From positions 1 to 64,000 of the forward strand of contig NZ_JANQIM010000044.1 of NCBI RefSeq assembly GCF_028282165.1: a DNA stretch of 64,000 bases, read 5' to 3'. This stretch comes from Winogradskyella sp. Lineage in GTDB: Bacteria; Bacteroidota; Bacteroidia; Flavobacteriales; Flavobacteriaceae. Positions 1-64,000 of the stretch are shown here, piece after piece. A model generated the notes under the pieces. It worked only from the letters and a program-made list of their open reading frames with translations, was not told the DNA's origin and made no database searches. Each line of letters begins with the position of its first letter. Position 1 is the stretch's first letter. The translations under genes and the position numbers were made by a program.

Positions 1-425
1 ATAATAAAGGAACTGCAGATATGTTACAAGTTAGAGGTATTGAGATTTGCGGCAAAACTGGGACTGCAGAAAATTTTGCTATAATTGACAGTGTAAAAAC
101 ACAGTTGACGGATCATTCTATTTTTGTTGCATTTGCTCCAAAGGACAATCCTAAAATAGCCTTAGCTGTATTTGTTGAGAACGGATACTTTGGAAGTCGA
201 TTTGCAGGGAGAATGGCTAGCCTTATGATTGAGTACTACATCAAAGGGGAAATAACAAGAAAAGACATGGAAAATTTTGTGCTTCGCTATTCCCTCGAAC
301 ATGAATACCAAAAACCATTTTCAGGCGAACCTTTTGGTATTAACCGACAGACAACGCTTGAAGCTATTGATGAAAAAGCCTTTCGGAATCTTTTGAAACT
401 TAAATCAGAAATACCAAAGTCATAA
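1..425 (+). CDS. mrdA: Penicillin-binding protein 2, C-terminal end (partial)
   Basis: This is the 3' end of a gene that begins before the window; the open frame already runs from base 3. The visible 140 or so residues hold the KTG triad of a penicillin-binding transpeptidase (bases 54-62, in the context GKTGTAEN) followed by the final strands of the transpeptidase fold and a short C-terminal tail. PBP2 cross-links peptidoglycan in the periplasm during lateral wall growth. The SxxK and SxN motifs lie upstream of the window. rodA follows after only 4 bases, which is the usual mrdA-rodA pairing of the elongasome and fixes the call as PBP2 rather than a division-specific PBP3. Confidence 0.93.
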   Translation, partial: NKGTADMLQVRGIEICGKTGTAENFAIIDSVKTQLTDHSIFVAFAPKDNPKIALAVFVENGYFGSRFAGRMASLMIEYYIKGEITRKDMENFVLRYSLEHEYQKPFSGEPFGINRQTTLEAIDEKAFRNLLKLKSEIPKS

Positions 426-429
426 ACTT

Positions 430-1710
430 ATGCTTAGAGAGAATCAAAGACGCTTTAAATTTGATTGGCTCACAATAATTCTCTTTTTATTGTTGGTGGG
501 TTTTGGGTATCTCAATATCTTATCGGCATCACATATTGGTGATATAACCAGTTATTTTGACACGTCTCAACTTTATGGAAAACACCTCATTTTTATAGGG
601 CTGACCTTTGTCTTAATCATTCTAATACTCTCGTTTGAAGCCAAATTTTATGAGAGGTTTGCCAGTATTATATATTTAGTGGCTATATTATCTTTGCTTG
701 GTCTATTCGTTTTTGGCAAAGATGTAAATGGCGCACGCTCATGGTATGGAATTGGCAGTATGACGATACAGCCCAGTGAATTTGCTAAATTTGCTACCGC
801 ATTGGCTGTCGCTAAATACATAAGTGACCTACAGACCAATATGCAGACCCTAAAGGACCAAATACGGGTTACTGCAATAATATTTATTCCTGCATTGCTT
901 ATTTTGCTTCAAAACGATGCTGGTAGCACCATAGTATATCTCGCTTTTTTCTTTGTATTTTATAGAGAGGGTTTGCAACAAATCTATCTCGTTGTTGCAT
1001 TATCATTAATTATTTTAGCTGTCCTTGCTTTAAAATTCGGAATTGTTATTACAGCTGTAGTTACCGCTTTGGTTCTAGCGACGCATTATTTTTTCAGAAA
1101 AAAGAAACGGGCTTCAATGCTCCAATATGTATTGGTTTTATTATTGGCTATTGGTTTTTCTTATGGTGTAAAATTGTTTTATCAGCATGGTTTAAAAGTG
1201 CATCAGCAAAACAGAATTACAATTTTTCTTAGGTTGGAGAAAGATCCTGTAAAGCTAGAACAAATGCGAAAAAAGGAAGCTTACAACCTTATTCAATCCG
1301 AACAAGCTATCAGCTCTGGTGGTTTAACTGGTAAAGGGTTTTTACAGGGCACAAGAACTACAGGAAAGTTTGTACCAGAACAACATACAGATTATATTTT
1401 TAGTACTGTTGGTGAAGAATGGGGTTTTATAGGCAGTAGTATTGTAGTTATATTATTTGTACTCCTTATAATAAGGGTATTGTATCTAGCCGAGGCCCAA
1501 AAATCGCAATTTAGCCGCGTATATGGTTACGGAGTGGCTTCTATTCTTTTTGTGCACTTTACGATTAATATTGGAATGGTAATGGGATTAATCCCTACGG
1601 TTGGTATTCCGTTACCCTTTTTTAGTTATGGTGGCTCAGGACTTTGGGGCTTTACAATTTTACTATTTATTTTTGTAAAGTTAGATAGTAACAAAATAAA
1701 CGAATGGTAA
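430..1710 (+). CDS. rodA: Rod shape-determining protein RodA (SEDS glycosyltransferase)
   Basis: The 426-residue polytopic protein has about ten hydrophobic segments and the SEDS family signatures: a QPSEFAK stretch near residue 115, a large extracytoplasmic loop after residue 255 ending in EQHTDYIFS (the catalytic region of the family), and a C-terminal PLPFFSYGGSG motif. RodA polymerises glycan strands from lipid II and works with PBP2, whose gene ends 4 bases upstream. FtsW is the alternative SEDS protein, but the PBP2 neighbour points to RodA. It appears to be the last gene of the mre/mrd operon, because a strong terminator follows at once. Confidence 0.96.
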   Translation: MLRENQRRFKFDWLTIILFLLLVGFGYLNILSASHIGDITSYFDTSQLYGKHLIFIGLTFVLIILILSFEAKFYERFASIIYLVAILSLLGLFVFGKDVNGARSWYGIGSMTIQPSEFAKFATALAVAKYISDLQTNMQTLKDQIRVTAIIFIPALLILLQNDAGSTIVYLAFFFVFYREGLQQIYLVVALSLIILAVLALKFGIVITAVVTALVLATHYFFRKKKRASMLQYVLVLLLAIGFSYGVKLFYQHGLKVHQQNRITIFLRLEKDPVKLEQMRKKEAYNLIQSEQAISSGGLTGKGFLQGTRTTGKFVPEQHTDYIFSTVGEEWGFIGSSIVVILFVLLIIRVLYLAEAQKSQFSRVYGYGVASILFVHFTINIGMVMGLIPTVGIPLPFFSYGGSGLWGFTILLFIFVKLDSNKINEW

Positions 1711-1716
1711 AAGTAA

Positions 1717-1746
1717 AAAAGACTGCCTTATTCTAGGCAGTCTTTT
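1717..1746 (+). terminator. Rho-independent terminator after rodA
   Basis: A perfect 12-bp stem (1717-1728 pairing with 1735-1746, core GACTGCC/GGCAGTC) has a 6-base loop and A/T-rich flanks on both sides. It lies 7 bases after the rodA stop and can also serve the convergent minus-strand gene ending at 1770. Confidence 0.9.
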
Positions 1747-1769
1747 CAATCAACATTACTATTGAGCTA

Positions 1770-1982
1770 TTAATCAATATTGATTATGTTTTTGGTCTTA
1801 AATGTGACCGACATTATATAAAAAAAGACACCAAGCACAGGTAGAAACAACAATAATACTAACCAGACTATTTTACTCTTAAGATTCCTCCGTGATCTAA
1901 GCACAACAATACACAGAAGCAGAATAATTAGTATGTAACAACCTATGAAAAAATTTACCAATCCTGAATCTACCATTGTCAT
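1770..1982 (-). CDS. Small membrane protein, phospholipase D N-terminal-like (PLDc_N) domain
   Basis: The product is about 70 residues: a short N-terminus, a hydrophobic helix (IGCYILIILLLCIVVLR), a basic loop, and a second helix ending in LPVLGVFFYIM. The W-x-x-L-x(6)-PVLGVFFY pattern is that of the PLDc_N membrane domain, which occurs alone or ahead of cardiolipin synthases; here it is alone. The frame stays open to a TTG at 2012, but the ATG at 1982 (or 1976) is preferred because the extra residues are charged and overlap an inverted repeat. Its role is unknown. It lies downstream of icd on the same strand, with an 84-base gap. Confidence 0.7.
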   Translation of the reverse strand: MTMVDSGLVNFFIGCYILIILLLCIVVLRSRRNLKSKIVWLVLLLFLPVLGVFFYIMSVTFKTKNIINID

Positions 1983-2000
1983 GGTGTCTTTAACTTTTAA

Positions 2001-2053
2001 CTTACATTCCAAGGGCTACATAACTAACTCTAAAAGTTTCCTTGGAATGTAAG
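2001..2053. repeat. Perfect 14-bp inverted repeat between icd and the small membrane gene
   Basis: Bases 2001-2014 (CTTACATTCCAAGG) are the exact reverse complement of 2040-2053, with a 25-base spacer. The repeat lies between the icd stop (2067) and the start of the next minus-strand gene. Neither side has a U-run, so it is a poor intrinsic terminator. It may be a 3'-UTR stem, a protein-binding palindrome or a repeat-element remnant. Confidence 0.75.
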
Positions 2054-2066
2054 CTTTGAAAACCCT

Positions 2067-3503
2067 TTACTGTCCTTGTCCTAGCGAGTAACCCCTTACT
2101 CCATCGAACGTATACAAGTTTTCTGTTTTAATGGCATCTATGTCATACTCCATAGCGGCCTGTAATACTTCTATAATTTTTCTTTTTGATAACTCTTTCC
2201 CATCTTTAGCAGAATACCTACATCGCCAATGGTCTGTACAAAAGGTTTCTTCAAAACCGTTTGGCCACACTTTTATACCTCTATTGGTAATCATTGACAG
2301 TTCTAGTTCATCATTATTCAATTGTTGTAATTTTTCTGCAAGTACATTGGCATCATAGCCATGCCAATCTACAAACAAATCTACTCCAACAACTTTCTTA
2401 TCTCTTGAAGGTTTTCTCTGGTATTTAGGTAAAACTAAAGGCGTACTATCCTTAAATGATACTTCAGGTAGTTGCTTCGGTTTTTTCCCCAGATTCTCAA
2501 TTACTGCTTCAGCAAATTCCTTAGTACCTACTCGTCTCGTACTCATTATAGGGTCATAAATATCATTGGTATGCACACCATCTTCTATAGTTCTTAACCA
2601 AGCATTCTGTATTTTCTCTGCAACATCACTTTGTCCTATATGATTAAGCATCATTACCGCTCCGTTTATTAAACCGGATGGGTTAGCAACATTTTTACCA
2701 GCAATATCTGGCGCAGAACCATGAATAGCTTCAAACATGGCACATTCCTGTCCTATATTTGCGGAACCAGCTAAACCTACAGAACCTGTAATTTGAGCTG
2801 CAATATCTGACATAACATCACCATAAAGGTTAGGCATAACTATAACGTCGAAATCTTCTGGAGAATCTGCTAAAAGCGCGGCACCAATATCTACGATCCA
2901 ATGCTCATTGATGATTTCTGGATAACGTGAAGCTACCTCATCAAATACCTGATGGAACAACCCATCTGTTTGCTTCATAATGTTATCTTTTGTGAAGCAA
3001 GTCACTTTCTTTCTGCCATATTTTTTAGCATATTCAAAAGCATAGGTCACTATTTTTTCGCAACCAGGACGACTGATCAATTTTAAGCATTGAACAACCT
3101 CATCAGTTTGCTGATGCTCTATACCTGCATACAGATCTTCTTCATTTTCTCTTATGATCACAACATCCATATCTGGGTGCTTAGTAGTTACGAAAGGATG
3201 TAGACTACGACATGGTCTCACATTAGAATATAAACCTAATGTTTTTCTCATAGTTACATTGAGACTTTTATATCCTCCACCTTGAGGTGTAGTAATTGGT
3301 GCCTTAAGAAGAACTTTATTTCTTCTGATGGTTTCCCAAGCCTCATCTGAAATTCCGGTAGAATTACCAGATAAGTAGACTTTTTCTCCAACTTGGATTT
3401 CTTCGAAAATTAAATCCGCACCTGCTGCAGAAAGAATATTAAGTGTAGCGTCCATAATTTCTGGACCTATACCATCTCCTTTTGCTAACGAAACTTTTAT
3501 CAT
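2067..3503 (-). CDS. icd: NADP-dependent isocitrate dehydrogenase
   Basis: The 478-residue protein is an isocitrate/isopropylmalate dehydrogenase-fold enzyme of the TCA cycle that decarboxylates isocitrate to 2-oxoglutarate. It opens with KGDGIGPEIM, carries the substrate arginine region (MRKTLGLYSNVRP, R-x(9)-R) and IRENEEDLYAG, and has the metal-binding aspartates in PNLYGDVMSD and the coenzyme loop EAIHGSAPDIAGK. About 140 residues continue past the dehydrogenase core, as in the longer Thermus-type enzyme rather than the E. coli type (416 residues). The ATG at 3503 is the only sensible start. It is probably a single-gene unit; a palindrome lies 100 bases upstream. Confidence 0.95.
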   Translation of the reverse strand: MIKVSLAKGDGIGPEIMDATLNILSAAGADLIFEEIQVGEKVYLSGNSTGISDEAWETIRRNKVLLKAPITTPQGGGYKSLNVTMRKTLGLYSNVRPCRSLHPFVTTKHPDMDVVIIRENEEDLYAGIEHQQTDEVVQCLKLISRPGCEKIVTYAFEYAKKYGRKKVTCFTKDNIMKQTDGLFHQVFDEVASRYPEIINEHWIVDIGAALLADSPEDFDVIVMPNLYGDVMSDIAAQITGSVGLAGSANIGQECAMFEAIHGSAPDIAGKNVANPSGLINGAVMMLNHIGQSDVAEKIQNAWLRTIEDGVHTNDIYDPIMSTRRVGTKEFAEAVIENLGKKPKQLPEVSFKDSTPLVLPKYQRKPSRDKKVVGVDLFVDWHGYDANVLAEKLQQLNNDELELSMITNRGIKVWPNGFEETFCTDHWRCRYSAKDGKELSKRKIIEVLQAAMEYDIDAIKTENLYTFDGVRGYSLGQGQ

Positions 3504-3601
3504 AATTACATTTTTGTTTAAAAATTGTTATGCAAATATGACACTCATTTTCTATATATTTTTATATATGTTTCTTATGATATATATAAACAACATTTAT
3601 A

Positions 3602-3613
3602 GAAAACGTTTTC
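3602..3613. promoter_or_regulatory. 12-bp palindrome upstream of icd, LacI-operator-like
   Basis: GAAAACGTTTTC is a perfect palindrome with a central CG, the shape bound by LacI/CcpA-type repressors. It lies in the 181-base gap between valS and icd, 98 bases upstream of the icd ATG. The rest of the gap is very AT-rich (runs of TATATA) with no gene. Chance occurrence in AT-rich DNA is possible. Confidence 0.3.
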
Positions 3614-3684
3614 GTAGCAGGTATTTGTTGAAAATTTGTTAATTTAAAGTAAGAAATGGACTAAAAATTTTTAAGAAATTTTAA

Positions 3685-6318
3685 CTAATTAAGACTGTCT
3701 AAACTTGCTTTTATAGTCTCAATCTTTGCTAAAGCATCGGCTTCTTTCTTCTTTTCTGAAGCTACAACTTGCTCTGGTGCATTGTTGACAAAACGTTCAT
3801 TTGATAGTTTTTTCTGAACAGATTTTAAAAAGCCTTCCGTATAGTTTAATTCGTCTGTAAGCTTTTTTATTTCGGCCTCCACATCAATATTTCCCTCCAT
3901 CGGAATGAAATATTCATTAGACTTTACGCGATAGGTTAAAGCACCTTCAACAGCTTCAGAGACATAACGGAAACTTTTAAGATTACCCAATTTTGAAATG
4001 ACTTCGTCAAATGTAGGATTTACCTCTTCATTATTAACCACTGAAAAATCTACAGCGTCCTTAAAAGCTATACTTTTTTGCTTTCTTATATTCCTGATCC
4101 CTGAAATAACCTCAGATGCAAAATCAAACTCAGAAATTAATTGCTTATCAACAGGCTTAGATACTGGCCAAGTTGAGATGATTAAGGCGTCTTTTGGTGA
4201 GCGTTCCTCAATAAATTGCCAAATCTCTTCGGTTAAGAAAGGCATAAATGGATGAAGAATTTTTAAGTTATTCTCAAACAATCTTATCACTTCATTGTAA
4301 GTCGTTTTATCAATTGGGTTTTGGTATGCCGGTTTAATGATTTCTAATAACCATGAGGCAAAATCGTCCCAAATTAACTTATATGTGGCCATAAGGGCAT
4401 CACTTAAGCGATACTTACCGAAGTGATCTTCTATCTCTGCGATAGTTTTCTGGAATTTAGACTCAAACCACTCTAAAGCTATTTTACTAGAATTTGGTTG
4501 CTCTAAAGATACATCAACATCCCAGCCTTTAACTAATCTGAAGGCGTTCCAAATCTTGTTGGCAAACTGCTTTCCTTGCTGGCATAAGGCTTCATCGAAC
4601 ATTAAATCGTTTCCAGCGGCTGAACTTAAAAGCAATCCTACCCTAACGCCATCTGCACCGTACTCCTCGATCAACTTTAGGGCATCTGGTGAATTCCCTA
4701 ATTGCTTGCTCATTTTACGGCGTTGTTTATCCCTAACTAAGCCTGTTAAATATACATTTTCAAAAGGACGCTCGCCTTTATATTCATAACCAGCTATAAT
4801 CATACGCGCTACCCAAAAGAACAGAATATCTGGACCAGTTACCAAATCATTGGTTGGATAATAATACTTTATATCTTCATTTTCAGGATTTCTAATACCA
4901 TCAAATACACTAATTGGCCATAGCCATGAACTAAACCAAGTGTCTAATGCATCAGCATCGCGAGTTAGATCTGAGATATTAAGTTGTGGATCTGCCGCTT
5001 TTTTCCTAGCTAATTCAAGTGCTTCCTCAATGGTCTCTGCAACCACAAAGTCTTCTTTCCCATCTCCGTAGTAATAGGCCGGAATCTGTTGTCCCCAAAG
5101 TAGCTGACGAGAAATATTCCAATCGCGAATGTTTTCCATCCAATGACGATAGGTGTTTTCAAATTTCTTAGGGAATAGTTTTACATCGCCATTTTTAAGT
5201 ACCGCATCTAATGCCGGCTTTGCCAAGTCTTTCATCTTCAAAAACCATTGATCACTCAGTCGTGGCTCTATGATGGCTTTTGTACGCTCCGATATTCCAA
5301 CACGGTTGTTATAATCTTCTATTTTAGCAATATGTCCTAAAGTTTCGAGTTCTTTGACTATGCCTTTGCGAACTACGAAACGGTCTTGCCCTTCATAGTG
5401 CAAACCATAACTATTAAGGGTAGCATCGTCATTAAATATATCGATAACTTCGAGATTATGCTTATCGCCCAAAACCTTGTCATTTTCGTCATGTGCTGGT
5501 GTTACTTTCAAACAACCTGTACCAAATTCTACATCGACATAATCATCTTCTATAATTGGAATTACACGATTACAAATAGGCACAATAGCTTTTTTTCCTT
5601 TAAGATTTTGATGTCTTGGATCTTCTGGATTAATACAAATAGCTGTATCTCCAAGAATAGTCTCAGGCCTTGTCGTAGCAATGGTTAAGCTTTCATCTGC
5701 ACCTTCAATCTTATAATTTAAATAATAAAGCTTCCCTTGTTTTTCAATATATTCTACTTCCTCATCAGAAAGTGTTGTTTTGGCTTCAGGATCCCAATTC
5801 ACCATTCTATAACCACGGTAGATCAGTCCTTTGTTATATAAATCAACAAATACCTTGATGACTGCTTCAGACATATCGTCATCCATCGTAAACTTGGTAC
5901 GATCCCAATCGCAAGAACACCCTAATTTTTTAAGCTGCTCTAAAATAACGCCTCCATATTCTTCTGTCCATTGCCATGCATGTTTTAAGAATTCTTCGCG
6001 GGATAAATCATTTTTATCAATACCTTCTGCCTTTAACTTAGCTACCACCTTAGCTTCTGTTGCTATGGATGCGTGATCTGTTCCTGGTACCCAACAGGCA
6101 TTTTTACCCAATAGCCTAGCACGCCTAATCAATACGTCTTGTATGGTGTTATTTAACATGTGTCCCATATGCAATACACCTGTTACATTAGGAGGTGGTA
6201 TAACAATAGTGTATGGTTCTCTTTCGTCTGGTGTAGAGTGAAAAAAATTATGCGCCATCCAGTAGTTGTACCACTTTTTCTCTACTGATAATGCGTTATA
6301 TTTTGACGGGATTTCCAT
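3685..6318 (-). CDS. valS: Valyl-tRNA synthetase
   Basis: The 877-residue class I aminoacyl-tRNA synthetase charges tRNA-Val in the cytoplasm. The HIGH signature appears as HMGH at residues 50-53, just after PPPNVTG, and the KMSKS loop as KMSKQ at residues 535-539. In between lies the editing (CP1) domain with [13 protein letters not shown]. An anticodon-binding domain follows, and the last 70 residues form the charged coiled coil typical of ValS ([16 protein letters not shown]). The length matches the bacterial family. It is a stand-alone gene with its own promoter-like box 31 bases upstream of the ATG. Confidence 0.98.
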
Positions 6319-6348
6319 ATTTTGGTATCGTTTTTGCTAAGTAACTGA

Positions 6349-6356
6349 CAAAAGTA
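6349..6356 (-). promoter_or_regulatory. Bacteroidota-type -7 box for valS
   Basis: On the minus strand the sequence reads TACTTTTG, an exact match to the Bacteroidota TAnnTTTG box, 31 bases upstream of the valS ATG. The -33 position reads TTT rather than TTG, so this is a single-element match. Confidence 0.5.
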
Positions 6357-6450
6357 CTTATATTTCTTTTTTTGAAAAATTATTAGGTAGTTATTATAGA
6401 TTAAAAAGCATCAAATACTGTTAAATGCCATGTAATACATCTAATTAATT

Positions 6451-6480
6451 TTGATGAGAATAAAAAAGTAAGTAGTTTTG
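6451..6480 (+). promoter_or_regulatory. Bacteroidota promoter of the DUF1573 gene
   Basis: TTG at 6451-6453 and TAGTTTTG at 6473-6480 are separated by exactly 19 bases, matching the -33/-7 consensus of Bacteroidota housekeeping promoters. The ATG of the next gene lies 22 bases downstream. Confidence 0.75.
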
Positions 6481-6502
6481 ATACTATCAATTTAAAATTA
6501 AA

Positions 6503-6934
6503 ATGATGAAAAATTTAATAGCAATCCTATTTATAGGTTTAATAAGTCTGGGGTCTATTGCTCAAGAAAAAAAAGTAGCAAAGATTGAATTTAAGACAAC
6601 TGTTATTGATTATGGCACAATAGAAAAGGGGTCTGACGGTGTAAGAACTTTTGAATTTACAAATACAGGTAATGCACCTTTAGTGATCTCTAATGTGAAG
6701 TCTACATGTGGATGTACTGTTCCTAAAAAACCAGAAGGTCCTATTATGCCTGGCGAAACTGGTGAGATTGAAGTGAAGTACGATACTAATAGAGTTAACT
6801 ATATCAGAAAAACCATTACGGTAACTTCTAATGCAGAAACTGAAATGGTTGCGCTTAAAATTAAAGGAAGAGTTATTGACCCTAACAATACAAGCGTATT
6901 AGAGAAGAAAGAAAAAAGTATGATTGAGCAATAA
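6503..6934 (+). CDS. DUF1573 domain exported protein
   Basis: The 143-residue protein starts with a signal peptide (MMKNLIAILFIGLISLGSIAQ). The rest is a single DUF1573 domain, a beta-sandwich related to immunoglobulin-like/ASPM-SPD-2 folds. The family signature is clear: DYGTIEKGS, FEFTNTGNAPLVI, the STCGCTVP cysteine motif near residues 71-78 and PGETGEIEVKYD. The molecular role of the family is not established; such proteins are abundant envelope proteins in flavobacteria. The gene is monocistronic between a strong promoter and a strong terminator, which suggests high expression. Confidence 0.9.
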   Translation: MMKNLIAILFIGLISLGSIAQEKKVAKIEFKTTVIDYGTIEKGSDGVRTFEFTNTGNAPLVISNVKSTCGCTVPKKPEGPIMPGETGEIEVKYDTNRVNYIRKTITVTSNAETEMVALKIKGRVIDPNNTSVLEKKEKSMIEQ

Positions 6935-6962
6935 CCAATATTCAATCATTTAAACAACGGCT

Positions 6963-6997
6963 TTGAGCCCTCAATTATTTGAGGGCTCAATTTTTTT
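6963..6997 (+). terminator. Terminator of the DUF1573 gene, overlapping the opposing stop codon
   Basis: A perfect 12-bp stem (TTGAGCCCTCAA, 6963-6974, pairing with 6979-6990) with loop TTAT is followed by seven T residues. The arms cover the last codons and the stop (6971-6973) of the convergent minus-strand protease gene. Confidence 0.92.
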
Positions 6998-8332
6998 AAA
7001 GGCATTGTCTAATTTAAATTTATATATCATTTCTTCTCCATTTCGCTCTACCTTTAACCTGACGTTCTTTCCCGTCTTACCATGAAAAACAGCATTTACT
7101 TCTGGTAATTTATAATTATAAACTTCTTTCCCGTTTATACTGATTAAAATATCTCCTACCCTTAAACCAGAAGCAAAAGCATTAGAAGATTTCCTCAACT
7201 CAACAATTTCATAAATAGGTTTTAGTGCAATCCTATAATCTACAGAAAAATCTATTTGTACCGCACTGCTATTAGTGTCGTTTGAGTTATACCTCTCTTT
7301 TCTAGGTATTCTAATTTGCTCTTTGACAAATCGGGTGCCATTATATTCTAAAACGATTCCGCTATTATTATAGGTAAAAGGATCCCTATACAAGCTATTC
7401 TTTTTAAGGTGCAATTTTTGGCTATTGTAATCAAAAAATAAATTAAAGCGTTTTAAAACATCCCCTCCTAAACTCCCGCTTCTGCCCTTGTAAACTCTTG
7501 TTAGGTCTACAGACATGGTATCTGGATAAGCTACATTGACATTATCTAAAATAAAATCATTCAACTTAAAAGTATTTACTTTAGACCTCTTGCCATAAAC
7601 CGATCCACTTAATCCTTTTCCTAAATAGTCCAAAAAGAACAAATCCTTATCTGGTATTAAGCCCTTTTTTTCATTTTCAAAGAGCCACAATGCATCACTA
7701 CTGCCTGTATCTATAAGAAGCTTAACAGATTTTTGGCCCGTATTAATTGTAACTAAAGCATCTATGTAAGGTTTTTTCTTATAGATATCGATAGGGACGG
7801 TCTTCCATTTCGCAGAAGCTTTCGGCTTAAATACTTTAGGTTTATAAAGCCTGATGAATTGAGAACTATAATTGATCTCCACCACAAAATCCTTAAATAC
7901 ATCATGACCAATAATACCATGTACCAAAACACCAAGTCTTGGAGTAAAGTTTATGGCATTATCATAAACCACATACAGGTCTTTATTTACAGCAACCGCA
8001 TCCCCTATTTTAATTCTATTGCTACCCGATTTTAATGCTTTTAGCTTACCATCTCCTCCTAATCCATGCAAAAAGAAGGTTTTTGTGTTTTTAAGATCAA
8101 GGGAATCACGTTCCGTTAAATTAAAAAGAATAGGTTTACTCACTCCTGTATCTAACACAAAGGACAATGTTACACCATTAATCTCTACAGGAATTATGAT
8201 AAGATTACTGACAAACTCGAAATCAATTTTTTTGCTAACCTCATTTTTGAGAAAGAAATTATTTTGGGCTTTTATTAATGAACAATTAAAAAGTAAAAAA
8301 AGCAAAAAAATATGTCTAATGAGCAGTTTCAA
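6971..8332 (-). CDS. Exported aspartyl protease (two retropepsin-like domains) with C-terminal PDZ
   Basis: The 453-residue protein has an N-terminal hydrophobic segment resembling a signal peptide. A first retropepsin-like half carries the active-site motif VLDTGVS (about residue 60) and a second carries LLIDTGSS (about residue 206), so one chain can supply both catalytic aspartates. The C-terminal 100 residues form a PDZ domain (SGLRVGDILISINGKEV). Related clan AA proteins with PDZ are common in Bacteroidota and presumed periplasmic or surface proteases; the substrate is unknown. It is a single gene, divergent from the aminotransferase and convergent with the DUF1573 gene. Confidence 0.85.
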   Translation of the reverse strand: MKLLIRHIFLLFLLFNCSLIKAQNNFFLKNEVSKKIDFEFVSNLIIIPVEINGVTLSFVLDTGVSKPILFNLTERDSLDLKNTKTFFLHGLGGDGKLKALKSGSNRIKIGDAVAVNKDLYVVYDNAINFTPRLGVLVHGIIGHDVFKDFVVEINYSSQFIRLYKPKVFKPKASAKWKTVPIDIYKKKPYIDALVTINTGQKSVKLLIDTGSSDALWLFENEKKGLIPDKDLFFLDYLGKGLSGSVYGKRSKVNTFKLNDFILDNVNVAYPDTMSVDLTRVYKGRSGSLGGDVLKRFNLFFDYNSQKLHLKKNSLYRDPFTYNNSGIVLEYNGTRFVKEQIRIPRKERYNSNDTNSSAVQIDFSVDYRIALKPIYEIVELRKSSNAFASGLRVGDILISINGKEVYNYKLPEVNAVFHGKTGKNVRLKVERNGEEMIYKFKLDNAFKKIEPSNN

Positions 8333-8445
8333 CTTTGATTGATTTTAAATGAAGTTACAAATCTTTAGCAAACAAGTTATTTTAAACATCATTTTTTACA
8401 TAAACTTTAAGAAATTTCAGAACTTAGCACTTTAAAACTATTACG

Positions 8446-9636
8446 ATGCCAAATATTTCAAAAAAAGGTATTGACATGCCTGAATCGCCAATTAGAAAGT
8501 TGGTGCCCTTTGCAGAGGAAGCCCATAAAAAAGGAAAAACTGTCTACTATCTCAACATTGGCCAACCAGATATAAAAACCCCAAAAGTAGCACTAGATGC
8601 TATTAAAGCAAGTACCTTAGATATTTTGGCTTATTCGCGGTCCGAAGGTTCAGAAACATATCGAAAAAAAATCGCAGGGTATTATGAACGTAATTCCATA
8701 GATGTTTCCCATAATGACATTATTGTAACTACGGGAGGTAGCGAAGCGTTACTGTTTACTTTCGGAAGTATAATGGACCAAGATGATGAAATTATTATTC
8801 CAGAACCTTTCTATGCCAATTACAATGGATTTTCTACAGCTTCTGGCATTAATATTGTGCCTGTAATATCCAAGATCGAAAACAACTTTGCTTTACCACC
8901 AATTGAGGAATTCGAAAAATTAATTACCCCAAAAACCAAAGCCATTCTAATTTGTAATCCTGGCAACCCAACAGGTTACTTATACTCTAAAGAGGAAATC
9001 AAAAAATTAGCAGCTATAGTTAAAAAACATGATTTGTTTTTGATTGCGGATGAAGTATATAGAGAATTTGTTTACGACGGTATATCACATTATTCTATCC
9101 TTGAAGAATCGGGATTAGAGGAACATGCCATAGTTATCGATTCGGTATCCAAACGCTATAGCATGTGTGGAGCACGTATCGGTTATTTAGTTTCAAAGAA
9201 CAAAGCCGTTATTAGTACGGCCTTAAAATTTGCACAGGCTAGACTAAGTCCTCCTACACTAGCCCAGATTGCCAGTGAGGCTGCGTTAGACACACCTCAA
9301 AGTTATTTTGATGATGTTAAAGAAGAGTATGTAAAACGCAGAAATACGCTCATTGAAGGCTTAGAGAGTATTCCTGGAGTAAAAGTGGCCAAACCAAATG
9401 GTGCATTTTATTGTATTGCCGAATTACCAGTGAAAAATTCGGACGACTTTGCTAGGTGGCTACTAGAATCGTTTGATCATGAAAACGAGACGGTTATGGT
9501 TGCACCAGCTGCTGGCTTCTACTCCACACCTAATGTCGGTTTAAACCAGATTAGAATTGCTTATGTCTTAAAGGAAGATAGTTTAAAAATCGCAATAAAA
9601 ATATTGGCAGAGGCTCTAAAAGTTTACAAAGACTAA
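8446..9636 (+). CDS. Class I PLP-dependent aminotransferase
   Basis: The 396-residue protein is a fold-type I aminotransferase. It has the NPGNPTG substrate/PLP loop (residues 171-177), the PLP-anchoring ADEVY (201-205) and the Schiff-base lysine K236 in DSVSKRYSMCGARIGY. C-terminal substrate arginine regions follow. The family includes aspartate, aromatic and glutamine aminotransferases; the exact substrate cannot be read from the sequence. It overlaps the start of murB by one base (TAATG-type junction), so the two are co-transcribed although not functionally linked in an obvious way. Confidence 0.9.
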   Translation: MPNISKKGIDMPESPIRKLVPFAEEAHKKGKTVYYLNIGQPDIKTPKVALDAIKASTLDILAYSRSEGSETYRKKIAGYYERNSIDVSHNDIIVTTGGSEALLFTFGSIMDQDDEIIIPEPFYANYNGFSTASGINIVPVISKIENNFALPPIEEFEKLITPKTKAILICNPGNPTGYLYSKEEIKKLAAIVKKHDLFLIADEVYREFVYDGISHYSILEESGLEEHAIVIDSVSKRYSMCGARIGYLVSKNKAVISTALKFAQARLSPPTLAQIASEAALDTPQSYFDDVKEEYVKRRNTLIEGLESIPGVKVAKPNGAFYCIAELPVKNSDDFARWLLESFDHENETVMVAPAAGFYSTPNVGLNQIRIAYVLKEDSLKIAIKILAEALKVYKD

Positions 9637-10649
9637 TGGCCATAGAGAAAAACATTTCATTAAGACCTTACAACACTTTTGGCATTGATGCTAAAGCCAA
9701 GTCCTTTTGTGACATCACTACAATTGAGAACCTGAAACATAATTTAGCCGAATATGCCAACCAACCTTTTTTTGTGCTCGGAGGTGGAAGCAACATGCTA
9801 CTTACTAAAGACATTGAAGCACTAGTTTTACACATCAACCTAAAAGGCATAGAAGTCCTAGAAGAGACCGGAGACAAAGTCATAGTAAAAGCTATGGCTG
9901 GTGAAAATTGGCATGAGTTTGTACTATGGTGCCTTAAGCACAATTATGGCGGCGTGGAAAACCTTTCATTAATTCCAGGAAATGTAGGTACTGCTCCTAT
10001 TCAAAATATAGGAGCCTATGGTGTAGAACTAAAAGACATTTTTGTGAGCTGCGAAGCAGTACACATCCAAAGTCAAAATGTAAGAACCTTTACTGAAGAA
10101 GACTGTAAATTTGAGTATAGAGAGTCTGTATTCAAGCAAGAATTAAAAGGCCAATATATTATCACCAGTGTTAATTTTGAGCTAACAAAGACCAATCACA
10201 AGCTGAGTACGGATTATGGAGCCATAAAACAGCAACTAGAAAATCTAGACATTAAAGCTCCAACTATTCAGGATATTTCTGATGCTGTCATTGCCATAAG
10301 GCAGAGCAAATTACCTGATCCAAAAGAAATTGGCAATAGCGGTAGTTTCTTTAAAAATCCTGTTATTTCTATAGATCAATTCAAACAACTACAGGAAAAT
10401 TTTCCAGAAGTACCCTCTTATAAAGTTTCTGATAAAATGATAAAAGTACCTGCCGGTTGGCTTATTGAAAAGGCTGGCTTTAAAGGAAAGCGTTTTAATA
10501 ACTATGGTGTACATAATAAACAAGCTTTGGTTTTAGTTAACTATGGCAACGCAAAAGGAAGCGATATATACGAATTGGCATTATTAATTCAGAAAACGAT
10601 TAAAAGAATCTTTAATATCAGTATTGAGACTGAGGTAAACATTATATAA
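9636..10649 (+). CDS. murB: UDP-N-acetylenolpyruvoylglucosamine reductase
   Basis: MurB reduces UDP-GlcNAc-enolpyruvate to UDP-MurNAc with NADPH and bound FAD in peptidoglycan precursor synthesis. The 337-residue length fits the E. coli-type (type I) enzyme. Visible motifs are the FAD-binding LGGGSNMLL, the LSLIPGNVGTAPIQNIGAYG block, the catalytic serine region GNSGSFFKNP and WLIEKAGFKGKR. The C-terminal glutamate-containing ETEVNII is also typical. The ATG shares its A with the upstream stop codon. Confidence 0.96.
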   Translation: MAIEKNISLRPYNTFGIDAKAKSFCDITTIENLKHNLAEYANQPFFVLGGGSNMLLTKDIEALVLHINLKGIEVLEETGDKVIVKAMAGENWHEFVLWCLKHNYGGVENLSLIPGNVGTAPIQNIGAYGVELKDIFVSCEAVHIQSQNVRTFTEEDCKFEYRESVFKQELKGQYIITSVNFELTKTNHKLSTDYGAIKQQLENLDIKAPTIQDISDAVIAIRQSKLPDPKEIGNSGSFFKNPVISIDQFKQLQENFPEVPSYKVSDKMIKVPAGWLIEKAGFKGKRFNNYGVHNKQALVLVNYGNAKGSDIYELALLIQKTIKRIFNISIETEVNII

Positions 10650-10737
10650 AACAAAAACACAATTTGTATTTAAGTATATTTACCCGTGAAAATCCTCTTT
10701 TGGATAACTAAAAAAATCTAATAAACGATTTTAAATT

Positions 10738-11271
10738 TTGAGCATAACACCAACAGAGCAAAAAATAATTGATTTACTTGGAAAAGGTGATAAACGCGCT
10801 TTAAGTCTACTGTACGAAAACTATTCTAACAGTCTTTATGGTGTCATTCTAAAAATAACCATAAATGAAGAGATAGCAGAAGATGCACTGCAAGAAACCT
10901 TTATTAAAGTTTGGAAAAATGCCCACAAGTACGATCCTAGCAAAGCAAAATTATTTACTTGGCTGTTTCGAATAGCTCGAAACACAGCAATCGATAAATT
11001 ACGCAGTTTTAACAATCGTTTTCAGAAAGAAGTCCAAATCGACACTTCTAACGTATATATCTTACCATCAAGTAATTTAAACCAAGATGTTTTGGACATT
11101 AAAGAGCATGTTGGTCGGCTTGAAGAAAAGTACCAAATTGTGCTTAATGCCTTGTTCTTTCAAGGTATGACACAGCAAGAAGCAAGCGATGAACTAAATA
11201 TTCCTCTTGGTACCATAAAGTCGAGATTAAAAATAGGATTGCGAGAACTTAAAAAAGTTTATAATCCATAA
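10738..11271 (+). CDS. ECF-type RNA polymerase sigma factor
   Basis: The 177-residue protein has the two-domain ECF layout: region 2 (DALQETFIKVWKNAHKYD, then FTWLFRIARNTAIDKLR) and region 4 helix-turn-helix (MTQQEASDELNIPLGTIKSRLKIGLRELKK). The start is a TTG: there is an in-frame stop two codons upstream (10732) and no ATG before mid-protein. The next gene encodes a membrane anti-sigma factor 10 bases downstream, so the pair is a regulated sigma/anti-sigma module of the SigK/RskA type. The signal sensed is not evident. Confidence 0.93.
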   Translation: MSITPTEQKIIDLLGKGDKRALSLLYENYSNSLYGVILKITINEEIAEDALQETFIKVWKNAHKYDPSKAKLFTWLFRIARNTAIDKLRSFNNRFQKEVQIDTSNVYILPSSNLNQDVLDIKEHVGRLEEKYQIVLNALFFQGMTQQEASDELNIPLGTIKSRLKIGLRELKKVYNP

Positions 11272-11281
11272 AGCAAATCAT

Positions 11282-12076
11282 ATGGAAACAAAATTACATA
11301 GCTTCTTAAATTCTAACTTACTGAATAAATATTTAGTAGGTGAGACTTCCTATGAAGAAACCAAGGAAGTAGAATTTTTTATCAATAATTACCCTGAGGC
11401 CGCAGAGGCTTACGAAAAACTTCAAAAAAACTTAGAGCTTATTGCCAAGGCCGGTGCAGTCGATGTTCCTAAACATATATTAGGAAATATCCTAAATGCC
11501 TTAGAAGACACTAGTGACACTAAAGTTATACAGCTGGTTCAAAACAAAAAAACATCCTGGTACAGTATTGCTGCAACTGCTGCTGCTGTGTTGTTTGCAG
11601 TAACAACATTCTTCTTATATCAGAAAAATCAAAATTTAATTGACGAAAACAACGTTGTTGTTGAGGAGATTTTTGATTTAAGAAGTGATATAGAGAAAAA
11701 CAATGCAAAGTTAACAGAGCTATCTATAGAGCTCAATAAGCTAAATAGCCCTGACGCCAGAAAATATATAATTAACGGCAACGAACGTGCTAAAGACTTA
11801 AAAACCGTCGCTTATATCAATCCTGTTGAAAAAACATCGATGATAGATGTCATTAAACTACCTCAACTACCCGAAGACCAGCATTATCAAATTTGGGCCG
11901 AATTACAAGACAGAATGGTTAACTTGGGTATTTTAGACGAATCAGACCGTAAGCTAACACCAATTCCTTACATGGAAGATGCTTTAGCTTTGAGTATTAA
12001 AATAGGCAAAGATGGTGACGATACTAACACGAACAATACAGAAGTTGCTGAAATTTCGTTAAAAGATAATGATTAA
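11282..12076 (+). CDS. Membrane anti-sigma factor (RskA-like)
   Basis: The 264-residue protein begins with a cytoplasmic anti-sigma-like part (NKYLVGETSYEETKEVEFFINNYPEAAEAYE), crosses the membrane once at about residues 93-112 (YSIAATAAAVLFAVTTFFLY) and continues with a coiled coil. Its extracytoplasmic RskA-like C-terminal domain (PQLPEDQHYQIWAELQDRMVNLGILDE) is what marks the anti-sigma-K family. It should hold the sigma factor encoded 10 bases upstream at the membrane. A terminator follows the stop. Confidence 0.88.
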   Translation: METKLHSFLNSNLLNKYLVGETSYEETKEVEFFINNYPEAAEAYEKLQKNLELIAKAGAVDVPKHILGNILNALEDTSDTKVIQLVQNKKTSWYSIAATAAAVLFAVTTFFLYQKNQNLIDENNVVVEEIFDLRSDIEKNNAKLTELSIELNKLNSPDARKYIINGNERAKDLKTVAYINPVEKTSMIDVIKLPQLPEDQHYQIWAELQDRMVNLGILDESDRKLTPIPYMEDALALSIKIGKDGDDTNTNNTEVAEISLKDND

Positions 12077-12095
12077 TGTTTCTTTCAATAATAAG

Positions 12096-12125
12096 AAAAA
12101 GGCACTTAGTTAAGTGCCTTTTTTT
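12096..12125 (+). terminator. Terminator after the sigma/anti-sigma pair
   Basis: An inverted repeat AAAAAGGCACTT/AAGTGCCTTTTT with a small loop ends in a long T-run. It starts 20 bases after the anti-sigma stop codon. Confidence 0.92.
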
Positions 12126-12149
12126 ATTTTTTCATTTGTAGAACTCGTT

Positions 12150-12213
12150 GTGCATTTTAATGAAATTCGTATTCTCGATACAAATTTTACTCATTTACAA
12201 TCGTAAAATGCAC
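12150..12213. repeat. Inverted repeat with alternative pairing between convergent genes
   Basis: GTGCATTTTA (12150-12159) is the reverse complement of TAAAATGCAC (12204-12213). An internal ATTTTAC (12184-12190) could instead pair with GTAAAAT (12203-12209). This lies in the 191-base convergent gap between the anti-sigma and aqpZ genes, which otherwise holds no gene. It may be the 3' structure of the aqpZ transcript. Confidence 0.4.
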
Positions 12214-12267
12214 TCAAATTGACATTAAATATTAGTTTTTGAATCAAAATATAAAGCGGTTTATAAA

Positions 12268-12954
12268 TTACTCTTTTTCAAAGAAAGCCTTGTGGATAAT
12301 TCCACCTAAAATTGCACCTGCTATAGGAGCCACCCAAAATAACCATACCTGAGACATATAAGCGCCATCAGCAAAAATAGCCTGGCTTAATGATCTTGCA
12401 GGATTAACCGAGGTATTTGTAATAGGAATACTAATTAAGTGGATTAAAGTCAATGCCAAACCTATAGCAATAGGAGCAAATCCTTTAGGTGCTCTGGCAT
12501 TAGTACTTCCTAAAATGACCAGTAAGAAAAATGCAGTTAGAATAACTTCCGCGATAAGCGCAGACATCATACTGTAACCATCAGGAGAAAGCTCTCCATA
12601 GCCATTGGCTGCAAAACCTCCTACGGTTTCAAATCCAGATTTTCCAGAGACAATGGCCCAAAGTGCCAAAGCCGCCACTATCGCACCAATGACTTGGGCT
12701 AAAATATAGCCGATTAAATCCTTAGCTTCAAATTTTCCACCAGCCCAAAGACCAATGGATACTGCAGGATTAAAATGACCCCCAGAAATATGCCCAACAG
12801 CATAAGCCATGGTTAATACCGTTAAACCAAAAGCCAATGCAACACCTACAAAACCTATGCCTAAATCTGGAATTCCAGCAGCAAATATAGCGCTACCACA
12901 ACCACCAAATACAAGCCAAAACGTTCCAAAAAATTCAGCAAATAATTTTTTCAT
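12268..12954 (-). CDS. aqpZ: Aquaporin Z, water channel
   Basis: The 228-residue MIP-family protein has six predicted membrane helices and two half-helix NPA motifs (N62-P-A and N184-P-A-R187). The selectivity filter reads as Phe42, His172, Thr181 and Arg187, matching the F/H/T/R set of water-selective AqpZ rather than the glycerol facilitators. It transports water across the inner membrane in osmotic adjustment. The gene is monocistronic and divergent from the small Cys protein gene at 13089. Confidence 0.95.
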
Positions 12955-13060
12955 AATCGATAATTAATTAGTTAGTTAATAAATGTTTTATAATAATGTG
13001 ACACAACACTTAAGCATTAAGTCACAAGAGTTTTAGGGCAAGAAATAAATGTAAAAACAT

Positions 13061-13068
13061 TATCTTTG
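13061..13068 (+). promoter_or_regulatory. Bacteroidota -7 box upstream of the small Cys protein
   Basis: TATCTTTG matches TAnnTTTG and lies 20 bases before the ATG at 13089. No clear TTG is seen at -33. Confidence 0.5.
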
Positions 13069-13088
13069 CATTAAATTTAAGGATAAAT

Positions 13089-13292
13089 ATGAAATTATTA
13101 CTTCTTACCCTAGGAATGTTAGCATTGGCCATCGCGGGAATTACCATTAAGCTTTGGGCAAAAAAAGATGGTGAATTTGCCGGTACTTGTGCTAGCCAAA
13201 ACCCAATGCTCAATAGAGAGGGAGAAGCTTGCGGTTTTTGCGGAAAAACTCCAGATCAATTTAAAGACTGCAAAGAACCTCAACATTCATAG
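13089..13292 (+). CDS. Small membrane-anchored protein with four cysteines
   Basis: The 67-residue product has an N-terminal membrane helix or uncleaved signal (MKLLLLTLGMLALAIAGITI) and a short polar tail with C34, C48, C51 and C61; C48-x-x-C51 lies in a GEACGFCGK context. The cysteine spacing suggests a metal site or thiol/disulfide role, but I do not recognise a characterised family. It is 7 bases upstream of the glycosyltransferase gene and shares its promoter. Confidence 0.75.
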   Translation: MKLLLLTLGMLALAIAGITIKLWAKKDGEFAGTCASQNPMLNREGEACGFCGKTPDQFKDCKEPQHS

Positions 13293-13299
13293 GTCTTAA

Positions 13300-14412
13300 A
13301 TGAACTTTACAGCAATACTCTTTTTTGCTTTTGTAGTTATTGTTGGCATTCAAATTATTTACTACCTCGCTTTTCTTTTTTCTTTTTCTATTAAGTCTGA
13401 AGACATACGATTAAAGAAACATTTTCCTATTTCTGTTATTATATGCGCTAAGAACGAAGCCCAGAATTTAGAAAATAACATTCCTCTAATCCTAGAACAA
13501 GCGTATGCAGACTTCGAACTGGTCTTAATCAATGATGGCTCGTCTGATGATACCTTGGAAGTGATGAAACGGTTTGAAGCTAAAAATAAGACTATAAAAA
13601 TTGTAGACGTAAAGACCAATGAAACCTTTTGGGGAAACAAAAAATATGCGCTAACACTAGGAATTAAAGCATCCAAAAATGATTTTTTAGTATTTACCGA
13701 TGCTGACTGTAGACCTAATTCAAACAAATGGCTAGCACATATGAGCAGTAAGTTTTCTAACGAGAAAGCTATTGTTTTGGGTTACGGAGCCTATGCTAAA
13801 AAGCGATTTTCTTTTTTAAACCAATTAATTCGTTTTGAAACTGTATTTACTGCTTTACAATACTTTTCTTATGCAAAACTAGGTTTACCTTACATGGGAG
13901 TGGGCAGAAATATGGCGTATAGAAAAGAGGTTTTTTTCAATAATAATGGCTTTAATGGACATATGGCTATAAAATCTGGTGATGACGATTTATTTATCAA
14001 TGAAGTCGCAAATCGTTCGAATACAGAAATCTGTTTTGCTATAGAGAGCTTTACCATATCAGAACCCAAAACATCCTACAAGGATTGGATTTTACAAAAG
14101 CGTAGGCATGTGAGTACAGCTAAATTCTACAAAACCAAGCATCAATTGCTACTAGGTTTATTTTATGTTTCACAACTTTTATTTTGGGCTTTAGGCTTTC
14201 TACTTCTTATAATTGGTTATGATTGGCGGTGGGTAGCAGCGCTTATTGTACTGCGCTTTGTAGCACAACTATTGAGTTTTGGTTTTACTGCAAGGAAGCT
14301 CAATGACGTTAATCTTATCTTTTTAGCTCCTTTTCTGGAATTGTTTTTAATTAGTACGCAATTAAGTATCTTTATTGCTAATCTAATATCTACACCAAAG
14401 CATTGGAAATAA
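13300..14412 (+). CDS. Membrane-associated family 2 glycosyltransferase
   Basis: The 370-residue protein has an N-terminal membrane helix and a GT2 catalytic domain with the nucleotide-binding ICAKNEAQNLE, the INDGSSDDT motif and the DxD-type TDADCRPN; a QKRRHVSTA segment stands where processive enzymes have QxxRW. Two or three C-terminal helices complete the topology. It probably transfers a sugar to a lipid or polysaccharide at the inner membrane; the acceptor is unknown. It forms a tight cluster with the upstream small Cys protein and the downstream sigma factor and transporter. Confidence 0.88.
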   Translation: MNFTAILFFAFVVIVGIQIIYYLAFLFSFSIKSEDIRLKKHFPISVIICAKNEAQNLENNIPLILEQAYADFELVLINDGSSDDTLEVMKRFEAKNKTIKIVDVKTNETFWGNKKYALTLGIKASKNDFLVFTDADCRPNSNKWLAHMSSKFSNEKAIVLGYGAYAKKRFSFLNQLIRFETVFTALQYFSYAKLGLPYMGVGRNMAYRKEVFFNNNGFNGHMAIKSGDDDLFINEVANRSNTEICFAIESFTISEPKTSYKDWILQKRRHVSTAKFYKTKHQLLLGLFYVSQLLFWALGFLLLIIGYDWRWVAALIVLRFVAQLLSFGFTARKLNDVNLIFLAPFLELFLISTQLSIFIANLISTPKHWK

Positions 14413-14948
14413 AAGACGTAATTAACAAAGCCAAACAAAATGACCAGATTGCGTTCAATTTTCTCTTAGATACATTCTGGAATGACGTGTATGCCTTTCA
14501 ATTAAAACGTACACAAAATGAAAATGATGCCGAGGATATTACCATTCAAACCTTTTCAAAGGCTTTTGATAAAATCAGCACCTATAATGAAGATTATAAT
14601 TTTAAAACTTGGCTGATTACCATATCAAGAAATATTCATATTGATTTAGTTAGAAAACAGAAAAAAACAATTCGTAACACCTCTAAGGATAACGAAGATA
14701 GTTATCTCGAAATCATTGATGACTCTCCTACTCCTGAAGATAAAATTATCACAGAACAGAATCTTGCAAAACTACTTAGAGACATAAAAAAGTTGAAACC
14801 ACATTACCAAGAGGTGATTAATCTAAGGTACTTTCAAGAATTTAGTTATAAAGAAATATCAGACGAGCTAAATGAACCTATAAATAATGTTAAGGTGAAA
14901 TTGTTAAGAGCAAAAAAGCTTTTAGCTGCTATTATCACCAAAGTATAA
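14403..14948 (+). CDS. ECF-family RNA polymerase sigma factor
   Basis: The 181-residue protein has sigma region 2 (DAEDITIQTFSKAFDKI, then FKTWLITISRNIHIDLVRKQKK) and region 4 (YQEVINLRYFQEFSYKEISDEL, then NNVKVKLLRAKKLL). It must start at the TTG at 14403, inside the last codons of the glycosyltransferase gene (10-base overlap), because the frame has no ATG. There is no anti-sigma gene beside it; instead the transporter gene overlaps its stop by one base. The target regulon is unknown. Confidence 0.9.
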   Translation: MEIKDVINKAKQNDQIAFNFLLDTFWNDVYAFQLKRTQNENDAEDITIQTFSKAFDKISTYNEDYNFKTWLITISRNIHIDLVRKQKKTIRNTSKDNEDSYLEIIDDSPTPEDKIITEQNLAKLLRDIKKLKPHYQEVINLRYFQEFSYKEISDELNEPINNVKVKLLRAKKLLAAIITKV

Positions 14949-16192
14949 TGCTCGCTCTACTAAAAAAATTAGGCCCAGGTTTATTGTTTGCCGGTGCGGC
15001 AATCGGCGTATCGCATTTAGTGCAGTCCACTAGAGCCGGTGCCGATTTTGGTTTGGGTTTGCTATGGGCTTTGTTATTGGTAAACCTTTTCAAGTATCCC
15101 TTTTTTCAATTTGGCCCAAGATATGCTTCAGCTACAGGCGAAACCTTATTGGAAGGCTATCGTAAATTGGGAAGGGGCATTTTAATAGTTTACTTCATCC
15201 TTAACCTAGCGGTCATGTTTACCATTCAAACCGCAGTAACCATAGTTACCGCAGGTTTGGCTAACTCATTTTTTGGAGATATTAGCTTTTTAAATTTTGG
15301 TATTGAGAGTATAAGCAGTGTAGAAATTTGGACTATTATCATACTTTGTCTATGTCTATTCATTCTTTTTTTGGGAAAGTATAGCACATTAGACAAACTC
15401 ATTAAAGTTATAATCATAATTCTCACCATTAGTACTTTAGTAGCTGTTTATTTTGCATTTACAGAATTTGATGCTCCCCTTACCTATACTCAAATATTTC
15501 CCGATAGTAAAGTAGAGATTGTTTTTCTGATTGCTTTTATGGGCTGGATGCCTGCACCACTAGACATATCTGTATGGCATTCTATTTGGGCTATAGAAAA
15601 GAAAAATGATGAAGCTACATTTTCGCCACAAAATGCCTTGCTCGATTTTAATATAGGATACATAGGAGCAATCATCTTAGGCATTGCATTTATGTGTTTA
15701 GGCTATTTTGTAATGTTCAATACTGGAGAAACCTTTAGTAATAAAGCTGCCATATTTTCAAATCAATTAATAGATTTATACACCAAAAGTTTAGGTAATT
15801 GGGCATATATTATTATCGGTATTGCTGCTTTCACAACAATGTTTAGTACTACGATAACCACTTTAGATGCCTCACCAAGGGTCATGTCAAAAACTTTGGA
15901 AATTTTATTGAATAAAACCTACAAAAACGGTTATTTATCTTGGATTTTAATCCTAACCATAGGCACCATTATCATCTTTTTTGCCTTTGCTTCAGAAATG
16001 GGGCTACTGATTAAAATAGCAACAATTCTATCTTTTGTTACCGCACCCTTTTATGCTATTATCAATTATAGATTAATTTCCAGTAAATACACTCCTAAGA
16101 TCTGGAGACCTAATTTAGCCCTCCATATTTTATCCTGGGCTGGAATACTATTCTTAATAAGTTTTAGTGTTTGGTACCTAAGTATATTATAA
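14948..16192 (+). CDS. Nramp-related membrane transporter lacking the canonical metal-binding motifs
   Basis: The 414-residue protein has about eleven hydrophobic helices and overall Nramp (LeuT-fold) similarity, starting with the family's LGPGLLFAG. In transmembrane helix 1, where metal transporters have DPGN, it reads A18-I-G-V-S-H-L-V-Q. In helix 6, where they have a MPHN-type motif, it reads M201-P-A-P-L-D-I-S. The Asp and Asn ligands for Mn2+/Fe2+ are therefore absent, so manganese transport should not be assumed. It overlaps the sigma factor gene by one base. Confidence 0.82.
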   Translation: MLALLKKLGPGLLFAGAAIGVSHLVQSTRAGADFGLGLLWALLLVNLFKYPFFQFGPRYASATGETLLEGYRKLGRGILIVYFILNLAVMFTIQTAVTIVTAGLANSFFGDISFLNFGIESISSVEIWTIIILCLCLFILFLGKYSTLDKLIKVIIIILTISTLVAVYFAFTEFDAPLTYTQIFPDSKVEIVFLIAFMGWMPAPLDISVWHSIWAIEKKNDEATFSPQNALLDFNIGYIGAIILGIAFMCLGYFVMFNTGETFSNKAAIFSNQLIDLYTKSLGNWAYIIIGIAAFTTMFSTTITTLDASPRVMSKTLEILLNKTYKNGYLSWILILTIGTIIIFFAFASEMGLLIKIATILSFVTAPFYAIINYRLISSKYTPKIWRPNLALHILSWAGILFLISFSVWYLSIL

Positions 16193-16213
16193 AAATTTTA
16201 ATTAATTACTTCG

Positions 16214-16221
16214 TATCTTTG
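16214..16221 (+). promoter_or_regulatory. Bacteroidota -7 box upstream of lipA
   Basis: TATCTTTG matches TAnnTTTG, 20 bases before the lipA ATG at 16242. No TTG is visible at -33. Confidence 0.5.
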
Positions 16222-16241
16222 CTTACTGAAAAAGAAAATGA

Positions 16242-17114
16242 ATGGAATCTAAAGTCGCTTCAAATATTTTACCAGAACGAAAACCAAAATGGTTACGCGT
16301 TAAGTTACCCACAGGTAAAAAATACACAGAACTCAGAAGTCTTGTAGATAAATACAAACTGAATACCATTTGTACCTCGGGAAGCTGTCCTAATATGGGT
16401 GAGTGTTGGGGAGAAGGTACAGCTACATTTATGATATTGGGAAATATCTGCACACGTTCTTGTGGCTTTTGTGGTGTTAAAACGGGACGTCCAGAAACTG
16501 TAGATTGGGATGAACCCGAGAAAGTAGCGCGTTCTATTAAAATAATGCAAATAAAACATGCGGTTTTAACGAGCGTGGATAGAGACGACCTTAAGGATAT
16601 GGGTAGTATCATGTGGGCAGAAACCGTCAAGGCGGTCCGCAGAATGAATCCTGAAACGACTCTCGAAACGTTAATTCCAGATTTTCAAGGCGTAGAAAAG
16701 CATATCGATAGGATTATAGATGTTGCACCAGAAGTGGTATCCCATAACATTGAAACCGTAAGACGATTAACACGCGAAGTTCGGATTCAGGCCAAATACG
16801 ATCGTAGTATGGGCGTTTTAAAATATTTAAAGCAGCAAGGACAACGAAGAACAAAATCTGGTATTATGCTCGGCCTTGGCGAAGCACGTGAAGAAGTTAT
16901 ACAGACACTTCACGATTTAAGAGAAAATGATGTAGATGTAGTAACGATTGGCCAATATCTTCAACCTAGTAAAAAACACCTACCTGTAAAACGTTTTATC
17001 AATCCTGACGAATTTGACGAATACAAGGCTATAGGTTTAGAACTTGGTTTTAGACACGTAGAAAGTAGTGCTCTTGTAAGATCATCCTACAAAGCACAAA
17101 AACACATTAATTAA
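16242..17114 (+). CDS. lipA: Lipoyl synthase
   Basis: The 290-residue radical SAM enzyme inserts two sulfurs into protein-bound octanoyl groups to make lipoyl cofactors of pyruvate and 2-oxoglutarate dehydrogenases. The auxiliary cluster ligands are C44, C49 and C55 (C-x4-C-x5-C) and the radical SAM cluster ligands are C70, C74 and C77 (C-x3-C-x2-C). The C-terminal RSSY motif is present (VRSSYKA). It overlaps the following gap gene by one base. Confidence 0.98.
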
Positions 17115-18130
17115 TGATTAAGGTTGCCATCAACGGATTTGGTAGAATTGGTCGTCGTATATTTAGGTTAGCACTTCAACATCCTCAAATAAAAATAGTC
17201 GCCATAAATGATTTGGCAGATGCTAAGACCCTAAGCCATCTATTAAAGTATGATAGTATCCATGGTATTTTAAACCATAATGTTTCTTATAATGAGCACT
17301 ATATTATAGTAGGTGATGTAAGCATCCCATTATACAATCAAACACATCCAAAATCAATTCATTGGAACAGCGTTGCACCAGATTTTGTTATTGAGTCCAC
17401 CGGAAAATTCAAAACTAGGACAGAACTTCAGTACCATATCACTAATGGTGCAAAGCAGGTTATCTTATCAGTTCCACCTGTGGAAGAACATATAAAAACT
17501 ATTGTATTAGGTGTTAATGATGGTAGTATTGATGGCAGAGAAGCGATTATATCTAACGCATCCTGTACTACCAACAATGCTGCACCAATGATGGCCTTAA
17601 TTAAGGAGCATTTTGGCATTAAACAAGCCTATATTACAACCGTTCATTCCTATACCACTGACCAAAGCCTACACGATCAACCGCATAGAGACTTAAGACG
17701 TGCCAGAGCCGCAAGTCAATCCATCGTACCAACAACTACAGGAGCAGCAAAAGCTTTAACCAAGATTTTCCCAGACCTATCCGATGTTATCGGTGGCTGT
17801 GGCATAAGAGTACCTGTGGCCAATGGTTCATTAACGGATATCACAATTAATGTGGAAAGAAATACTACCATTGAAGAAGTTAACAATATCTTTAAAGCAG
17901 CTTCAACTTCTCATTTAAAGGGTATTTTAGAATATACTGAAGATCCTATAGTGTCCATTGATATTGTGGGAAATCCCCATTCATGCATTTTCGATTCTCA
18001 AATGACCTCCGTTATCGGAAACATGGTAAAAATAGTAGGCTGGTACGATAATGAAACCGGTTATAGTTCAAGAATTTTAGATTTAATTTGCAATTTATCG
18101 GATAAAAAAGCACTTTTGTCGAATAAATAA
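17114..18130 (+). CDS. gap: Glyceraldehyde-3-phosphate dehydrogenase
   Basis: The 338-residue enzyme has the N-terminal NAD-binding INGFGRIGRR, the adenosine-contacting INDLAD, the catalytic C151 in SNASCTTN and the C-terminal WYDNETGYS. It interconverts glyceraldehyde-3-phosphate and 1,3-bisphosphoglycerate. A second, main glycolytic gap elsewhere is possible; the lipA-gap one-base overlap suggests this copy is co-expressed with lipoate synthesis. Whether it prefers NAD or NADP cannot be read with certainty, although Asp33 favours NAD. Confidence 0.95.
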   Translation: MIKVAINGFGRIGRRIFRLALQHPQIKIVAINDLADAKTLSHLLKYDSIHGILNHNVSYNEHYIIVGDVSIPLYNQTHPKSIHWNSVAPDFVIESTGKFKTRTELQYHITNGAKQVILSVPPVEEHIKTIVLGVNDGSIDGREAIISNASCTTNNAAPMMALIKEHFGIKQAYITTVHSYTTDQSLHDQPHRDLRRARAASQSIVPTTTGAAKALTKIFPDLSDVIGGCGIRVPVANGSLTDITINVERNTTIEEVNNIFKAASTSHLKGILEYTEDPIVSIDIVGNPHSCIFDSQMTSVIGNMVKIVGWYDNETGYSSRILDLICNLSDKKALLSNK

Positions 18131-18131
18131 T

Positions 18132-18139
18132 TATATTTG
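18132..18139 (+). promoter_or_regulatory. Bacteroidota -7 box upstream of the hybrid kinase
   Basis: TATATTTG matches TAnnTTTG and starts one base after the gap stop codon, 20 bases before the kinase ATG. A TTTG at 18115-18118 is closer than the usual 19-base spacing. Confidence 0.45.
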
Positions 18140-18159
18140 TTCCAATAAAGTGAGCTGAA

Positions 18160-20397
18160 ATGTCCCGAATCAAATATTACATATTTGTTTTTTTAGCGTG
18201 TTTTTGCAGTCTGATTTTCGCCCAACAAGATGGGATCGAAGATACAGATATGCTAACTATGAGATTACAGGAGCGTATTAATCAGGCCAAATTAGAGAGC
18301 GATCGAGGGGATTATTACGACGCTTTAGGTAATCTGGATAAAGCACTCAATATTGCCATAAAAATAGACGACAAAAAAAATCAAGGCATCATTCACACGA
18401 AAATCGCAAAAGTGAGGTACTTGGTAGGAGAAACAGACAAAGCATACGTATCACTAAATACTGCAATTCAATTACAACGTGAGAATAATGACTATGCCAA
18501 CCTTGCCGTAACATATAATATTAAGGGTGTTATCCACAATACAAAAGAAGAATTTGAAGATGCACTCGAATATTACAACTCAGCTAAGAATTTATTTGAA
18601 CAAGAAAGTTTAGAAGAATATATATCTGAAGTCACCTTAAATGAAGCTAAAGCTTATATTGCCTTAAATCGTTATGAAGAAGCCAAGGCACAGCTAGAAA
18701 AAACCATAATCATATCGAAAAAGTATGAGCAAAGACGGCGATTAAGCAGTGCATTAATACAAACCGGAAAAGTATCTAGCGCACTCAATAGCAATGATTT
18801 AGCCCTATCTCAAGTAGAAGAAGGACTCTCTATTGCCAAAGCCTACAATATTTCAGAAAATATAAATGAAGCTTATCTTACATTAAGTGATATTCACAAA
18901 GTGCGTGGTGACTACAAAAACTCTTACGAATACATTACGAAGCATATAAAATTATCTGATTCTATTTTAGATGTAAAGCGCGAGAATTTGGCACCAGGTA
19001 TTTCTAGCCAATCCATCAGTAAGTATAAAGATGCGCAAAATGCACAACTAAAGGAACAAATAGAAGAAGTAAGTGCCGAAAGTAATTTTACAAGAATTAC
19101 AACCATTTTAAGTATTGCACTAATAACCATACTATCACTTTTAACCCTGTCATTGTATAAAAACAATAACATAAGGTTAAAAACCAATAATATGCTTCAC
19201 AAGAAAAACGATGAACTTATCGTTGCTAAAGAAAAAGCAGAATTGGCCTCTAAAACCAAAGCAAATTTCTTATCGACTGTTACCCATGAGTTGCGTACTC
19301 CTCTTTATGCAGTGACAGGTTTAACTAATATGTTGTTAGACGAAAAACCGAAAGAGCACCAAATTCCGCATTTAAAATCGTTAAAATTTTCCGGCGACTA
19401 TTTGTTAACGTTTATAAACGATATTCTTCAAATCAATAAGATTGAAGCTAATAAGGTTGAACTCGATCCAGAAATATTCAACCTTAAAAATAAAATAGAA
19501 AATGTAATGTCTGCACTTTCCAATTCCGCTAAGGATAACGGTACAGATTTACACTTCGACTATGAAGAAGGGTTGCCCGAAACTTTTAATGGCGACCAAT
19601 TAAAGATATCCCAAATCTTAATTAATCTACTAGGAAATGCTATTAAGTTCACTAAAGATGGTGACATCTGGGTAAGAACGTACAAGATCGATCAAAAAGA
19701 CGATATGTACAGATTACGTTTCGAAATTGAGGACAATGGCATCGGTATTACAAAAGAAAAACAAGACGAAATGTTTGAGAGCTTCTCTCAAGGTTCTGTA
19801 CAAATCAACCGTAAGTATGGCGGCACTGGTCTTGGTTTATCTATTGTAAAAGGACTTATCAAAATTCTAAAAGGAAAGATTTATTTAAAGAGTGAGCTTG
19901 GTAAAGGCACCACCTTCTTTTTTGAAATTCCTTTAGAAAAGGCCGAGAAGGTCGAAGCGCCAAAAGTAGAAGAAACTAAACAATCTAATAAAATGGAAGA
20001 TTTGGATTTAAGCGAAGTAAAAATTTTAGTGGTAGAAGATAACAAGATCAACCAAATGATCACAAAGAAAATTCTCAATAAAATGGGACTTTATTGCGAC
20101 GTTGTTGATAACGGCGAAGCTGCCGTAGAACAGGTAAAATCAACAGACTATAATGTAGTGCTGATGGATATTCACATGCCTGGCATAAGTGGTTTAGAAG
20201 CTACTAAAATCATCAGAACTTTTGACAAAGACTTGGTCATCTTTGCACTAACGGCAGTGACTCTAGAAGATAAAATGCATGAGTTTGGTGAGGCAGGGTT
20301 TAACGATATTATCTCTAAACCATTTAAACAAGAAGATTTTGAAGGTAAGCTATATGATGTACTTTCTGGTAAAGAGGTTGTTTCAAGCTTTTTTTAA
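18160..20397 (+). CDS. Hybrid sensor histidine kinase with TPR sensor and receiver domain
   Basis: The 745-residue protein has a signal peptide (residues 1-21), TPR-type helical repeats (about 35-265), one membrane helix (about 313-333), a HisKA domain with phospho-acceptor H376 in THELRTP, a HATPase domain (N493 of the N box, DNGIGI at 525-530, GGTGLGLSI at 554-562) and a C-terminal receiver domain with D670 in VLMDIHMPG and K720. Periplasmic TPRs coupled to a phosphorelay kinase are a common Bacteroidota layout. No response regulator gene is adjacent, so the downstream partner is unknown. The stop codon region overlaps the convergent lpxK by 4 bases. Confidence 0.95.
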   Translation: MSRIKYYIFVFLACFCSLIFAQQDGIEDTDMLTMRLQERINQAKLESDRGDYYDALGNLDKALNIAIKIDDKKNQGIIHTKIAKVRYLVGETDKAYVSLNTAIQLQRENNDYANLAVTYNIKGVIHNTKEEFEDALEYYNSAKNLFEQESLEEYISEVTLNEAKAYIALNRYEEAKAQLEKTIIISKKYEQRRRLSSALIQTGKVSSALNSNDLALSQVEEGLSIAKAYNISENINEAYLTLSDIHKVRGDYKNSYEYITKHIKLSDSILDVKRENLAPGISSQSISKYKDAQNAQLKEQIEEVSAESNFTRITTILSIALITILSLLTLSLYKNNNIRLKTNNMLHKKNDELIVAKEKAELASKTKANFLSTVTHELRTPLYAVTGLTNMLLDEKPKEHQIPHLKSLKFSGDYLLTFINDILQINKIEANKVELDPEIFNLKNKIENVMSALSNSAKDNGTDLHFDYEEGLPETFNGDQLKISQILINLLGNAIKFTKDGDIWVRTYKIDQKDDMYRLRFEIEDNGIGITKEKQDEMFESFSQGSVQINRKYGGTGLGLSIVKGLIKILKGKIYLKSELGKGTTFFFEIPLEKAEKVEAPKVEETKQSNKMEDLDLSEVKILVVEDNKINQMITKKILNKMGLYCDVVDNGEAAVEQVKSTDYNVVLMDIHMPGISGLEATKIIRTFDKDLVIFALTAVTLEDKMHEFGEAGFNDIISKPFKQEDFEGKLYDVLSGKEVVSSFF

Positions 20398-21398
20398 TCG
20401 ACATATTTTCTGATAATATCATCAAAATCATCTGACTTATCCAAAACTACCTTAATTGGCAGATAATACAAATTAGGCTCTAAAATTTCATTATTAGATA
20501 ATCTTACATAATCTTTTTCGGTCGTAATTATCAACCCTTTCTTAGATAACATCTCAATATCATTAGGTTTAAAAGAATAATGATCTGGATATTCAATATG
20601 ATTGAACTTTAACTGTTTGCTTTCTAAAAATTCAGTTAGTGGTTTTGCATTTGCAATTCCTGTGACCAATGTAAACTTTGGCAAGGTATGAAGCGCTAAT
20701 TTACCTTGCTTAGAAACAAAATCCTTAGCATAATCAATATGACTAAAAAATAATTTTTGTTTAGGCCTGACTTTTAGTTTTGACGCTATTTTTTCTTTCT
20801 CAGTCTCTGAAATATTACCAGGACATTTAGTAATAATAATAATATCGGCACGCTTTGCACCAGAACGTGGTTCCCTTAAATTTCCGGTAGGCAAAACTAT
20901 ATCATTAGAGTAAAGATTATAGTAAGCCGTTAATAAAATATTTAGTCCAGCTCTTACTTTTCTATGTTGGTAGGCATCATCCAACAAAATAACTTCAGGT
21001 TTGTTCTCTAATGATAATAGCTGTTCTATTCCATTTTGGCGATTGCCATCAACTGCAACTTGTATGTCTTTAAACTTTCTAAAAAATTGAAAGGGCTCGT
21101 CTCCAATAGTATCTGCATTAGCATCGCCATTGGCTAAAACAAAACCATCTGTAATGCGCTTATACCCTCTACTCAAGGTAGCCACAGATTTTCGATCCTT
21201 CAATAATCGTATTAAATATTCTATGACAGGTGTCTTTCCAGTACCTCCAGTACTTAGATTGCCAACACATATTATAGGGATGTCGTAAAATTTTGAAGAT
21301 ATTATTCCCTTGTCATACAACCAGTTTCTTATCCAAGTCACCAGATAATAAATCGGTACAATAGGGAACAATATGATACGGATAAATTTCATGAGCAC
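20394..21398 (-). CDS. lpxK: Tetraacyldisaccharide 4'-kinase
   Basis: The 334-residue membrane-associated P-loop kinase phosphorylates the lipid A precursor at the 4' position. It has an N-terminal hydrophobic anchor (MLMKFIRIILFPIVPIYYLV), the Walker A motif GNLSTGGTGKT (residues 46-56) and the family's DDAYQHRK. The catalytic core is complete. Either M1 or M3 could be the start. It runs divergently from the Nif3-like gene with only 26 bases between the ATGs. Confidence 0.96.
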   Translation of the reverse strand: MLMKFIRIILFPIVPIYYLVTWIRNWLYDKGIISSKFYDIPIICVGNLSTGGTGKTPVIEYLIRLLKDRKSVATLSRGYKRITDGFVLANGDANADTIGDEPFQFFRKFKDIQVAVDGNRQNGIEQLLSLENKPEVILLDDAYQHRKVRAGLNILLTAYYNLYSNDIVLPTGNLREPRSGAKRADIIIITKCPGNISETEKEKIASKLKVRPKQKLFFSHIDYAKDFVSKQGKLALHTLPKFTLVTGIANAKPLTEFLESKQLKFNHIEYPDHYSFKPNDIEMLSKKGLIITTEKDYVRLSNNEILEPNLYYLPIKVVLDKSDDFDDIIRKYVD

Positions 21399-21408
21399 TA
21401 AAATATAT

Positions 21409-21416
21409 TATTTTTG
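21409..21416 (+). promoter_or_regulatory. -7 box in the lpxK/Nif3 divergent gap
   Basis: TATTTTTG matches TAnnTTTG and ends 8 bases before the ATG at 21425, implying a very short or absent 5' leader for the Nif3-like gene. Confidence 0.45.
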
Positions 21417-21424
21417 AAACAAAT

Positions 21425-22528
21425 ATGCACAGTATGACAGTTCAAGATGTAATTAATCAACTACACCATTTAGCACCATTAGCTTACGCTGAAGATTTTG
21501 ATAATGTTGGACTCTTGGTTGGAGACAAAAACCAAGAGGTCTCAGGAGTTCTAGTAACGCTAGATACTTTAGAAGCTGTGGTAGATGAAGCTATTGACAA
21601 TCATTGCAATCTCATTGTTAGTTTTCATCCCATAATCTTCAAGGGTTTAAAAAAACTTACAGGAAAAACCTATGTCGAACGCGTCGTAATTAAAGCCATT
21701 CAGCATCAAATTGCCATATTTTCTATTCATACGGCTCTAGATAATGCCCTACAAGGCGTTAATTCAATAATTTGCGACCAATTAGAACTCCAAAATAAAA
21801 AAATTCTAATTCCTCAACCTAGCACCATAAAGAAACTCCAAACCTATGTACCCAAAAACCATGCAGAAGCTTTACGAACTGCTTTATTTAATGTAGGCGC
21901 GGGCAACATAGGTAATTACGATTCTTGTAGTTTTAATATTGAGGGCGATGGTACATACAGAGGTAACGAAGACTCAAATCCTTCCATCGGGAAAAAAGGA
22001 GAACTACATACCGAAAATGAAATTGCAGTTTCTGTTGTTTTTAAAAAACATCTCGAATCTAAAGTCTTAAAAGCTTTATTTAAAGCACATCCTTATGAGG
22101 AAGTAGCCTATGAAATTACTACTTTAGACAACACCAATCCTTATATTGGTATGGGAATGGTTGGTGAGCTTACAAAACCCATGGAAGCCCAAAAATGCCT
22201 TGAATATGTAAAGGCAAAAATGAACGCCAGTTGTGTTAGACACTCAAAACTATTAGATAAACCTATCAAAAAAATTGCGGTTTTAGGAGGCTCAGGGAGC
22301 TTTGCCATTGGCGCTGCAAAGGCCTCAGACGCAGATCTTTTAGTGACTTCAGACCTAAAATACCATGACTTTTTCAGTGCCGAAAACGACATCGTACTGG
22401 CAGATATTGGGCACTACGAAAGTGAACAGTTCACAAAATCGTTTTTAGCAGACTATCTCTCGAAAAAAATTACTAATTTTGCAATCATTTTATCAAAGAC
22501 AAATACAAATCCGGTAAAGTATTTATAA
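21425..22528 (+). CDS. Nif3-like dinuclear metal-centre protein
   Basis: The 367-residue protein belongs to the Nif3/YqfO family of hexameric dimetal proteins. The metal ligands are suggested by SFHPIIF, the SIHTALDN motif and the C-terminal GHYESEQF. The CutA-like insert between the two Nif3 halves (about residues 130-240) explains the length compared with about 250 for E. coli YbgI. Cellular function is unsettled in the literature; a GTP cyclohydrolase-like role has been proposed for relatives. It is 2 bases upstream of the coiled-coil gene, with which family members are usually paired. Confidence 0.9.
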   Translation: MHSMTVQDVINQLHHLAPLAYAEDFDNVGLLVGDKNQEVSGVLVTLDTLEAVVDEAIDNHCNLIVSFHPIIFKGLKKLTGKTYVERVVIKAIQHQIAIFSIHTALDNALQGVNSIICDQLELQNKKILIPQPSTIKKLQTYVPKNHAEALRTALFNVGAGNIGNYDSCSFNIEGDGTYRGNEDSNPSIGKKGELHTENEIAVSVVFKKHLESKVLKALFKAHPYEEVAYEITTLDNTNPYIGMGMVGELTKPMEAQKCLEYVKAKMNASCVRHSKLLDKPIKKIAVLGGSGSFAIGAAKASDADLLVTSDLKYHDFFSAENDIVLADIGHYESEQFTKSFLADYLSKKITNFAIILSKTNTNPVKYL

Positions 22529-22530
22529 TT

Positions 22531-23316
22531 ATGGCCAAAAAAGCTGAAACTACTGTAGAAGAACGTTTAAGAGCACTTTACGATTTACAATTAATAGATT
22601 CTAGAGTAGATGAAATAAGAAATGTTAGAGGAGAACTTCCTTTAGAAGTTAGAGATTTAGAAGATGAAGTTGAAGGACTTAATAAGAGATTAGAGAAATT
22701 AAATGATAGCCTTGCTGTTATTGATGAAGAAATTAAAAGCAAAAAGAATTTAATTGAAGAGGCTAAAGCTTTGATTAAAAAATACAGCGAACAACAAAAT
22801 AATGTTAGAAATAATAGAGAGTACAACTCATTAACTAAGGAGATTGAATTTCAAGAACTTGAAATTCAATTAGCCGAAAAACACATTAAAGAGTTTAAAG
22901 TACAGATCGATCAGAAAAAAGAAGTCATTTCTGAAACTAAAGACCGTTTGAAAGATCGCCAGTCACATTTAAAGCACAAAAAAGGGGAACTGAACGAAAT
23001 CCTTAAGGAAACAGAAAAAGAAGAGGAAGCGCTTTTAGATAAATCTGAGGAGTTTCAAAAGAAAATCGACGAACGTTTAGTTAAAGCTTATCTTAGAATT
23101 AGAAGCAATGTGAAGAATGGTCTGGCGGTTGTAGCCATTGAACGTGGAGCTTCAGGTGGTTCTTTCTTTACCATTCCTCCGCAAGTGCAAGTAGAAATTG
23201 CCTCTCGTAAAAAAGTAATAACCGATGAGCACAGTGGTCGTATCCTTGTGGATGCAATGCTTGCAGAAGAAGAAAAGGCAAAAATGGATAAACTATTTGC
23301 TAAACTGAGTAAATAA
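22531..23316 (+). CDS. Coiled-coil protein of the C4 zinc-ribbon family, zinc ligands lost
   Basis: The 261-residue protein is mostly a long charged coiled coil (about residues 25-190) followed by the conserved C-terminal segment of the C4-type zinc ribbon family (FFTIPPQVQVEI, then EHSGRIL). In the family this segment is framed by CGGC and CxxCGRIL. Here the positions read G-A-S-G-G-S and D-E-H-S-G-R, and the whole protein contains no cysteine. The fold may persist without zinc. Its role is unknown; co-occurrence with Nif3-like genes is a general feature of the family. Confidence 0.87.
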   Translation: MAKKAETTVEERLRALYDLQLIDSRVDEIRNVRGELPLEVRDLEDEVEGLNKRLEKLNDSLAVIDEEIKSKKNLIEEAKALIKKYSEQQNNVRNNREYNSLTKEIEFQELEIQLAEKHIKEFKVQIDQKKEVISETKDRLKDRQSHLKHKKGELNEILKETEKEEEALLDKSEEFQKKIDERLVKAYLRIRSNVKNGLAVVAIERGASGGSFFTIPPQVQVEIASRKKVITDEHSGRILVDAMLAEEEKAKMDKLFAKLSK

Positions 23317-23338
23317 ATAGTACATAATATTTTGAATT

Positions 23339-23366
23339 AAGCCTTCACAATGTTGTGAAGGCTTTT
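23339..23366 (+). terminator. Terminator of the Nif3/coiled-coil operon
   Basis: AAGCCTTCACAA (23339-23350) pairs with TTGTGAAGGCTT (23353-23364) and a T-run follows. It lies 22 bases after the stop codon. Confidence 0.92.
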
Positions 23367-23442
23367 TTATTTAGTAAAACTTTATAACAATTCGCTTTAA
23401 GGAATCGTAATTTTACACGTCTATTGAAAAAGAAAAATAAAC

Positions 23443-23484
23443 TTCAGGGTATCATTTAATGGGATCCTGAAATAAATTCAGGAT
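23443..23484 (+). repeat. Palindromic repeat abutting the msrA start codon
   Basis: ATCCTGAA (23464-23471) pairs with TTCAGGAT (23477-23484) around loop ATAAA, ending 2 bases before the msrA ATG. An upstream TTCAGG (23443-23448) could pair with the same CCTGAA, giving two mutually exclusive stems. The rest of the 170-base gap after the terminator shows no gene. Confidence 0.6.
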
Positions 23485-23486
23485 AA

Positions 23487-24149
23487 ATGAAAAAATTACT
23501 TTATGTCTTAAGCATAAGCCTATGCTTTAGTTGCCATAATCAAGCACAAATAAATCCAGAACAACAAAAAGTCATCGATGCAGATCCCGTTGAAGTCCCT
23601 TTAGAAAATGGAAAAGCTAGAGCTTATTTTGCAAGTGGCTGTTTTTGGTGTGTTGAAGCTATTTATGAAAGTGTTAAAGGCGTCGATGAAGTTATAAGTG
23701 GCTATTCTGGTGGGTTTACCGAAAATCCAACTTACGAGAAAAGTAATACTGGTAGAACAGGCCATGCCGAAGCCGTAGAGGTCATTTATAATCCAGAAGT
23801 GGTAAGTTTTTCAGCTTTAGTTGATGTGTATTTTGGATCACAAGATCCAACCCAGGTCAATGGACAAGGACCAGATTGGGGCTCGCAATACCGTTCCATT
23901 ATTTTTTATCAGAATGATGCACAAAAGAAAATCATCCAAGAAAAAAAAGAAGCTTTAGCAAAAAAACTTGATGCTAAAATCGCTGCGGAAGTGTACCCAT
24001 TTCAAAAGTTTTGGATTGCTGAAACTTACCATCAAGATTTTGAAAAGCGCAATCCTAATCAACGTTATATCCGAGCGGTGTCCATACCACGTTTAAATCG
24101 ATTTAAAGCGAAATTCCCTGAGTTGTTAAAAGAAGAGGGAAAACATTAA
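23487..24149 (+). CDS. msrA: Peptide-methionine (S)-S-oxide reductase, lipoprotein form
   Basis: The 220-residue protein has a lipoprotein signal (lipobox cysteine C16 in LCFSC), so it should act in the periplasm or at the outer membrane. The catalytic site is G51-C52-F-W-C55, followed by the family motifs SGYSGG, GRTGHAEAVEV, DPTQVNGQGPDWGSQYRS and YHQDF. The enzyme reduces methionine sulfoxide in oxidised proteins. No fused MsrB domain is present. It appears monocistronic. Confidence 0.95.
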   Translation: MKKLLYVLSISLCFSCHNQAQINPEQQKVIDADPVEVPLENGKARAYFASGCFWCVEAIYESVKGVDEVISGYSGGFTENPTYEKSNTGRTGHAEAVEVIYNPEVVSFSALVDVYFGSQDPTQVNGQGPDWGSQYRSIIFYQNDAQKKIIQEKKEALAKKLDAKIAAEVYPFQKFWIAETYHQDFEKRNPNQRYIRAVSIPRLNRFKAKFPELLKEEGKH

Positions 24150-24192
24150 AACAGATGTCAGTTCTAATGTCCCGACATTTACCGTCAGGATG

Positions 24193-24213
24193 TACTTCGA
24201 CAGGCTCAGCAGG
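24193..24213. repeat. Dispersed intergenic repeat fragment
   Basis: The 77-base gap between msrA and the convergent methyltransferase holds TACTTCGACAGGCTCAGCAG, which resembles the reverse complement of the GAGCGTAGTCGAAGTG segment at 29280-29294. It seems to be a decayed member of the same repeat family. Confidence 0.4.
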
Positions 24214-24226
24214 GCTATCGAGAGAA

Positions 24227-25027
24227 CTATATCTTCGTTGCCTTAATCTCAAAAATCATAGGAAATAACTGATCCTTCATGCGATACATGCCATTGTCTT
24301 GCTTTATCAAATCAGGAAAAACATCATAAGGACTTTCATCATATTCGTTGAAGTACTCGATTTGCAATCCTGATTCAATCAATGCATTAACAACTTCGCT
24401 TAAGCCATGATTCCAGCCATATTCCTTGCTTACCATCTTAGAGGAGTTATCAGCATAAGTTCCTTCGTATTCTTCATAGATCACCTCATCTTGGCTATAA
24501 TGGTATTTCATTTTTGGTTTACCATCAATATAGTCGAACATCCAAAGAATAGGATGAAACTCAACTATATAAAACATACCACCGACTTTTAAACGCTCTG
24601 CAATCATTTTAGCCCAAGGTTTTAAATCGGGTAACCAACCGATGACACCGTAACTGGTAAAAACAATATCAAAAGTTTTAGAAACATATTGTGAAGTATC
24701 TAAAACATTACAACACACAAATTCGGCATCTAATTTCAGTTCATCGTTTAACTCCTTAGCCAGCTTAATACCCTCATCACTTAAATCTACACCAACGCAT
24801 TGGGCGCCCATTCTACTCCAGCTCAACGTATCTTGTCCAAAATGACATTGCAAATGCAGTAGGGACTTCCCTGAGACATCATCTAAAGCTTTTAGCTCAT
24901 AAGGCATCAAAGAAGTCTCACCCGCTTTAAAAGCTTTCATATTATACATATCACTTTGAGAGTGTACAGCTACTTTTTGATTCCAGGTCTCCTTATTAAC
25001 CTTAAAATAATTAGTGTTGTCCGTCAT
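24227..25027 (-). CDS. Class I SAM-dependent methyltransferase
   Basis: The 266-residue protein has a Rossmann methyltransferase core: a variant motif I around LLHLQCHFGQDTLSWSRMG, the acidic GVDLSDEGIKLAKELN, and FDIVFTSYGVIGWLPD. HLQCHFGQDT is characteristic of a widespread small-molecule methyltransferase group. The substrate is unknown. The gene is single, convergent with msrA and divergent from the lipoprotein gene at 25068. Confidence 0.85.
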   Translation of the reverse strand: MTDNTNYFKVNKETWNQKVAVHSQSDMYNMKAFKAGETSLMPYELKALDDVSGKSLLHLQCHFGQDTLSWSRMGAQCVGVDLSDEGIKLAKELNDELKLDAEFVCCNVLDTSQYVSKTFDIVFTSYGVIGWLPDLKPWAKMIAERLKVGGMFYIVEFHPILWMFDYIDGKPKMKYHYSQDEVIYEEYEGTYADNSSKMVSKEYGWNHGLSEVVNALIESGLQIEYFNEYDESPYDVFPDLIKQDNGMYRMKDQLFPMIFEIKATKI

Positions 25028-25067
25028 GGTTGGTTAATTTTGCATCTAAAATAAAACTTCTTTTACA

Positions 25068-25748
25068 ATGAAATATATCCCGACACTGATTATTTATTTA
25101 TTGTTATTTGTATCGTGTAAGTCTGAAAAAAAGGAGACTTTAGTAGATGAGTCCTCTAAAGCATTGAGTATCGCCGAAAAAATAGCTAATGCGCATGGGT
25201 TTAAAAACTGGGAGAATGTATCAGAAGTAAAATTTACATTCAAAGTAGACAGAGATACCATAAAAGGTAAAGGACGCTCTTGGGTATGGAAACCTAAAGA
25301 AGATATAGTAAAGATGACCGTTGGTGAAGCCGTAGTGGAGTATTCGAGACGTCAAATGGATAGTTCGCACATTGCTGCAGACAGAGGTTTTATCAATGAT
25401 AAATTTTGGCTTTTAGTCCCTTTTCAGTTGGTTTGGGATGCCTCAGCAACCATTTCAGAACCTAAAGAAATGGTATCTCCCATAAAAAAGGAAACATTGC
25501 GAATGATTACCTTGACCTATCCAAATGAAGGTGGTTATACACCTGGTGACGCGTACGATATCTTTTTTGACGACAACTATATGATTAGAGAATGGGTATT
25601 TAGACAAGGAAATTCTGAAAATCCTTCATTAACCACAACGTTTGAAAACTATCAGGACTTTAGCGGTATAAAGATTGCTATAGATCATAAAAAAGAAGGT
25701 GGTAACTGGAATTTAAACTTCACCAACGTTAGCATAACATTAGAATAA
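25068..25748 (+). CDS. Lipoprotein with a LolA-like beta-rich fold (family uncertain)
   Basis: The 226-residue protein has a lipoprotein signal (MKYIPTLIIYLLLFVSCKSE, with C17 as the modified residue). The mature part begins with an IAEKIANAHGF-x-NW segment and continues as alternating beta strands, a layout like flavobacterial DUF6503/LolA-type lipoproteins. I cannot assign a family with certainty or a function. It is monocistronic. Confidence 0.75.
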   Translation: MKYIPTLIIYLLLFVSCKSEKKETLVDESSKALSIAEKIANAHGFKNWENVSEVKFTFKVDRDTIKGKGRSWVWKPKEDIVKMTVGEAVVEYSRRQMDSSHIAADRGFINDKFWLLVPFQLVWDASATISEPKEMVSPIKKETLRMITLTYPNEGGYTPGDAYDIFFDDNYMIREWVFRQGNSENPSLTTTFENYQDFSGIKIAIDHKKEGGNWNLNFTNVSITLE

Positions 25749-25770
25749 CATTTAAGTTAATATTTGGCAT

Positions 25771-25778
25771 TACTTTTG
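25771..25778 (+). promoter_or_regulatory. Orphan Bacteroidota -7 box ahead of a non-coding transcript
   Basis: TACTTTTG matches TAnnTTTG exactly and lies 22 bases after the lipoprotein stop. No open reading frame follows before a strong terminator at 25868-25893. No TTG is seen at -33. Confidence 0.45.
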
Positions 25779-25784
25779 TAAAGT

Positions 25785-25893
25785 ACAGTGTAAGTATATC
25801 ATCTAAATACCGACTTAGATCGTATATATGATACATTTCCGCTTTACGCGTCTATATATTTTCACCTGCGCTTTGTTTACAAAGCGCTTTTTT
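25785..25893 (+). ncRNA. Candidate small RNA (about 110 nt)
   Basis: The 239-base gap between the lipoprotein gene and the convergent Fe-S gene contains a self-standing unit. After the -7 box comes a hairpin in which GTATAT-C-ATCTAA (25794-25806) pairs with TTAGAT-C-GTATAT (25815-25827) around an 8-base loop, with one C-C mismatch and two G-T pairs. A short linker leads to a strong intrinsic terminator. Nothing codes for protein. It could instead be a long structured 3' UTR of the upstream gene. The transcription start is inferred from the box. Confidence 0.4.
25868..25893 (+). terminator. Terminator of the candidate small RNA
   Basis: GCGCTTTG (25868-25875) pairs with CAAAGCGC (25880-25887) around loop TTTA and six T residues follow. 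It is 120 bases from the nearest upstream stop codon, unusually far for a terminator of that gene. Confidence 0.9.
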
Positions 25894-25987
25894 ATGAAGC
25901 TCATTTTACAATTCACCAAAAGCCCTTTTAAAATATCTAGTTTAACAAACCCCATTGAATAACAGGATCATTTAAACTTAACCGTAA

Positions 25988-26407
25988 TTATCCCCTAAAA
26001 TCTTGCTTTACATGTGCACCATCACAGTAAGGCTTATTTTGCGAAGCACCGCAACGACAAAAGGCAGTCGTTCTATTCTTGGTTTCTTCAGTACCATCCT
26101 TGTGTGTCACCTTTAGAGTACCATAGACCAATAGGGGGCCATTTTCCAAGACTTCCACCTTCGTTTCTAAAATTTCAGATGTTTTGTCTTCACCATCATT
26201 CATGTAATAACTCAATGCTCCAGACGGACACTTTTTTATAGTATTGATCAACTCATCTGTTGAAGCGGCATCAACATTGATCCAAGGCTTTTCGTTTGGT
26301 TTAAACACATTTGGCAAACCATTAACGCACATTGCCGAGTGGATACATTTTTCTGCTTCCCAAACAACGGTAACTTCGCCATTGCTATATTCTTTTATTT
26401 TGCCCAT
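25988..26407 (-). CDS. Fe-S protein: Fer4_19 domain plus CDGSH domain
   Basis: The 139-residue protein combines an N-terminal single-cluster ferredoxin-like (Fer4_19) domain with C21, C27 and C60 (the last in KKCPSGAL) and a C-terminal CDGSH domain with ligands C117, C119, C128 and H132 (C-x-C-x8-C-x3-H), which would bind a 2Fe-2S cluster as in mitoNEET. The two-domain architecture is common in bacteria and its function is unknown; redox or Fe-S transfer is presumed. It is divergent from the kynurenine operon. Confidence 0.9.
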   Translation of the reverse strand: MGKIKEYSNGEVTVVWEAEKCIHSAMCVNGLPNVFKPNEKPWINVDAASTDELINTIKKCPSGALSYYMNDGEDKTSEILETKVEVLENGPLLVYGTLKVTHKDGTEETKNRTTAFCRCGASQNKPYCDGAHVKQDFRG

Positions 26408-26481
26408 AATTTATCTTTTTCTCTAAAGATAGTTAAAAATATTATGCTTTAAAAATGACTTTATCCTACCTATTAAATCCT

Positions 26482-26489
26482 TATTTTTG
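26482..26489 (+). promoter_or_regulatory. -7 box at the head of the kynurenine operon
   Basis: TATTTTTG matches TAnnTTTG. Its last three bases are the first possible kynU start codon (TTG 26487), so transcription from this box would begin downstream of that codon. The -33 position has TTT/TTA rather than TTG. Confidence 0.45.
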
Positions 26490-27791
26490 TTACAAACCGA
26501 TAAAAACAATCTTACATTGTCCGACTACAAACTTGGTCTAGAATACGCTCAACAACAAGATGCATTAGACGAATTATCAAGCTATAGGCAACAATTTCAT
26601 ATTCCAAAAGATAAGGAAGGAAATGAACTTATTTATCTATGCGGTAATTCGCTAGGACTACAGCCAAAATCTACAAAAGACTATATCAATCAAGAGTTAG
26701 ACGATTGGGCAAATTTGGGTGTCGAAGGTCATACCCATGCCAAAAATCCTTGGATGCCATATCATGAGTTTTTAACCGAAGCCACGGCAAAGTTAGTAGG
26801 TGCAAAACCCATTGAAGTAGTCACCATGAATTCGTTAACGGCCAATCTTCATTTTATGATGGCGTCGTTCTATCAGCCTACAAAGGAGCGCTATAAGATT
26901 GTTATTGAAAGTGATGCATTTCCATCCGATAAATATGCTGTAGAATCTCAGTTGCGTCATCATGGCTATGATGATAAGGAAGGATTGATTCTTTGGAAAC
27001 CAAGAGCAAATGAAGAGTTGTTACATTACGAAGATTTAGAGCAAATCCTAGAAATCCATGGTCGTGAAATTGCCCTAATCATGATCGGTGGAGTCAATTA
27101 CTATACAGGTCAGTTTTTCGATTTAAAACGCATTACAGCACTAGGTCATAACTATGGCTGTGTGGTTGGTTTTGATTGTGCTCACGGTGCAGGAAACGTT
27201 AATTTGGATCTTCATAATTCTGGTGCCGATTTTGCGATATGGTGTACTTATAAATATTTAAATTCTGGGCCGGGAAGTCTATCGGGCTGTTTTGTACACG
27301 AGCGACATGCCTACAATAAAAACTTGAATCGCTTTACAGGATGGTGGAGTCACAATAAGGAAACACGCTTTAATATGCGCCATGAATTTGATGTATTACC
27401 AGGAGCTGAAGGTTGGCAATTGAGCAACCCACCAATTCTATCAATGGCAGCTATAAAAGCATCACTAGATATGTTCAATGAAGTGGGTATGGGAAAGCTT
27501 GTTGCAAAATCCCGAAAGCTTACGGGCTATTTTGAGTTCTTATTAAAGAATTTAGGCGAAGATGTCATCCAAATCATAACACCCGAAAACCCTGATGAAC
27601 GTGGTTGCCAGTTATCCATTCAAGTGTTGAATGCAGATAAATCATTGTATCAAAAATTAACAGCCTCTGGAGTTATAAGTGATTGGCGAGAACCCGACGT
27701 CATAAGATGCGCTCCTGTACCTTTATACAATTCATTTGAAGATGTCTATCAAATGGTTGAAAAAATGAAAGACATATTAAACAATAACTAA
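26487..27791 (+). CDS. kynU: Kynureninase
   Basis: The PLP enzyme (up to 434 residues) cleaves kynurenine or 3-hydroxykynurenine to anthranilate or 3-hydroxyanthranilate plus alanine. Visible are LCGNSLGLQPK, GVNYYTGQFFDL, GFDCAHGAGNV and the Schiff-base lysine K256 in TYKYLNSGPGS, all kynureninase-specific. No ATG start exists: an in-frame stop lies at 26448-26450 and the only near candidates are TTG 26487 and TTG 26517. The second fits family length and the position of the -7 box better. It is the first gene of the kynurenine catabolic operon. Confidence 0.96.
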   Translation: MLQTDKNNLTLSDYKLGLEYAQQQDALDELSSYRQQFHIPKDKEGNELIYLCGNSLGLQPKSTKDYINQELDDWANLGVEGHTHAKNPWMPYHEFLTEATAKLVGAKPIEVVTMNSLTANLHFMMASFYQPTKERYKIVIESDAFPSDKYAVESQLRHHGYDDKEGLILWKPRANEELLHYEDLEQILEIHGREIALIMIGGVNYYTGQFFDLKRITALGHNYGCVVGFDCAHGAGNVNLDLHNSGADFAIWCTYKYLNSGPGSLSGCFVHERHAYNKNLNRFTGWWSHNKETRFNMRHEFDVLPGAEGWQLSNPPILSMAAIKASLDMFNEVGMGKLVAKSRKLTGYFEFLLKNLGEDVIQIITPENPDERGCQLSIQVLNADKSLYQKLTASGVISDWREPDVIRCAPVPLYNSFEDVYQMVEKMKDILNNN

Positions 27792-27793
27792 AT

Positions 27794-27819
27794 GTCACCT
27801 TGATCGCAGTCGAGGTGAC
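27794..27819 (+). repeat. Palindromic repeat hairpin before kmo
   Basis: GTCACCTTGA (27794-27803) pairs with TCGAGGTGAC (27810-27819) with one T-G pair and a six-base loop. It fills the kynU-kmo gap and ends 9 bases before the kmo ATG. Confidence 0.75.
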
Positions 27820-27828
27820 GGAATAACA

Positions 27829-29250
27829 ATGAGTAATAAAAAACAAAACATATTGATTATCGGAGGAGGGCTTTGTGGAAGTCTTCTAGCTTTACGATTA
27901 GGTCAAAGAGGGTATAATGTCACAGTATACGAGATGCGCCCAGATTTACGCACCACAGATATTTCTGCTGGCCGTTCTATAAATTTGGCATTTTCGGATC
28001 GTGGTAACAAAGCCATGAAACTCGTTGGCATTGAAGACAAAGTGAAGAAACTTTGTATCCCTATGAATGGACGTATGCTCCATGATAAAGAAGGGAATAC
28101 ATTCCTATCAAATTATAGTGGTAGAGACTATGAATATATCAATTCAATATCCCGAGGAGAACTTAATGGTTTATTACTCACGGAAGCTGAAAAGCATAAA
28201 AATGTGAGTATTCATTTTAATAAAAAATGCTTGTCGGTTGATTTTGAAAAAACCACAGCACTATTTCAAGATTACCATACCAAAGATGAATTTATTGAAG
28301 ATGCCGATTGTATCATTGCTACCGATGGCGCAGGTTCTGCATTGCGACAGAGTTACTTTTTAGAAAAAAAATTCCTCTTCAGTTTTTCCCAACAATGGTT
28401 AACCCATGGTTATAAAGAATTGAGTATTCTTCCTAACGAAGACGGCAGTTATAAAACCTATAAAAATGCTTTACATATCTGGCCAAGAGGAGATTTTATG
28501 GTAATTGCGCTACCTAATTTAGACGGTAGCTTTACGGTAACCTTGTTTTTGAGTTTTGATGAGGGTGAATACAATTTTAATAATCTCACCACACCCGAAA
28601 TCGTTACCGAATTCTTTGAGAAAGAATTTCCAGATGCCTTAAAATTAATGCCCAATCTTGTTGAAGACTTTTTCGAAAACCCAACAGCCCCTTTAGGCAC
28701 TGTTAAATGTTCACCTTGGCATTACAAAGGCAATACTTTGCTCATGGGAGATTCAGCACATGCCATTGTTCCGTTTTATGGACAAGGCATGAATGCTTCA
28801 TTTGAAGATGTCGTGGTCTTTGATGAAGTGTTGGACCAGCATGAAGGTAACCTGCCTGACGGCGAGGCAGGTTGGGAAAAAGTGTTTTCAGAATATGACA
28901 AAATCAGAAAGAAAGATACAGATGCCATTGCGGATTTGGCCATTGATAATTTTCATGAAATGAAAGATCATGTGGCCAACCCTATTTTCCAAGAAAAACG
29001 AAAAATTGAAATGGCTCTAGAGAAAGAATTCCCAGAAGATTATTCTTCAAAATACAGCTTGGTGACCTTTAACGAAGATATAGGTTACAGAGAAGCTATG
29101 ATAAGAGGAAGGGCGCAAGATAAAGCTATATTAAATATGTTATCAGATGGTGTGATTTCCACAGAAGATGACATCAATGATATTTTAGATAAAGTAAAAA
29201 CTGAAACTGAAGCAATTTTGGAGGATGACAAAATTGCTGGATTACAGTGA
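27829..29250 (+). CDS. kmo: Kynurenine 3-monooxygenase
   Basis: The 473-residue flavoprotein hydroxylates kynurenine to 3-hydroxykynurenine. It has the FAD/NAD(P)H fingerprint GGGLCGSLLALRLGQRG, the RSINLAFSDRG signature of KMO, CIIATDGAGS and the second FAD motif LLMGDSAHAIVPFYGQGMNA. The C-terminal extension (about residues 380-473) is also as in KMO. Residues 341-348 (N-L-P-D-G-E-A-G) are encoded by a palindromic repeat that has inserted in frame. The start ATG follows a repeat hairpin. Substrate flows to kynureninase encoded upstream. Confidence 0.96.
   Translation: MSNKKQNILIIGGGLCGSLLALRLGQRGYNVTVYEMRPDLRTTDISAGRSINLAFSDRGNKAMKLVGIEDKVKKLCIPMNGRMLHDKEGNTFLSNYSGRDYEYINSISRGELNGLLLTEAEKHKNVSIHFNKKCLSVDFEKTTALFQDYHTKDEFIEDADCIIATDGAGSALRQSYFLEKKFLFSFSQQWLTHGYKELSILPNEDGSYKTYKNALHIWPRGDFMVIALPNLDGSFTVTLFLSFDEGEYNFNNLTTPEIVTEFFEKEFPDALKLMPNLVEDFFENPTAPLGTVKCSPWHYKGNTLLMGDSAHAIVPFYGQGMNASFEDVVVFDEVLDQHEGNLPDGEAGWEKVFSEYDKIRKKDTDAIADLAIDNFHEMKDHVANPIFQEKRKIEMALEKEFPEDYSSKYSLVTFNEDIGYREAMIRGRAQDKAILNMLSDGVISTEDDINDILDKVKTETEAILEDDKIAGLQ
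28849..28873 (+). repeat. In-frame palindromic repeat inside kmo
   Basis: AACCTGCCT (28849-28857) and AGGCAGGTT (28865-28873) form a perfect 9-bp stem around GACGGCG. The segment is GC-rich compared with its surroundings and adds exactly eight codons (residues 341-348) between an EG and a WEKVF segment that I expect to be nearly contiguous in homologues. Confidence 0.65.
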
Positions 29251-29257
29251 CGTTTTT

Positions 29258-29308
29258 GTCATTCCGCACGGTTCCACTGAGCGTAGTCGAAGTGTGATGC
29301 GGAATCCA
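29258..29308. repeat. Composite inverted repeat in the kmo-amnD gap
   Basis: ATTCCGCA (29261-29268) and TGCGGAAT (29298-29305) flank CACTGAGCGTAGTCGAAGTG (29275-29294), whose own CACT/AGTG ends can pair. It is a repeat-type element upstream of a second, smaller hairpin in the same gap. Confidence 0.65.
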
Positions 29309-29334
29309 TTATAAATCGAAGTCAAATCAAAAAG

Positions 29335-29354
29335 ATTCCTGCTTTTGCAGGAAT
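29335..29354 (+). repeat. Palindromic repeat hairpin before the 2-aminomuconate deaminase gene
   Basis: ATTCCTGC (29335-29342) and GCAGGAAT (29347-29354) pair perfectly around TTTT. The hairpin ends 10 bases before the ATG at 29365. The flanking GATTCC...GGAATGACA context recurs at 31947 and, slightly altered, at 32824. Confidence 0.8.
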
Positions 29355-29364
29355 GACAACTATT

Positions 29365-29769
29365 ATGAGTAACAAAACCGTAACACCAAGAGGAGCTTAT
29401 CCACATGTAAAACAAGTAGGAGATTTTATTTTCGTTTCTGGCACAAGTTCTAGACGACCAGACAATACTATTGCTGGCGTCGACATCATAGATAAGATGG
29501 GTACCAAGCGTTTAAATATTGAAACACAAACCCGTGAGGTACTTCAAAACATAGATAAGAATTTACAAAAAGTTGGGGCTTCGTTAAAGGATGTTGTTGA
29601 TGTGACCTCTTTTCTAGTAAACATGAACGATTTTGCAGGTTACAATAAGGCCTATGCCGAGTTCTTTGATGCAGCAACTGGTCCTGCAAGAACCACAGTG
29701 GCTGTACACCAGTTACCACATCCGGATTTGGTGGTGGAGATTAAAGTGATGGCTTATAAGAAACAATAA
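29365..29769 (+). CDS. amnD: 2-aminomuconate deaminase (RidA/YjgF family)
   Basis: The 134-residue protein is a RidA-fold deaminase that closely follows the Pseudomonas 2-aminomuconate deaminase pattern ([48 protein letters not shown]), which generic RidA proteins do not share. The conserved Arg in GPARTTV and Glu in VVEIKV are the usual ligand-binding residues. It hydrolyses 2-aminomuconate to 4-oxalocrotonate and ammonia, downstream of the dehydrogenase encoded at 30431. An earlier in-frame ATG at 29353 lies inside the repeat hairpin and is less likely. Confidence 0.9.
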
Positions 29770-29770
29770 A

Positions 29771-30429
29771 ATGAAGTTTTTATTTCTTTTTTGTTGATTA
29801 TGTTACAAAATTCATGTTCTGAAGATCAAGATAAATTGCAAGACAAAAAACAAGCTACAATGGATGACATCTCAAAGTTGGGTAAAGTTTATGAAATGTT
29901 AGATGAGGATATTTTCTGGTATATTGTTGATAAATCAGTTACTGAATCAAATTCTCAGGAGGAACAAGAGAAAATCCTTATCAATGAGATAACTAAACTT
30001 CCATTAAAAGATATAATTGGATTTAGATTAAGGACAGATAAACTGCTATTTGACACCTATAATTCCGAAATGTGGTGTGCAGGATATCTAATGAATCAAG
30101 GGTGTTCTGACGATGGTTTTGAATATTTCAGGAATTGGATAATTTCAAGAGGAAAAGAAACTTATTACAACGCAGAGACCAACCCAGATTCGTTGATAAG
30201 CCAGATTGAACATAAAGCATATGGCTTTTATGAATTTGAGGGATTCTGGTATGTAGCTTTAGAAGCTTTCAAAACGAAAACCGGACAAGAGTTATACGAT
30301 TACATTGATTATGACAATTTTAAAACAAGGGAGGGCAATTACCCTAATTTTGAGTTTACTTGGAAAGAGAAAGAACCTGAATCTATGAAAGCCATATGCC
30401 CAAAACTTTACAAGGAATTTTGGAATTAA
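29771..30429 (+). CDS. DUF4240 lipoprotein with a frameshift in its signal peptide
   Basis: The body (from about 29859) is a DUF4240 domain: DEDIFWYIVD, then MWCAGYLMNQGCSDDGFEYFRNWIISRGKE. An ATG at 29771, one base after the previous stop, reads MKFLFLFC and hits a stop at 29795. The run of six T at 29787-29792 is one base short: with seven T the frame would read MKFLFLF-LLIMLQNSCSED, a plausible lipoprotein signal joined to the open frame. As it stands only TTG 29791 or internal ATG codons serve the long frame. This may be a real frameshift, slippage or a sequencing error. Function is unknown; it sits 1 base before the aldehyde dehydrogenase gene. Confidence 0.7.
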
Positions 30430-30430
30430 A

Positions 30431-31870
30431 ATGAATATTAAAAACTACATAAACGGCAATTTTCAAAATCCAATCTCCAACGAATGGATTGATAACTATA
30501 ATCCTTCAAATGGTGAGGTTTATGGAGAAATTCCCAATTCATCCAAAGCCGATGTTGAAGAGGCTTACAAAGCCGCAAAATCTGCCTTTAAGCAATGGTC
30601 ACAAACGACGTTGGAAGAACGTAGTCGTATCCTCATAAAGATTTCAGAATTATTAGAAGCCAATTTACAACGCTTTGCTGAAGCCGAAAGCAAAGACAAC
30701 GGCAAACCGGTAGCTTTAGCAAAAGCAGTTGATATTCCAAGAGCGGCGAGTAATTTTCGATTTTTCGGTAATGCCATTACCCAATTTGCAAGTGAAAGTC
30801 ACGAGTCTGTTGGGCAAAATGCTATCAATTACACATTGCGTCAACCCATAGGTGTTGTCGGTTGTATTAGCCCTTGGAATTTACCCCTCTATTTATTCAC
30901 TTGGAAAATAGCACCTGCACTTGCTGCGGGAAATTGCGTTGTTGCAAAACCTAGTGAAGTCACACCTATGACAGCATACTTATTGGGAGAAATATGCAAT
31001 GAAGCTGGGCTACTTAAAGGTGTATTAAACATTGTTCACGGTTTGGGCACAACGACCGGACAAGCTATTATTGAGCATCCAGATATTAAGGCTATTAGTT
31101 TTACAGGTGGTACGGCAACTGGTGCGCACATTGCCAAAGTTGCTGCCCCTATGTTTAAAAAACTATCTCTTGAACTCGGCGGAAAAAATCCAAACATCAT
31201 ATTTGCCGATTGTGATTATGAAGATATGTTGAACACAACCGTTCGATCGTCCTTTGCTAATCAAGGACAAATCTGCCTATGTGGAAGTCGCATCTTTGTG
31301 GAAGCTACTATATACAAAAAGTTTAAAACTGATTTTGTAGAAAAAGTAAAGCAGCTAAAAGTCGGTCACCCTTCAGATTCAAAAACAAATATTGGCGCAT
31401 TAGTCTCTAAATCACATTTAGAAAAAGTAAAAGACTATATAAAAATTGCAGAGGAAGAAAATGGCGTCATCCTTTGCGGAGGTCAGGAAGTAAATGTCCA
31501 AGGCTATGAAAATGGTTATTATCTAGAACCAACGGTAATTGAAGTTCCAACGGATGAGTGTCGTGTTAACCAAGAAGAGATTTTTGGACCTGTGGTAACC
31601 ATTATGCCTTTTAATTCTGAAGAGGACGTCTTGCAAATGGCTAATAAGGTAAAATATGGACTGTCGGCTACACTTTGGACCAATGACCTAAAACGGACCA
31701 TGCGAATGAGCAATCAATTACAAGCAGGCATTGTTTGGGTGAATACTTGGATGATGCGCGATCTACGTACACCATTTGGTGGTGTAAAAGCCTCAGGCGT
31801 AGGGCGTGAAGGCGGTTTTGAAGCCTTGCGATTTTTTACTGAACCTAAAAATGTGTGTATTAAGTATTGA
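30431..31870 (+). CDS. 2-aminomuconate 6-semialdehyde dehydrogenase
   Basis: The 479-residue NAD-dependent aldehyde dehydrogenase has the active-site set N150 (SPWN), E248 (LELGGK) and C282 in FANQGQICLCGSR. The QICLC context is that of the ALDH8A1/AmnC group, and the operon supplies the substrate: ACMS decarboxylase makes 2-aminomuconate semialdehyde and the neighbouring AmnD consumes the product. Other ALDH substrates are possible but the context makes this call strong. The start ATG follows the DUF4240 stop by one base. Confidence 0.9.
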   Translation: MNIKNYINGNFQNPISNEWIDNYNPSNGEVYGEIPNSSKADVEEAYKAAKSAFKQWSQTTLEERSRILIKISELLEANLQRFAEAESKDNGKPVALAKAVDIPRAASNFRFFGNAITQFASESHESVGQNAINYTLRQPIGVVGCISPWNLPLYLFTWKIAPALAAGNCVVAKPSEVTPMTAYLLGEICNEAGLLKGVLNIVHGLGTTTGQAIIEHPDIKAISFTGGTATGAHIAKVAAPMFKKLSLELGGKNPNIIFADCDYEDMLNTTVRSSFANQGQICLCGSRIFVEATIYKKFKTDFVEKVKQLKVGHPSDSKTNIGALVSKSHLEKVKDYIKIAEEENGVILCGGQEVNVQGYENGYYLEPTVIEVPTDECRVNQEEIFGPVVTIMPFNSEEDVLQMANKVKYGLSATLWTNDLKRTMRMSNQLQAGIVWVNTWMMRDLRTPFGGVKASGVGREGGFEALRFFTEPKNVCIKY

Positions 31871-31872
31871 AT

Positions 31873-31917
31873 TGTCATTGCGAGAATCCTGATAGCTATC
31901 GGGAGACGTGGCAATCT
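31873..31917. repeat. Composite palindromic repeat after the dehydrogenase gene
   Basis: ATTGC (31877-31881) and GCAAT (31911-31915) flank a 16-base near-perfect palindrome CCTGATAGCTATCGGG (31888-31903). It is a repeat-type element distinct from the GATTCC family that follows it in the same 103-base gap. Confidence 0.65.
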
Positions 31918-31947
31918 CTGGGATTAAAAGAAATAATTAATTAAAAG

Positions 31948-31967
31948 ATTCCTGCCTACGCAGGAAT
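31948..31967 (+). repeat. Palindromic repeat hairpin before the SDR gene
   Basis: ATTCCTGC (31948-31955) and GCAGGAAT (31960-31967) pair perfectly around CTAC. The hairpin ends 6 bases before the ATG at 31974. Confidence 0.8.
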
Positions 31968-31973
31968 GACAAT

Positions 31974-32756
31974 ATGGATTTACAATTAAACAACAAAAAC
32001 GCTCTCGTCTGCGGAAGTACAGCAGGCATTGGCAAAGCCACAGCTTTTGCATTGGCCGAAGAAGGTGTAAATGTCACCTTAGTGGCGAGAAATGAAGAGA
32101 AACTTAAAGCAACTTTAGCTGAATTGCCTCAACATCGCAACCATGATTATATTGTTGCTGATTTTTCTAATCCAAAAGAATTAAAGCAAAAGATTGAAGC
32201 TTATGTAAAAGCATACCATGGCTTTCATGTCCTAGTCAACAACACAGGTGGACCTGCTGGTGGGCCAATATTTTCTGCAAAAGTTGAAGAATTTGAAGCT
32301 GCATTCACCCAACATTTAAAATGTAACCATGTATTAGTTCAAGCTTTAGTTCCTTATATGAAAGACGAAGGCTATGGCAGAATAGTAAACGTCATTTCTA
32401 CCTCAGTAAAACAACCGCTAGATGGTTTGGGAGTGAGCAATACCATAAGAGGTGCCGTAGCAAATTGGAGCAAGACTTTAGCCAACGAATTAGGCCAATT
32501 TGGAATCACAGTAAACAATGTACTTCCAGGCGCAACTGCTACAGAACGGCTAGCACAAATCATTAAAAATAAATCTACCAAGACAGGAAAATCAGAAGAA
32601 GAAGCTTCAGATGCAATGAAAAACACGGTTCCGGCGAAGCGTTTTGCTCAACCTGAGGAAACCGCAGATGCTATTACATTTTTAGCGAGTGCGCGTGCGT
32701 CATATATTAACGGAATTAACTTACCAGTTGATGGTGGACGCACAAAAAGTTTGTAA
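31974..32756 (+). CDS. Short-chain dehydrogenase/reductase, atypical active site
   Basis: The 260-residue Rossmann protein has the SDR cofactor motif GSTAGIG (residues 14-20), an NNTGG structural motif (89-93), the serine region NVISTS (139-144) and a C-terminal PVDGG. Where classical SDRs have YxxxK, it reads S155-N-T-I-R159, so the catalytic Tyr and Lys are replaced; I recall the same feature in a BKR-like SDR subgroup. Its place in the operon suggests action on a kynurenine-pathway intermediate, but no step of the known route needs it. Confidence 0.85.
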   Translation: MDLQLNNKNALVCGSTAGIGKATAFALAEEGVNVTLVARNEEKLKATLAELPQHRNHDYIVADFSNPKELKQKIEAYVKAYHGFHVLVNNTGGPAGGPIFSAKVEEFEAAFTQHLKCNHVLVQALVPYMKDEGYGRIVNVISTSVKQPLDGLGVSNTIRGAVANWSKTLANELGQFGITVNNVLPGATATERLAQIIKNKSTKTGKSEEEASDAMKNTVPAKRFAQPEETADAITFLASARASYINGINLPVDGGRTKSL

Positions 32757-32824
32757 CTTTATAGCGCTTGTTATTCCATATATCATTTGGAATTCAATTC
32801 TGATCAGAAGTGTAATTAAAAAAG

Positions 32825-32844
32825 ATTCCTGCTTTCGCAGGGAT
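32825..32844 (+). repeat. Palindromic repeat hairpin before the 3-hydroxyanthranilate dioxygenase gene
   Basis: ATTCCTGC (32825-32832) pairs with GCAGGGAT (32837-32844), one T-G pair, loop TTTC. It ends 11 bases before the ATG at 32856. Confidence 0.8.
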
Positions 32845-32855
32845 GACAAAGTATT

Positions 32856-33347
32856 ATGAGTAAAATATATCCACCCGTTAATTTCAAAGCATGGATTGAA
32901 GAAAATCGTCATTTGCTAAAACCACCTGTAGGTAATAAAGTCGTCTGGAAAGATGGTGATTTTATAGTTATGGTCGTTGGCGGACCAAATAGTCGTAAAG
33001 ATTATCACTATAATGAAACCCCTGAATTTTTTTATCAGGTTGAAGGAGATATCGTTTTAAAAGTTATAGAAGACGGCAAACCTAAAGACATTCATATTAA
33101 GGAAGGTGATATTTTTTTATTACCACCAGGAATACCACACTCACCACAGCGTGGTCCTAATACCGTTGGTTTAGTTATTGAATATCCAAGACCTGAAGGT
33201 GTAAAAGACAAATTACAATGGTATTCTGAGGAGAATGGAAATTTATTATATGAAGAAGAATTTACTCTAGAAAATATTGAGACTGATATGCCTGCAATTT
33301 TTGACAGATATTACAATAAAATAGAGAAACAAAATTCTAACGAGTGA
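32856..33347 (+). CDS. 3-hydroxyanthranilate 3,4-dioxygenase
   Basis: The 163-residue cupin opens the ring of 3-hydroxyanthranilate to 2-amino-3-carboxymuconate semialdehyde using Fe(II) and O2. The residues match the characterised bacterial enzyme position for position: R47, H51, E57, H95 and R99. The C-terminal rubredoxin-like second iron site of those enzymes (four cysteines) is absent; the protein has no cysteine at all. WYSEENGNLLYEE stands where the first CxxC would be. The product is unstable and is taken by the decarboxylase encoded next. Confidence 0.95.
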   Translation: MSKIYPPVNFKAWIEENRHLLKPPVGNKVVWKDGDFIVMVVGGPNSRKDYHYNETPEFFYQVEGDIVLKVIEDGKPKDIHIKEGDIFLLPPGIPHSPQRGPNTVGLVIEYPRPEGVKDKLQWYSEENGNLLYEEEFTLENIETDMPAIFDRYYNKIEKQNSNE

Positions 33348-33396
33348 GGACAAATCACGAAATCACCTAAAAAGGTGAAGATTGATGGTTTATATC

Positions 33397-33461
33397 ATTC
33401 CTGCAAAAAGTAGGAATTTAAAAAATTACAAACTACTAAGAAATTCTTGTTTTACAGGAAT
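33397..33461 (+). repeat. Two diverged palindromic repeats before the ACMS decarboxylase gene
   Basis: A first copy has ATTCCT (33397-33402) pairing with AGGAAT (33412-33417). A second has ATTCTTGT (33443-33450) pairing with ACAGGAAT (33454-33461) around TTT, ending 8 bases before the ATG at 33470. Compared with the other copies the outer C-G closing the loop has become T-A on both arms. The 122-base gap holds nothing else. Confidence 0.7.
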
Positions 33462-33469
33462 GATATACA

Positions 33470-34555
33470 ATGAATAGAAAAAAGTTAAGAATAAACGGCC
33501 ATTCTCACCTTCTTCCTTATCCTGAGGAAATCCCAGACTTTATGAGAGATAAAGGTATTTTCTGGGTAGATAAGGATCGTAAATTTATGCTTCAAAAAGA
33601 TTGGAATCGTCCTATTACGGATTCCAGCTTCTTTTTAAATGAGAAGTTGGCGTGGATGGACCATTTTAAAATAGACCATGCTGTTGTATTAAACCTATCC
33701 CAACTTTATGGTAATGGTCTACGGCTTGAAGAAATGAAGCAAGCACTGCGATTTCAGAATGATTTTAATGCGCGTATACAACACAATCATCCAAGTAAGT
33801 TTACTTGTGGCTTTGTAGTGCATCCAGGTTTTGTTCGTGGAGCTTGTTGGGAAATTGAGCGTTGTGTAGAAGAATTAGGCCTACAATTGTTATGCTTGCC
33901 GACCCATTACATGGATACCATAGGGACTTGGCGTTGTATTTTTGACGAGGAAAACGAACCCATTTTTGAACTCGCGGACAAATACAATCTAGCGGTAGAA
34001 ATTCATCCCTACGATGGCGAGAAGTTTATAAAATTAGAAAATACCTCTTGGCGCTTCCATCTTATTTGGATGCTTGCCCAATGTGCAGATGCTTATCACT
34101 TTTTAACACTTAATGGCTACTATGAAAAGTATAAAAATATGCGTATTTGCTTTGCGCATGGCGGACAGTTGGCACAAATAAATCTCGGAAGACGTATCCA
34201 AGGCTTTGATGGACGACCAGATCTTTTTGAAGGCAAGAGGCATCCCAGAAAAGCTGTTGGTCATAAAAATATATTCTTCGATACTTTGGTTCACGACACG
34301 GGCTCTTTGGAATTGCTTATTAAAAATCAAGGCTGTAAACAAGTCTTAATGGGCTTGGATGATCCTTATCCCTTAGGAGAAATGGAAAGTGCTAGGCAAT
34401 CCTCATATCCAGGGAAAATTTTAGACTTAGCCATAGACCGAAACATTATTTCTGAGAAAGAACGCAATGCCATTTGGGAAGACAATGTCGTTCAATGGCT
34501 ATGTGGTGACGATGAACGGGCAAAAAAAGAGTTAATTACCCGGATTACTTCTTAA
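33470..34555 (+). CDS. 2-amino-3-carboxymuconate-6-semialdehyde decarboxylase
   Basis: The 361-residue amidohydrolase-fold enzyme decarboxylates ACMS to 2-aminomuconate semialdehyde, diverting it from spontaneous closure to quinolinate. The zinc site is complete: H11, H13 (NGHSH), H179 (VEIHPY), H230 (FAHGG) and D297 (MGLDDPYP), offset by only two or three residues from the Pseudomonas enzyme as I recall it. It is the last gene of the kynurenine operon and feeds the dehydrogenase encoded at 30431. Confidence 0.96.
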   Translation: MNRKKLRINGHSHLLPYPEEIPDFMRDKGIFWVDKDRKFMLQKDWNRPITDSSFFLNEKLAWMDHFKIDHAVVLNLSQLYGNGLRLEEMKQALRFQNDFNARIQHNHPSKFTCGFVVHPGFVRGACWEIERCVEELGLQLLCLPTHYMDTIGTWRCIFDEENEPIFELADKYNLAVEIHPYDGEKFIKLENTSWRFHLIWMLAQCADAYHFLTLNGYYEKYKNMRICFAHGGQLAQINLGRRIQGFDGRPDLFEGKRHPRKAVGHKNIFFDTLVHDTGSLELLIKNQGCKQVLMGLDDPYPLGEMESARQSSYPGKILDLAIDRNIISEKERNAIWEDNVVQWLCGDDERAKKELITRITS

Positions 34556-34559
34556 AGCC

Positions 34560-34588
34560 TTGATGTTAGATTTTTATATCTATATTTA
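34560..34588 (+). promoter_or_regulatory. Probable promoter of the 34616-35868 genes
   Basis: TTG at 34560-34562 and TATATTTA at 34581-34588 (seven of eight to TAnnTTTG) are 18 bases apart, 27 bases before the ATG at 34616. Confidence 0.4.
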
Positions 34589-34615
34589 GATTCTAAATCA
34601 TCAACTATTTATTTT

Positions 34616-34834
34616 ATGAGAAAAATTGGTTCTTACATAGCAATTATAGGTCTTGCATTAATATTGCTTCCTTTCATAGGCTTAACCATTAGATTCACAG
34701 ATTGGATCTACAATTGGGGAGAAGGCGTCGCTTGGGCCATAAAAATAGGTCTTGTAGTTGTAGGTGTGATCATGTTCTTTATGGGTAAACCATCCCAACA
34801 ACAACCTGCATCTGAAGAAGAGGCGGCAGAATAA
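34616..34834 (+). CDS. Small two-helix membrane protein
   Basis: The 72-residue product has two hydrophobic helices (about residues 7-26 and 41-59) joined by a loop with two tryptophans and ends in a Gln/Glu-rich tail (SQQQPASEEEAAE). I do not recognise the family. It is 25 bases upstream of the O-methyltransferase gene and probably co-transcribed. Confidence 0.7.
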   Translation: MRKIGSYIAIIGLALILLPFIGLTIRFTDWIYNWGEGVAWAIKIGLVVVGVIMFFMGKPSQQQPASEEEAAE

Positions 34835-34859
34835 TTTCATTCAATAATCTCATCAGAAT

Positions 34860-35501
34860 ATGTATTTCTTGCCAGAAGCCTTAGACAATTATATTATTGC
34901 CCATTCTGAGCAAGAGCCTGAGTTATTGCAACAATTAACTCGCGAAACTTATCAGAAAGTATTACAGCCTATTATGCTTAGTGGGCCTTACCAAGGAAGA
35001 GTACTAAGTATAATATCTAAGCTTATACGCCCTAAATCTATTTTAGAATTAGGAACTTTTACGGGTTATTCTACGCTTTGTTTGGCAGAAGGATTAACCA
35101 ATGACGGACAAATCCATACCATAGATATAAATGAAGAATTATATGATTTTCAAAGAAAATATTTTGATAAATCTGGTTTTGGATCTCAAATTATTCAACA
35201 TGTTGGCAATGCCTTGGATATCATTCCGACATTAGCCAAGACTTTCGACTTGGTTTTTATAGATGCCGACAAACCTAATTACAGTCATTATTTCCATCTC
35301 ACTATTGACAAGCTTAATCCAGGCGGTATCATCCTATCGGATAATGTTTTGTGGTACGGAAAAGTTATTGAACCAACGGAAGAAAAAGACATATCGACAA
35401 AAGCTGTTGTGGAATATAATACACTTTTAAAAAATGATGATAGGGTCGAAACTATCATTTTACCCATACGAGATGGATTGACTATTAGCAGAAAAAAATA
35501 A
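34860..35501 (+). CDS. Class I O-methyltransferase (catechol OMT-like)
   Basis: The 213-residue protein has the SAM motif LELGTFTGYSTLCLAEG, the acidic HTIDINEE, the metal-binding VFIDADKPNY and LSDNVLWYGKV, all features of the Mg2+-dependent O-methyltransferase family that acts on catechol-like substrates (YrrM/CCoAOMT group). The substrate is unknown; 3-hydroxy-aromatic metabolites from the nearby operon are an untested possibility. The NTF2-like gene starts one base after its stop. Confidence 0.9.
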   Translation: MYFLPEALDNYIIAHSEQEPELLQQLTRETYQKVLQPIMLSGPYQGRVLSIISKLIRPKSILELGTFTGYSTLCLAEGLTNDGQIHTIDINEELYDFQRKYFDKSGFGSQIIQHVGNALDIIPTLAKTFDLVFIDADKPNYSHYFHLTIDKLNPGGIILSDNVLWYGKVIEPTEEKDISTKAVVEYNTLLKNDDRVETIILPIRDGLTISRKK

Positions 35502-35502
35502 A

Positions 35503-35868
35503 ATGAACAGAAAAGATATTGCCAAAGAATTTTTACAATTAGCAGGAATGGGGCATGTTAAAGAAGCTTTTGACAATTTAGTTTCAAAAGACTTTATACA
35601 CCATAATCAATACTTTGAAGGTACGAGAGAAGCACTACAAAATGCTATGAGTGATGCCCACTTAACTGATCCTAATAAAAGTATTGAAGTAAAGAATATC
35701 TTTGAAGAAAATAATATTATTATTACTCATAGTTTAGTGCACAAGGCTACAATGGATATTGCTGTTGTGCATATTTTTAAGTTTAACGCAGACCATAAAA
35801 TAACTGAACTCTGGGATCTTGGTCAGGTTATCGAAAAAGATTCACCTAATAAAAATGGTCTGTTTTAA
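35503..35868 (+). CDS. SnoaL/NTF2-like protein
   Basis: The 121-residue protein has the cone-shaped NTF2/SnoaL pattern: an N-terminal helix (FLQLAGMGHVKEAFDNLV), a FIHHNQYFEGT segment near the pocket, and strands ending in VVHIFKFNADHKITELWDLGQ. Related small proteins occur as isomerases or orphan ligand binders. No catalytic assignment is possible. It follows the O-methyltransferase by one base. Confidence 0.8.
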   Translation: MNRKDIAKEFLQLAGMGHVKEAFDNLVSKDFIHHNQYFEGTREALQNAMSDAHLTDPNKSIEVKNIFEENNIIITHSLVHKATMDIAVVHIFKFNADHKITELWDLGQVIEKDSPNKNGLF

Positions 35869-35912
35869 TAAAAAATCGCTTTAAAAGGAAAGATTTAAGG
35901 ACAATATGAGTA

Positions 35913-36200
35913 TTACATCTTACGCTTAACCGAACCCGTAAAATCCTCTAAATCGTCTTTTACTTTATTAATTTCTTCTTGAATTTCTTTGGCAGCATCA
36001 GTGTCTATAAGGTTGCTTTCCTTAGCGCTTTTGGTTACTTCGTGCTTAATGTCGTTGGTAGCATCTTTCAAGGTTCGCATCCCTTTACCCAAACCTCTTG
36101 CTATTTCTGGTAATTTATCAGCACCGAATACCAATACTACGATAAATAGTATAAATACAATTTCGGTTCCACCTATAAAAAGAAATATTGGTTGCATCAC
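35913..36200 (-). CDS. tatA: Twin-arginine translocase subunit TatA
   Basis: The 95-residue protein has a short N-terminal membrane helix (EIVFILFIVVLVFG), the ADKLPEIARGLGKGMR hinge and amphipathic helix, and a charged C-terminal tail, as in TatA/TatB. With the FG hinge and 95 residues, TatA/E is more likely than TatB. It exports folded proteins; tatC is not in the window. It is monocistronic, the upstream minus-strand gene ending in a terminator. Confidence 0.9.
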   Translation of the reverse strand: MMQPIFLFIGGTEIVFILFIVVLVFGADKLPEIARGLGKGMRTLKDATNDIKHEVTKSAKESNLIDTDAAKEIQEEINKVKDDLEDFTGSVKRKM

Positions 36201-36224
36201 GTTGCAAATATAATCAGTTTCACT

Positions 36225-36252
36225 AAAAAAGCCGACTGATTAAAGCCGGCTT
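36225..36252 (-). terminator. Terminator after the M1 peptidase cluster
   Basis: On the minus strand AAGCCG (complement of 36247-36252) pairs with CGGCTT (complement of 36229-36234) and a U-run follows. It is 22 bases downstream of the M1 peptidase stop and upstream of tatA. Confidence 0.8.
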
Positions 36253-36273
36253 AATATTAACACTAATTAAAAA

Positions 36274-38574
36274 TTAGTTCTTGATTTTGTTTTTAAACTT
36301 ATCGAAATCGCTCTCTTTTACCTCTCTTGGCCATGCGTTATTAGATGTATCAATATCTGCTGTCTCCAGATCAGGATCTACTGTAATTGATACTATTTCC
36401 TTGTCACTGGCAATGGCTCTTCTTACCTCTTTGTCATTAAATCTCCATATTTGAGCAGGATAAGTAATTTTTTCTTTAGAACCGTCTTTGTATTCGTACT
36501 CAACGATTAAAGGCATTACTAAACCTCCAGGCTTATCAAAAGTTACCTGATAAAAGTATTTAGGCGACTTTTTCATGTTCTTTTGCTGCTCTGGTGTAAA
36601 ATTATCCATAATGTATTCTTTAACCGTAGGCATATCTTCCATAGCAACACTATTTTTTATAGCATCATCAAAACCTTCTTCACCTTCACCAACAAAGTAT
36701 ACCAAAGCGTTTGGATCAATATTATAACGCTCGGCTATCTGCTTACCTTTAGTATTAGGATTATTGGTTACTGCATATTTCTTTACTTCCTTAATACCAA
36801 TATCTGTATAATCCGTGGTATAGAACCACCCTCTCCAAAACCAATCTAAATCAACTGCAGACGCATCTTCCATAGTACGGAAAAAATCTTCGGGTGTAGG
36901 GTGTTTAAACATCCAACGATTTGCATATTCTCTAAAGGAATAATCAAAAAGTTCGCGTCCCATAATGGTTTCTCTTAGGATATTAAGGCCTGTCGCTGGT
37001 TTGCTGTAAGCATTGCTGCCAAATTGGTAGGTATTAAGACCTTTGGTCATAATTGGCGCAATGTAATCTTGATCGCCTCCCATATATCTCACGATATTCT
37101 TAGCTGGCCCCCTACGAGATGGGTATTTATCCTGTCCGGGAGATAATGCACTTGGATACCACTCACCAAAATCCTGTTCGGCTACATATTGCACAAATGT
37201 GTTCAATCCTTCATCCATCCAAGTCCATTGACGTTCGTCACTATTTACAATCATAGGAAAGAAGTTATGACCAACTTCATGTATTATTACGCTTATCATT
37301 CCATACTTAACTCTATCTGAGTAATTACCGTCTTTATCTGGTCTTCCATAGTTCCAACAAATCATTGGGTATTCCATTCCTTGATTTTTGGCATGAACCG
37401 AAATTGCTTTATGGTAAGGGTAATTGAACGTCATACGAGAGTATGATTTTAACGTACTGGCAACGGCCTTTGTTGACCATTCTTCCCATAGGGGGTTCCC
37501 TTCTTTCGGATATAAGGAAACTGCCATTACATCTTTATCACCAATTTTAACAGCCATCATATCCAAAATAAACTTTCTAGATGTAGCAAAACCAAAATCT
37601 CTTACCATTTTAGCCGATAACTTCCATGTCTTTGTTTTTTTGCTTTTTGACTTCTCAGCTTTTTCAGCTTCTTCTTGAGTTACAATCATCACAGGCTCAT
37701 CATATGACTTTTTTGCCTTTTTGTAACGCTTCATCATTTCTTTAGAAAAAACCTCTTCTCTATTTGTTAACACCCCTGTACCATCTAAAATGTGATCTGC
37801 AGGTACGGTAATATTTACGTCAAAATTTCCAAACGGTAAAGCAAACTCATCTCTTCCCCAAAACTGAGAATTTTGCCAGCCTTCAACATCATTATAAACT
37901 GCCATTCTCGGATAGAATTGTGCAATAACATAAGCTCTATTATCATCTTCAGAAAAATACTCATATCCAGACCTTCCTCTTTGATTTACGTGATCGTTAA
38001 TATTGTACCACCACTTTATTTTAAATGAGAATTGATCTCCGGTCTTCATCGGCTTAGGTAGCTCTACACGCATCATGGTACGATTTATGGCATGCTTTAA
38101 GTCTTTTCCGTTTACATCCTTTACATGCTCTATATTAAATCCACCATCAAAGCGTTCTCTTAGATACGTTTTTGCGGCAGTTGAAGGAAAATTAGCTGGA
38201 CTAATATCAGAACTATTTATCAATGGTGTTTTAGAATCCTTTGCACGCATATTCTGATCTAGCTGAACCCAAAGATAAGTCAGCACATCTGGTGAATTAT
38301 TAGTATATGTTATCGTTTCATCTCCGTATAATCTAGCATTTACATCGTCAATTTCGATGTTCATTTTATAATCTGCTTGTTGCTGGTAGTATTCTGGACC
38401 CGGTGCTCCAGAACCTGTTCTAAACATATTTGGTGTAGCAAATTCGTCATATAACTGCTTGAATTTATTTTCATTGGTATGCCCAGGCTTACGTTCTGGC
38501 TTTATTTCATTTTGTGCGAAAGCTGTAGTAGAAATAAATAGGAAAGTGTAAAAGAAATACTTTAAAGTCTTCAT
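36274..38574 (-). CDS. Exported M1-family metallopeptidase
   Basis: The 766-residue protein has a signal peptide (MKTLKYFFYTFLFISTTAFAQ) and an M1 gluzincin site: H432-E-V-G-H436 with the third zinc ligand E455 (HEXXH-x18-E). The exopeptidase GxMEN motif appears as G-M-E-Y-P (NQGMEYPM), a variant. It probably trims peptides in the periplasm or at the surface. It is the last gene of a minus-strand cluster with a DUF6702 protein and two paralogous exported proteins. Confidence 0.9.
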   Translation of the reverse strand: MKTLKYFFYTFLFISTTAFAQNEIKPERKPGHTNENKFKQLYDEFATPNMFRTGSGAPGPEYYQQQADYKMNIEIDDVNARLYGDETITYTNNSPDVLTYLWVQLDQNMRAKDSKTPLINSSDISPANFPSTAAKTYLRERFDGGFNIEHVKDVNGKDLKHAINRTMMRVELPKPMKTGDQFSFKIKWWYNINDHVNQRGRSGYEYFSEDDNRAYVIAQFYPRMAVYNDVEGWQNSQFWGRDEFALPFGNFDVNITVPADHILDGTGVLTNREEVFSKEMMKRYKKAKKSYDEPVMIVTQEEAEKAEKSKSKKTKTWKLSAKMVRDFGFATSRKFILDMMAVKIGDKDVMAVSLYPKEGNPLWEEWSTKAVASTLKSYSRMTFNYPYHKAISVHAKNQGMEYPMICWNYGRPDKDGNYSDRVKYGMISVIIHEVGHNFFPMIVNSDERQWTWMDEGLNTFVQYVAEQDFGEWYPSALSPGQDKYPSRRGPAKNIVRYMGGDQDYIAPIMTKGLNTYQFGSNAYSKPATGLNILRETIMGRELFDYSFREYANRWMFKHPTPEDFFRTMEDASAVDLDWFWRGWFYTTDYTDIGIKEVKKYAVTNNPNTKGKQIAERYNIDPNALVYFVGEGEEGFDDAIKNSVAMEDMPTVKEYIMDNFTPEQQKNMKKSPKYFYQVTFDKPGGLVMPLIVEYEYKDGSKEKITYPAQIWRFNDKEVRRAIASDKEIVSITVDPDLETADIDTSNNAWPREVKESDFDKFKNKIKN

Positions 38575-38637
38575 TTTGCGATAGAAATTTTTAAAATGTG
38601 GTCGAAAATAGCCAATTTCTATGGCTTCAACAGATTT

Positions 38638-39141
38638 TTAGTTAAAGTTTAACATGCATTCCTCATTGCCCATTATCAAAAGAAAACTCTTGTTCTTATT
38701 TTTCATCTTAATCCTTACTATATTTTGCTGTTGATTAAAAACGTCGAATAAAATTTTATTTGTTAATTTTATGGATTCCACATTGGGTACATTACTTATC
38801 TCTAAGTAGCAATACGCTATATCCTCTTTATATTCTTTTCCTAAAAAATTAAACCGTTCAATTTTATCGTTGATACTAATATTTAATTTATCAGATAAAT
38901 AGCGTTGCAAATAGTCATCAACCATCATGGAATCACTATCAGGATCTAGTGTAATTGTTTCGTCATACCGTTTACGCAATAGTTCTTCCAAATCATCAAT
39001 AAAAATTTGACTAATAATCTGAACGGATTTGTCTTTTTCTGAATAGCCTATTTGTGTTACGCTCACATAATACTCGTGTTTCTTATTATATGACACTAAC
39101 AATAAGGAAACCAAAACAATAAGGATTAGTTTAGACTTCAT
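38638..39141 (-). CDS. DUF6702 family exported protein
   Basis: The 167-residue protein has a signal peptide and then the DUF6702 pattern (HEYYVSVTQIGYSEKDKSVQIISQIFIDDLEELLRK, shown here only as a recognisable block: residues 22-57). No catalytic residues are known. In flavobacteria this family commonly accompanies an M1 peptidase gene, as here (63-base gap), which hints at a shared secretion or processing role, but this is inference. Confidence 0.8.
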   Translation of the reverse strand: MKSKLILIVLVSLLLVSYNKKHEYYVSVTQIGYSEKDKSVQIISQIFIDDLEELLRKRYDETITLDPDSDSMMVDDYLQRYLSDKLNISINDKIERFNFLGKEYKEDIAYCYLEISNVPNVESIKLTNKILFDVFNQQQNIVRIKMKNKNKSFLLIMGNEECMLNFN

Positions 39142-39186
39142 GCTTTCAACTCAGTTTTTTCTCTTTAACCAAAAAGTATTCCAAAA

Positions 39187-39999
39187 TTAATCATTATCAT
39201 TTAACTCCCTATTTTGACGATAAACTATTAGCTTTTGTTGCAAATACTCTAAGAGCTTTATTTCGTTATTTTCTTCGCATAAAGTCAAAAAGTTTTCATC
39301 TTCTTGAGAGAACAAAAAATATTCATTTCTTAGGTTTTTTGCCAAAGTATCTTTCTCAAAAATTATGGATTCGTAATTCGATCGCAGTCTATTGATACAT
39401 TTATCCCTATCGTCTAATTCTACAATGGTTTTTAGCTTCTTTGTTCTTCCACTTATTTTGTTTAAGAGTTTATGGAAATTGACCCCAAGGCCTCCTCCAA
39501 ATGGGCCTCCCATAATTGATCCCCAAGAACCGCCATCGGCATCATGTAACTTACGTTCATTCTGTGTTAGTGGCAATTTTGTATTTCCTGGAATACCCAA
39601 GTCGTAAAAATTAATATCGGTTTTGGCATCGGAGTTCTCAATATCAGATTGTAAACTACCCGTTAATATATTACCTACTATAACTTTATCTAGGGCATTA
39701 ATTTTTTCTACGAGTAGAATTGATATTGCTTCTTCATCTTCATTGGACTGTGTAACAACGACCTCTTTATTTTCATATTTTAGACTTGAAACGAACAGTG
39801 TATCTTGTGCCTTAGCAAGAATAATGAAGCTTCCATCTTCGGAAGAGATAGCAAATTTAGAGGCTGTTTTATTCAAAATATGAATACCCTCTACCTCATC
39901 GCTTGCGATGAGCTGGCCTTTAATTTCTTTTCGTTGGGCTTGTAATATAAAAATCGAAAACAGAGCAACAAGACCACAAATTAGATTAGTCGTCTTCAC
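39187..39999 (-). CDS. Exported protein with CarboxypepD_reg-like N-terminal domain (paralogue B)
   Basis: The 270-residue protein has a signal peptide (MKTTNLICGLVALFSIFILQAQ) and a beta-sandwich N-terminal domain of the carboxypeptidase-regulatory-like type (IKGQLIASDEVEGIHILN, DGSFIILAKAQDTLFVSS). A 150-residue unassigned C-terminal part follows. It shares layout and motifs (INALDKVIV, L-x-TG-x-L-x-x-D-I-E-N) with the protein encoded just upstream, so the two are tandem duplicates. The start codon overlaps the upstream gene by 14 bases. Confidence 0.78.
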   Translation of the reverse strand: MKTTNLICGLVALFSIFILQAQRKEIKGQLIASDEVEGIHILNKTASKFAISSEDGSFIILAKAQDTLFVSSLKYENKEVVVTQSNEDEEAISILLVEKINALDKVIVGNILTGSLQSDIENSDAKTDINFYDLGIPGNTKLPLTQNERKLHDADGGSWGSIMGGPFGGGLGVNFHKLLNKISGRTKKLKTIVELDDRDKCINRLRSNYESIIFEKDTLAKNLRNEYFLFSQEDENFLTLCEENNEIKLLEYLQQKLIVYRQNRELNDND

Positions 40000-40804
40000 T
40001 TTTGGTTTTCAAAAAAGATTTACTTAGCTGTGTAATACGCTCTAAAAACTGAAGCTCTTTGTCTTTATCTAATAATTTAGCATCAATACCTTCTTCCTCA
40101 ACATAATCGATAAATGCCTCAACTTGTTCTAGAGGAATATTAAAATTGGTATTTATATAATTGACACTGTATTTATCCAAAGCTTCTTTAAAGGGTGTTT
40201 TATTTATGGCTTTTTCTCCATTTGTTTTGGAATCACCGGTATCTACATCTACAACTTGGCTAACTATAAAACCAGCTAGATTGACGATGTTAAGCATATT
40301 CTCTACACGAGGATTGTTTTCATTAAAAGCTACATTTTCTGCTCTCGTTTTGAAATCGGCAGAAAATTCAAAATCCTCAATATGGTCTAAGCCAAAATAA
40401 ACATAATCCAAACTCACGTTATAAGTCCTTACATTCTCTAAATCTGCATTGATATTCCCCGTTAATCCAAAAGGCAATAATACCACTTCATCTAGCTTAT
40501 TAACCTCTTCTACTAGTATAACCGTTAGTTTCTTTGACTTTAATACATCTTCGGTAATGGTTATTTTAAAATCCTTGAATTGAAGTGCCCTAAATTCTAT
40601 GATATCGTTGAGTGCTACTTCTATTTCAAAATCTCCATTTTCATCGGTAACAGTACCTTTATTAGAGGATGTATTATAAACCGTTACGCCTTCTTTATCT
40701 TCAGAAGAAACGGCTATTCTCCCATTTATTGTAACTCTTTCCACCTCTTGTCCATAAATAGAAATGGTCAAAAAGGAACAAATTATAAATATAAAGTTTC
40801 TCAT
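39986..40804 (-). CDS. Exported protein with CarboxypepD_reg-like N-terminal domain (paralogue A)
   Basis: The 272-residue protein has a signal peptide (MRNFIFIICSFLTISIYGQ) and a CarboxypepD_reg-like domain (VTINGRIAVSSEDKEGVTVYN, DENGDFEIEVALNDIIEFRALQ; each under 25 residues and separated). The segment NKLDEVVLLPFGLTGNINADLENV matches the equivalent of paralogue B. Such domains in TonB-dependent receptors resemble their N-terminal extension, but no receptor barrel is present. It is the first gene of the four-gene cluster ending with the M1 peptidase. Confidence 0.78.
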   Translation of the reverse strand: MRNFIFIICSFLTISIYGQEVERVTINGRIAVSSEDKEGVTVYNTSSNKGTVTDENGDFEIEVALNDIIEFRALQFKDFKITITEDVLKSKKLTVILVEEVNKLDEVVLLPFGLTGNINADLENVRTYNVSLDYVYFGLDHIEDFEFSADFKTRAENVAFNENNPRVENMLNIVNLAGFIVSQVVDVDTGDSKTNGEKAINKTPFKEALDKYSVNYINTNFNIPLEQVEAFIDYVEEEGIDAKLLDKDKELQFLERITQLSKSFLKTKSEDD

Positions 40805-40953
40805 ATTGGTCTTATAGTTCTATAAATTTCGTTGATATTCTCCACTTCTCATAAAAATCTGCTGATAAATCTTTGTTAAATAGTTATTCACTTTAAGCCT
40901 AGTTATTGTAAAAGATAACATTTACTTTTACAAAACATTATATGATTTAAAAG

Positions 40954-41661
40954 ATGAGATCGATAATAATTGCAAGTACCTCAACAATCCATGGTAGTGA
41001 ACCTCTTGAATATCTTTTAGATGAGCTAAAGATTCATTTTAAATCGGCTAGTAAAATATTGTTTATCCCTTATGCTAGGCCCGGTGGTATATCTCATGAA
41101 GACTACACGAAAAATATTACCAAAGCTTTTAATAAGATTGAAAAATCTGTAATAGGACTCCATGAATTTAATAACCCAAAAGAAGCTATAAAAAATGCCC
41201 AAGCCATCTTTACTGGTGGCGGAAATACCTTTGTCCTTGTTAATCAATTATATAAGAATGATGTTTTGACCGCTATTAAAGATGCTGTTAATAGTGGAAC
41301 TCCTTATTTAGGTACGAGTGCTGGAAGTAATATTTGTGGCCTAACGATGAGCACCACCAACGATATGCCTATTGTATATCCACCCAGCTTTCAAACACTT
41401 GGTTTAGTACCTTTTAACATCAACCCCCATTATCTAGATCCTAATCCAGATAGTACTCATATGGGAGAAACCCGAGAAACACGTATCAAAGAATTTCATG
41501 CTTTTAACACGCAACCCGTAGTTGGTCTCAGAGAAGGGAGTTGGATAGATGTAAAAGGCAAACAGCTAACCCTTAAAGGCAATCTGGATGCTAGAGTGTT
41601 TGAATATGGTAAAACGCCATATGAAATAAAACCTAACTCTGATCTATCCTCATTAAATTAA
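40954..41661 (+). CDS. pepE: Dipeptidase E (alpha-aspartyl dipeptidase, family S51)
   Basis: The 235-residue enzyme hydrolyses dipeptides with N-terminal aspartate. The catalytic triad is visible as S122 in GTSAGSN, D137 in NDMPIV and H159 in NPHYLD, each offset by two from the Ser120-Asp135-His157 of Salmonella PepE. The FTGGGNTF oxyanion-loop motif is also present. The length matches the family. It is convergent with the GNAT gene, overlapping by 4 bases. Confidence 0.94.
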   Translation: MRSIIIASTSTIHGSEPLEYLLDELKIHFKSASKILFIPYARPGGISHEDYTKNITKAFNKIEKSVIGLHEFNNPKEAIKNAQAIFTGGGNTFVLVNQLYKNDVLTAIKDAVNSGTPYLGTSAGSNICGLTMSTTNDMPIVYPPSFQTLGLVPFNINPHYLDPNPDSTHMGETRETRIKEFHAFNTQPVVGLREGSWIDVKGKQLTLKGNLDARVFEYGKTPYEIKPNSDLSSLN

Positions 41662-42089
41662 AGCCGCTTTAAAAAGTGATAGCCCAAGATTTCGTAGCCT
41701 TCGTTATAATAAAACTTGTGTGAAGGATAATTCTGTACGTAGGTATTAAGCTCCATGGACTGATAACCTTTCCTTTTTACATAAGTAGTAATCCAATCCA
41801 TAAATTGCTTGCCCAACCCTTTACTTCTATACTCTGGCTTTATATAAACATGATCTAATTCTACGGACTTTCCTATATAGTGTCTTGTGCAAAACCAAAG
41901 CCCTGTAACACCTATTACTTCATCACCATCGAGAATAACGGCACATTCGTAATTTTGTTGACCCATTTCATCAAAGCGTAATTTTAAGACTGCTCTGCTC
42001 ACTCTATGCTCGTTTAATTCATAAACTAAAGGAATTATTATATCTAAGCTGCTATTAGGAATTATTTTGAATTGATAGCTCATTACCAC
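41658..42089 (-). CDS. GNAT-family N-acetyltransferase
   Basis: The 143-residue protein has the GNAT acetyl-CoA pyrophosphate loop YRSKGLGKQFMDW and the following strand SMELNTYVQNYPSHKFYYNEGY typical of motif B. The acceptor substrate cannot be told. It is a single gene whose stop overlaps that of pepE. Confidence 0.88.
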   Translation of the reverse strand: MVMSYQFKIIPNSSLDIIIPLVYELNEHRVSRAVLKLRFDEMGQQNYECAVILDGDEVIGVTGLWFCTRHYIGKSVELDHVYIKPEYRSKGLGKQFMDWITTYVKRKGYQSMELNTYVQNYPSHKFYYNEGYEILGYHFLKRL

Positions 42090-42201
42090 TACTTTTTGTT
42101 TTTATAAAAATAAAACATTAAAGTTTTGACAGCAAAACCGATGACTTTTCAAGAAAAATTGTGTCAAACTTTTGTACATTTAACATACTAAGACAATCAT
42201 C

Positions 42202-42969
42202 ATGAGAAGAGGTAATTTTAAAGTTAGAATTTTAATTGCATTGGCTGTCGTAGCCTTTGCATTTATAAGAAAATGCAGTCAGGAGGAAATAAATCCATAT
42301 ACTGGCAAAAAACAGGCTATATCTTTATCACCCGAACAAGAAATCGCTATAGGTTTACAAAGCGCACCTGGCATGGCACAACAGCATGGCGGATTACACC
42401 CAGACAATCGCTACCAAGCTTTAGTTGATGATGTAGGCAATAAACTAGTTAATAGTAGTATTGCTAAAGACACACCTTATAAATACGAATTTCACTTACT
42501 GGCTGACGAACGCACCATTAATGCTTTTGCTTTACCAGGTGGCCAAATATTTATTACCTACGCTTTGTTTTCTAAACTTGAAAATCAAGATCAACTCGCT
42601 GGTGTGTTAGGTCATGAAATTGGTCACGTTCTAGGCAAACACTCTAACGAACGTATTACCAATGCTAATTTCTGGAAAGTCATAGCCATGGGAAGCTCGG
42701 CCATTGACATGGGAGGAGTAGCACAACAATATGGGCAAGGCCAACTTCTAAAAAATGGCAGAGGTGACGAATTGGAAAGTGACGAATTAGGTGTAAGGTT
42801 TATGATTGATGCTGGTTATAATCCAGAAGAGATGATTGGCGTTATGAAGATTTTGAAGGCTGCTGCTGGGCCAAATAGAGTTCCTGAATTTCAAAGTACA
42901 CACCCAGATCCAGAAAATCGTATAGAAAAGATTAGAGAAGCCATTAGAAAATACAAAAATGCGTCTTAA
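42202..42969 (+). CDS. M48-family metalloprotease (periplasmic, BepA/LoiP-like)
   Basis: The 255-residue protein has an N-terminal membrane segment ending in R-K-C25, which may be an atypical lipoprotein or an anchored form. The zinc site is H138-E139-I-G-H142, with the third ligand in ELESDELGVRFM. The block NAFALPGGQIFITYAL is characteristic of the family. It is likely an envelope quality-control protease. No TPR domain follows, so it is closer to LoiP than to BepA. A terminator overlaps its stop codon. Confidence 0.9.
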   Translation: MRRGNFKVRILIALAVVAFAFIRKCSQEEINPYTGKKQAISLSPEQEIAIGLQSAPGMAQQHGGLHPDNRYQALVDDVGNKLVNSSIAKDTPYKYEFHLLADERTINAFALPGGQIFITYALFSKLENQDQLAGVLGHEIGHVLGKHSNERITNANFWKVIAMGSSAIDMGGVAQQYGQGQLLKNGRGDELESDELGVRFMIDAGYNPEEMIGVMKILKAAAGPNRVPEFQSTHPDPENRIEKIREAIRKYKNAS

Positions 42970-42985
42970 AATTAAGACGCATTTT
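42956..42985 (+). terminator. Terminator overlapping the M48 protease stop codon
   Basis: AAAATGCGTCTTAA (42956-42969) is the exact reverse complement of 42972-42985, with two bases between, ending in TTTT. The stop TAA (42967-42969) lies in the left arm. Confidence 0.85.
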
Positions 42986-43016
42986 CCAATTAACTAACTC
43001 AAATAATTGTCTTTAA

Positions 43017-43412
43017 TTAGACAGTTTTTCTTTTAAAACGTTTCAAAAACTGTGCTGCATCCTTAGCTTTAGATTGCTGTGCATGGCCTAAAGCAGTAAA
43101 TCCTAAGTCGCAAGGCTTGTGAACATCAGCACCTGCTGTAATTAATACTTTAATTACTTCTACTCGATTATACTTAGCTGCATAATGAATCGGTCCCATA
43201 CCATTAGATTTGGCATTAACATCAGCACCTTGTTCTATTAAAGACTTTACAAGGTCAATGTTACCAGTCGCTACAGCTTTGCATAACGGACTTACTTCTA
43301 CAGTTTTAACAGTTACATCAATACTCTCTGAAGTTAAAATGTCATTTTTTGCATTTAAACTACTAATTGAAAAGCCTAATGCTAAGGCTAAAATAAACGC
43401 TGTTTTTTTCAT
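43017..43412 (-). CDS. Exported ankyrin-repeat protein
   Basis: The 131-residue protein has a signal peptide (MKKTAFILALALGFSISSLNA) followed by about three ankyrin repeats (ATGNIDLVKSLIEQGADVNA, then GPIHYAAKYNRVEVIKVLI, TAGADVHKPCDLGFTALGHA). Ankyrin repeats mediate protein binding; a periplasmic partner is not evident. It is a single gene, convergent with the M48 protease and divergent from gpmI. Confidence 0.88.
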   Translation of the reverse strand: MKKTAFILALALGFSISSLNAKNDILTSESIDVTVKTVEVSPLCKAVATGNIDLVKSLIEQGADVNAKSNGMGPIHYAAKYNRVEVIKVLITAGADVHKPCDLGFTALGHAQQSKAKDAAQFLKRFKRKTV

Positions 43413-43648
43413 GATGAATGATTTTTGATTTAAGTGATTGTTTTTTTTGATTATACCAAAGAGACGACAAATGTTTTAGTTTGTTACACTTTAAAAAACG
43501 AAATAACATACATTTAACGTTATGAAAACAAATCTGTTAAGGCTTTCATAAAAAAATACTTTTATGTAATAATCTGAATAATAAAGCTTAAAACATAAAT
43601 AACATGTAAAATTTTTGGAATACAAATCTGTTGTAGTATACTAAGTCT

Positions 43649-43656
43649 TATATTTG
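43649..43656 (+). promoter_or_regulatory. Bacteroidota -7 box of gpmI
   Basis: TATATTTG matches TAnnTTTG, 20 bases before the gpmI ATG. A TTG at 43631-43633 is 15 bases upstream, shorter than the usual spacing. The remainder of the 264-base divergent gap (43413-43676) is AT-rich and shows no gene. Confidence 0.55.
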
Positions 43657-43676
43657 ACCGTATTAAATTTCAAAAC

Positions 43677-45194
43677 ATGAATAAGAAAGTAATCTTAATG
43701 ATTTTAGATGGGTGGGGGAAATCACCAGACCCAAAAGTTTCTGCAATCGACCACGCAAATACACCATATATTGATGCTCTATATACAAAATATCCTAATG
43801 CAAGTTTAAGAACTGACGGCCTTCATGTAGGCCTACCTGAAGGACAAATGGGAAACAGTGAAGTTGGCCATATGAATCTTGGGGCTGGCAGAATTGTCTA
43901 TCAAGATTTGGTGAAGATTAATCTAGCGGTAGAAAACAAAACCCTTCAAAAAGAACATGTATTGAAAGAAGCTTTTGAGTATGCAAAGGAAAATGACCAA
44001 AATGTACACTTATTAGGTTTAGTTAGTGATGGAGGGGTTCACTCTCATATCAATCATCTATTTGGTCTTTTGGATGCTGCCAATGAATTTGACCTGAAGA
44101 ACGTTTTTGTACATGCCTTCACAGATGGAAGAGACGTTGATCCAAAATCTGGATATGGCTTTATTTCAGATTTAGAAGAACATATAAACAAAACCACTGG
44201 AAAATTGGCTTCCGTAACTGGTCGCTATTACGCCATGGATAGAGATAAACGATGGGAACGTGTTAAGCTAGCCTATGACGCCATTGTTGCAGGAAAAGGA
44301 ACAACGACGACAAATGTGTTAAAATCCATACAACAAAGCTATGAAGAAGATGTTACGGACGAATTTATAAAACCCCTCGTTATAGTTGATGAACAGGTTA
44401 AGCCTATTGCTACAATTGATAAAAATGATGTTGTCATTTTCTTTAATTTTAGAACCGATCGTGGTCGTCAGTTAACCCAAGCTTTATCACAAGAAGATTT
44501 TCATGAATACAACATGCAAAAACTAAATCTTCATTATGTAACAATGACCAATTATGATGATAATTTTACAGGCATCCATGTGGTCTTTAATAAAGAAAAC
44601 TTAACCGATACACTTGGAGAAGTATTAGAAAAGCACCATAAGCAACAAATCAGAATTGCAGAAACCGAAAAATATCCACATGTCACCTTTTTCTTTTCAG
44701 GTGGACGAGAAGAACCATTTGAAGGCGAAACAAGAATCTTAAGAAATTCACCAAAAGTTGCAACCTATGATTTAAAGCCCGAGATGAGTGCCTATGAATT
44801 ACGTGATGCTTTGATTCCTGAATTACAAAAAGGAGACACCGATTTTGTATGTCTAAATTTTGCAAATGGCGATATGGTAGGCCATACTGGTGTTATGGAA
44901 GCCGCAATTAAAGCGTGTGAAGCTGTAGATGAATGCGTAAAAGATGTTGTAAATACGGCTCTAGAGAATGATTATACTACCATTTTAATCGCCGATCACG
45001 GCAATTGCGAAACTATGATCAATCCAGATGGCACACCACATACAGCCCATACAACCAATCCAGTACCAATCATTTTAATAGATAAGGATTTAAAAACAAT
45101 AAAGGACGGTATTCTAGGTGATATAGCGCCAACGATCTTAAAGCTTATGGGCATAGAAAAACCAGAGACTATGACCCAAAAGAGCCTTGTTTAA
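43677..45194 (+). CDS. gpmI: 2,3-bisphosphoglycerate-independent phosphoglycerate mutase
   Basis: The 505-residue alkaline phosphatase-superfamily enzyme interconverts 3- and 2-phosphoglycerate in glycolysis and gluconeogenesis using two Mn2+. Metal and catalytic residues are in the right places: D11 (LMILDGWG), the phosphorylated S61 in QMGNSEVGHMNLG, the HAFTDGRDVDP and YYAMDRDKRWER motifs, FFNFRTDRGRQLT, and the C-terminal ADHGNCE and HTAHTTNPVP. The length is typical. Confidence 0.98.
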   Translation: MNKKVILMILDGWGKSPDPKVSAIDHANTPYIDALYTKYPNASLRTDGLHVGLPEGQMGNSEVGHMNLGAGRIVYQDLVKINLAVENKTLQKEHVLKEAFEYAKENDQNVHLLGLVSDGGVHSHINHLFGLLDAANEFDLKNVFVHAFTDGRDVDPKSGYGFISDLEEHINKTTGKLASVTGRYYAMDRDKRWERVKLAYDAIVAGKGTTTTNVLKSIQQSYEEDVTDEFIKPLVIVDEQVKPIATIDKNDVVIFFNFRTDRGRQLTQALSQEDFHEYNMQKLNLHYVTMTNYDDNFTGIHVVFNKENLTDTLGEVLEKHHKQQIRIAETEKYPHVTFFFSGGREEPFEGETRILRNSPKVATYDLKPEMSAYELRDALIPELQKGDTDFVCLNFANGDMVGHTGVMEAAIKACEAVDECVKDVVNTALENDYTTILIADHGNCETMINPDGTPHTAHTTNPVPIILIDKDLKTIKDGILGDIAPTILKLMGIEKPETMTQKSLV

Positions 45195-45216
45195 ATTGTG
45201 CATTGTTGTAACTTTG
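45187..45216 (+). promoter_or_regulatory. Bacteroidota promoter of the HAD gene, within the gpmI end
   Basis: TTG at 45187-45189 and TAACTTTG at 45209-45216 are separated by exactly 19 bases. The -33 element overlaps the last codons of gpmI, so the HAD gene can be expressed independently. The ATG is 21 bases downstream. Confidence 0.7.
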
Positions 45217-45237
45217 CTTCTTAATTGAATTGATAGC

Positions 45238-45645
45238 ATGAATTTTCAGGATAGATTAATTATAGCAGTAGATTTTGATGGTACCATAGTAGAAGATGCC
45301 TATCCCAAGATTGGGAAAACAAGAATTTTTGCTTTTGAGACCTTAAAACGCTTACAACAAGATGGGCACAGACTTATACTATGGACCTATAGAAGTGGTA
45401 CCAAATTAAAAGAAGCTGTTGACTTTTGTAAAGAAAACGGTATTGAGTTTTATGCCGTGAATGCTAGTTTCCCAGAAGAAAAATTCGATTACAGCAGAAG
45501 TCGTAAAATTCATGCCGATCTCTTCATCGATGATCGAAATATAGGAGGTGTTCTCGGATGGGGAGAAATCTATCAGATGATCACCAATGAGGAACCAAAT
45601 ATTAAACGCCCAAAAAAAGGGGGCCTTTTTGGTTGGCTTAAATAG
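45238..45645 (+). CDS. HAD-like hydrolase, BT0820 type
   Basis: The 135-residue protein has the HAD motif I as A-V-D12-F-D14-G-T-I, motif II in LILWTYRSG and a C-terminal LFIDDRNIGG motif. The compact capless form matches the Bacteroides BT0820-like family of phosphatases with unknown substrate. Its stop is 2 bases from the convergent stop of the CoA-transferase gene. Confidence 0.85.
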   Translation: MNFQDRLIIAVDFDGTIVEDAYPKIGKTRIFAFETLKRLQQDGHRLILWTYRSGTKLKEAVDFCKENGIEFYAVNASFPEEKFDYSRSRKIHADLFIDDRNIGGVLGWGEIYQMITNEEPNIKRPKKGGLFGWLK

Positions 45646-45647
45646 TA

Positions 45648-46913
45648 TTACATCAGCTCAAAATAAGCTTTATCGATTGTTTCCCTATGGTCTGGATGTG
45701 CAATTTCCACTAAGGCCTTAACGCGCTCTTGTATGGTTTTTCCATACAGGTTAGCCACACCAAATTCTGTTACTACATAATGAACATGTGCTCTCGTTGT
45801 AACTACACCTGCGCCAGGCTTTAAAGTTGGTACAATTCTACTAATTCCATGCTTAGTTACTGACGGTAAAGCAATGATGGCTTTACCCCCTTCACTCAAT
45901 GATGCACCTCGTATAAAATCCATTTGACCTCCTACTCCAGAATACATCTTAGAACCTATTGAATCTGCACATACCTGACCTGTAACATCAACCTCAACAG
46001 CAGAATTTATGGCGACCATTCGTGGGTTTTGTTTAATAATCGACACGTCATTTACATAATCGGATGAGCGCATCTCTACAAAAGGATTATCATCAACATA
46101 ATCATACAGACGCTGAGAACCCATTAAAAAAGTAGCTAAAGCTCTTCCTGGGTTAACACTCTTATAATTACCATTAATCACATCCTTAAGGATAAGATCG
46201 ATAACGCCATCGGAAAACATTTCAGTATGTAATCCTAAATCCTTATGGTTATGCAATCGTGACAACACAGCATTTGGAATATTCCCTATTCCCATTTGCA
46301 GGGTACTTCTATCTTCAATTAGCCCTGCAACGTAATCACCAATTTTTGTTTCAACTTCGGTTGGCTCTGTGACAGGAAAAGCAGGTAAAGGCTCATCAAC
46401 TTCAACAAAGGCATCAATCTCTGTAACGTGAATAATACCATCTCCAAAAGTTCTTGGCATTTGCTTGTTAACTTGTGCAATGACGTGGTCAGCATTATCA
46501 ATAGCTGCTAAAGTCGCTTCTACAGACACGCCCAAGGAACAGTATCCGTGCTGATCTGGTACGGACACATGGATCAACGCCACTTTAACGTCAACAATAT
46601 TGCGCTTAAACAAAAGCGGAACTTCACTTAAAAAAACAGGGGTATAAGAACCGTTACCTGCTTTTAAGGTATGTCGTACATTTCTACCAATGAAGAAAGA
46701 ATTGACATGAAAACTATCTGCATACTCCGGATTGGCGTAAGGAGCTTCACCTTCTGTGTGTAATTGGCAAATTTCAACATTCCTCAATTCCTCATGCCTA
46801 TCGGCTAATGCTTTTACCAAAACTGATGGAACTGCCGCTGCAGCCTGTAGATATATTTTATCGTTAGATTTTACGATTTTTAAAGCTTCTTCCGCACTTA
46901 CTGGTGTATACAT
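45648..46913 (-). CDS. Acetyl-CoA hydrolase/transferase family (butyrate-type CoA-transferase)
   Basis: The 421-residue protein belongs to the AcH/4-hydroxybutyrate CoA-transferase family. It has the catalytic glutamate in LGLHTEMFSDG, the LQMGIGNIPNAVL motif, SVPDQHGYCSLG, and the C-terminal VTEFGVANLYGKTIQERV. Members move CoA between acetyl-CoA and short acids (succinate, butyrate, hydroxybutyrate) or hydrolyse it; the specificity cannot be fixed here. It is a single gene, divergent from map. Confidence 0.9.
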   Translation of the reverse strand: MYTPVSAEEALKIVKSNDKIYLQAAAAVPSVLVKALADRHEELRNVEICQLHTEGEAPYANPEYADSFHVNSFFIGRNVRHTLKAGNGSYTPVFLSEVPLLFKRNIVDVKVALIHVSVPDQHGYCSLGVSVEATLAAIDNADHVIAQVNKQMPRTFGDGIIHVTEIDAFVEVDEPLPAFPVTEPTEVETKIGDYVAGLIEDRSTLQMGIGNIPNAVLSRLHNHKDLGLHTEMFSDGVIDLILKDVINGNYKSVNPGRALATFLMGSQRLYDYVDDNPFVEMRSSDYVNDVSIIKQNPRMVAINSAVEVDVTGQVCADSIGSKMYSGVGGQMDFIRGASLSEGGKAIIALPSVTKHGISRIVPTLKPGAGVVTTRAHVHYVVTEFGVANLYGKTIQERVKALVEIAHPDHRETIDKAYFELM

Positions 46914-47010
46914 TTTCTTAGTTTTTATTTGACAAACTTAATGCTGAAAAGGTAGAAAAAAACTGTCTTTTATCATGTTTTTCAAAAATTAATTAATCGT
47001 TATAATTATC

Positions 47011-47018
47011 TATATTTG
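47011..47018 (+). promoter_or_regulatory. Bacteroidota -7 box of map
   Basis: TATATTTG matches TAnnTTTG, 19 bases before the map ATG. The -33 position reads TTA in place of TTG. Confidence 0.55.
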
Positions 47019-47037
47019 TGGATCAATTCACAATGTC

Positions 47038-47856
47038 ATGATTATCGTAAAAACCAGTGAGGAAATTGAATTAATGCGTCAAAGTGCACTTGTTGTATCT
47101 AAGACTTTAGGGATGTTAGCTAGTGAGGTTAAAGAAGGGGTTACTACCAACCATTTAGATACTATTGCAGAAGAATTTATTAGGGATCATGGTGCCTTAC
47201 CTGGTTTTAAAGGACTATACGATTGTCCTTCTACATTGCTTTGTAGCGTTAATGAAGCTGTAGTTCATGGATTACCAACTGATAGACCATTAGAAGATGG
47301 AGATATTGTATCTATAGATTGTGGCGCTTTAATGAACGGCTTTTACGGAGACCACGCTTATACCTTTGAGATTGGTAATGTTGATGAAGCTACTAAGAAG
47401 TTGATTAGAATTACTAAAGAATCACTATATGCAGGCATTCGTCAGTTGAGGGTTGGTAATCGTGTTGGTGATGTTGGTTATGCAATACAACAATATTGTG
47501 AAGCAGAAGGCTATGGTGTTGTGCGCGAATTGGTGGGTCATGGTATAGGACGTAAAATGCACGAAGACCCAGAGATGCCCAATTATGGAAGACGTGGCCG
47601 AGGAAAGAAACTTATAGAAGGTATGGTTGTTGCCATTGAGCCCATGATAAACATGGGGACACATAAAGTGAAGCAACTCAAAGATGGTTGGACGATAGTT
47701 ACCCAAGATGGTAAACCTAGTGTTCATTTTGAACATGATGTCGCTATCGTCAATGGTCAACCCGAAATTCTTTCTACATTCGCTTATGTACACGACGCCT
47801 TAGGAATCAGTTCAGATGAAGAGAACGAGTTTAGACAGAATGCTTTAGTACTATGA
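47038..47856 (+). CDS. map: Methionine aminopeptidase, type I
   Basis: The 272-residue enzyme removes the N-terminal methionine of new proteins. It has the pita-bread signatures: SVNEAVVHGLP with the substrate His, the metal-binding Asp of SIDCGALMNGFYGDHAYTF, the GHGIGRKMHEDP His region and the Glu residues of VVAIEPM and HFEHDVAI. There is no zinc-finger extension, so it is the short bacterial type I form. The cupin gene overlaps its stop by 4 bases (ATGA). Confidence 0.97.
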   Translation: MIIVKTSEEIELMRQSALVVSKTLGMLASEVKEGVTTNHLDTIAEEFIRDHGALPGFKGLYDCPSTLLCSVNEAVVHGLPTDRPLEDGDIVSIDCGALMNGFYGDHAYTFEIGNVDEATKKLIRITKESLYAGIRQLRVGNRVGDVGYAIQQYCEAEGYGVVRELVGHGIGRKMHEDPEMPNYGRRGRGKKLIEGMVVAIEPMINMGTHKVKQLKDGWTIVTQDGKPSVHFEHDVAIVNGQPEILSTFAYVHDALGISSDEENEFRQNALVL

Positions 47857-48176
47857 TAGTCGACCAGCGTATTTTGGATATTAAGCCTAAAGAAATCGTT
47901 AAAGGCTACAAAGCGCGATTTTTACACACTAATGCTGTTACTATCGCCTTTTGGGAAGTTGAGCCAGATGCGGAATTGCCAATGCACAATCATATACATG
48001 AGCAAGTTTCACAAATCCTGGAAGGGGAATTTGAAATGACCATAGATGGCATTACTAAAATCCACAAACCGGGTTCTGTTTTGGTAATCCCATCTAATGT
48101 GCCTCATAGCGGCAAAGCTATAACAGCCTGTAAAATTTTGGATATATTCAGCCCTGTTAGAGAAGATTATTTATAA
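47853..48176 (+). CDS. Single-domain cupin protein
   Basis: The 107-residue protein has both cupin motifs: PMHNHIHEQVSQILEGEFEM (G-x5-H-x-H type, with a Glu ligand) and PGSVLVIPSNVPHSGKA with the final His. A metal site is therefore likely. The family is functionally diverse; no substrate is evident. It is translationally coupled to map. Confidence 0.87.
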   Translation: MIVDQRILDIKPKEIVKGYKARFLHTNAVTIAFWEVEPDAELPMHNHIHEQVSQILEGEFEMTIDGITKIHKPGSVLVIPSNVPHSGKAITACKILDIFSPVREDYL

Positions 48177-48274
48177 TTAGCAAGAACTATCTAATCAATA
48201 CACTACTAAATAGATTTTACCTCTGTTTATTCTTATATTAACACAAATTTTACTAATTCCCCAAATTTATATTT

Positions 48275-48484
48275 ATGTCCAACATAATATATAAACAAGA
48301 ATCCTACTTTGTTATAGGCTTATGCATGGAAGTACACAATATCCTTGGAAAAGGCTTTAGCGAAGGTGTTAGTTCGAGCCATATAAAACAAACATTGAAT
48401 TATGTAGCCGTAAGTAAACTTAGGTTGGGAATAGTCGTTAATTTTGGTGAAGACAGCCTAAACTATGTAAGAGTGATTCTTTAA
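48275..48484 (+). pseudogene. Decayed GxxExxY-family gene with internal deletion
   Basis: The 69-residue frame begins like a GxxExxY protein (YKQESYFVIGLCMEVHNILGKGFSE) and ends like one (IKQTLNYVAVSKLRLGIVVNFGEDSL), with the two parts quoted apart. The middle 50-60 residues that carry the PD-(D/E)XK-like core (GxxExxY and the following strands) are missing, and the junction reads GVSSSH. The frame stays open, so this looks like an in-frame internal deletion rather than a frameshift. The preceding 98-base gap is featureless. Confidence 0.75.
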
Positions 48485-48525
48485 AATTAGTGTCAATTCG
48501 TGTAATTCATATCAGCCAAATTTAT

Positions 48526-49290
48526 ATGTCAAGATTTTTTAAATTTTTTCTCAATCTATTGCCAAGACCTCTTCTGATAAGGTTAAGTTATCTTATTAGA
48601 CCAGTATTAGAGTTTTTTCTAAGAGGAACTAGGTATACAGATCCTATTGATGAAAAAAGTTTTAGAACGTTTTTGCCCTATGGCTATGGCAAACAACGTC
48701 CAAATGTATTATCGCCATCTACTTTATCGTTAGAACGACACCGACTGTTTTGGCTGTATCTTAAAAATGAAACAAATTTCTTTTCTAAACCTTTAAAGGT
48801 TTTGCATTTTGCTCCTGAGCAATGCTTTCTGAAACGCTTTAGGAGACTTAAAAATTTAGAGTATACCACCACGGATTTATTATCGCCTATAGCAGATGTT
48901 AAAGCCGATATTTGTAATCTTCCATTTAAAGAAAACAGCTACGATGTTATACTTTGCAATCATGTCTTGGAGCATATCCCGGATGATGTAAAGGCTATGC
49001 AGGAGTTGTATCGTGTTATGAAACCTGGTGGTTGGGGGATTTTTCAAATTCCACAAGATCTAAATCGTGAAATTACTTTTGAAGATGATTCTATTACCGA
49101 TAAGGCAGAACGCGCCAAAATCTTTGGGCAATACGATCATGTTAGAGTCTATGGTAGGGATTATTTTGACAAACTTCGCGCTGTAGGTTTTAATGTTGAA
49201 GAGGTGGATTATACTTCACAACTTTCAGACGAAGCTATTGATAGTTATCGTTTGGCCAAAGGTGAGATTATTCCATTAGTGAGAAAGTAA
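48526..49290 (+). CDS. SAM-dependent methyltransferase
   Basis: The product has about 254 residues from the ATG at 48526; the frame extends to a GTG at 48490 but the extra residues are not family-like. The C-terminal two-thirds is a class I methyltransferase: motif I region VLHFAPEQCFLKRFRR, VKADICNLPFKENSYDVILCNHVLEHI (split here as residues about 136-161), then MQELYRVMKPGGWGIFQIP. The N-terminus is basic and hydrophobic. The substrate is unknown; glycan or lipid modification is a guess. Confidence 0.86.
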   Translation: MSRFFKFFLNLLPRPLLIRLSYLIRPVLEFFLRGTRYTDPIDEKSFRTFLPYGYGKQRPNVLSPSTLSLERHRLFWLYLKNETNFFSKPLKVLHFAPEQCFLKRFRRLKNLEYTTTDLLSPIADVKADICNLPFKENSYDVILCNHVLEHIPDDVKAMQELYRVMKPGGWGIFQIPQDLNREITFEDDSITDKAERAKIFGQYDHVRVYGRDYFDKLRAVGFNVEEVDYTSQLSDEAIDSYRLAKGEIIPLVRK

Positions 49291-49328
49291 AAAAGCCGCA
49301 CTAAAAACGAACAAAAGTGCAGCTTTTT
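49291..49328 (+). terminator. Terminator after the methyltransferase gene
   Basis: AAAAGC-C-GCACT (49291-49302) pairs with AGTGC-A-GCTTTT (49316-49328) with one internal mismatch and a 13-base loop, followed by T residues. Confidence 0.8.
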
Positions 49329-49388
49329 ATATATATAACGGTTAATAGCACTTATAAGACACACATTTTTTTAAAGGGTCACAAAAAA

Positions 49389-50378
49389 TTACTCTGGAAA
49401 GTTGTTCAAATTTAGAGTGCTTAGTTCCTTATTTTCATTTTCATAAATAAAATAAGCTTTTAGCTCTGGATGTGTTTTTAAAAACTCAGTAACTCTTTCG
49501 ATTCCCATAGCCTGAAAAGCGGTAGCATAAGCATCTGCCATCATACAATTTGGCGCAATAACCGACACACTTAAAACATTAGTCTTTGTTGGGTAACCCG
49601 TTTTTGTATTGATAATATGCGCATAGCGATTACCATTCTCGTCAGTTTTAAATTTTCGATAGGTTCCCGAGGTTGCCATAGCTTCATCCTTAAGGACAAT
49701 GGCTTTAAAAACAGATTGCTGACCATCAAAACGAGGTTCATCGAGTCCTACCTTCCAAGGTGATTTTTTTTCTATGTTATCTCCTTTAACGCGTATTTCA
49801 CCACCAATCTCTACCAAATAATTAACTACGTCCTTAGTTTCTAAAAATTCTGCAATAACGTCCACACCATAACCTTTGGCAATAGCATTAAATTCCAAAT
49901 AACTACTTGCAGGTTTTTTAATCTTACCGTCTAACAAACCGATTCGATTTAAACCAACGTACTGCATTAAGCTATCGATAGTTGTACTATCCGTTAAGAA
50001 TTTATTGGTCTCTGCCCCAAAATTCCATGCATTTACGACATTACCAATAGTAGGGTCGAATACACCCTCTGTTGCTCGATAAATATCTTTAGAAGCCTTA
50101 AATACGTGTTTAAAATGTTTGTCTACTTTGACTTCTTCATTTCTGTTTATTCTTGAGATATCAGAATCTGGGATATAGGTAGACATCGATTGATTAACCA
50201 CTGCAAACAGACTATCTATTTGATTGATATAATTTGTATTGTTATCATGTGAATATTGAACATTAAAACCCGTTCCAAAAACAGGTCCAGAAAGTTTTAC
50301 TAGTTGAGTTTGCTTTTTGTCTTCCTTACAAGACATGCTTAGAACTGCAATGAGAACTATAAAGGTTAATCTTTTCAT
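49389..50378 (-). CDS. apbE: FAD:protein FMN transferase (ApbE), lipoprotein
   Basis: The 329-residue lipoprotein (lipobox cysteine C17 in LSMSC) covalently attaches FMN to threonines of exported protein domains, notably NqrB and NqrC. Family motifs are visible: MSTYIPDSDISRIN, FDPTIGNVVNAWNFG, FNAIAKGYGVDVIAEFL, YLVEIGGEIRVKG and HIINTKTGYPTK. The nqr operon that it would serve lies 4 kb away on the same strand. It probably forms a unit with the small gene 81 bases upstream. Confidence 0.95.
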   Translation of the reverse strand: MKRLTFIVLIAVLSMSCKEDKKQTQLVKLSGPVFGTGFNVQYSHDNNTNYINQIDSLFAVVNQSMSTYIPDSDISRINRNEEVKVDKHFKHVFKASKDIYRATEGVFDPTIGNVVNAWNFGAETNKFLTDSTTIDSLMQYVGLNRIGLLDGKIKKPASSYLEFNAIAKGYGVDVIAEFLETKDVVNYLVEIGGEIRVKGDNIEKKSPWKVGLDEPRFDGQQSVFKAIVLKDEAMATSGTYRKFKTDENGNRYAHIINTKTGYPTKTNVLSVSVIAPNCMMADAYATAFQAMGIERVTEFLKTHPELKAYFIYENENKELSTLNLNNFPE

Positions 50379-50459
50379 GTTATATATTTAACTTTGACTT
50401 TAGCCTGTCTTAAGCGTAGTCTGAAGACTCAGCATGAAACGCTCAGTCTCACATTTATA

Positions 50460-50837
50460 CTAGTTGAGATTCATTTCTATGACTTGTATACCATTATACT
50501 CAATCAGGTACTCTTCATTGAGATAGATAGGCAAGCCTTCTCCATTTGGGTTACCTAAACCAACGCCAGCATATAACACTTTAGCATCTTTTTCGTAAGC
50601 ATGTTTCTTAAAGGTTTCCATCCAAATAACGTCATAATTATTGGGATTTTCAGGAAGCATAACAGCTCTAACCACCACAAAAAAATACTGATTGTTTTTA
50701 TCGATACACACAAATTGCGGATGGCGTTTTAACTTGCTGTTTATAGCAATAAATTCAAAACCACGAGCTTCTAAATCTTTCCCTACGTGATTCATCGCTA
50801 AGTTATGTAATTCTTGTGGAGTTAATGGCTGGCTCAT
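50460..50837 (-). CDS. Small conserved protein linked to the apbE gene
   Basis: The 125-residue protein is soluble, without signal or membrane segment, and alternates helix and strand (LTPQELHNLAMNHVGKDLEARGFEFIAIN, then PQFVCIDKNNQYFFVVVRAV; each is a block of the sequence and not contiguous). I recall relatives in flavobacteria carrying an 'NQR subunit F' label, which the sequence does not support because no Fe-S, FAD or NAD motif is present. Its position between apbE and a DUF4846 gene, near nqr, suggests an accessory role. Confidence 0.65.
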   Translation of the reverse strand: MSQPLTPQELHNLAMNHVGKDLEARGFEFIAINSKLKRHPQFVCIDKNNQYFFVVVRAVMLPENPNNYDVIWMETFKKHAYEKDAKVLYAGVGLGNPNGEGLPIYLNEEYLIEYNGIQVIEMNLN

Positions 50838-50906
50838 GTAACTGCCGCGAACACGGTAAAATTTAGTTTATGCAAAAATACGATATTAAATGATGAATAA
50901 AAAGTA

Positions 50907-50931
50907 GATTCATATTTCCGCAGGAATGACA
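50907..50931. repeat. Diverged copy of the GATTCC-type repeat
   Basis: GATTCATATTTCC-GCAGGAATGACA resembles the right half of the kynurenine-operon repeat, with the left arm decayed. It lies in the 99-base gap between two minus-strand genes. Confidence 0.5.
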
Positions 50932-50936
50932 AAAAC

Positions 50937-51800
50937 TTATTTAAATCGTACAAATTCAGCACTACTAAAAGTGTAGTTTGATACGGGAACAGTAGCATTA
51001 TCCTCTAATCGATACCATGGCGAAATTATGTTATTTTCAAGATTCTTTACTAAATGAACGCTTTGCGCAGGCGTATTTCCCTGAAATAACAAAAACAACT
51101 TTTCACCTTGATCATTCACTATTTCATCGCAAAGTATTACAATATGCCCTGGACTGCCACCTTTAATCAACATATCACCTATCTTTAAGTCTTTGGCTTT
51201 AACCGATTCTAATTCGTTGAAGAGCGATAATGTCCCTGAATACATATAAATGAGATTCAAGAACTTATAAAAATTAGATTTTGAATGATCTTCACTAGCT
51301 GTTTTATGAAAGCTAACCTTACTTCCGTTTATTTTAGGACGATAACCTTTAGCATATGCTTTCCAAGAGCAGTAATGCCCAGAAGTAAAATTAAATCCAA
51401 TCTCATCTTTTCTATCGTTATCCCAAAGGTACTCACTCCGTATTCTAATCAATGCATCTGCACATTGTTGCAAACCATTGTCAGGAACGGGAACTTCTAA
51501 AATTCCGATATGACCACCTTGCCAAAAGTATTTGGAACCATCATAATTAACAATCTTACTTCCAAAGGGCTTCAACTTATAATTTCTTAAATAATCCTCA
51601 AAACTCCCTTTCGGATAGATGATTCGCCTATACCCTTCTGGTATATTTACTCTAGACCGGATTGTTAGACTATCTTTATTTATAAGACTTGGTGTTTCGA
51701 CATAAGCAACTACCTTATCAACTGCTTTTTCAACAGGTTTCAATCTAAATGCTAATATAACTGCTGCTATGATTATTAAAACGAGTACGATTCTCTTCAT
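50937..51800 (-). CDS. DUF4846 family membrane-anchored or secreted protein
   Basis: The 287-residue protein has an N-terminal hydrophobic anchor (MKRIVLVLIIIAAVILAF). It then follows the DUF4846 pattern: PEGYRRIIYPKGSFEDYLR, a KPFGS-x-V-x-x-YDG segment, QQCADALIRIRSEYLW, and the C-terminal GDMLIKGGSPGHIVILCDE with a G-x-x-G-H-x motif and LFLLFQGNTPAQSVH. A conserved Cys and His suggest a papain-like or NlpC-like hydrolase fold, but the function is not established. Confidence 0.85.
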   Translation of the reverse strand: MKRIVLVLIIIAAVILAFRLKPVEKAVDKVVAYVETPSLINKDSLTIRSRVNIPEGYRRIIYPKGSFEDYLRNYKLKPFGSKIVNYDGSKYFWQGGHIGILEVPVPDNGLQQCADALIRIRSEYLWDNDRKDEIGFNFTSGHYCSWKAYAKGYRPKINGSKVSFHKTASEDHSKSNFYKFLNLIYMYSGTLSLFNELESVKAKDLKIGDMLIKGGSPGHIVILCDEIVNDQGEKLFLLFQGNTPAQSVHLVKNLENNIISPWYRLEDNATVPVSNYTFSSAEFVRFK

Positions 51801-51856
51801 AAACTCCTAACGTCATTTACTATGGATTTCGTATTAAATTTTTACTTTTATGCTAA

Positions 51857-53293
51857 ATGAAACACTATCCGCTTTCTAAACGTATTGGTCTTTTCTTAGG
51901 CCCCCTATTATTTATAGGGCTCCAAATTTTATCGATAGAACTTGTTTCAGAAAATGCAGATACAGTTATAGCTACTGCATTGTGGATGATTATTTGGTGG
52001 ATTACTGAGGCAGTTTCCATATCGGTAACATCATTATTACCCTTGTTATTATTTCCAGTATTTAAAGTGATGCCTATGGCAGATGTTGGAGCCAATTATG
52101 GAAGTCCTATCGTTTTTTTATTCTTTGGCGGTTTTGTATTGGCATTGGCCTTAGAAAAAGTAAACCTGCACAAACGCATAGCGCTTACTATTATTAAACT
52201 AACTGGTACAACACCTAACAAAGTGATTCTCGGCTTTATGTTGGCTACGGCTTTTATGAGTATGTGGATAAGTAATACCGCGAGTACCGTAGTAATGTTA
52301 CCGATTGCATTGTCGGTCATCAGTTTACTGATAAATGACGAAGACGGTTTTACTAAGAAAGATCAAAATTTTGCATTGAGTGTTATGTTAGGTATTGCCT
52401 TTTCTGCCAATGCTGGCGGAATCGCTACTATAATTGGCACACCTCCTAATTCCGTACTCATTGGCTTGCTCGAAAATGAATATAACATAGAAATCTCGTT
52501 TTTGAATTGGATACTTATGGGCTTACCTTTTTCAGCTACATTAATTGCCATTATTTATGTTATACTCATAAAACTATTCCCCAATAAAGGGTTAGTATTC
52601 GGGGCTTCAAAATCTGCAATAACTAACGAATTAAAACAGTTAGGTAAAATCTCATCAAAAGAGAAGCAAGTCCTTTTCACTTTTGCAGTTATTGTGTTTT
52701 TATGGATTTTTAGATCATTGATTAACAGCTTATTTCTAAATTTGGGACTTACGGATACCATGATAAGTATTTTAGGTGCCATTGCTCTATTTGCAATACC
52801 TCATAAATTAAACAAGGGAGACTTTATACTACAATGGAATGACACCAAGAAATTGGCTTGGGGCATTTTAATTCTATTTGGTGGTGGTTTAGCTTTAGCA
52901 AAAGGCATGTCCGCCACAGGTATTGTGGACATGGTTGCTACTGCTATTTCCAATAGCAATATAAGTATTATTCTAACGGCTTCGTTACTGATTATACTAA
53001 TGCTGTTTATGACCGAATTAATGAGCAATGTAGCTTTAACGGCAGTTTTGGCTCCAGTTGTTGCTGGTATTGCTATTGGCTTGGAGATCCCTATGTTGTA
53101 TTTGCTAATTCCTGTCACCTTAGCCAGTAGTTGTGCATTTATGCTACCAATGGCTACACCACCTAATGCTATTGTTTTTGCCAGTGGATTTGTAAAAGTT
53201 CATCAAATGGCAAGGGTGGGCATCATTTTAAATCTTATTTCTATAGGATTGCTTATTTTAATGTTTCAGTTTGTTTTGCCTTTTATATTTTAA
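51857..53293 (+). CDS. SLC13/DASS family sodium-coupled anion symporter
   Basis: The 478-residue protein has about twelve hydrophobic segments and both SNT-type motifs of the divalent anion:Na+ symporters: SNTASTVVMLPIAL in the first half and MSNVALTAVLAPVVA in the second. The N-GIATIIGTPPN and LPMATPPNAIVFASG blocks are also present. Members transport succinate, citrate, sulfate or related anions with sodium; the substrate cannot be assigned. Sodium coupling fits with the Na+-pumping NQR encoded nearby. A cupin gene follows after 11 bases. Confidence 0.93.
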   Translation: MKHYPLSKRIGLFLGPLLFIGLQILSIELVSENADTVIATALWMIIWWITEAVSISVTSLLPLLLFPVFKVMPMADVGANYGSPIVFLFFGGFVLALALEKVNLHKRIALTIIKLTGTTPNKVILGFMLATAFMSMWISNTASTVVMLPIALSVISLLINDEDGFTKKDQNFALSVMLGIAFSANAGGIATIIGTPPNSVLIGLLENEYNIEISFLNWILMGLPFSATLIAIIYVILIKLFPNKGLVFGASKSAITNELKQLGKISSKEKQVLFTFAVIVFLWIFRSLINSLFLNLGLTDTMISILGAIALFAIPHKLNKGDFILQWNDTKKLAWGILILFGGGLALAKGMSATGIVDMVATAISNSNISIILTASLLIILMLFMTELMSNVALTAVLAPVVAGIAIGLEIPMLYLLIPVTLASSCAFMLPMATPPNAIVFASGFVKVHQMARVGIILNLISIGLLILMFQFVLPFIF

Positions 53294-53304
53294 AAACGCT
53301 ATAA

Positions 53305-53697
53305 ATGTTTAAATACCGTATCTATTCCCAAATACTATCGATCTCAATTTTTATATTCCTTTTTATTTGCTTTGGATGCAAGAAAAGTGAAACGCTTCCA
53401 GATCCATTGGAAGCTGGCTGGAAGGGTGAAGCTGTTTGCGAACTTATAGAGGAAAATGAAGAAATACGTGTACTAAAATGTACATTCCAACCAAACGTTG
53501 GTCACGAAAAGCACTATCATAAGCCGCATTTTGGCTATGCAATTGCCGGTGGGACATTTAGAATTACGGATAGTTCTGGTTCTAGAGAGGTCGAAATTCC
53601 GACCGGATTTAGTTTCAGCAATGATGAAGTTATAAGGCATGAAGCGTTAAATATAGGAAAAACAACTGCCGTGTTTTTGATTATTGAGTATAAGTGA
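53305..53697 (+). CDS. Cupin-domain lipoprotein
   Basis: The 130-residue protein has a lipoprotein signal (IFLFICFGCKKSE, with the Cys at about residue 25) and a single cupin domain with GHEKHYHKPHFGYAIAGG as the metal-binding first motif and IRHEALNIG as the second. It is probably co-transcribed with the transporter 11 bases upstream and may bind the transported anion or modify it outside the cell; this is inference. Confidence 0.8.
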   Translation: MFKYRIYSQILSISIFIFLFICFGCKKSETLPDPLEAGWKGEAVCELIEENEEIRVLKCTFQPNVGHEKHYHKPHFGYAIAGGTFRITDSSGSREVEIPTGFSFSNDEVIRHEALNIGKTTAVFLIIEYK

Positions 53698-53742
53698 TTC
53701 TTTTTTCTTATCTTCATAATTGAAAAAGAAAACTAAGGACCT

Positions 53743-54186
53743 ATGAATATTTCAAGTCGATTTGATGCTGCTGTAAGAAAGCTATACACAGCATTTCATA
53801 ATAATACTTTAAATCCTGAAGATTGCACACAATGTGCAGTCGGTAACATCTTAGACCAGAAAGATAGTTGGAAACATATGACTGACATGCATGGTTCTGT
53901 TAAATTGAATTATGTTGGTCTGGTACATCAAAATTTAGGTAGACGTTTCAACGGCTATTCACCCATTGAGCTCCTTCAGATTGAAGCTTCGTTCTTAAAA
54001 GGCTGTGGTTATCGTTTGGGCAAAACCTATTGCCATAAACCTGATTATTTTAAAGACAAGGCTATTTTGTTTAATGGTTTGAGTGAAGTTATTTCAACCC
54101 TATGTCGATTAGATCACATAGATAACATTATGGATTGTTCGAATTTATTCAATTATCAATCAAAGTCACTCGAATTACAACATTAA
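53743..54186 (+). CDS. Small cysteine-containing protein of unknown function
   Basis: The 147-residue soluble protein has the N-terminal motif C28-T-Q-C31-AVGN, further cysteines in KGCGYRLGKTYCHKP and MDCSN, and a conserved GLVHQNLGRRFNGYSP-IELLQIEASFLKGCGY region. I remember relatives widely conserved in flavobacteria, sometimes labelled as NQR-related without sequence support. The cysteines could bind a metal. It lies next to the 3' end of the nqr operon on the opposite strand. Confidence 0.7.
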   Translation: MNISSRFDAAVRKLYTAFHNNTLNPEDCTQCAVGNILDQKDSWKHMTDMHGSVKLNYVGLVHQNLGRRFNGYSPIELLQIEASFLKGCGYRLGKTYCHKPDYFKDKAILFNGLSEVISTLCRLDHIDNIMDCSNLFNYQSKSLELQH

Positions 54187-54203
54187 AATCAGTTTTATAA
54201 ATT

Positions 54204-54238
54204 AAAAAAGCCAGTTCAAATTGAACTGGCTTTTTTTT
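54204..54238. terminator. Bidirectional terminator between the Cys protein gene and nqrF
   Basis: AAAAAGCCAGTTCAA and TTGAACTGGCTTTTT form a nearly perfect palindrome with A-runs before and T-runs after, so it works on both strands. It lies 18 bases after the plus-strand stop and 64 bases from the nqrF stop. Confidence 0.93.
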
Positions 54239-54252
54239 GTTTATAAATTTTA

Positions 54253-54279
54253 GATTGCCACGCTTGGTTCGCAATGACG
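54253..54279. repeat. Dispersed ATTGC-type repeat
   Basis: ATTGC (54254-54258) and GCAAT (54271-54275) frame CACGCTTGGTTC and are followed by GACG. This matches the outer arms of the repeat at 31877-31915, without its central palindrome. Confidence 0.5.
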
Positions 54280-54301
54280 TAATTCCGAATGTGCTTAGCG
54301 A

Positions 54302-55624
54302 CTAGCCACCAAAGTCATCAAATCTAATATGTTCATCGGGTATACCAAAGTCCTCTCCCATTTTTTGAACGGCTTGGTTCATTAATGGCGGTCCACAGAA
54401 ATACAATTCTATATCTTCTGGTGCTTCATGGTCATTTAGATAATTATCAATCACACAATTGTGAATAAATCCAACGAAACCATCACCTTCTTCATCATTA
54501 ATATCTTTTTTCACCTTCCAGTTATCTTCTTCTAATGGCTCAGATAAGGCCATGTAGAATTTAAAGTTAGGGAAGTCTTTTTCTAAATCTCTAAAGTGCT
54601 CGATATAGAACAGTTCTCTTTTAGAACGCCCACCATACCAATAGGTTACTTTACGACCTGTTTTTAGGGTCTTAAATAAATGATATAAGTGCGAACGCAT
54701 TGGTGCCATACCTGCACCACCACCAACATAAAGCATTTCACTTTCAGACTCGTTGATGAAAAATTCACCATAAGGTCCAGATATCGTTACTTTATCACCT
54801 TGCTTCTGCGCAAAAATATAAGATGAGGCTATACCTGGATTTACACTCATCCATTGGTTTTTAGCTCTATCCCATGGTGGAGTCGCAATACGTACGTTTA
54901 GCATAATTTCGCGTCCTTCTGCTGGGTAAGATGCCATAGAATAAGCACGTTCCACAGTTTCATTGTTCTTCATCACTAAAGGCCAAAGCCCAAATTTGTC
55001 CCATTCCGTTTTAAACTTATCTGGCGTTTCGTGTTCTTCTGGGTGGGCTGTGATATCAATGTCTGAATATTTGATTTCGCACGGTGGAATTTCAATCTGA
55101 ATATAACCACCAGCTTTATAGTTCATTTCCTCAGGAATTTCGACAACGAATTCCTTAATAAAAGAGGCTACGTTGTAATTACGTACAACCGTTGCTTCCC
55201 ATTTCTTAATGCCAAATACTTCTTCAGGAATGGTAATTTCCATATCCTGCTTCACTTTTACCTGGCATGCTAAACGTGCCCCGTGTTGCAATTCTTTTCT
55301 AGAGAAATGAGGTGTTTCAGTAGGTAATGCTTCACCACCACCCGAAAGTACATGGCACTCACACTGAATACAGGTTCCACCACCACCACATGCAGATGGT
55401 AAAAATACCTTGTTGCTACCTAGTGTAGATAACAAAGTTCCTCCTGAAGCAACTTCAATTTCCTTCTCACCATTAATCAAGATCTTTACAGGCCCCGATG
55501 GTGAAAGTTTTTGTTTTACAAATAATAATAATGCAACTAACAACAAGGTCACCAATAAAAAGGCACCAACCGTTGCTATTATCGTTCCAATTGTACTTGC
55601 GGCTAATATCATCATACTCATCAA
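54302..55624 (-). CDS. nqrF: Na+-translocating NADH:quinone reductase subunit F
   Basis: The 440-residue subunit takes electrons from NADH. It has an N-terminal membrane helix (about residues 12-36), a 2Fe-2S ferredoxin domain with ligands C79, C85, C88 and C120, and an FAD/NADH reductase module (RAYSMASYP for [16 protein letters not shown] and [13 protein letters not shown] for NADH, and [12 protein letters not shown]). It ends the operon; its start abuts the nqrE stop without a gap. Several Met codons at the start leave the exact initiator open. Confidence 0.97.
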
Positions 55625-56359
55625 TTACTTGTTTGTATTTTGAGCTATCTCTAAGTCAGACTTAGTAGTAGCGTCTTCTTCGTTAATATCTTCTTCAATC
55701 ACTTCTACAGCTGTAGCATCTTCCTGTTTTGGACCTTCATCACCACCAGTCAACATCCCTCCAAAACTCATAAATCCTATTGCCATTAGTCCAGTGATGA
55801 TAAATGTAATCCCTAAGCCTCTTAAAGCTGGAGGTACTGCACTATATCTTATCTTTTCTCTTATGGCTGCAATAGCCAAGATAGCTAAGAACCATCCTAT
55901 ACCAGATGCAACACCATAATTTAGTGCTAATCCCAAAGTAGCGATCTCTCTAGATTGCATAAATAAAGAACCACCTAAAATCGCACAGTTTACGGCAATT
56001 AATGGTAAAAAGATTCCTAATGAATTATATAATGCTGGAGAGAACTTCTCCACTACAATTTCTACCAATTGTACCATAGTTGCTATGGTAGCGATAAACA
56101 TTATGAAAGACAAGAAACTTAAGTCGTAGCTTGCATACTCTGCACCCAACCAAGATAATGCACCAGGCTGTAAGATATATTGATCTAACAACCAGTTTAG
56201 AGGTACTGTGATCGCCAATACGAAAATTACCGCGGCACCAAGACCAACTGCGGTTGACACTTTTTTAGATACCGCCAAGTATGAGCACATCCCTAAGAAT
56301 GTAGCAAATACCATATTATCTATGAATATCGATTTAAAAAATAATTCTACGTGTTCCAT
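55625..56359 (-). CDS. nqrE: Na+-translocating NADH:quinone reductase subunit E, with acidic C-terminal tail
   Basis: The first 200 residues are a six-helix NqrD/NqrE (Rnf-type) subunit with the cysteine-bearing helix [17 protein letters not shown] and the mirror segment [12 protein letters not shown], which hold the intramembrane iron site between NqrD and NqrE. The protein then extends about 40 residues beyond the usual length with an acidic tail rich in Glu and Asp ([17 protein letters not shown]). Expression is within the nqr operon; a 69-base repeat-containing gap separates it from nqrD. Confidence 0.96.
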
Positions 56360-56365
56360 ATTTTT

Positions 56366-56420
56366 TTAGTATTGAGTCTTGAGCAGTTAGTATTGAGAAA
56401 TCTCAAATCTAGCATCTCAT
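56366..56420. repeat. Repeat-filled gap between nqrD and nqrE
   Basis: TTAGTATTGAG occurs twice (56366-56376 and 56387-56397), 21 bases apart, and the second copy overlaps the palindrome TTGAGA-AA-TCTCAA (56393-56406). This is the only sizeable gap inside the otherwise tightly packed nqr operon. Confidence 0.7.
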
Positions 56421-56428
56421 TACTATTT

Positions 56429-57061
56429 TTAATCTTCTATTAATGCTTTATTTTTTGTTCTTTGTACCCAAATAATGATACCTACTACTATCAATGCCAT
56501 TGGCGACAATAGCATAAAACCATTATTTTCATATCCAAAAGCGTATAATCCTGTCTTTTCAATTGGGTCTCCTAATACTGGAATACCTAATAAAGTTCCA
56601 GAACCTAATAATTCCCTGAAAAATCCGACAATCACAAGGATGATACCATAGCCTAGAGCATTACCTATACCATCCAAAAAGGATCGCCATGGTCCATTTC
56701 CTAAGGCAAAAGCTTCAAAACGACCCATGATAATACAGTTAGTAATGATAAGTCCAACAAATACGGAAAGGGTCTTACTCAATTCGTAAGCAAATGCTTT
56801 CAGTACTAAGTCCACTATAATTACTAGCGTTGCAACAACAATCAACTGCGCAATAATTCTAATTTTTGAAGGGATAATATTTCGCATTAAGGAAATAACC
56901 ACATTTCCTACGCCCATTACAAACAAAACTGATATTGACATTACAATTGATGCTTCTAATTCAGCAGTAATTGCTAAAGCTGAACAAATCCCTAATACCT
57001 GAATGGTGATTGGATTGTTATCCGTTAGCGGGTCTAATATTAATCTACTATCTTTTGCCAT
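56429..57061 (-). CDS. nqrD: Na+-translocating NADH:quinone reductase subunit D
   Basis: The 210-residue six-helix membrane subunit has the cysteine-bearing segments QVLGICSALAITAEL and LIITNCIIMGRFEAF, the latter matching the NqrE half in inverted topology. Together they bind the intramembrane iron centre of the pump. It starts 3 bases after nqrC in the operon. Confidence 0.96.
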   Translation of the reverse strand: MAKDSRLILDPLTDNNPITIQVLGICSALAITAELEASIVMSISVLFVMGVGNVVISLMRNIIPSKIRIIAQLIVVATLVIIVDLVLKAFAYELSKTLSVFVGLIITNCIIMGRFEAFALGNGPWRSFLDGIGNALGYGIILVIVGFFRELLGSGTLLGIPVLGDPIEKTGLYAFGYENNGFMLLSPMALIVVGIIIWVQRTKNKALIED

Positions 57062-57064
57062 AGC

Positions 57065-57859
57065 TTATTTTCCTTTTAGTGAATTAAAGTAAGGTAAATA
57101 CAATTTTAAATCTTTTTTAATCATCGCTGTAACACCATCACCCGTAATGGTTGCACCAGCGATAGCGTCGACTTCATTGTCGGTTTTATCATTATTTTTT
57201 GGATCAGCATTACCTTTTGCAACTGTGATACCTTTGAATTCTCCTGAGTTTGATAATAAGTGCTCACCAATAAAATCATCCATAAAGTAACGCTGCTTAA
57301 TGTTAGCGCCCAATCCTGGCGTTTCGCCTTTGTGATCAAAATAAGCACCTCGAACCACCATATTTTCATCCATAGCCACATAACCCCAAATAGCATCCCA
57401 TAGCCCCTTTCCTCTTATAGGAGCAACATACACTGTTTTTCCTTCAGAATTCTTACCAACGAAAAGCGGTAACTTTCTTTCTCCTCCATCCTTAGCACTA
57501 GCCTGTTGTTTCTTTACGTCAATGAGATAAGGTTCTTGCTTAGTTTCTTCAAAATACTCATCTCGGCTTTGGGTCTTTATGACCTTACCATTGGTATCTA
57601 CTGTAATGACTATTTGATCTGCAACATTTTTATCGAAAGCTTCTGGAGCCTTATCGGTAGAAATAAACACAGCACTGGTTTCATCATTGTCATTGATACC
57701 CATAGCGTAAAGAATATTCTGTTGTTTCTCTAACCTTTGGTTTTCAGTAATCTTAGGTTTCAATGACGATGCTAGATATGCTAATAAAGCACCTACAACA
57801 ATCACCATGCCTATAGCAAAAATTACCGTATATGAATTCTTGTCTGTTCTATTTTCCAT
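57065..57859 (-). CDS. nqrC: Na+-translocating NADH:quinone reductase subunit C
   Basis: The 264-residue subunit has one membrane helix near the N-terminus (about residues 9-31) and a periplasmic FMN-binding domain. The FMN-attachment motif reads D231-A-I-A-G-A-T-I-T239, with T239 as the expected covalent FMN site. The usual S/T before G-A-T is alanine here (A234). ETPGLGANI is also typical. ApbE (49389) should do the flavinylation. Confidence 0.96.
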   Translation of the reverse strand: MENRTDKNSYTVIFAIGMVIVVGALLAYLASSLKPKITENQRLEKQQNILYAMGINDNDETSAVFISTDKAPEAFDKNVADQIVITVDTNGKVIKTQSRDEYFEETKQEPYLIDVKKQQASAKDGGERKLPLFVGKNSEGKTVYVAPIRGKGLWDAIWGYVAMDENMVVRGAYFDHKGETPGLGANIKQRYFMDDFIGEHLLSNSGEFKGITVAKGNADPKNNDKTDNEVDAIAGATITGDGVTAMIKKDLKLYLPYFNSLKGK

Positions 57860-57861
57860 TG

Positions 57862-59139
57862 CTATGCAACTTTAGCTTTTAAACGTTTCATTCTTTTCTT
57901 CACATTGCCTTGTACCACGTAATGATCGATGGTCGGTGCAAACACATTCATTAGTAATATGGCCAAGAATACACCTTCTGGGTAGGCTGGGTTAAATACT
58001 CGAATCATGATAGATATAAACCCAATCAAAAATCCATAAATCCATTTCCCTTTGTTAGTTTGGGATGCTGTAACCGGATCGGTTGCCATATACACTGCAC
58101 CAAATAATATACTTCCTATGATTAAATGTTGCCAGAATGGCACACTCATCAAACCATAGAACTTACTAGACTCGCCAATCCATCCAGAATCAACTACACC
58201 ATTAAAAATTAAGCCCATAACTACTGCACCAATTACTGTACTTAACATAATTCTCCAACTCCCTATTTTGGTGAAGATTAAGAATAGACCTCCAACGATG
58301 ATTAAGAACTTTGAAGTTTCACCAACAGATCCTGGGATGATACCCCAGAACATATCCCAAAATGAATATAGGTCTGCAGCACGTTCGCCATAAGTAGTTA
58401 CTGTATCTGTTCCAGCAATAGTTAATTCCTGTCCCGCCTTGGCATAATATCCTAGAAGTGTTTCTCCAGAAATAGCATCCAAATTTTCTCCTGCCGCTAT
58501 TGCTGCGTCGCGTTCTACGGCACCATGTACCCAAACTTTATCTCCAGACATCCATGTTGGATAAGCAAAGAATAAAAATGCGCGAATAGTCAACGCAGGA
58601 TTTAGAATATTCATTCCTGTACCACCAAATACTTCTTTTCCAATAACAACACCAAAGATTACTGCAACAGCAAGCATCCACAGAGGAATATCTACTGGTA
58701 CAATTAATGGCACAAGCATTCCCGTCACTAGGTACCCTTCTTCTACTTCGTGCCCTTTAATGATAGCGAACACAAATTCTACCGCCAAACCGACACCGTA
58801 AGAAACGATCACCAATGGCAGTACTTTCCAAAGCCCTATTACAAGGTTATCCCATGTCCAGAAAGATGCACCTAAAAATCCATCAGCAGATTCTATTGAA
58901 CCTAAAGCAAGATAGTGCTGATATCCTGCATTGAACATACCAAATATCAAGCATGGCACCAATGCAATGATTACAGTATTCATGGTACGCTTTAAATCAT
59001 CAGCCGCCTTAATATGAGTCCCTCCATGTGTGGTCTCATTTGGTGTATATAAAAATGTAAAAAGGGCATTAAAACCTGGAAGCCACTTTTTATCTTTATT
59101 TTTTACCTTAAAATTGTGTAAATTCTGTTTTAAACCCAT
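57862..59139 (-). CDS. nqrB: Na+-translocating NADH:quinone reductase subunit B
   Basis: The 425-residue polytopic subunit is homologous to RnfD and holds riboflavin and a covalent FMN. The FMN motif reads D221-A-I-S-G-E-T227-L-L, with Glu in place of the usual Ala and T227 as the expected attachment site. GTGMNILNPALTIRAFLFFAYP and the C-terminal DPVTASQTNKGKWIYG are family blocks. It overlaps nqrA by one base and precedes nqrC by 2 bases. Confidence 0.97.
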   Translation of the reverse strand: MGLKQNLHNFKVKNKDKKWLPGFNALFTFLYTPNETTHGGTHIKAADDLKRTMNTVIIALVPCLIFGMFNAGYQHYLALGSIESADGFLGASFWTWDNLVIGLWKVLPLVIVSYGVGLAVEFVFAIIKGHEVEEGYLVTGMLVPLIVPVDIPLWMLAVAVIFGVVIGKEVFGGTGMNILNPALTIRAFLFFAYPTWMSGDKVWVHGAVERDAAIAAGENLDAISGETLLGYYAKAGQELTIAGTDTVTTYGERAADLYSFWDMFWGIIPGSVGETSKFLIIVGGLFLIFTKIGSWRIMLSTVIGAVVMGLIFNGVVDSGWIGESSKFYGLMSVPFWQHLIIGSILFGAVYMATDPVTASQTNKGKWIYGFLIGFISIMIRVFNPAYPEGVFLAILLMNVFAPTIDHYVVQGNVKKRMKRLKAKVA

Positions 59140-60488
59140 TATCCTATCTCTTTAAGCATTAAGTCTAATCCTTCTCTTATAATCTTTTGATGTGGTTGTT
59201 TAGACACACAAACAAATTCAGTCAACGCAAAATCTTCTGGTGCTACTTCATACATCCCTAAAGCTTCCATTTCATCTAAATCCTTGTACATACATGCTTT
59301 TAAAATCTGCATTGGATAGATATCCAAAGGAAATACCTGCTCGTAATTTCCTGTTACCACAAATGCACGATGCTCGCCATTAGTATTGGTATTTAAATCG
59401 TACTTTTTCTTTGGATTTAACCAAGAAAACGTTAGTGCTCTAGACGTAGAAATCTTATTGAAAATTGGTTTGTTCCAACCGAAGAACTCGTAGTCATCAC
59501 CTTCGGGAATTACAGTAATTACATTGCTGTAGTAGTCTAAATTTCCATCTGGCGCAATTTGTTTTCCAGATAAGACATTACCTGAAATGACACGGTCATT
59601 GCCATCTTTTTCAACACCATTATCATAAATCATGGTGGCAACTTCTGAACCGATTTTGGTTTTAAAGTATCTTGGTTTCTTAACTGAAGAACCTGTTAAA
59701 GCTACGATACGTTCGGCGTTAAACTTGCCAGTTAATAGTAACTCGCCTATAATAACTAAGTCCTGTGCATTGACTGTCCAAACCACTTCACCTTTGTTTA
59801 CAGGATCTACTTTATTGATTAAAGTCCCCACATTACCTGATGGATGAGGCCCAGAAACTATGTAAGTTGTGCTATGATCTAGGTTAGCTAGTGGAGAATT
59901 TGTACTTCCAACAGAAATATGTACGCCGCCCTCTGTTAATTTAGACAGTGCCGTGACTGCAGTCTGTAATTCAACTTCCTTACCTGTTAGCGTATAGTCT
60001 AAATCTGCAGCTAATGGTGCACTTGCATAGCCCGATATAAAGATAGCTTTAGGTGCGCTATCTGCATTAGCTATAATATCATAGGGTCGTTGCTTTATAA
60101 AAGACCAACAGCCTGTAGCTAAAAGATGTGCTTTAATTTTTTCAGCATCAGCAGATACATCGAATTTACCATGGTCGATATAGGATTGCTCTTTATCTGC
60201 AGTAATTTTTATTGCGTCGATGCGACGTCTAGGTCCACGTTGAATCTCTGTTACCTCACCAGATACAGGCGATACAAACTTCATAGCCTCATTATCCTTA
60301 TTATAAAACAACGTTTCACCTGCTTTAACATGTGTACCTTCTTTTGCAACAAGTTTTGGGATAATACTGTGGAAATCTTCAGGCCTGATAGAATAAAAGT
60401 TACTTACAATGGCGTTTTCGGTATTTTTTTCGGCATCACCGATTAACTTTATATCTAAACCTTTTTTAATTCTGATGTCTTTTGACAT
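59139..60488 (-). CDS. nqrA: Na+-translocating NADH:quinone reductase subunit A
   Basis: The 449-residue soluble subunit is the first gene of the nqr operon. It has an RnfC-like N-terminal half with KEGTHVKAGETLFYNK and FVSPVSGEVTEIQRG (biotinyl-like domain), TGCWSFIKQRPYD, and IVSGPHPSGNVG, and ends with a block contacting the membrane part (LNTNTNGEHRAFVVTGNYEQ). NqrA takes part in quinone binding. The pump exports Na+ while oxidising NADH. Confidence 0.97.
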   Translation of the reverse strand: MSKDIRIKKGLDIKLIGDAEKNTENAIVSNFYSIRPEDFHSIIPKLVAKEGTHVKAGETLFYNKDNEAMKFVSPVSGEVTEIQRGPRRRIDAIKITADKEQSYIDHGKFDVSADAEKIKAHLLATGCWSFIKQRPYDIIANADSAPKAIFISGYASAPLAADLDYTLTGKEVELQTAVTALSKLTEGGVHISVGSTNSPLANLDHSTTYIVSGPHPSGNVGTLINKVDPVNKGEVVWTVNAQDLVIIGELLLTGKFNAERIVALTGSSVKKPRYFKTKIGSEVATMIYDNGVEKDGNDRVISGNVLSGKQIAPDGNLDYYSNVITVIPEGDDYEFFGWNKPIFNKISTSRALTFSWLNPKKKYDLNTNTNGEHRAFVVTGNYEQVFPLDIYPMQILKACMYKDLDEMEALGMYEVAPEDFALTEFVCVSKQPHQKIIREGLDLMLKEIG

Positions 60489-60521
60489 ATACTTTAAAAA
60501 TTAGTTGTCTAAAAATCCGTG

Positions 60522-60529
60522 CAAATTTA
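60522..60529 (-). promoter_or_regulatory. Bacteroidota -7 box of the nqr operon
   Basis: On the minus strand the sequence reads TAAATTTG, matching TAnnTTTG, 33 bases upstream of the nqrA ATG. No TTG is evident at -33. Confidence 0.5.
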
Positions 60530-60653
60530 AGAATTAATGGTTAAATAATTTTTAATTTGACACATCTTTTTTATTTATAACCGTTATAAATAAGTTAAAT
60601 ATACAAGGGCATAGATTTTGATTATCTTTATAGCAATGTATTATAAACTCCAT

Positions 60654-61904
60654 ATGAAAAACGTCTATTACAGTATACTTTTGCTTTTGTTATTGCCTTC
60701 TAACCTTTTTTCTCAAGTTACGGAAGTTAGTCCACCAGATTTTATTAAAACCATATCTTTTAAAAGCAACACTACACAAGGACAATTGCCTGTTCTGAAA
60801 CTTGGCGAGCCTTTAATCTTGGAATTTGATGCCCTTAACGCCAATGAAGAAGACTTCTATTATGTGATTGAGCATTTTAATTTTGATTGGACTCCTTCCG
60901 TTTTAGTTAAAGGTGAATATCTAAGAGGTCTCGATAATCAGCGTATTCTAGAATATTATAACTCTTTTAATACATATCAAGTTTACTCACACTATAAGTT
61001 ACAAATCCCAAATATACAGACCCGAGGCCTACTAAAAAGTGGCAACTATATGATTTCTATTTATGATGAATATGATGAATTAATGTTTAGTAGAAAATTT
61101 ATGATTTATGAAGATTTGGTGAATGTTGGTGTTCGTGTAAAACGTTCTAGAGACGTTACGTTAATCGACGAAATACAATCCGTAGACCTTGTTGTGTCTA
61201 CTAATAGCATTAATTTTAACAATCCTCTTGAAACCATTAAAACACTTATTATTCAAAACAATAACCTCAATACTTCAATTTCGGATTTAAAACCACAATA
61301 CACACTTGGCAACGAACTCATTTACAGATACGATACGGAATCAGCCTTTTGGGGCGGAAATGAATTCCTCTGGTTTGAGAATAAAGACGTACGTACTTCT
61401 AATATCGCAGTGCAATTCATTGATCTGAAAGATATCTATCAAAGTTACTTATATCCTAATGAAGTTAGAAGCGGTAGACCATATACTTATAATCCAGACC
61501 TCAACGGAAATTTCCAAGTGACAGCCGCAGAGCGCTTTAATACAGATATTGAAGCAGACTATACTATGGTACACTTTTCTCTAGTACAAAATGAATTAAA
61601 AGATAAAGATGTTTATGTCTATGGCAATTTTAATGCCTTTGCCCTAGAACCCCTCACAAAAATGGATTATAATCGCGAAGCTGGCAAGTATGAAGTTAGT
61701 TTTAGACTTAAACAAGGGTTTTATAACTACAAGTATGTGGTTGTAGACCAAGAAACTGGCGAATTGGATGAAGGTGCCATTAGTGGCGACTACTGGCAGA
61801 CCGAAAACAATTACAAGACTTTGGTATATTATAGAGATCTAGGTGCACGATTCGACAGACTTATCGGCTATGGAGAAACAACATCTGTTGATATTTCTAA
61901 TTAA
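60654..61904 (+). CDS. Type IX secretion system plug protein
   Basis: The product is about 416 residues from the ATG at 60654, which begins a signal peptide (MKNVYYSILLLLLLPSNLFSQ); a TTG at 60618 extends the frame but destroys the signal. The body is the former DUF5103, now T9SS plug family: PPDFIKTISFKSN, LEFDALNANEEDFYYVIEH, GNELIYRYDTESAFWGGNEF, and an Ig-like second part with DKDVYVYGNFNAFAL. The plug closes the SprA translocon in the outer membrane from the periplasm. Confidence 0.9.
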   Translation: MKNVYYSILLLLLLPSNLFSQVTEVSPPDFIKTISFKSNTTQGQLPVLKLGEPLILEFDALNANEEDFYYVIEHFNFDWTPSVLVKGEYLRGLDNQRILEYYNSFNTYQVYSHYKLQIPNIQTRGLLKSGNYMISIYDEYDELMFSRKFMIYEDLVNVGVRVKRSRDVTLIDEIQSVDLVVSTNSINFNNPLETIKTLIIQNNNLNTSISDLKPQYTLGNELIYRYDTESAFWGGNEFLWFENKDVRTSNIAVQFIDLKDIYQSYLYPNEVRSGRPYTYNPDLNGNFQVTAAERFNTDIEADYTMVHFSLVQNELKDKDVYVYGNFNAFALEPLTKMDYNREAGKYEVSFRLKQGFYNYKYVVVDQETGELDEGAISGDYWQTENNYKTLVYYRDLGARFDRLIGYGETTSVDISN

Positions 61905-61964
61905 AGCTGTAAGGATTTTTTCAGCTTTAGACTAAATTTCTTTTTACCTTTCACTCTAAAATCG

Positions 61965-63350
61965 ATGTTTAGCATGCAAAACGATATTGCCCTATTTACA
62001 GAATTATGCGATGAATTATTTAAATCTGAAACTAACAAGCCAGTTGCAGAGCCTATACCTACCTCAGAATTATACCGTAGGCTAGATTTATCCTTAAATG
62101 CAGAAGGTTTAATTGATGAAGATTTAAAGGAAACACTAAAACAAATTATTAGAAGTACCCCAAAAACAGCTTCAAAGTCGTTTTTCAACCAATTATTTGG
62201 AGGTAGAATAGGAAAAGCCACTTTAGGAGATCTATTGGCCGTGATGTTTAACAATAGCATGTACACATACAAAGTCGCTGGCCCACAAGTTGGAATCGAA
62301 AAACAAGTTTTAAAAAATATTTGTGATTTAGCAGGTTACCCAGTAGATAGTGATGGCACATTTGCTCCTGGGGGATCCATGAGTAACATGATGGCCATGG
62401 TTATGGCCAGGGATGCCAAAAATGAAGCCATTAGAGCTGAAGGTCTTTCATCTAAAATGACACTTTATACCTCAGCCACTTCGCATTATTCTATATCTAA
62501 AAATGCCGCATTAACAGGATTGGGCAGAAATCAGGTAAGACTTGTAAAAACCAATGATAAAGGTGAAATGTTAGTTGAACATTTAGAGGAATTGATTCTG
62601 AAGGATATCAACTCAGGTTACGTTCCTTTCTTTGTCAATGCTACTGCTGGCACAACCGTACTTGGAGCTTTCGATAGTGTTGAAGCTATAAGTCGAGTTT
62701 GTAAAAAATATCAAATTTGGCTACATGTAGATGGTGCCTATTGTGGCGGCGTTATTTTTAGCAGAAAACACAAGCACCTAATTAAAGGATTAGAGCTTTC
62801 GGACTCCTTTAGTGTGAATGCGCATAAAATGTTAGGCACACCATTGAGTTGCTCTATTATAGTTACACAACATAAAGCACAATTACACCATTCGTTCTCT
62901 AACGAAGCAGATTATCTATATCAAACTGATGGAGACGATTTTAACTTGGGTAAAACCTCTATGCAATGTGGCCGTCGAAATGACGCATTAAAGATTTGGA
63001 CCTTATGGAAATCTGTCGGGACCAAAGGTCTAGAAAAAATTGTCGATAAGCAGTTTGAAATGGCACAAATAGCTAGAGCTTACATTAACAGCAATAGTGA
63101 TTACAAACTATACAGTTTTGAAAATTCTATTTCTGTATGTTTCAATTATAAAGATATTCCTGCTAGAGAATTGTGTACAGGCTTGTATGAAAACTCAAAA
63201 CTAATGGTAGGATTTGGCTCTTTTAATGGTAATGAATTTGTGAGAATGGTTACCATAAATAGCGTTTTGGAAAAAGAAGATGTTTTGGCCTTTTTTAAAA
63301 CCTTAGAAACCTTTGTTGAAGAAAAAATGTTAAAAATAACGACGACTTAA
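61965..63350 (+). CDS. PLP-dependent group II decarboxylase family protein
   Basis: The 461-residue enzyme is of the glutamate/diaminobutyrate/aromatic amino acid decarboxylase group (fold type I). PLP-site features are FAPGGSMSNMMA, the imidazole-stacking SATSHYSISKNA, LHVDGAYCGG (the Asp that binds the PLP nitrogen) and the Schiff-base lysine K288 in VNAHKMLG. The substrate is uncertain; cysteine sulfinate, glutamate or 2,4-diaminobutyrate are options. An alternative start is the ATG at 61974. Confidence 0.9.
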   Translation: MFSMQNDIALFTELCDELFKSETNKPVAEPIPTSELYRRLDLSLNAEGLIDEDLKETLKQIIRSTPKTASKSFFNQLFGGRIGKATLGDLLAVMFNNSMYTYKVAGPQVGIEKQVLKNICDLAGYPVDSDGTFAPGGSMSNMMAMVMARDAKNEAIRAEGLSSKMTLYTSATSHYSISKNAALTGLGRNQVRLVKTNDKGEMLVEHLEELILKDINSGYVPFFVNATAGTTVLGAFDSVEAISRVCKKYQIWLHVDGAYCGGVIFSRKHKHLIKGLELSDSFSVNAHKMLGTPLSCSIIVTQHKAQLHHSFSNEADYLYQTDGDDFNLGKTSMQCGRRNDALKIWTLWKSVGTKGLEKIVDKQFEMAQIARAYINSNSDYKLYSFENSISVCFNYKDIPARELCTGLYENSKLMVGFGSFNGNEFVRMVTINSVLEKEDVLAFFKTLETFVEEKMLKITTT

Positions 63351-63414
63351 CCTAAAATATATGGCTTCAATGAAAAATTATTATATTTTAGCAGATACAT
63401 TTCTCAATTAACTT

Positions 63415-63801
63415 ATGGTACAACAAGTTACAAGCGGAATTAAAATTTCCGTTGAAACCAATTTTGAAGGTACATTTTATAAGAATTATAAAGTGCACTT
63501 TGCCTTTGGTTATAAAGTAACAATTGAAAACCAAAGTAAAGATTCGGTTCAGTTAAATTCCCGCTACTGGAAAATCCTTGACGCCCTTAACAATGAAGAA
63601 GTTATCGAAGGTGAAGGTGTAATAGGAAAAAAACCTGTCTTAAAACCCGGAGAATCCCATACCTATAACTCTGGCTGTTTATTGACCTCCCCTTTTGGTG
63701 CCATGCAGGGGCATTATAACATGGTAAATTTTACTAAAGCTAGCAAGTTTAAGGTCTATATTCCTTCATTTAAGCTAAGTGCTCCTTTTGCACTTAACTA
63801 A
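63415..63801 (+). CDS. apaG: ApaG-type protein
   Basis: The 128-residue protein is a fibronectin III-like ApaG/DUF525 domain: VQQVTSGIKISVETNF at the start, YKVTIENQSKDSVQLNSRYWKI, EVIEGEGVIGKKPVLKPGESHTY and PFGAMQGHYNM are family blocks. ApaG is linked to Co2+/Mg2+ tolerance in Salmonella but its biochemistry is open. Its stop overlaps the convergent partial gene by 4 bases. Confidence 0.94.
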   Translation: MVQQVTSGIKISVETNFEGTFYKNYKVHFAFGYKVTIENQSKDSVQLNSRYWKILDALNNEEVIEGEGVIGKKPVLKPGESHTYNSGCLLTSPFGAMQGHYNMVNFTKASKFKVYIPSFKLSAPFALN

Positions 63802-64000
63802 GATTTATAGTTTTTCAAAAAATCAAATCTGTACACCCGAGAATCTTGTTCTACATTAATGAACAAACAATTCGAATAATGTACAAACCGATAATTAAAA
63901 TCAATGTCGAAGCTTTCATCGCGCACTTTAACAACAGCATCGCAATCTATGTGCCCATAAGGTGAAATGCGTCTAAAGCGATATTCAACTCTATTATCCA
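63798..64000 (-). CDS. C-terminal end of an unidentified protein (partial)
   Basis: On the minus strand an open frame enters from the right edge of the window and stops at 63798-63800, giving 66 residues (DNRVEYRFRRISPYGHIDCD, later FNYRFVHYSNCLFINVE and YRFDFLKNYKS). It is continuous, 4 bases past the apaG stop on the other strand, and its residues look protein-like. I do not recognise the family; the rest lies beyond the window. Confidence 0.6.
   Translation of the reverse strand, partial: DNRVEYRFRRISPYGHIDCDAVVKVRDESFDIDFNYRFVHYSNCLFINVEQDSRVYRFDFLKNYKS

Follow-up and report, generated by a model that had tools for sequence, protein, structure and literature searches.

The closest described repeats, those of the CGTC-1 REP family (PMC3733652; includes Neisseria dRS3), share with the repeats described here a CGTC or TGTC tag, an 8-bp stem starting with AT, a 4-nt loop, a predominance of HH dimers, a location mostly between co-directional genes and an occurrence in Bacteroidetes among other phyla. 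CGTC-1 uni-REPs lie near the upstream ORF at a variable downstream distance, whereas here the repeats lie as close to starts as to stops; and no dedicated transposase was found for CGTC-1, whereas here GIY-YIG genes lie between repeats. CGTC-tagged REPs as a whole, which seem to have no transposase of their own, are reported from five phyla, with Neisseria, Rickettsia and Wolbachia among the carriers (PMC3733652). REPIN/RAYT systems offer a parallel in which inverted REP pairs are miniatures of an element that carries its enzyme gene between copies of the same repeats; the enzyme there is a Y1 HUH transposase, and the candidate here is a GIY-YIG nuclease. Free-standing GIY-YIG homing endonucleases, as reported for the phage T4 seg genes (PMC2988022), likewise have a GIY-YIG domain and their own gene in an intergenic gap that separates conserved genes, whereas the genes considered here encode a single domain of ~90-107 aa, are bounded by REP hairpins and accompany dispersed ORF-less copies.

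We analysed the kynurenine (kyn) operon of Winogradskyella sp. within a 64,000-nucleotide stretch of DNA (the window). Its genes and repeats are as follows.

26487..27791, + strand: kynureninase (TIGR01814; TTG start as listed; scanned from 26532)
27793..27819, + strand: single hairpin TGTCACCTTGATCGCAGTCGAGGTGAC with a TGTC head, in the gap from the kynureninase stop to the kmo start
27829..29250, + strand: FAD monooxygenase; kynurenine 3-monooxygenase (kmo) by context
29257..29307, + strand: left half, TGTCATTCCGCAC...TGATGCGGAATCC, enlarged loop; starts 6 nt past kmo stop
29334..29358, + strand: right half, ATTCCTGC (CGTC-1 type) REP ending GACA; 6 nt ahead of RidA ATG (29365)
29365..29769, + strand: Rid-family deaminase (RidA/amnD; PF01042)
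30431..31870, + strand: aldehyde dehydrogenase (best NCBIfam match TIGR03216, under its cut-off)
31873..31918, + strand: left half of a hybrid heads-out pair, TGTCATTGCGAG type; 2 nt past aldehyde dehydrogenase stop
31947..31971, + strand: right half, ATTCCTGC REP ending GACA; 2 nt ahead of SDR ATG (31974)
31974..32756, + strand: short-chain dehydrogenase (SDR)
32769..32795, + strand: left half, decayed, TGTTATTCC...GGAATTC; 12 nt past SDR stop
32824..32848, + strand: right half, ATTCCTGC REP ending GACA; 7 nt ahead of 3-HAO ATG (32856)
32856..33347, + strand: 3-hydroxyanthranilate 3,4-dioxygenase (3-HAO; NF009763)
33393..33419, + strand: left half of a decayed pair, head TATC in place of TGTC; 45 nt past HAO stop
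33440..33465, + strand: right half, ending GATA in place of GACA, a change that matches the one in the left half; 4 nt ahead of ACMSD ATG (33470)
33470..34555, + strand: amidohydrolase; ACMS decarboxylase (ACMSD) by context (PF04909; no NCBIfam match)
50907..50931, + strand: degenerate ATTCCTGC REP elsewhere in the window; tag end faces a stop codon, 5 nt away, rather than a start

The five hairpins reported ahead of operon genes in the preliminary description were all found in place, and the kmo hairpin proved to be of a different family from the other four, as had been proposed. The picture of one hairpin per gap holds for the kmo gap; each of the other four gaps contains a heads-out pair, whole or decayed to a remnant, with the left half on the upstream-stop side and decay in the last two left halves. 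We interpret the kmo-gap hairpin (RNA fold z −3.9) as a relic of family B, the repeats with a CTCGAG stem; the stem pattern has 11 matches genome-wide at ≤2 mismatches, and in relatives stems of this type lie on either side of GIY-YIG genes. The pair of the kmo-RidA gap recurs with a plain loop in loci L062/L149 and L065, and the RidA frame has an alternative ATG start at 29353, within the repeat. The HAO-ACMSD pair folds into one stem, with a whole-gap z of −6.0.

The operon hairpins are members of a dispersed repeat family. TTCCTGC-N4-GCAGGAA occurs at 3 places in the window at ≤2 mismatches (0.19 expected), and ATTCCTGC-N4-GCAGGAAT at 58 places genome-wide at the same threshold (reversed-pattern control, 1). 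The asymmetric-flank pattern GATTCCTGC-N4-GCAGGAATGACA gave 33 forward and 28 reverse matches genome-wide at ≤3 mismatches (control, 0), and merging of palindromic double hits leaves 54 distinct copies of the ATTCCTGC family in the assembly (≤3 mismatches). The TGTC tag, 8-bp stem and 4-nt loop are consistent with the CGTC-1 family: the minus strand reads TGTC-ATTCCTGC, with the tag unpaired at one end in its permitted TGTC variant, and ATTCCTGC-N4-GCAGGAAT supplies the AT-starting stem and the loop. Among the 15 neighbouring ATTCCTGC pairs less than 3 kb apart in this genome, 9 are heads-out (tags outside), 6 tandem and none heads-in. The tails CTC, CTT, CTA and CCA all occur; the short unpaired tail of CGTC-1 is mostly CCA. 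The GIY-YIG genes inside pairs, putative mobilisers, depart from the CGTC-1 pattern of no associated transposase gene; alone they do not exclude membership, since their role in transposition is putative. No Rfam covariance model matched the window at gathering scores. A generic scan for GTC-headed AT-stem hairpins over 463,537 bases returned 9 candidates. Three are the window copies, 2 in locus L116 have perfect stems of other types, and the remaining 4 contain a mismatch and fit no family clearly; other trinucleotides than GTC were commoner ahead of such stems.

We then considered the near-constant distance from hairpin to start codon on which the preliminary description had rested. The preference is present genome-wide, with the tag end ≤15 nt from the start in 24 of 28 start-facing copies; it is not specific to the operon and applies equally towards stops, where 17 of 24 stop-facing ATTCCTGC copies have the tag end within the same distance. 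Overall, 41 of 52 intergenic copies lie ≤15 nt from the facing gene boundary, against 13.7 expected and a maximum of 25 in 20,000 simulations. This test used 52 of the 54 copies (2 inside genes were left out), took the next in-frame ATG where the called start lay inside the repeat, scored one overlapping stop (−16) as close, and left out ATTCCTGC-N4-GCAGGAAT places that fail the asymmetric 25-mer at ≤3 mismatches. Across 713 co-directional gaps in 80 related loci, ATGACA was found ≤20 nt before a start 28 times and TGTCAT there never, while TGTCAT was found ≤20 nt after a stop 37 times and ATGACA there never. The AGG noted near the ribosome-binding position carries little weight, as the ATTCCTGC stem itself contains AGGA and ribosomes of Bacteroidia reportedly do not recognise Shine-Dalgarno sequences (PMC9976891; PMC6847099).

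The same junctions were compared in relatives, where the presence, absence and type of element vary by species. Kyn junctions that are tight in some species are filled in others, often by other repeats, and different species carry different repeat families at one junction. The gap is ≤40 nt at 95 of 332 kyn junctions. Within the 199 gaps of 41-600 nt, both outward heads occur in 30 (0.45% in shuffles) and neither head in 125, so that for a large part of the sequence filling relatives' gaps a REP origin is putative. By eye, no target-site duplication was recognised in the inspected gaps, where divergence is too high for a decision; nor was a fresh insertion seen. The spacing is most readily understood as a result of insertion into tight junctions of the operon rather than as evidence for translational control: starts and stops are hugged alike and relatives' junctions are tight or differently filled, so insertion explains the spacing without a translational role. 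Of the interpretations offered earlier (translational control, RNA processing, insulation or preferential insertion), it is preferential insertion that gains support.

Heads-out pairs also enclose GIY-YIG nuclease genes of ~90-107 aa, both in the trp operon of this genome and in the kyn operons of relatives. In this genome both wide ATTCCTGC heads-out pairs (341 and 369 nt) contain one, and the remaining seven are 50-57 nt apart. The PF01541 domain scores above its cut-off (52.9, 52.5 and 63.5 bits against 22.6), and the genes occupy intergenic gaps between conserved genes, at trpB/trpA and kyn junctions. Exact inverted repeats of at least 12 nt flank 19 of the 55 GIY-YIG genes compared and 2 of 152 other small genes (Fisher 1e-10). 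The 55 genes, 70-130 aa long and with 120 nt of sequence on each side, come from search-returned loci rather than whole genomes, and 13 of them have no labelled repeat. The family-B nuclease has a median dN/dS of 0.12 (44 pairs), and the 16 ATTCCTGC-flanked nuclease genes fall in 9-11 gene contexts by our own count from neighbour similarity. To our knowledge, association with repeats is no part of the description of UPF0213 proteins. These single-domain GIY-YIG proteins, of similar size, include the nearest solved sequence (PDB 1ywl), a weak match (E 0.018). Judged by listed titles, the open-access literature yielded nothing on GIY-YIG genes linked to REPs.

Tests on copy number gave a mixed picture. 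Copies per genome have a median of 31 with nuclease subfamily A and 6.5 without (p 0.004), a comparison that, like all our per-genome counts, treats related genomes as independent; genome size also correlates with copy number (rho 0.50). A ATTCCTGC-flanked nuclease occurs in 15 of 37 genomes, counted in fetched loci only, and the corresponding Fisher p of 0.00017 is biased and not a main argument.

These observations make it likely, in our judgement, that the hairpins are copies or remnants of mobile repeats in tight junctions, the pairs being ORF-less miniatures of a GIY-YIG element that mobilises them; the miniature form is inferred, and the mobilisation is putative. The parent element would be ~370 nt long and consist of a TGTC-hairpin, the nuclease gene and a hairpin-GACA. 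On this reading, TGTC-tagged REP hairpins, mostly as heads-out pairs, have inserted into the operon's stop-to-start junctions, with an original gap of a few to about 35 nt; because a pair fills this short gap, its outer ends adjoin the upstream stop and the downstream start, giving the near-constant spacing. This account of the spacing rests on the genome-wide statistics and the tight homologous junctions in relatives. The nuclease, rather than a Y1 transposase, may mobilise its cognate hairpins by cutting them or the target junction, and any influence on translation or on the processing of mRNA is probably a side effect. On balance we also lean towards a broader proposal, that Flavobacteriaceae harbour a second kind of REP system in which small GIY-YIG nucleases, with a hairpin type particular to each clade, mobilise REP pairs in trans and target operon stop-start junctions; they would then be the missing enzyme of the CGTC-REPs.

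A possible, though rather unlikely, alternative is that REPs do insert as proposed, with the GIY-YIG genes as mere passengers, homing nuclease genes that invaded existing pairs, and with another enzyme spreading the repeats. Gene-free pairs are in the majority (7 of 9 heads-out pairs), and free-standing GIY-YIG homing genes of phage T4 reportedly occupy intergenic gaps (PMC2988022). Furthermore, a predicted excess of ATTCYGCR repeats was absent: genomes with an ATTCYGCR-flanked nuclease hold 2, 1 and 3 such repeats against up to 6 elsewhere, although 5 of the 50 ATTCYGCR sites listed directly flank a subfamily-A nuclease. However, a nuclease clade for the most part stays with its own stem type from one insertion site to another, with 8 changes of stem type on the nuclease tree against a shuffled mean of 23.1 (8 against 12.2 on 19 representatives), the labels having been defined after the flanks had been seen and label F requiring 3 changes. 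Element ends are also the same with and without the gene; in one operon of W. thalassocola, identical 26-nt ends bound a copy with an ORF (L163 8113-8489) and one without (3829-3886). Repeated invasion would mix clades and stems, and the retained match and shared ends therefore speak against passengers, although agreement between clade and stem is expected from linkage alone.

Function in the mRNA appears less probable. We regard it as improbable that selection keeps the pairs for fold-out tolerance, where a heads-out pair closes into one stem, stop and start stay adjacent and coupling survives. One closed outer helix forms in 24 of 29 both-head gaps, and the operon's own HAO-ACMSD pair has changed heads on both sides (TATC/GATA), a matched change seen once only. 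Any inverted-repeat element would fold in this way, as do 39 of 67 headless gaps; the median exterior lengths are alike (18 nt in both-head and 19 nt in headless gaps), and fold-out as a function is for that reason retained merely as a rival. Slightly less probable still is that the hairpins are retained ahead of starts to control translation or RNA processing. The non-random start-facing spacing would suit such a role; the five junction RNAs fold more stably than the shuffle mean (z −1.3 to −6.0), and E. coli REPs <16 nt from a stop reportedly down-regulate translation (PMC12306157, citing earlier work). Against it stand the equal hugging of stops, the differences among species at the same junction and the reported disuse of Shine-Dalgarno pairing in Bacteroidia (PMC9976891; PMC6847099). 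Mobilisation by a RAYT (Y1 tyrosine transposase), as proposed for GTAG REPs in the described RAYT-REP systems (PMC3733652), is disfavoured and very improbable: PF01797 (Y1_Tnp) was not found in this assembly (98% complete, 48 contigs), 4 of 8 genomes with at least 30 copies have no PF01797 match, and across 37 genomes, with related genomes treated as independent, PF01797 was uncorrelated with copy number (rho 0.09, p 0.59).

Insertion by a nuclease-encoding element remains our preferred reading. It carries a warning, in that a near-constant distance between hairpin and start can come from insertion into tight junctions, with no regulatory role needed, and it makes repeat insertion a possible source of between-species differences in operon spacing. 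With a gene between the repeats and a stem type that tracks its clade, the missing transposase of CGTC-REPs becomes a directly testable question, and the nuclease-carrying element may be an answer to how such repeats spread.

The five hairpins that the preliminary description had reported just before start codons of the kynurenine (kyn) operon are all present where it placed them. For four of the five gaps it described only the right half of a heads-out pair (two hairpins with TGTC/GACA tags outside), with a TGTC-headed or decayed partner toward the upstream stop. The kmo gap holds a single hairpin of a different family from the ATTCCTGC type, which is read as a relic of the family whose ends flank family-B (CTCGAG-stem) GIY-YIG genes in relatives. 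Across the 4.0-Mb assembly we found 54 copies of the ATTCCTGC-N4-GCAGGAAT type (up to three mismatches; control pattern, 0), which has asymmetric flanks (GATTCC...GGAATGACA). On the opposite strand each copy reads as TGTC, an 8-bp stem, a 4-nt loop and the stem again, a layout that agrees with the CGTC-1 REP family described by Di Nocera et al. (2013; PMC3733652).

Gene boundaries for the spacing test were taken from our own gene calling, which places 52 of the 54 copies between genes. In 41/52 of these intergenic copies, no more than 15 nt separated the tag end from the facing gene boundary (13.7 expected under uniform placement in the same gaps), confirming non-random spacing genome-wide; untagged ends did so in 4/52. 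For gaps longer than 110 nt, the corresponding count was 14/25 against 2.5 expected. Among 713 co-directional gaps at 80 loci (related, not independent), a tag motif within 20 nt of a gap end always pointed outward, in 28 cases at starts and 37 at stops, with none inward at either. Since tag ends lie within 15 nt of starts (24/28) and stops (17/24) alike among the 52 intergenic copies, the close spacing is genuine and not peculiar to this operon, yet it applies to stops as well as to starts. The near-constant distance to start codons described earlier therefore holds, but not as a start-specific property, and the regulatory reading attached to it is not needed.

The hairpins may control translation as a by-product, but the spacing can be explained without this; E. 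coli REPs less than 16 nt from a stop reportedly lower translation (excerpt of PMC12306157). The AGG(A/G/T) in the stem, offered as a ribosome-site clue, is weak evidence, since excerpts of PMC6847099 and PMC9976891 report that in F. johnsoniae structure and adenines tune initiation and Shine-Dalgarno sequences are not used. In ten copies, gene calling chose an ATG within the repeat (GGAATGACA) in frame with the downstream gene, so the repeat could provide an alternative start codon:

Window 29353, copy with in-frame repeat ATG
Loci L067, L074, L076, L077, L081, L082, L089, L095 and L097, copies with in-frame repeat ATG

Dispersed tagged heads-out hairpins occupy gene junctions whose counterparts in other species are tight. 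We compared kyn operon junctions in up to 76 relatives each (332 junctions measured), and 95/332 were at most 40 nt long; the 199 gaps of 41–600 nt had both outward heads in 30 cases, one in 44 and neither in 125, with both found in 0.45% of shuffled gaps. The kmo–RidA junction spans 2–25 nt in 24/58 cases, and other examples carry pairs of the ATTCC or ATTACGAG type. At the junction between the SDR and 3-hydroxyanthranilate dioxygenase genes, 25/25 tight forms start with CTTTA, and 14/14 both-head forms start with either CTTTA or ATTTA. Since the same junction holds different repeats, and tight junctions occur in other species, these comparisons point to repeats having inserted into a small gap, in line with the insertion option raised earlier; no insertion event was seen in the sequences compared. 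Folded junction RNAs formed one closed outer helix in 24/29 cases with both heads vs 39/67 without heads. The RidA–aldehyde dehydrogenase (ALDH) junction is highly variable in length in relatives, and in the window it contains a DUF4240 gene (29800-30429), for which we know of no kynurenine role.

Repeat sites were clustered (5 pairs within 1 kb vs 0.43 expected). In this genome the densest cluster of ATTCCTGC copies is the trp operon (L070, C7:4900-15600). The biggest repeat cluster lies in tryptophan biosynthesis and another in tryptophan degradation (kyn), with tryptophan common to both; possibly both are repeat-rich because they are long, tight operons. In the trp operon, trpD, trpC, trpB and trpA score above NCBIfam cut-offs and trpF below; one ATTCCTGC REP lies within the called trpF frame (3508-4194), close to its 3' end (L070 4055-4079; C7:8954-8978). 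Elsewhere, a REP gap in L073 (near G000:C17:7521) has two apparent tRNA-like fragments in permuted order, and ARAGORN called no tRNA gene in L073.

Nuclease genes lie within such heads-out pairs, and the ends are identical with and without the gene: one operon of W. thalassocola (L163) has exactly the same 26-nt ends without a gene (58 nt, kynureninase–kmo junction) and with one (377 nt). PF01541 matched 13 places in our genome (two in long frames, one at a contig edge), including a GIY-YIG gene between trpB and trpA bounded by a TGTC REP and a REP-GACA. Only two heads-out pairs among neighbouring ATTCCTGC copies exceed 57 nt (341 and 369 nt), each enclosing a GIY-YIG gene; a third gene (C30) is bounded by TGTCATTGCGA-type repeats. 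In relatives, the ALDH–SDR junction of the kyn operon harbours, at ten loci (four duplicate genomes removed), a family-B GIY-YIG gene whose flanking ends resemble TGTCACCTCGAGCGCAGTCGAGAGGT and AGGTCTCGACTGCGCTCGACCAGACA or variants of these, and the RidA–ALDH junction of L051 holds a ATTCCTGC-flanked one. The 16 ATTCCTGC-flanked genes occupy 9–11 gene contexts (manual count), and family B at one junction showed a median dN/dS of 0.12 (range 0.04–0.32; 44 pairs of related sequences). Some GIY-YIG genes are surrounded by several tandem REP-like units instead of single pairs (L257, G021; L263, G003; L259, G018). Three other small genes of this genome adjoin tRNA-Val genes, a tRNA-Asn gene and a tmRNA gene instead of REPs, and those of L228 and L230 form a separate clade of the nuclease tree:

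C15:12161 (L228), GIY-YIG gene near tRNA/tmRNA
C46:51417 (L230), GIY-YIG gene near tRNA/tmRNA
C41:41530 (L232), GIY-YIG gene near tRNA/tmRNA

Exact inverted repeats of at least 12 nt flank 19/55 small GIY-YIG genes vs 2/152 other small genes (Fisher 1e-10), and hairpins of at least 8 bp occur on both sides of 11/55 vs 2/152. On the nuclease tree, which has few columns and weak forks, stem type changed 8 times vs 23.1 when shuffled (41 labelled genes; 0/200 shuffles as low), and with 19 representatives it changed 8 times vs 12.2, none of 200 shuffles falling below 9. Three results count against the link: repeat copy number is associated with the nuclease (31 vs 6.5, p 0.004) but correlates just as well with genome size (rho 0.50), the ATTCYGCR prediction of nuclease–repeat matching failed, and 13/55 small GIY-YIG genes had no labelled repeat.

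The hairpin pairs are probably miniature forms of a nuclease-carrying element, whose GIY-YIG nuclease would act at the hairpin or the junction. Structure-cutting nucleases are found among the GIY-YIG enzymes. Homing nucleases belong to them too (excerpt of PMC2988022), and these two activities suggest two candidate routes: hairpin cutting like RAYT, or intronless homing. A GIY-YIG-linked REP element, of which we found no description in the literature searched, is probably what these hairpins lead to.
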